A stretch of 10,697 nt of DNA, from the NCBI GenBank assembly GCA_003561595.1, contig PWWF01000359.1:1-10697 (forward strand). The letters run 5' to 3'. Source of the stretch: Paracoccaceae bacterium. GTDB lineage: Bacteria > Pseudomonadota > Alphaproteobacteria > Rhodobacterales > Rhodobacteraceae. This document shows positions 1-10,697 of this stretch, piece after piece (positions within the stretch are counted from its first letter, which is position 1; each line of letters opens with the position of its first letter). The translations under genes were made by a program, and so were the position numbers. Below the pieces are notes generated by a model, which saw only the letters and a list, made by a program, of their open reading frames with translations, was not told where the DNA came from and did no database searches.

Positions 1-58
1 GGGTGGGTCAATCCCCCGAGTATTGCCGCCCCGGACACCCTGGCGCGTGGGCGCACGC

Positions 59-766
59 TCATGTCGGCCCCTGCTTTTGGCGCAACCCGATCCGCGCCGC
101 ACCTCCAGCCATATGGGCGCGCATGGCCGCGCGTGCGGCCTGCGGGTCGCGCGCGGTGATGGCCGCGCAGATCGCGCCATGTTCGCTGCGGGTGCGGGCA
201 TGCAGATCGGCAAGTGTCATCTCGGCCCGTGCGGCGCGGATCACATGCGCGATCCGGTCGGAAATCGCGGCCAGAACCTGCACGAAATAGGGGTTCTGCG
301 TGGCCAGCGCGATGGCGTGGTGAAATTCCAGATCGGCGGCGACCGATGCCTCGATACTCTCCTCGGGCACATCGAAACGCGCCATGGCTTGCGCCAGCCG
401 TGCCAGATCGGGTTTGCGCGCATTCTGCGCGGCCAGCCCCGCGGCCTCAACCTCCAGCGGGGTGCGCAATTCATAGAGCTTGGCAAAGGCGCGCCGGTCC
501 ATCGTCTGCGCGGGCTCCAGCCGGATCGGGCGCGCACCGGGGGCGGCGACAAAGGCCCCCGCGCCCTGCCGCGTTTCCACCAGCCCGGCATTGCGCAATT
601 GGGCAATCGCCTCTCGGATCACGGCGCGGCTGACGCCGAATTCCTGCATCATCTGCGCCTCGGTCGGCAGGCGCGTGCCGGGGGGCCAAGTCTCGGCCTC
701 GATCCGGGTCTGCAGATGGGTCGCGATCCTGGTGGACAACTGCGGCACGCGGGCAAATTCGGTCAT
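59..766 (-). CDS. FadR-type GntR family transcriptional regulator
   Basis: This is a 235-residue DNA-binding regulator, very probably controlling the adjacent divergent catabolic genes. Residues about 7-75 form a GntR winged helix-turn-helix, with the family-typical PGTRLPTE stretch (29-36), the recognition region GVSRAVIREAI (44-54) and the wing GLVETRQGAGAFV (61-73). Residues about 95-222 form an all-helical FCD ligand domain. Its usual metal-binding positions are visible as D145, H149 (in DLEFHH), H196 (SEHGAI) and H218 (RAHM), so a carboxylate effector bound through a metal is plausible. The start was set at 766 because this ATG forms an ATGA overlap with the stop of the upstream dehydrogenase gene. 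An in-frame ATG at 793 would give 9 more residues and a longer overlap, and is less likely. Length is normal for the family. The effector is unknown; a hydroxyacid or sugar acid is inferred from the neighbours. Confidence 0.93.
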   Translation of the reverse strand: MTEFARVPQLSTRIATHLQTRIEAETWPPGTRLPTEAQMMQEFGVSRAVIREAIAQLRNAGLVETRQGAGAFVAAPGARPIRLEPAQTMDRRAFAKLYELRTPLEVEAAGLAAQNARKPDLARLAQAMARFDVPEESIEASVAADLEFHHAIALATQNPYFVQVLAAISDRIAHVIRAARAEMTLADLHARTRSEHGAICAAITARDPQAARAAMRAHMAGGAARIGLRQKQGPT

Positions 767-2187
767 GACCGGTCCGTCGCGGCAAGCTGGCAATTGGGGT
801 TCATCATTCGATCCGGGTCGATCAGGTCGCGAATACCGGTCAGAAGGGCGCGCTGCGTGTCGGACAGCCCTGCCTCGAACTCGGCGCGTTTCAGCCGCCC
901 TATGCCGTGTTCGGCACTGATGGACCCATCATGGCGCGCTACCACTTTGTTGAGGATATCCTTCGCCTGCGCGATCTGCGTGCCAGCATCCCCGCCCGGA
1001 TCGGGCAGCACATTCAGATGCACATTCCCGTCGCCCACATGCCCGTAGGACACGCAGACCGCGCCGGGCAGCGCAGAATGGATGGCGGATTCCGCATCGG
1101 CCACGAAAGCGGGCAGGGCGGATAGCGGCACCGACAGATCCGTGCGCAGATGCCGCCCGCGCTGCGCCTGACCATGGTTCATCCCCTCGCGGATCAGCCA
1201 CAGATTGCGCGCCTGTGTCTGCGACTGCGCGACAACGCCATCGCGGATCATGCCCGTCTCGAACGCGAGTTCCAGAAACCGGGTCATCAGCCCCTCGATA
1301 TCGACCAGCCCGCTGCCCGACAGATCCATCAACACATAGGCAGGCGCATCCGGGCTGAGTGGCAGGGGCAGATCGGGCAAGGCCTCTCGCGCCAGATCGA
1401 AGGCGAGGGGGGGCAGGAATTCAAAGGCCGACATCAGATCGCAGCATTGCCGCCGCGCAAGCTGGTAAAGCGCGATTGCGCCGTCCAGACTGTCCAGCGC
1501 CAGCAGCGCCGTCGCCGTCTGTTCAGGCTGCGGCGTCAGTTTCAGAACGGCGGCGGTAATCACGCCCAGCGTCCCCTCGGCCCCGATGAAAAGCTGCTTC
1601 AGGTCCAGCCCGCGATTGTCCTTGTGCAGATGGCGGCACAGGTCCAGCACGCGCCCGTCAGGCAAGACCACCTCCAGCCCCAGAACCGAGGCCCGCGTCA
1701 TCCCGTAGCGCAGCACATTCAGCCCGCCTGCATTGGTGCTGAGATTGCCGCCGATCTGGCAAGAGCCCTGCGCCCCCAGCGCCAGCGGAAAGAAGAGGTT
1801 CTGTTCGGCCAGCCGGTCCTGCAACGCCTGCAGCACCACACCGGCCTCGACCTCGGCGGTGAAGCCCGCCGCATCAATGCGGCGGATGCGGTTCATTCGC
1901 TCCAGAGAAAGGATGACCTGACTGGCAGGCGCATCCGGCACGGCCCCCAGCACCAGCCCGGTGCGCCCGCCCTGCGGGATCACGCTCAGGCGCAAATCGC
2001 GCGCCGCGCGCAGACACGCCGCGACCTCTGGCGTGGAGTGCGGGCGCAGGACGGCGATGGCGTCGCTGACCTCATCCCCGTGCCAGTCGGTGCAATAGGG
2101 CGCGATCTCCGGCCCGGACATCACGATACCCTCCCCCAGACGCGCGCGCAGCCCGGCCAGCGGGGATGTGTCGGGGATGGGGGTCAT
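763..2187 (-). CDS. GlcD-type FAD-dependent D-2-hydroxyacid dehydrogenase
   Basis: This 474-residue flavoprotein belongs to the family of D-lactate, D-2-hydroxyglutarate and glycolate (GlcD subunit) dehydrogenases, which oxidise a D-2-hydroxyacid to the 2-oxoacid and pass electrons to a carrier rather than to NAD. The N-terminal half is a PCMH-type FAD domain: PQGGRTGLVLGAVP is the pyrophosphate-binding loop, followed by GGNLSTNAGGLNVLRYG and LFIGAEGTLGVI. The C-terminal half is the FAD-oxidase C domain, with the substrate and metal site motifs RTDLSVP, GHVGDGNVHLN and SAEHGIGRLKR, all intact. Length is typical. The ATG at 2187 is preceded by a GGAG Shine-Dalgarno at 2194-2197. The gene overlaps the following GntR gene by 4 bp, so the two should be cotranscribed. 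Exact substrate cannot be read from sequence; association with a DenD homologue suggests a C4 sugar acid or a related 2-hydroxyacid. No GlcE or GlcF subunits are adjacent, so it probably acts alone. Confidence 0.92.
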   Translation of the reverse strand: MTPIPDTSPLAGLRARLGEGIVMSGPEIAPYCTDWHGDEVSDAIAVLRPHSTPEVAACLRAARDLRLSVIPQGGRTGLVLGAVPDAPASQVILSLERMNRIRRIDAAGFTAEVEAGVVLQALQDRLAEQNLFFPLALGAQGSCQIGGNLSTNAGGLNVLRYGMTRASVLGLEVVLPDGRVLDLCRHLHKDNRGLDLKQLFIGAEGTLGVITAAVLKLTPQPEQTATALLALDSLDGAIALYQLARRQCCDLMSAFEFLPPLAFDLAREALPDLPLPLSPDAPAYVLMDLSGSGLVDIEGLMTRFLELAFETGMIRDGVVAQSQTQARNLWLIREGMNHGQAQRGRHLRTDLSVPLSALPAFVADAESAIHSALPGAVCVSYGHVGDGNVHLNVLPDPGGDAGTQIAQAKDILNKVVARHDGSISAEHGIGRLKRAEFEAGLSDTQRALLTGIRDLIDPDRMMNPNCQLAATDRS

Positions 2188-2225
2188 CGGGCGCTCCGTC
2201 TGGTGGGGTGTTGCATGGGTTGATA

Positions 2226-2242
2226 TGTCAGGTTATCAGACA
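2226..2242. promoter_or_regulatory. candidate GntR operator in the divergent promoter
   Basis: The 17-bp sequence TGTCAGGTTATCAGACA is an imperfect palindrome with TGTC/GACA ends; 6 of 8 pairs are complementary around a central T. FadR-subfamily regulators usually bind short palindromes of about this size. It lies between the two divergent operons and next to the regulator's own operon, where an autoregulated operator is expected. Assignment to this regulator is inference. Confidence 0.45.
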
Positions 2243-2259
2243 AGTCTTGCGCAGCGCAA
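2232..2259 (-). promoter_or_regulatory. tentative sigma70-like promoter for the leftward operon
   Basis: On the minus strand TTGCGC (complement of 2254-2259, 4 of 6 consensus matches) and GATAAC (complement of 2232-2237, 4 of 6) are spaced 16 bp. The two palindromes would cover the -35 and -10 respectively, which fits repression. The match is only moderate. No comparable rightward promoter for the denD-type gene was convincing. Confidence 0.25.
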
Positions 2260-2260
2260 G
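2246..2260. promoter_or_regulatory. perfect 15-bp palindrome in the divergent promoter
   Basis: CTTGCGC-A-GCGCAAG is a perfect inverted repeat with 7-bp arms and a 1-bp centre. It lies 3 bp from the neighbouring TGTC/GACA palindrome and 23 bp before the denD-type start. It may be a second operator for the GntR protein or the site of another factor. A very small RNA hairpin is sterically poor with a 1-nt loop, so a DNA site is more likely. Confidence 0.4.
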
Positions 2261-2283
2261 GCACGTAAACGGGGGGCAGGGGC

Positions 2284-3267
2284 ATGCATATTCTGATAAC
2301 AGGTGCGGCAGGGATGATCGGGCGCAAGCTGACGGCAAGGCTGGTCGCCGAGGGCACGCTTGGCGGGCGCGAGATCACGGCGCTGACGCTTGCGGATGTT
2401 GCCGCGCCGCCCGCGCCCAAGGGCTTTGCGGGCCATGTGGACTGCCGCGCCGCCGATCTGGAACAGCCCGATCAGCCTGCGCGCCTGATCGATACGCGCC
2501 CCGATGTGATCTTTCATCTGGCCGCCATCGTGTCGGCCGAGGCCGAGATTGCATTCGACAAGGGCTACCGTATCAATCTGGACGCCACCCGCGCCCTGTT
2601 CGATGCGATCCGCGCCGCCCATCTGGCCGAGGGGTATTGCCCGCGCATGGTCATGGCGTCCTCCATCGCCGTGGTCGGCGCACCCTTGCCGCACCCCATC
2701 CCCGATGAGTTCCACCTGACCCCGCTGACCAGTTACGGCACGCAGAAAGCGATCTGCGAATTGCTACTGTCGGATTACACGCGGCACGGGGTCATGGACG
2801 GGATCGGCATTCGCCTGCCCACCATCTGCATCCGCCCCGGCGCGCCGAACAAGGCCGCGTCGGGCTTCTTCTCCTCCATCCTGCGCGAGCCGCTGATCGG
2901 ACAGGAGGCCGTGCTGCCCGTGCCCGACACGATCCGGCATTGGCATGCCTCACCCCGCTCTGCCGTGGGGTTCCTGCTGCATGGCGCGACGATGGACCTG
3001 ACCGCGCTGGGGTCCCGGCGCAACCTGTCCATGCCGGGGCTGAGCGCGACAGTGGCCGAACAGATCGAGGCGCTGCGCCGCGTGGCGGGCGCGGGGGCCG
3101 TCGCCCTGATCCGGCGCGACCCCGACCCGTTCATCACACGCATGTGCGAAAGCTGGGCGACGGGGTTCGAGGCGACGCGCGCCCGCGCCCTGGGCTTTAC
3201 CGCCGAGGACAGTTTTGATGAGATCATCCGCATCCATATCGAGGATGAACTGGGGGGCAGGGCATGA
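2284..3267 (+). CDS. denD: DenD-type NAD-dependent D-erythronate dehydrogenase (extended SDR)
   Basis: This 327-residue extended short-chain dehydrogenase/epimerase resembles DenD, which oxidises D-erythronate to 2-oxo-D-tetronate with NAD. The Rossmann glycine motif TGAAGMIG lies at residues 6-13. Residues around FHLAAIVS (78-84) follow strand beta-4. The catalytic set is visible as S126/S127 (MASSIAVVG) and Y151-x-x-x-K155 (SYGTQK). Residues IRLPTICIRPGAPNKAASGF are typical of the DenD subgroup rather than of sugar-nucleotide epimerases. The ATG at 2284 follows a purine-rich GGGGGGCAGG stretch. Its stop overlaps the next gene's start (ATGA), implying a two-gene operon under the divergent promoter. 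In described D-erythronate clusters DenD works with OtnK, OtnC and OtnI; none is visible here, so the substrate could differ. A general NAD-dependent epimerase is the fallback call. Confidence 0.82.
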   Translation: MHILITGAAGMIGRKLTARLVAEGTLGGREITALTLADVAAPPAPKGFAGHVDCRAADLEQPDQPARLIDTRPDVIFHLAAIVSAEAEIAFDKGYRINLDATRALFDAIRAAHLAEGYCPRMVMASSIAVVGAPLPHPIPDEFHLTPLTSYGTQKAICELLLSDYTRHGVMDGIGIRLPTICIRPGAPNKAASGFFSSILREPLIGQEAVLPVPDTIRHWHASPRSAVGFLLHGATMDLTALGSRRNLSMPGLSATVAEQIEALRRVAGAGAVALIRRDPDPFITRMCESWATGFEATRARALGFTAEDSFDEIIRIHIEDELGGRA

Positions 3268-4151
3268 AAATCGCGTTTTTGGGCACAGGGTTGATGGGCG
3301 CGCCGATGGTGCGGCGCTTGCTGGGCGCAGGGTTTGACCTGCAGGTCTGGAACCGCGACGCGGCCAAGGCCCGCGCGCTGGCGGGTGACGGGGCAAAGGT
3401 GGCGGACACGCCTGCGGTTGCCGTGGCCGGGGCGGATGTGGTCTTTACCATGCTGTCGGATGGTGATGCCGTTGGGGATGTGCTGTTCGCGCGGGGCGCA
3501 GCCGATCACATCAGGGCCGGGGCCGTGGTGATCGACACATCCTCCATCGCGCCCGATCAGGCACGCGCGCATGCGCAGGACCTGGCGCGGCGCGGCGTGG
3601 GCCATCTGGATTGCCCGGTCTCGGGCGGGGTGGCGGGGGCCGAGGAGGGAGCCCTCGCGCTGATGGCCGGGGGCGACGGTGAGGTGATCGCCGCGCTGGG
3701 GCCAGTGCTGGCGCCTCTGGGGCGGGTGACGCATGTGGGGCCCAGCGGGGCGGGGCAGGTCTGCAAGCTGGCCAATCAGCAGATCGTCGCCATCACCATC
3801 GCCGCGCTGGCCGAGGCCATGGTGCTGGTCGAAGCCGGGGGCGCCGACCGCGCGCGCTTTCGCGACGCGATACGCGGCGGGTTTGCAGAAAGCCGCATTC
3901 TGGATCTGCATGGCGCGCGGATGATCGCGCGCGATTTCGCGCCCGGCGGCCCGTCGCGTCTGCAACTGAAAGATCTGAACGCGGTCGCAGCCCTTGCAGG
4001 CACCCATGGCCTGAGCCTGCCGCAGACCGAGGCCGCGCAACAGGCCTTCGCGGATTTCGTGGCCTCTGGCGGGGCAGAGGCCGACCATAGCGGCTTGCTG
4101 CTGCATCTGGAGGCGATGAATCCGCGGCAGCGGGCACCAGGGCAAGACTGA
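3264..4151 (+). CDS. beta-hydroxyacid dehydrogenase (GarR/LtnD/HIBADH family)
   Basis: This 295-residue protein is a NAD(P)-dependent dehydrogenase of the 3-hydroxyisobutyrate, tartronate-semialdehyde reductase and L-threonate dehydrogenase family. Dinucleotide binding is shown by GTGLMG at 7-12, and NR at 30-31 after the second strand suggests a preference for NADP(H). Substrate binding appears as DCPVSGG (116-122). The catalytic lysine is K168 in GQVCKLANQ, with N171. The helical C-terminal domain carries LQLKDLNAV and ends in DHSGLLLHLE. KLANQ is characteristic of GarR/GlxR-like 2-hydroxy-3-oxopropionate reductases, whereas many HIBADHs have KxxNN. LtnD is therefore possible but not certain. 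It overlaps the DenD-type gene by 4 bp, so the two enzymes probably act on the same substrate flow, perhaps as consecutive or alternative oxidations of a sugar acid. Length is normal and no key residue is missing. Confidence 0.9.
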   Translation: MKIAFLGTGLMGAPMVRRLLGAGFDLQVWNRDAAKARALAGDGAKVADTPAVAVAGADVVFTMLSDGDAVGDVLFARGAADHIRAGAVVIDTSSIAPDQARAHAQDLARRGVGHLDCPVSGGVAGAEEGALALMAGGDGEVIAALGPVLAPLGRVTHVGPSGAGQVCKLANQQIVAITIAALAEAMVLVEAGGADRARFRDAIRGGFAESRILDLHGARMIARDFAPGGPSRLQLKDLNAVAALAGTHGLSLPQTEAAQQAFADFVASGGAEADHSGLLLHLEAMNPRQRAPGQD

Positions 4152-4210
4152 CAGCGCGCGTTCCGGTTTTCGACAGCGTCGGTCGGGCGCGTGTGGGTCT
4201 GTGCAAGAGC

Positions 4211-4263
4211 AAAGCGCCTCAGGGCGTGCCCCACCCACCCACCCGCACGCCCTGAGGCGCTTT
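4211..4263. terminator. shared bidirectional hairpin between convergent genes
   Basis: A perfect 19-bp inverted repeat (4211-4229 pairs with 4245-4263) encloses a 15-nt loop. It lies 59 bp after the dehydrogenase stop at 4151 and 29 bp beyond the sulP stop at 4293, so it can end transcription from both sides. The stem has AAA at its left foot and TTT at its right foot, giving a short U run in both transcripts (...GGCGCUUU), but no longer U tract follows on either strand. The stem alone is very stable. The loop is exceptional and is listed separately. Confidence 0.85.
4230..4244 (-). other. G-quadruplex-forming loop of the terminator hairpin
   Basis: The 15-nt loop reads CCCACCCACCCACCC on the plus strand and GGGTGGGTGGGTGGG on the minus strand. 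It has four G-triplets joined by single T linkers, the tightest and most stable class of parallel G-quadruplex. The sulP transcript would carry GGGU repeats in the loop; the plus strand could form a C-rich i-motif. The sequence is seen directly; folding is predicted from known G-quadruplex behaviour. Confidence 0.8.
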
Positions 4264-4292
4264 GGCCCATCAGAAAGCACACCATGGCTGTA

Positions 4293-6053
4293 TCAGGCAG
4301 GCGCGCGATTCGTATCAACACGGGGTTGTGCCACACAGTCCTGCGTCACGGTCGGGGACAGGTCCGCCATCGCATCGAACTGGGTCAGAAACACCTTGCC
4401 CGTCAGCTCATCCAGAAAATGACTGCGCGCAAGCTGATCCATCACCGGGCCCTTGACCTCGGACAGGTGAAACAACACGCCTGCGGCCTTCAGCCGGTCA
4501 TTGATCGCCTCAAGGCTCTCCAGCGCAGAGGCGTCGATGTAATTGATCGCGGTCGCCTGCAGCACGACATGTTTCAGTGCGGGCTCTGTCGCAAGGGCCT
4601 GGACGATCTTGTCCTCCAGCACGCGGGCATTCGGGAAATAGAGCGACTCGTCCACGCGGATCGCGAAGATCGCCGGGTCGGTCGTGACATGATGCCGCTC
4701 GACATTGCGGAAATGCTCGGTCCCCGGCACCTGTCCGACCACAGCGATATGCGGGCGCGATGTGCGATAGAGATACAGCACCAGCGACAGCCCGACACCC
4801 GCCAGCAGGCCCTGTTCCACGCCGATCAGCAGCGTCACAGCCATGGTCGCGGCCATCGCGGCCCCGTCGGCGCGCGAATAGGCGAAGGTGCGGGGCAGGG
4901 CGCGGAAATCCAGCAGCGACACCACGGCCACGATGATGATGGCCGCCAGCGTTGCGCGCGGAAGGTAGAACATCAGCGGTGTCAGCACCAGAACCGCGAC
5001 CCCGATGAACAGTGCCGTGATCGCGCCTGCCGCCGGGGTGCGCGCGCCTGCGTCGAAATTCACGATGGTCCGCGACAACCCGCCCGTGACCGGCATCGCA
5101 TTGCTGACACCGGCCCCCAGATTGGCAAGCCCCAATGCGACCAGTTCGCGGTTGGGGTCAATCGCCTCGCGCTTTTTTGCCGCCAGTGTCTGCGCGATGG
5201 AGATGGATTCGACATAGCCCACGATCGCGATCATAAGCGCGGGCGCGGCAAGAATCTGGATCAGCGTCAGGTCAAGTTCGGGCAGGCCGAATTCGGGCAA
5301 TCCGCGCGGGATATCGCCCAGAATCGCCACGCCGCGCCCGTCCAGCCCCAGCGCCCAGACCAGAAATGTGGAGGAAACGACCGCGATCAGAAGCGCGGTC
5401 CGGCCCAGAAGCTTCGCAACCGCTTCGGACAGCCCCATACGCATCAGAACCCGCGCCAGCCCTGCGCGCGACCAGAACAGAAAACCCAGCACCGCGGCGG
5501 ACAGCAGTGCCGTGGGCAGTGAGACATTGCCCAGATTGCCCAGCAGCGAGGGGATCACCTGCGGCAGCGTCTTGCCTGTGATATCCGCTCCAAGAAGATG
5601 GCGTAACTGACTGGCCGCGATCAGTATTCCTGCTGCGGTGATAAAGCCGGAAATCACCGGATGCGACAGAAAGCTCGCGATGAATCCCAGCCGGAACACG
5701 CCCATCAACAACAGCATCGCCCCGGACAGAAGTGCCAGCCAGAGCGCCGCCAGATGATAGCCCGGTGCACCCATCTCGGCCACCAGACCGGCAGCCGCCG
5801 CCGTCATCAGCGCCACCACCGCCACCGGACCCACGGCCAGCGACCGCGACGAACCGAACGCCGCGTATAGAAGCAGCGGCAGCATCGCGCCGTATAACCC
5901 CGCCTGCGGGGGCAGGCCCGCCAGCATCGCATAGGCCATGCCTTGCGGCACCAGCATGATCGTCACGACACTTGCCGCGATCAGATCCTGCGCAAGAAAG
6001 GACCGTTCATATTGGCGTGCCCAGGCAAGGAAGGGCAGAAAACGGGTAAGCAT
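4293..6053 (-). CDS. SulP/SLC26 family anion transporter with STAS domain
   Basis: This 586-residue inner-membrane protein is a SulP-family transporter for sulfate, bicarbonate or another small anion. The membrane domain starts within about 25 residues of the N-terminus and carries the family signature VPQGMAYAMLAGLPPQAGLYGA, then GSSRSLAVGPVA, HPVISGFITAAG and PVTGGLSRTIVNFDAGARTP. The number and hydrophobicity of the segments fit the usual 14-helix fold. The last 115 residues or so form a cytoplasmic STAS domain, with FAIRVDESLYFPNA and NYIDASALESL. The start at 6053 (MLTRFLPFLAW) was chosen because AGAAGG lies at 6064-6069, 10 nt upstream, and because homologues begin with a similar tyrosine/arginine-rich lead-in. 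An upstream in-frame ATG at 6077 is possible. There is no adjacent carbonic anhydrase or sulfur gene, so the transported ion cannot be specified. It appears to be a single-gene transcript. Confidence 0.93.
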   Translation of the reverse strand: MLTRFLPFLAWARQYERSFLAQDLIAASVVTIMLVPQGMAYAMLAGLPPQAGLYGAMLPLLLYAAFGSSRSLAVGPVAVVALMTAAAAGLVAEMGAPGYHLAALWLALLSGAMLLLMGVFRLGFIASFLSHPVISGFITAAGILIAASQLRHLLGADITGKTLPQVIPSLLGNLGNVSLPTALLSAAVLGFLFWSRAGLARVLMRMGLSEAVAKLLGRTALLIAVVSSTFLVWALGLDGRGVAILGDIPRGLPEFGLPELDLTLIQILAAPALMIAIVGYVESISIAQTLAAKKREAIDPNRELVALGLANLGAGVSNAMPVTGGLSRTIVNFDAGARTPAAGAITALFIGVAVLVLTPLMFYLPRATLAAIIIVAVVSLLDFRALPRTFAYSRADGAAMAATMAVTLLIGVEQGLLAGVGLSLVLYLYRTSRPHIAVVGQVPGTEHFRNVERHHVTTDPAIFAIRVDESLYFPNARVLEDKIVQALATEPALKHVVLQATAINYIDASALESLEAINDRLKAAGVLFHLSEVKGPVMDQLARSHFLDELTGKVFLTQFDAMADLSPTVTQDCVAQPRVDTNRAPA

Positions 6054-6128
6054 GTCGTGATAACCTTCTGACGTCATGGGCCTTTGCGGTGCAAGGCAAG
6101 ATGGCACCACAGGCGTTACATGAGGCGC

Positions 6129-6157
6129 AATATAAGGGGGCGGAAAACATATTACAA
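6129..6157 (-). promoter_or_regulatory. sigma70-like promoter for sulP
   Basis: On the minus strand TTGTAA (complement of 6152-6157, 4 of 6 matches to TTGACA) is followed after exactly 17 bp by TATATT (complement of 6129-6134, 5 of 6 matches to TATAAT). Transcription would begin near 6122, leaving a leader of about 70 nt before the start at 6053. It sits in an AT-rich island unlike the surrounding DNA. This is the best-formed promoter in the window. Confidence 0.5.
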
Positions 6158-6180
6158 GTCATGAATGTGTAAATATGTTT
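6145..6180. promoter_or_regulatory. inverted repeat overlapping the sulP -35 region
   Basis: AAACATATT (6145-6153) and AATATGTTT (6172-6180) are perfect 9-bp arms separated by 18 bp. Adding the flanking GG/CC with a one-base bulge extends the symmetry. Inside it lie TTACA (6152-6156) with TGTAA (6168-6172), and TCATGA at the centre. The left arm touches the proposed sulP -35, so a dimeric regulator bound here could block or aid that promoter. The regulator is unknown. Confidence 0.4.
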
Positions 6181-6189
6181 CCTGCACTC

Positions 6190-6209
6190 GCAGGCTCCGG
6201 GCTGCCTGC
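6190..6209 (+). repeat. small GC hairpin upstream of purB
   Basis: GCAGGC (6190-6195) and GCCTGC (6204-6209) are perfect 6-bp arms around an 8-nt loop. The element lies about 120 bp before purB, upstream of the probable -10 region. Depending on where transcription starts it is either a DNA site or outside the transcript. No function is assigned. Confidence 0.25.
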
Positions 6210-6231
6210 ACCAGCATCCATCCATATATCC

Positions 6232-6257
6232 CATAATCAGTATTATGTTAATATAAG
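6232..6257 (+). promoter_or_regulatory. AT-rich probable purB promoter region
   Basis: CATAAT (6232-6237) and ATTATG (6242-6247) form a perfect inverted repeat with a 4-bp spacer, followed directly by TATAAG at 6252-6257, a 5-of-6 match to a -10 hexamer. No good -35 is found 16-18 bp upstream. The leader from here to the purB ATG would be about 65-70 nt. Confidence 0.35.
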
Positions 6258-6330
6258 GCATGGCAGACAGCTTGCGACTGGCCCATGCAGCGCGTATGAC
6301 GCAGCCAACCCCGTCAAGCAAGAGGCCCGC

Positions 6331-7635
6331 ATGATCCCGCGTTATTCCCGCCCCGAAATGGCGTCCATCTGGTCACCCGAAACCAAGTTCCGCATCTGGT
6401 ACGAGATCGAGGCCCATGCCTGCGACGCTCAGGCCGCGCTTGGCGTCATCCCCAAGGCCAGCGCCGAGGCTGTCTGGACCGCGCGCGATGTCGAGTTTGA
6501 TGTGGACCGCATTGATGAGATCGAGGCCGTCACCAAACATGACGTCATCGCCTTTCTGACCCATCTGGCCGAGATCATCGGGAATGAGGAAGCGCGCTTT
6601 GTCCATCAGGGCATGACCAGTTCGGACGTGCTGGACACGACCTTCAACATCCAGCTTGTGCGCGCCGCCGATCTGCTGCTGGCCGATATCGACGCCCTGC
6701 TCGCCGCGCTCAAACGCCGCGCGATGGAACATAAATTCACGGTGCGCATCGGGCGCAGCCACGGCATCCATGCCGAACCCACGACCATGGGCCTGACCTT
6801 TGCCCGCTTCCATGCCGAGATGGATCGCAACCGCGCCCGCCTGCTGGCCGCCCGCGCCGAGATTGCGACAGGCGCGATTTCCGGCGCTGTCGGCACATTC
6901 GCCAATATCGACCCGAGTGTGGAGGTCCATGTCTGCGAAAAGCTGGGGCTGGCGCCTGAACCGATCAGCACACAGGTCATCCCGCGCGACCGCCATGCGA
7001 TGTTCTTTGCCACGCTGGGCGTGATTGCCAGCAGTATCGAGAATATCGCCATTGAAATCCGCCACATGCAGCGCACCGAAGTGCTTGAGGCAGAAGAGTT
7101 TTTCAGCAAGGGGCAAAAAGGCTCCAGCGCGATGCCGCACAAGCGCAACCCGGTTCTGACCGAAAATCTGACCGGGCTGGCGCGGCTGGTCCGCATGGCG
7201 GTGGTCCCCGCGATGGAGAATGTGGCGCTCTGGCATGAGCGCGACATCTCGCATTCCTCGGTCGAGCGGATGATCGGCCCGGATGCCACGGTGACGCTGG
7301 ATTTCGCGCTGGCGCGGCTGACGGGCGTGATCGACAAGCTGGTGGTCTATCCAGACACGATGATGGCGAATATGAACAAATTCCGCGGGTTGATCCATTC
7401 GCAGCGCGTGCTGCTGGCGCTGACGCAGGCCGGCGTCAGCCGCGAGGATGCCTATGTTCTGGTGCAGCGCAACGCGATGAAGGTCTGGGAGCAGGGCCGC
7501 GATTTCCTGGAGGAATTGCTGGGCGATGCCGATGTGCGCGCAGCGCTGTCCGAGGAACAGATCCGCTCAAACTTTGACCTTGATCACCACACAAAGCATG
7601 TCGAGACCATTTTTGGGCGGGTTTTTTCCGATTAA
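6331..7635 (+). CDS. purB: adenylosuccinate lyase
   Basis: This complete 434-residue enzyme of purine synthesis cleaves SAICAR to AICAR plus fumarate and adenylosuccinate to AMP plus fumarate, as a cytosolic homotetramer. The fumarase/aspartase-superfamily signature is visible as SSAMPHKRNP (265-274), which holds the catalytic-loop serine and K271. Other active-site pieces are TKHDV (H70), QGMTSSD (93-99) and RSHGIHAEP (H144, H147). The PurB-type C-terminal domain ends normally. The ATG at 6331 was chosen because MIPRYSRPEM is the family N-terminus and AAGAGG (6320-6325) sits 5 nt upstream. The frame is open back to 6175, but those extra residues resemble nothing and cross the AT-rich promoter region. 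No other purine gene is adjacent. No terminator is visible between its stop and the next small gene. Confidence 0.97.
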   Translation: MIPRYSRPEMASIWSPETKFRIWYEIEAHACDAQAALGVIPKASAEAVWTARDVEFDVDRIDEIEAVTKHDVIAFLTHLAEIIGNEEARFVHQGMTSSDVLDTTFNIQLVRAADLLLADIDALLAALKRRAMEHKFTVRIGRSHGIHAEPTTMGLTFARFHAEMDRNRARLLAARAEIATGAISGAVGTFANIDPSVEVHVCEKLGLAPEPISTQVIPRDRHAMFFATLGVIASSIENIAIEIRHMQRTEVLEAEEFFSKGQKGSSAMPHKRNPVLTENLTGLARLVRMAVVPAMENVALWHERDISHSSVERMIGPDATVTLDFALARLTGVIDKLVVYPDTMMANMNKFRGLIHSQRVLLALTQAGVSREDAYVLVQRNAMKVWEQGRDFLEELLGDADVRAALSEEQIRSNFDLDHHTKHVETIFGRVFSD

Positions 7636-7649
7636 TGTCGCAGCCGGGA

Positions 7650-7679
7650 TTGTTTTCGCAATATTCGTGCTAAGATTAT
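7650..7679 (+). promoter_or_regulatory. weak candidate promoter for the small secreted protein gene
   Basis: TTGTTT at 7650-7655 is followed after 18 bp by GATTAT at 7674-7679, each matching 4 of 6 consensus bases; TAAGAT at 7671-7676 is an alternative -10 at 15 bp. The 67-bp gap after purB is clearly more AT-rich than either gene, which is why it is listed. Readthrough from purB is equally possible. Confidence 0.25.
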
Positions 7680-7702
7680 TCTCACTGCAGAAGGAGAAAG
7701 CC

Positions 7703-7864
7703 ATGAAACTGAAAGTGACTCTCACTGCTCTGGTGCTGGGCTTCAGCCCGGTGGTGGCCTCGGCTATGGGGTGCATGACCCCCCAACAAACCGCATCAAG
7801 CTGCGCCGATGGTCAGGTCTGGGATAGCGATAGCGGAACCTGCATCGAACCCATCACCAGTTAA
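7703..7864 (+). CDS. small secreted cysteine-containing protein
   Basis: This is a 53-residue exported peptide of unknown function. Residues 1-21 form a Sec signal peptide: basic MKLK, a hydrophobic stretch VTLTALVLGF, and an ASA cleavage site before M22. The mature part would be about 32 residues with three cysteines, C24, C34 and C47. C34-x12-C47, containing DGQVWDSDSGT, resembles the tail of a chitin-binding Peritrophin-A (CBM14) module, but the domain is far too short to be a complete one and an odd cysteine is left over. The sequence before C24 is not a good lipobox. The start is supported by a strong AAGGAG at 7691-7696, 6 nt upstream. The gene lies 67 bp after purB and has its own terminator, so it is clearly a real expressed unit. 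A purB-linked function is not implied. Confidence 0.8.
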   Translation: MKLKVTLTALVLGFSPVVASAMGCMTPQQTASSCADGQVWDSDSGTCIEPITS

Positions 7865-7897
7865 GCCGGTCAATACCGCAAGAATTTGCGCTGTTTT

Positions 7898-7931
7898 GCG
7901 CCCCGTGCTTCGTGCCCCGGGGCGCTTTTTT
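7898..7931 (+). terminator. intrinsic terminator after the small secreted protein gene
   Basis: GCGCCCCG (7898-7905) pairs perfectly with CGGGGCGC (7918-7925) around a 12-nt loop, and six T residues (7926-7931) follow immediately. It lies 33 bp after the stop codon at 7864. This is a classical Rho-independent terminator in the rightward direction and separates the purB side from the fliG-like gene. Confidence 0.9.
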
Positions 7932-8015
7932 GTGGCACAGGGCTGAGCTTTCAACCTTTTCTTGGTGTTTTGCAGGCAGGATGCAGGTCAGACCCAGTTC
8001 AATCGTGTGATCCGC

Positions 8016-9116
8016 ATGTCGCAAGACCAGACGCAGCTTGCCCCGCGCCCGGCTGCCCCGACCCAGACCGCCAGGGCGGCCCCGACCGTATCCGCCAGCG
8101 GGGTCAGCACTGACCATCTGACCGGCGCGCAGAAAGCGGCCATCATCGTGCGTGTGCTGCTGGCCGAAGGGGTGCAGACCCCGGTTTCTGCCCTGCCCCC
8201 GGATATGCAGGCCACGCTGACGCAAACCCTGGGCAGCATGCGTCTGGTTGACCGCGCGACCATGCTCGCCGTGGTGGAGGAATTCATCCAGACGCTGGAA
8301 CAGGTCGGCGTGTCCTTTCCCGACGGGCTGGAAGCGGCGCTGTCATTGCTCGGTGGCTCGCTCGATGCCAATGCCACGCGCCAGTTGCGCGCGCTGACGC
8401 GCGGCAACGGGCAGGATGACCCCTGGACCGCGCTGGATCTGGCCTCGGATGACACGCTTTTGGCCATCCTGCGCGCCGAATCGCAGGTGGTGGGGGCCGT
8501 GCTGCTGTCCAAGCTGGGCACGGACAAGGCCGCGCGCCTGTTGCACGCCCTGCCCGCCGATCAGGCCAGCGCGCTGGCCCTGGGCATCGCCCGGACGGCA
8601 GATATCGCGCCCGGCATGGTGGCGCGGATCGGGGCCACGCTGGCAGAACAGATCAACGCGCGCCCGCCGCGCGCCTTTGTCGCCCCGCCGGGCAAACGGA
8701 TGGGCGAGATCCTGAATGCCGCCACCGCCACATTGCGCGACGATCTGCTGGCGCAGATCGCACAGGGTGATCAGGGCTACGCCGATGGCGTGCGCCAGGC
8801 GATCTTTACCTTTCATGACATCCCCGACCGGCTGGCACCCGGCGATGTGCCCGCGCTGATGCGCGCCCACCCGCCCGAGGATATGGTGACTCTGATCGCC
8901 GCCGCCCGCCCCGAGGACAGCGCCGCGATTACCTTCCTGCTCGACAACATGTCCAAACGCGGGGCCGATGCGCTGCGCGATGATGCCGAAGCTGTCACCC
9001 GCCCCGATGCCCGCACAGTTGACGCCGCGATGAACGCCATCGCCGCGCGTATCCGCAGCATGGCCAATGCCGAGGAAATAACGCTGCGCACACCCGACAG
9101 CACGGGTGAAACATGA
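8016..9116 (+). CDS. fliG: divergent FliG-like flagellar motor switch protein
   Basis: This 366-residue protein resembles FliG, the cytoplasmic rotor protein that couples MotA/MotB to torque and direction. Residues 1-33 are an A/P/T/Q-rich, probably disordered lead not found in typical FliG. LTGAQKAAIIVRVLLAEG (35-52) matches the FliG N-terminal domain. AESQVVGAVLLSKLGTDKAARLL (154-176) falls where the middle domain normally has EHPQ. The C-terminal domain is clearest: GEILNAATATLRDDLL (230-245), VRQAIFTFHDIP (259-270), NMSKRGADALRDD (311-323). The ATG at 8016 was chosen because the similarity starts after it, but no Shine-Dalgarno is seen; the frame is open upstream to a TTG at 7962. No other flagellar gene is nearby. 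It is either the only FliG of the organism, placed apart from the main cluster, or a second specialised copy. Confidence 0.75.
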   Translation: MSQDQTQLAPRPAAPTQTARAAPTVSASGVSTDHLTGAQKAAIIVRVLLAEGVQTPVSALPPDMQATLTQTLGSMRLVDRATMLAVVEEFIQTLEQVGVSFPDGLEAALSLLGGSLDANATRQLRALTRGNGQDDPWTALDLASDDTLLAILRAESQVVGAVLLSKLGTDKAARLLHALPADQASALALGIARTADIAPGMVARIGATLAEQINARPPRAFVAPPGKRMGEILNAATATLRDDLLAQIAQGDQGYADGVRQAIFTFHDIPDRLAPGDVPALMRAHPPEDMVTLIAAARPEDSAAITFLLDNMSKRGADALRDDAEAVTRPDARTVDAAMNAIAARIRSMANAEEITLRTPDSTGET

Positions 9117-9141
9117 CGCCGCAATGCCCTGAAATCGCGGC

Positions 9142-10697
9142 CTATTCCTGCGCCGGGATGCGCGCGGCCACGGGGGCAATCTCGCCCTCGACCGCGCCGG
9201 TGATCCCCGCGGCATTGGCCTCATCCGTGTCGATATGCATTTCGGTAAAGGCGTCATCCGACACACGCACCAGCACATCGTCAAAGGTCAGCCCACGCGC
9301 GTTCTCTCCCAGATGCACCTGCACACGCGCGCCATCGGCCAGCCCGGCGGCCTCGGCATCGGCGCTGTTCATGTGGATATGGCGCGCAGCGATGATCAGG
9401 CCATCCGTGTCGAAATGCCCCGCCGGACCGATCAGGCGGATCTGCGGTGTGCCCTGCAACGCCCCGCTTTGACGCACTGGCGCGTCGATCCCCAGCGCGA
9501 ACCCGTCGGTGCGCGAGATCTCGACCTGCGTGCGCCCGCGCAAGGGGCCAAGGATCGCGACATTGGCAATCTCGCCGCGCGGTCCGTGCAGGGTCACGCG
9601 TTCCTGTGCGGCCCAATGCCCCTCCTGACGCAGGGGCTTGCCCGGGGTCAGCTCATACCCCTCGCCGAACAACGCGGTCACGGCGCGCGCGCATAGATGC
9701 ACATGGCGCGCCGACACCGCGACCGGCACGCGCAGCGCCTTGCGTCTGGGCGCGCCGATGGCATTGGCCACTTCCTGCGCGATCATCAACTGCTCGGCGG
9801 TTTCCGTCACCAGCACATTGACGCGAGAGCCGAAGGCCTGAACCTGCGGGGCCGCCCTGCCCTGCAGCTCCACGGCCAGATTGCGGTCATGGTCCAGTTT
9901 CAGGCCCAGAAATTCCAGCCCGTCGCAGATGCGCCTGCGCATGGCGGGCGCGTTCTCGCCAATCCCGCCGGTAAAGACCAGCACATCCAGCCCGCCCATC
10001 GCCGCCGCATAGGCCCCGATATATTTGCGCGCGCGGTAGGCATAGATATTGATGGCAAGCTGCGCCTCGGCATCGCCCGATGCCGCGCGCGCCTCGACAT
10101 CGCGCATGTCGGACGATCCGGTCAGCCCCTGCAACCCGCTCTCGCTGTAAAGCGCCGCCTCTATCGCGGTCGCATCCAAGCCCAGTTGCCGGTGCAGATA
10201 GCCAAACAGGCCGGGGTCCACATCGCCCGAGCGCGTGCCCATCACCAGCCCCTCGAGCGGGGTCATGCCCATTGAACTGTCGATGCTCTGCCCGAAGGCC
10301 ACGGCGCAGGCGCTGGCCCCGTTGCCCAGATGCAGCGACAGGATACGCAGGCTGCGGATATCCTGCCCCAGCGCCTCTGCCGCGCGTTGGGCGACGTATT
10401 TGTGCGATGTGCCGTGGAAACCGTAGCGGCGCAGCCCCGTCTCGCGCCAGTCGCGCGGCACGGCATAGGTGGTGGCGCGCGCCGGGTTGGTCAGGTGAAA
10501 GCTGGTGTCGAACACGGCCCATTGCGGCAGATCGGGCCAGACCTGCGCGGCCAGGTCCAGCGCCGCCAGATTGGCCGGGTTGTGCAGCGGCGCCAGCGGG
10601 TTCAGCGCCGCGATCTGCGCGCGGACCTCTGGCGTGATGCGCGCAGGCCCCGCAAAATCCGCGCCGCCATGCGCGATCCGATGCGCGACTGCGGTGA
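9142..10697 (-). CDS. ackA-pduL: acetate kinase-PduL phosphotransacylase fusion (5' end outside window)
   Basis: About 517 residues are present; the reading frame stays open to the right edge, so roughly 90 N-terminal residues are missing. The first domain (down to about 9756) is acetate/propionate kinase: HRIAHGG, LHNPAN, VFDTSFH, HGTSHKYV, LHLGNG, GTRSGD and FTGGIGEN cover the catalytic arginines, histidines and aspartate of the family. A short linker leads into a complete PduL-type phosphotransacylase (about 9732-9145) with its zinc-site motifs SARHVHL, AARHIHM and MHIDTDEAN. PduL swaps CoA and phosphate on acetyl or propionyl groups; the kinase then makes ATP and the free acid, or the reverse. 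The fusion channels both steps in one cytosolic protein. No microcompartment targeting peptide or shell gene is visible. Acetyl versus propionyl preference cannot be decided. Stop is TAG at 9142-9144. Confidence 0.94.
   Translation of the reverse strand, partial: TAVAHRIAHGGADFAGPARITPEVRAQIAALNPLAPLHNPANLAALDLAAQVWPDLPQWAVFDTSFHLTNPARATTYAVPRDWRETGLRRYGFHGTSHKYVAQRAAEALGQDIRSLRILSLHLGNGASACAVAFGQSIDSSMGMTPLEGLVMGTRSGDVDPGLFGYLHRQLGLDATAIEAALYSESGLQGLTGSSDMRDVEARAASGDAEAQLAINIYAYRARKYIGAYAAAMGGLDVLVFTGGIGENAPAMRRRICDGLEFLGLKLDHDRNLAVELQGRAAPQVQAFGSRVNVLVTETAEQLMIAQEVANAIGAPRRKALRVPVAVSARHVHLCARAVTALFGEGYELTPGKPLRQEGHWAAQERVTLHGPRGEIANVAILGPLRGRTQVEISRTDGFALGIDAPVRQSGALQGTPQIRLIGPAGHFDTDGLIIAARHIHMNSADAEAAGLADGARVQVHLGENARGLTFDDVLVRVSDDAFTEMHIDTDEANAAGITGAVEGEIAPVAARIPAQE

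What the first reader, a model, noticed from the sequence alone, without database searches (positions are those of the whole stretch)
4211..4263. Terminator hairpin whose loop is a perfect (GGGT)n G-quadruplex
A perfect 19-bp stem presents a 15-nt loop made only of four G-triplets with single-T linkers (minus strand). A chance loop of this purity is very unlikely even in GC-rich DNA. On the sulP transcript the loop could fold into an RNA quadruplex capped on a stable helix; in the other direction the template strand carries the G4. Since U tracts are short on both sides, the quadruplex might supply the pause or termination strength, protect the sulP mRNA 3' end, or be a protein-binding or mobile repeat signature. 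The sequence and pairing are seen; the role is inference.
Basis: partly seen in the sequence, partly recalled or inferred. Interest (0 to 1): 0.7.

Follow-up and report, generated by a model that had tools for sequence, protein, structure and literature searches.

The report
Gene-end hairpins capped by G-quadruplex loops
The hairpin between two facing genes, with a loop of exactly four GGG runs, belongs to a group of similar hairpins that sit just after genes in this bacterium and its relatives and keep the ability to form a four-stranded knot while their stems change, which points to an overlooked kind of gene-end signal whose action is still untested.

Summary
In detail: a perfect 20-bp hairpin (4210-4264; reader: 19 bp) with a 15-nt loop that is GGGTGGGTGGGTGGG on the minus strand, between the convergent ends of a 3-hydroxyisobutyrate-dehydrogenase-like gene and sulP. 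It is not a one-off. GGGNGGGNGGGNGGG occurs at 72 places in this 3.3-Mb genome; at least 48 of 70 distinct contexts are hairpin loops, typically just after a stop codon, almost never between divergent genes. In 1.05 Mb sampled from three relatives, 31 of the 40 strongest hairpins have this loop. Stems differ and covary; between orthologous sites linkers change while the four GGG runs persist. The window's copy belongs to a dispersed subfamily (AAAGCGCC...GGCGCTTT). Best reading: a gene-end, terminator-like element that needs a quadruplex-competent loop. The sulP-RNA-quadruplex idea fits this site's orientation, but in tandem sites the neighbouring mRNA mostly carries the C-rich strand (66:15), so a DNA quadruplex on the template strand is the better common agent. 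In three other genera neighbouring sites always share a strand; in two others they do not. This copy is not conserved in the closest relative. Folding and function are inferred, not shown.

The parts
4210..4229 (-). one arm of the 20-bp stem (3' arm on the minus strand)
   Evidence: the repeat finder I1, 100% complementary
4230..4244 (-). loop GGGTGGGTGGGTGGG: four GGG runs with single-T linkers; C-rich on +
   Evidence: quadruplex-aware fold
4245..4264 (-). other arm of the stem (5' arm on the minus strand)
4206..4267 (-). extent matched by covariance model R1 of the dispersed AAAGCGCC...GGCGCTTT subfamily (this copy is one of the 18 the model was built from)
   Evidence: independently BLAST of the window finds 7 copies in G006 at 87-92% over about 55 nt
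3264..4151 (+). convergent gene, 3-hydroxyisobutyrate-dehydrogenase-like (PF03446 + PF14833); its mRNA would carry the C-rich loop
4293..6077 (-). convergent gene sulP (PF00916 + STAS PF01740; start uncertain, 6077 or 6110); its mRNA would carry the G-rich loop

Best explanation
It is a gene-end element: a long GC-rich hairpin right after a stop codon, often between two convergent stops, whose loop is kept able to form a three-tetrad quadruplex with short linkers. I think it ends or insulates transcription. RNA polymerase makes a very stable hairpin that pauses it, and the quadruplex supplies what a U tract supplies in an ordinary terminator. Where the mRNA is C-rich (the common case in tandem sites), the quadruplex forms on the DNA template strand and blocks polymerase. 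Where the mRNA is G-rich (sulP here), the RNA itself folds into a quadruplex on the helix and locks or protects the 3' end. Shown: place, pairing, recurrence, covariation, persistence of four G runs, strand bias. Inferred: quadruplex folding, blocking, termination.
For: 48 of 70 G000 contexts have stem score >=8 around the motif, against 0.32% of 5000 random positions. Convergent sites 25 of 59 versus 15% of intergenic bases, divergent 1 of 59 versus 36%; G100 12 of 26 and 0 of 26. 31 of 40 hairpins with score >=16 in 1.05 Mb of three relatives have this loop. Of 21 sites matched to G024, 18 keep the exact motif (two as poly-G), 1 has it inverted, 2 lack it (the window's own and a coding one); linkers changed at 13 of 48 positions without the poly-G pairs. 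Paired stem changes at L009, L020, L027, L056. Subfamily of 18: 31 double-change cells versus 11.8 shuffled, 0 of 500 shuffles as high. Loops that are not exact mostly keep four runs: 17 of 18 G008 copies examined, and one G010 copy with a 5-nt linker.
Against: No expression, 3'-end or folding data. Sites outside the AGCGCC subfamily lack U tails: >=4 T in the first 8 nt in 0 of 63 (G-sense) and 8 of 63 (C-sense), background 4.8%; in the subfamily 14 of 32 (G000) and 10 of 12 (G008) G-sense, but only 2 of 26 in G006. U tails on the G-sense side sit oddly with a C-sense role. The window's own copy is not conserved in G024. In some same-genus genomes the hairpin is beside the motif, not around it. 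One G008 copy has a broken G run (L509). 9 of the 40 strongest hairpins have other loops.
Confidence: 0.5

Rival explanations
1. A REP-like extragenic repeat: the hairpin is copied about the genome, lands harmlessly after genes, and the quadruplex loop is part of what the copying enzyme recognises. Any effect on transcripts is secondary.
For: The window's copy belongs to a dispersed subfamily: 7 copies in G006 at 87-92%; model R1 hits 136 in G006, 54 in G008, 36 in G000. Copy numbers differ strongly between same-genus genomes. Avoidance of divergent regions fits REPs too. Uniform strand in three genera would fit insertion into one replication strand.
Against: Sites outside the subfamily share only apex and loop, with stems unlike each other. 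Outer arms differ between subfamily copies and yet pair (mean run 3.25 versus 0.98 shuffled), which simple copying does not give. Elements are mostly kept at orthologous sites in G024. No transposase link was searched for.
Confidence: 0.2
2. Mutational by-product: a quadruplex-prone tract stalls replication, the stalled strand copies the opposite arm, and palindromes around such tracts become perfect and long; intergenic sites survive because they do little harm.
For: Paired changes and an inverted loop with its apex at one orthologous site (L020); paired variable outer arms; 9 of 72 places within 75 nt of a contig end versus 1.4 expected, and poly-G in place of loops in G024, suggest that the structure troubles polymerases.
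Against: It does not explain placement just after stop codons and avoidance of divergent gaps, nor why four runs persist while linkers change.
Confidence: 0.15
3. RNA-level C-tract: the useful form is CCCNCCCNCCCNCCC in the mRNA, a Rho or other protein loading site, with the hairpin as pause or 3'-end protector.
For: C-sense bias 66:15 in tandem sites; in G005 and G033 several motifs have, in mRNA sense, an ordinary hairpin just downstream.
Against: Strict four-run spacing and loss-free linker change point to quadruplex rather than C-richness; the window's nearest gene, sulP, is G-sense; 15 nt is short for a Rho loading site (recalled).
Confidence: 0.1
4. Chance: GC-rich terminators whose loops happen to be G-rich.
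For: Genomes are GC-rich and gene ends carry hairpins.
Against: 23 of 28 other strong hairpins in G023 have loops of 3-7 nt; among the 22 non-motif hairpins printed none has a near-miss G-run loop; orthologous persistence.
Confidence: 0.05

Closest known systems
Intrinsic (Rho-independent) terminators, including bidirectional ones between convergent genes
   Same: GC-rich hairpin just after the stop codon, enriched between convergent genes; A and T runs at the foot of the stem in the AGCGCC subfamily, with a U tail on one side in many copies
   Different: 15-nt four-GGG-run loop instead of a short loop; stem often 20-30 bp; no U tract outside the subfamily; a preferred orientation of the loop
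GGGNATC-type quadruplex repeats of Xanthomonas and Nostoc (Rehm 2015, PMC4692102; abstract, sections 13 and 16 read)
   Same: Dispersed intergenic quadruplex motifs, preference for four units, near stop codons, rare between divergent genes
   Different: Heptamer tandem repeats, described as repeats rather than hairpin loops (stem-loops only mentioned as a competing fold of inverted ones); near stop codons they lie mostly on the coding strand, here the non-coding strand dominates in tandem sites
Archaeal recurrent quadruplex motifs with a C-rich flank (PMC8044849; passages read)
   Same: Recurrent intergenic quadruplex motif near gene ends or starts with a hairpin-forming neighbour
   Different: There the G runs themselves pair with the C track, so hairpin and quadruplex compete; here the stem flanks the G runs and both can coexist
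REP/BIME palindromes and the E. coli quadruplex-hairpin-duplex switch of Kaplan 2016 (title seen in reference lists only; paper not held)
   Same: Dispersed extragenic palindromes after genes; a quadruplex-hairpin connection in the title
   Different: I could not read it and cannot say how far it overlaps; REP foot motifs and transposase were not tested here
KOPS and other strand-polar octamers (recalled)
   Same: G-rich motif with strand polarity along the chromosome, in G100, G245 and G257
   Different: Opposite strand in G100 if positive GC skew marks the leading strand; hairpin context; not polar in G068

Membership tests
intrinsic terminator | stable GC-rich hairpin | tested here: met
   20 bp perfect, z = -5.3 and -3.8
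intrinsic terminator | U tract directly after the stem | tested here: not met
   tails GCTCTTGC and GCCCATCA at the window; subfamily copies in G000 and G008 often have one on the G-sense side, other sites do not
intrinsic terminator | transcripts end there | not testable with these tools
   no transcript data
G-quadruplex motif (four G3 runs, short linkers) | sequence | tested here: met
   GGGTGGGTGGGTGGG at 4230-4244 minus
G-quadruplex motif (four G3 runs, short linkers) | K+-dependent fold | not testable with these tools
   only an energy model
REP-like repeat | dispersed, extragenic, palindromic | tested here: met
   for the AGCGCC subfamily
REP-like repeat | conserved foot motif and RAYT/Y1 transposase | not tested
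   no transposase search was made
Xanthomonas/Nostoc GGGNATC repeats | heptamer tandem unit | tested here: not met
   unit here is GGGN, 4 nt (definition)
described RNA family (Rfam 15) | match at the gathering score | tested here: not met
   window: none; 8 element loci at E <= 1: one tRNA only; 7 more loci: two tRNAs only
FtsK-orienting octamer (KOPS-like) | G-rich on the leading strand, polar in all lineages | tested here: not met
   G strand opposite positive GC skew in 16 of 16 site-bearing G100 regions; unpolar in G068; leading strand assigned by skew only; definition recalled

The most novel reading that the evidence does not exclude
A new class of gene-end signal without U tract: a hairpin whose quadruplex loop, placed on the template strand of the gene that ends there (and in some genera always on one replication strand), acts as a polar roadblock that ends transcription and separates convergent genes. 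The quadruplex also drives perfection of the palindrome, so stems turn over by coordinated changes while the loop stays fixed.
Probability: 0.28. Interest if true: 0.87.

Novelty: new variant of a known kind. Interest (0 to 1): 0.72.

Why it matters
Whether quadruplexes have selected roles in bacteria is usually argued from abundance. Here is a natural series in which stems vary and covary, linkers vary in base and length, and four GGG runs persist at gene ends. That separates 'quadruplex-competent' from 'GC-rich' and can be tested site by site. Two genome-wide inverted-repeat surveys allowed spacers of at most 8 nt (PMC13155455, passage) or 10 nt (PMC10434271, passage), so a 15-nt loop lay outside their reach; the terminator scan used here misses it too. 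The strand biases bear on how cells tolerate quadruplexes: in E. coli a (G3T)8 tract was 270-354 times more mutable when the G-rich strand was non-template, with a small effect of replication direction (PMC7023247, section 3.2 read).

Tried and rejected
Rfam: no family for the element. rRNA or tRNA operon ends as the home of near-identical G100 copies: rejected, no RNA genes in the loci searched; they lie in a repeat of about 430 bp, next to TRAP-transporter-like and amidohydrolase-like ORFs (names by eye, not tested). GC skew in the window's own genus is too weak to assign strands. dnaA as the switch point: in G100 it lies inside a contig with one strand, so the origin was not located. The reversed-pattern control is itself self-complementary (CG...CG) and is not used as a null; for GGGNGGGNGGGNGGG the reversed pattern is the same pattern. 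Plasmid collection: no match. Viral contigs: one match, at the start of a 6.3-kb contig, not pursued. A first filter for the subfamily was too strict and was redone. Papers: ten library searches; Kaplan 2016 not held.

Caveats on counts. Survey regions and G024 regions were partly chosen because they hold sites; L028, L043, L044 and L067 were incidental, and all four keep the motif. One search scores only exact matches, so it cannot count G-run changes among them; its Fisher value is not used. Strand counts include sites of any stem score; one search is filtered at stem score 5; G000 and G024 share orthologous sites, so their counts are not independent. R1 models the G runs too, so R1-selected loops lean towards them, and it scored at most 144 candidates per genome. 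Gene calls come from a simple ORF caller of my own. Two of the 72 places repeat the context of another contig end, so the 9 contig-end places are about 7 distinct sites.

Full report
What is there. The window carries a perfect 20-bp inverted repeat (4210-4229 / 4245-4264) around a 15-nt loop that reads GGGTGGGTGGGTGGG on the minus strand. It lies between the facing ends of a 3-hydroxyisobutyrate-dehydrogenase-like gene (+, 3264-4151) and a SulP permease gene (-, ending at 4293). The 15-mer is absent from 200 shuffles. A quadruplex-aware fold puts a quadruplex on top of the helix on the G strand only.

It is one of many. G000 (3.31 Mb, 440 contigs) has 72 GGGNGGGNGGGNGGG places, 70 with distinct contexts. 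Of these 70, 48 have a stem score of at least 8 around the motif and 35 at least 10, against 0.32% and 0.1% of 5000 random positions in the same loci. Lower-scoring ones include a repeat type, AAGCGCCCGCGAGCGGGGCAT-G4-GCCCCGAGCGGGCGCTTTT, whose stem holds facing GA mismatches, a few with the hairpin beside the motif, and at least one inside a called ORF (L010). In 344 kb of relative G023, 7 of 9 hairpins with score at least 16 have this loop and none of the 26 weaker ones. Over G023, G024 and G100 together (1.05 Mb) it is 31 of 40; in G100 8 of 19 weaker hairpins have it too. Some of these regions were chosen because they hold sites, so the share is not unbiased. In the wider family the GC-flanked form was found in 37 of 296 genomes, and 26 of 37 same-genus genomes.

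Where it sits. With a simple ORF caller and the G strand taken as plus, the 70 G000 sites are 26 C-sense tandem, 7 G-sense tandem, 25 convergent, 1 divergent, 3 inside a called ORF and 8 at contig edges. Against intergenic bases in G023, convergent sites are enriched (25 of 59 versus 15%) and divergent depleted (1 of 59 versus 36%). G100 gives 12 convergent, 12 C-sense tandem, 2 G-sense tandem and 0 divergent of 26. Over eight sets (G000, G100, G068, G319, G320, G245, G257 and 23 sites of other same-genus genomes; 161 sites) tandem sites are 66 C-sense to 15 G-sense, with 3 divergent. Three further sets (G006, G008, G024) give 20 to 5, with 4 divergent. In G000 the median distance from the C-sense stop to the loop is about 38 nt for both main types.

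Persistence of loop and pairing. 21 of 70 G000 sites could be matched by both flanks to the parts of G024 that I held (flank identity 88-95%): 18 keep the exact motif (two of them, L019 and L053, as poly-G runs), 1 has it inverted together with its apex (L020), and 2 lack it, the window's own site and L010, which is inside a called ORF. Without the poly-G pairs, linkers changed at 13 of 48 positions. Stems at L009, L020, L027 and L056 show paired changes. The window's subfamily (18 copies from G000, G006, G023) has 90.0% paired cells versus 82.4% shuffled, 10 of 23 pairs with changes on both sides, and 31 double-change cells versus 11.8 +/- 2.4. Beyond the shared core, outer arms differ between copies but still pair (16 copies, mean run 3.25 versus 0.98 with shuffled partners, largest of 5000 shuffles 2.44). 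Model R1 matches in 32 of 37 same-genus genomes, 136 places in G006, 54 in G008 and 36 in G000. Of 18 G008 copies examined, 14 have the exact loop, 3 have a 2-nt linker with four runs kept, and 1 (L509) has a broken run; a G010 copy has a 5-nt linker with four runs.

This locus. The closest relative, G024 (its contig C221 has the length, 40,298, of REDZ01000091.1, GEM2.Bin58), has 91-93% identity on both sides but about 560 other bases with a short EF-hand-like ORF (by eye) and a different hairpin. Of 33 sulP relatives examined (of 80 fetched) for up to 420 nt downstream, fewer where contigs end, 2 have a quadruplex-loop hairpin, L077 and L083, on stems unlike the window's. So this copy is young or labile.

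Strand polarity. Neighbouring sites on the same contig share a strand in 41 of 41 pairs in G100, 13 of 13 in G245, 10 of 10 in G257, 5 of 5 in G022, 8 of 10 in G023, 7 of 8 in G033, 5 of 6 in G005, 1 of 2 in G002, 18 of 27 in G319 and 31 of 66 in G068 (poly-G left out, some lists capped). In G100, 16 of 18 sampled regions hold 19 sites, all on the strand opposite positive GC skew. If positive skew marks the leading strand (recalled rule), the G runs are on the leading-strand template. This holds in some genera only.

How it may work. Place and pairing say gene-end hairpin. Outside the AGCGCC subfamily a U tail (at least 4 T in 8 nt) follows 0 of 63 hairpins in G sense and 8 of 63 in C sense, near background; inside it, 14 of 32 in G000 and 10 of 12 in G008 in G sense, but 2 of 26 in G006. 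So some copies look like ordinary terminators for the G-sense direction, while most others lack that part. Together with the persistent G runs this suggests that the quadruplex does work that a U tract normally does. The C-sense bias speaks against an RNA quadruplex in the mRNA as the common agent and for a DNA quadruplex on the template strand, or for avoidance of the other orientation: in E. coli (G3T)8 was 270-354 times more mutable with G on the non-template strand (PMC7023247), and a G-rich mRNA strand raises deletion of (G3T)n (PMC7603069 abstract). The inversion at L020, the paired outer arms, and contig ends and poly-G at such places suggest that the structure also troubles polymerases and may help perfect its own palindrome.

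Comparison with what is known. Ten library searches listed no paper that, by its title or abstract start, describes four-run quadruplex loops in gene-end hairpins of bacteria; apart from the passages and sections named here I did not read those papers, and subscription papers are mostly not held. The closest are the Xanthomonas/Nostoc repeats (PMC4692102) and archaeal recurrent motifs (PMC8044849), both different in anatomy; Kaplan 2016, on a quadruplex-hairpin-duplex switch in E. coli, could not be read.

Verdict. Observation confirmed; interpretation partly right. A recurrent, covarying, quadruplex-loop gene-end element of Rhodobacteraceae, with its mechanism still to be tested.

Noticed in passing
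L070, about 4815-5379, and the same place in G024:C221 (L275): Where the window has its hairpin, the closest relative has a short EF-hand-like ORF with a signal-like start and other hairpins; one of the two genomes gained or lost it (named by eye).
   Followed up: no
G024, G023, G031, G015 and G001 contigs (for example G023:C5:3-40, G031:C3:1-47): Long poly-G runs at contig ends, and poly-G in place of loops at two orthologous sites (L019, L053); probably a sequencing artefact at structured sites.
   Followed up: partly
L052:1493, L159:1500, L169:1500: A different motif, CCCTGCGGGAGGGYGGGCGGGGCGACG...GGCGCAGCCRCGCGAGCGCCG, similar in three same-genus loci; its G runs can pair with a downstream CGYCCGCCC, so quadruplex and hairpin would compete there.
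   Followed up: no
L047, L340, L342, L344 and similar loci in G000, G005, G033: A third layout: an ordinary small hairpin beside the quadruplex motif on the G strand, thus downstream of the C tract in the mRNA of a C-sense gene.
   Followed up: partly
L365, L386, L409 (G100): A repeat of about 430 bp (94-95% identical) that contains the quadruplex hairpin, and a separate AAGAAAGAG...CTCTTTCTT hairpin nearby.
   Followed up: partly
L523:2-28 (IMGVR_UViG_3300000365_000123): One viral-collection contig begins with a copy of the subfamily apex and loop.
   Followed up: no
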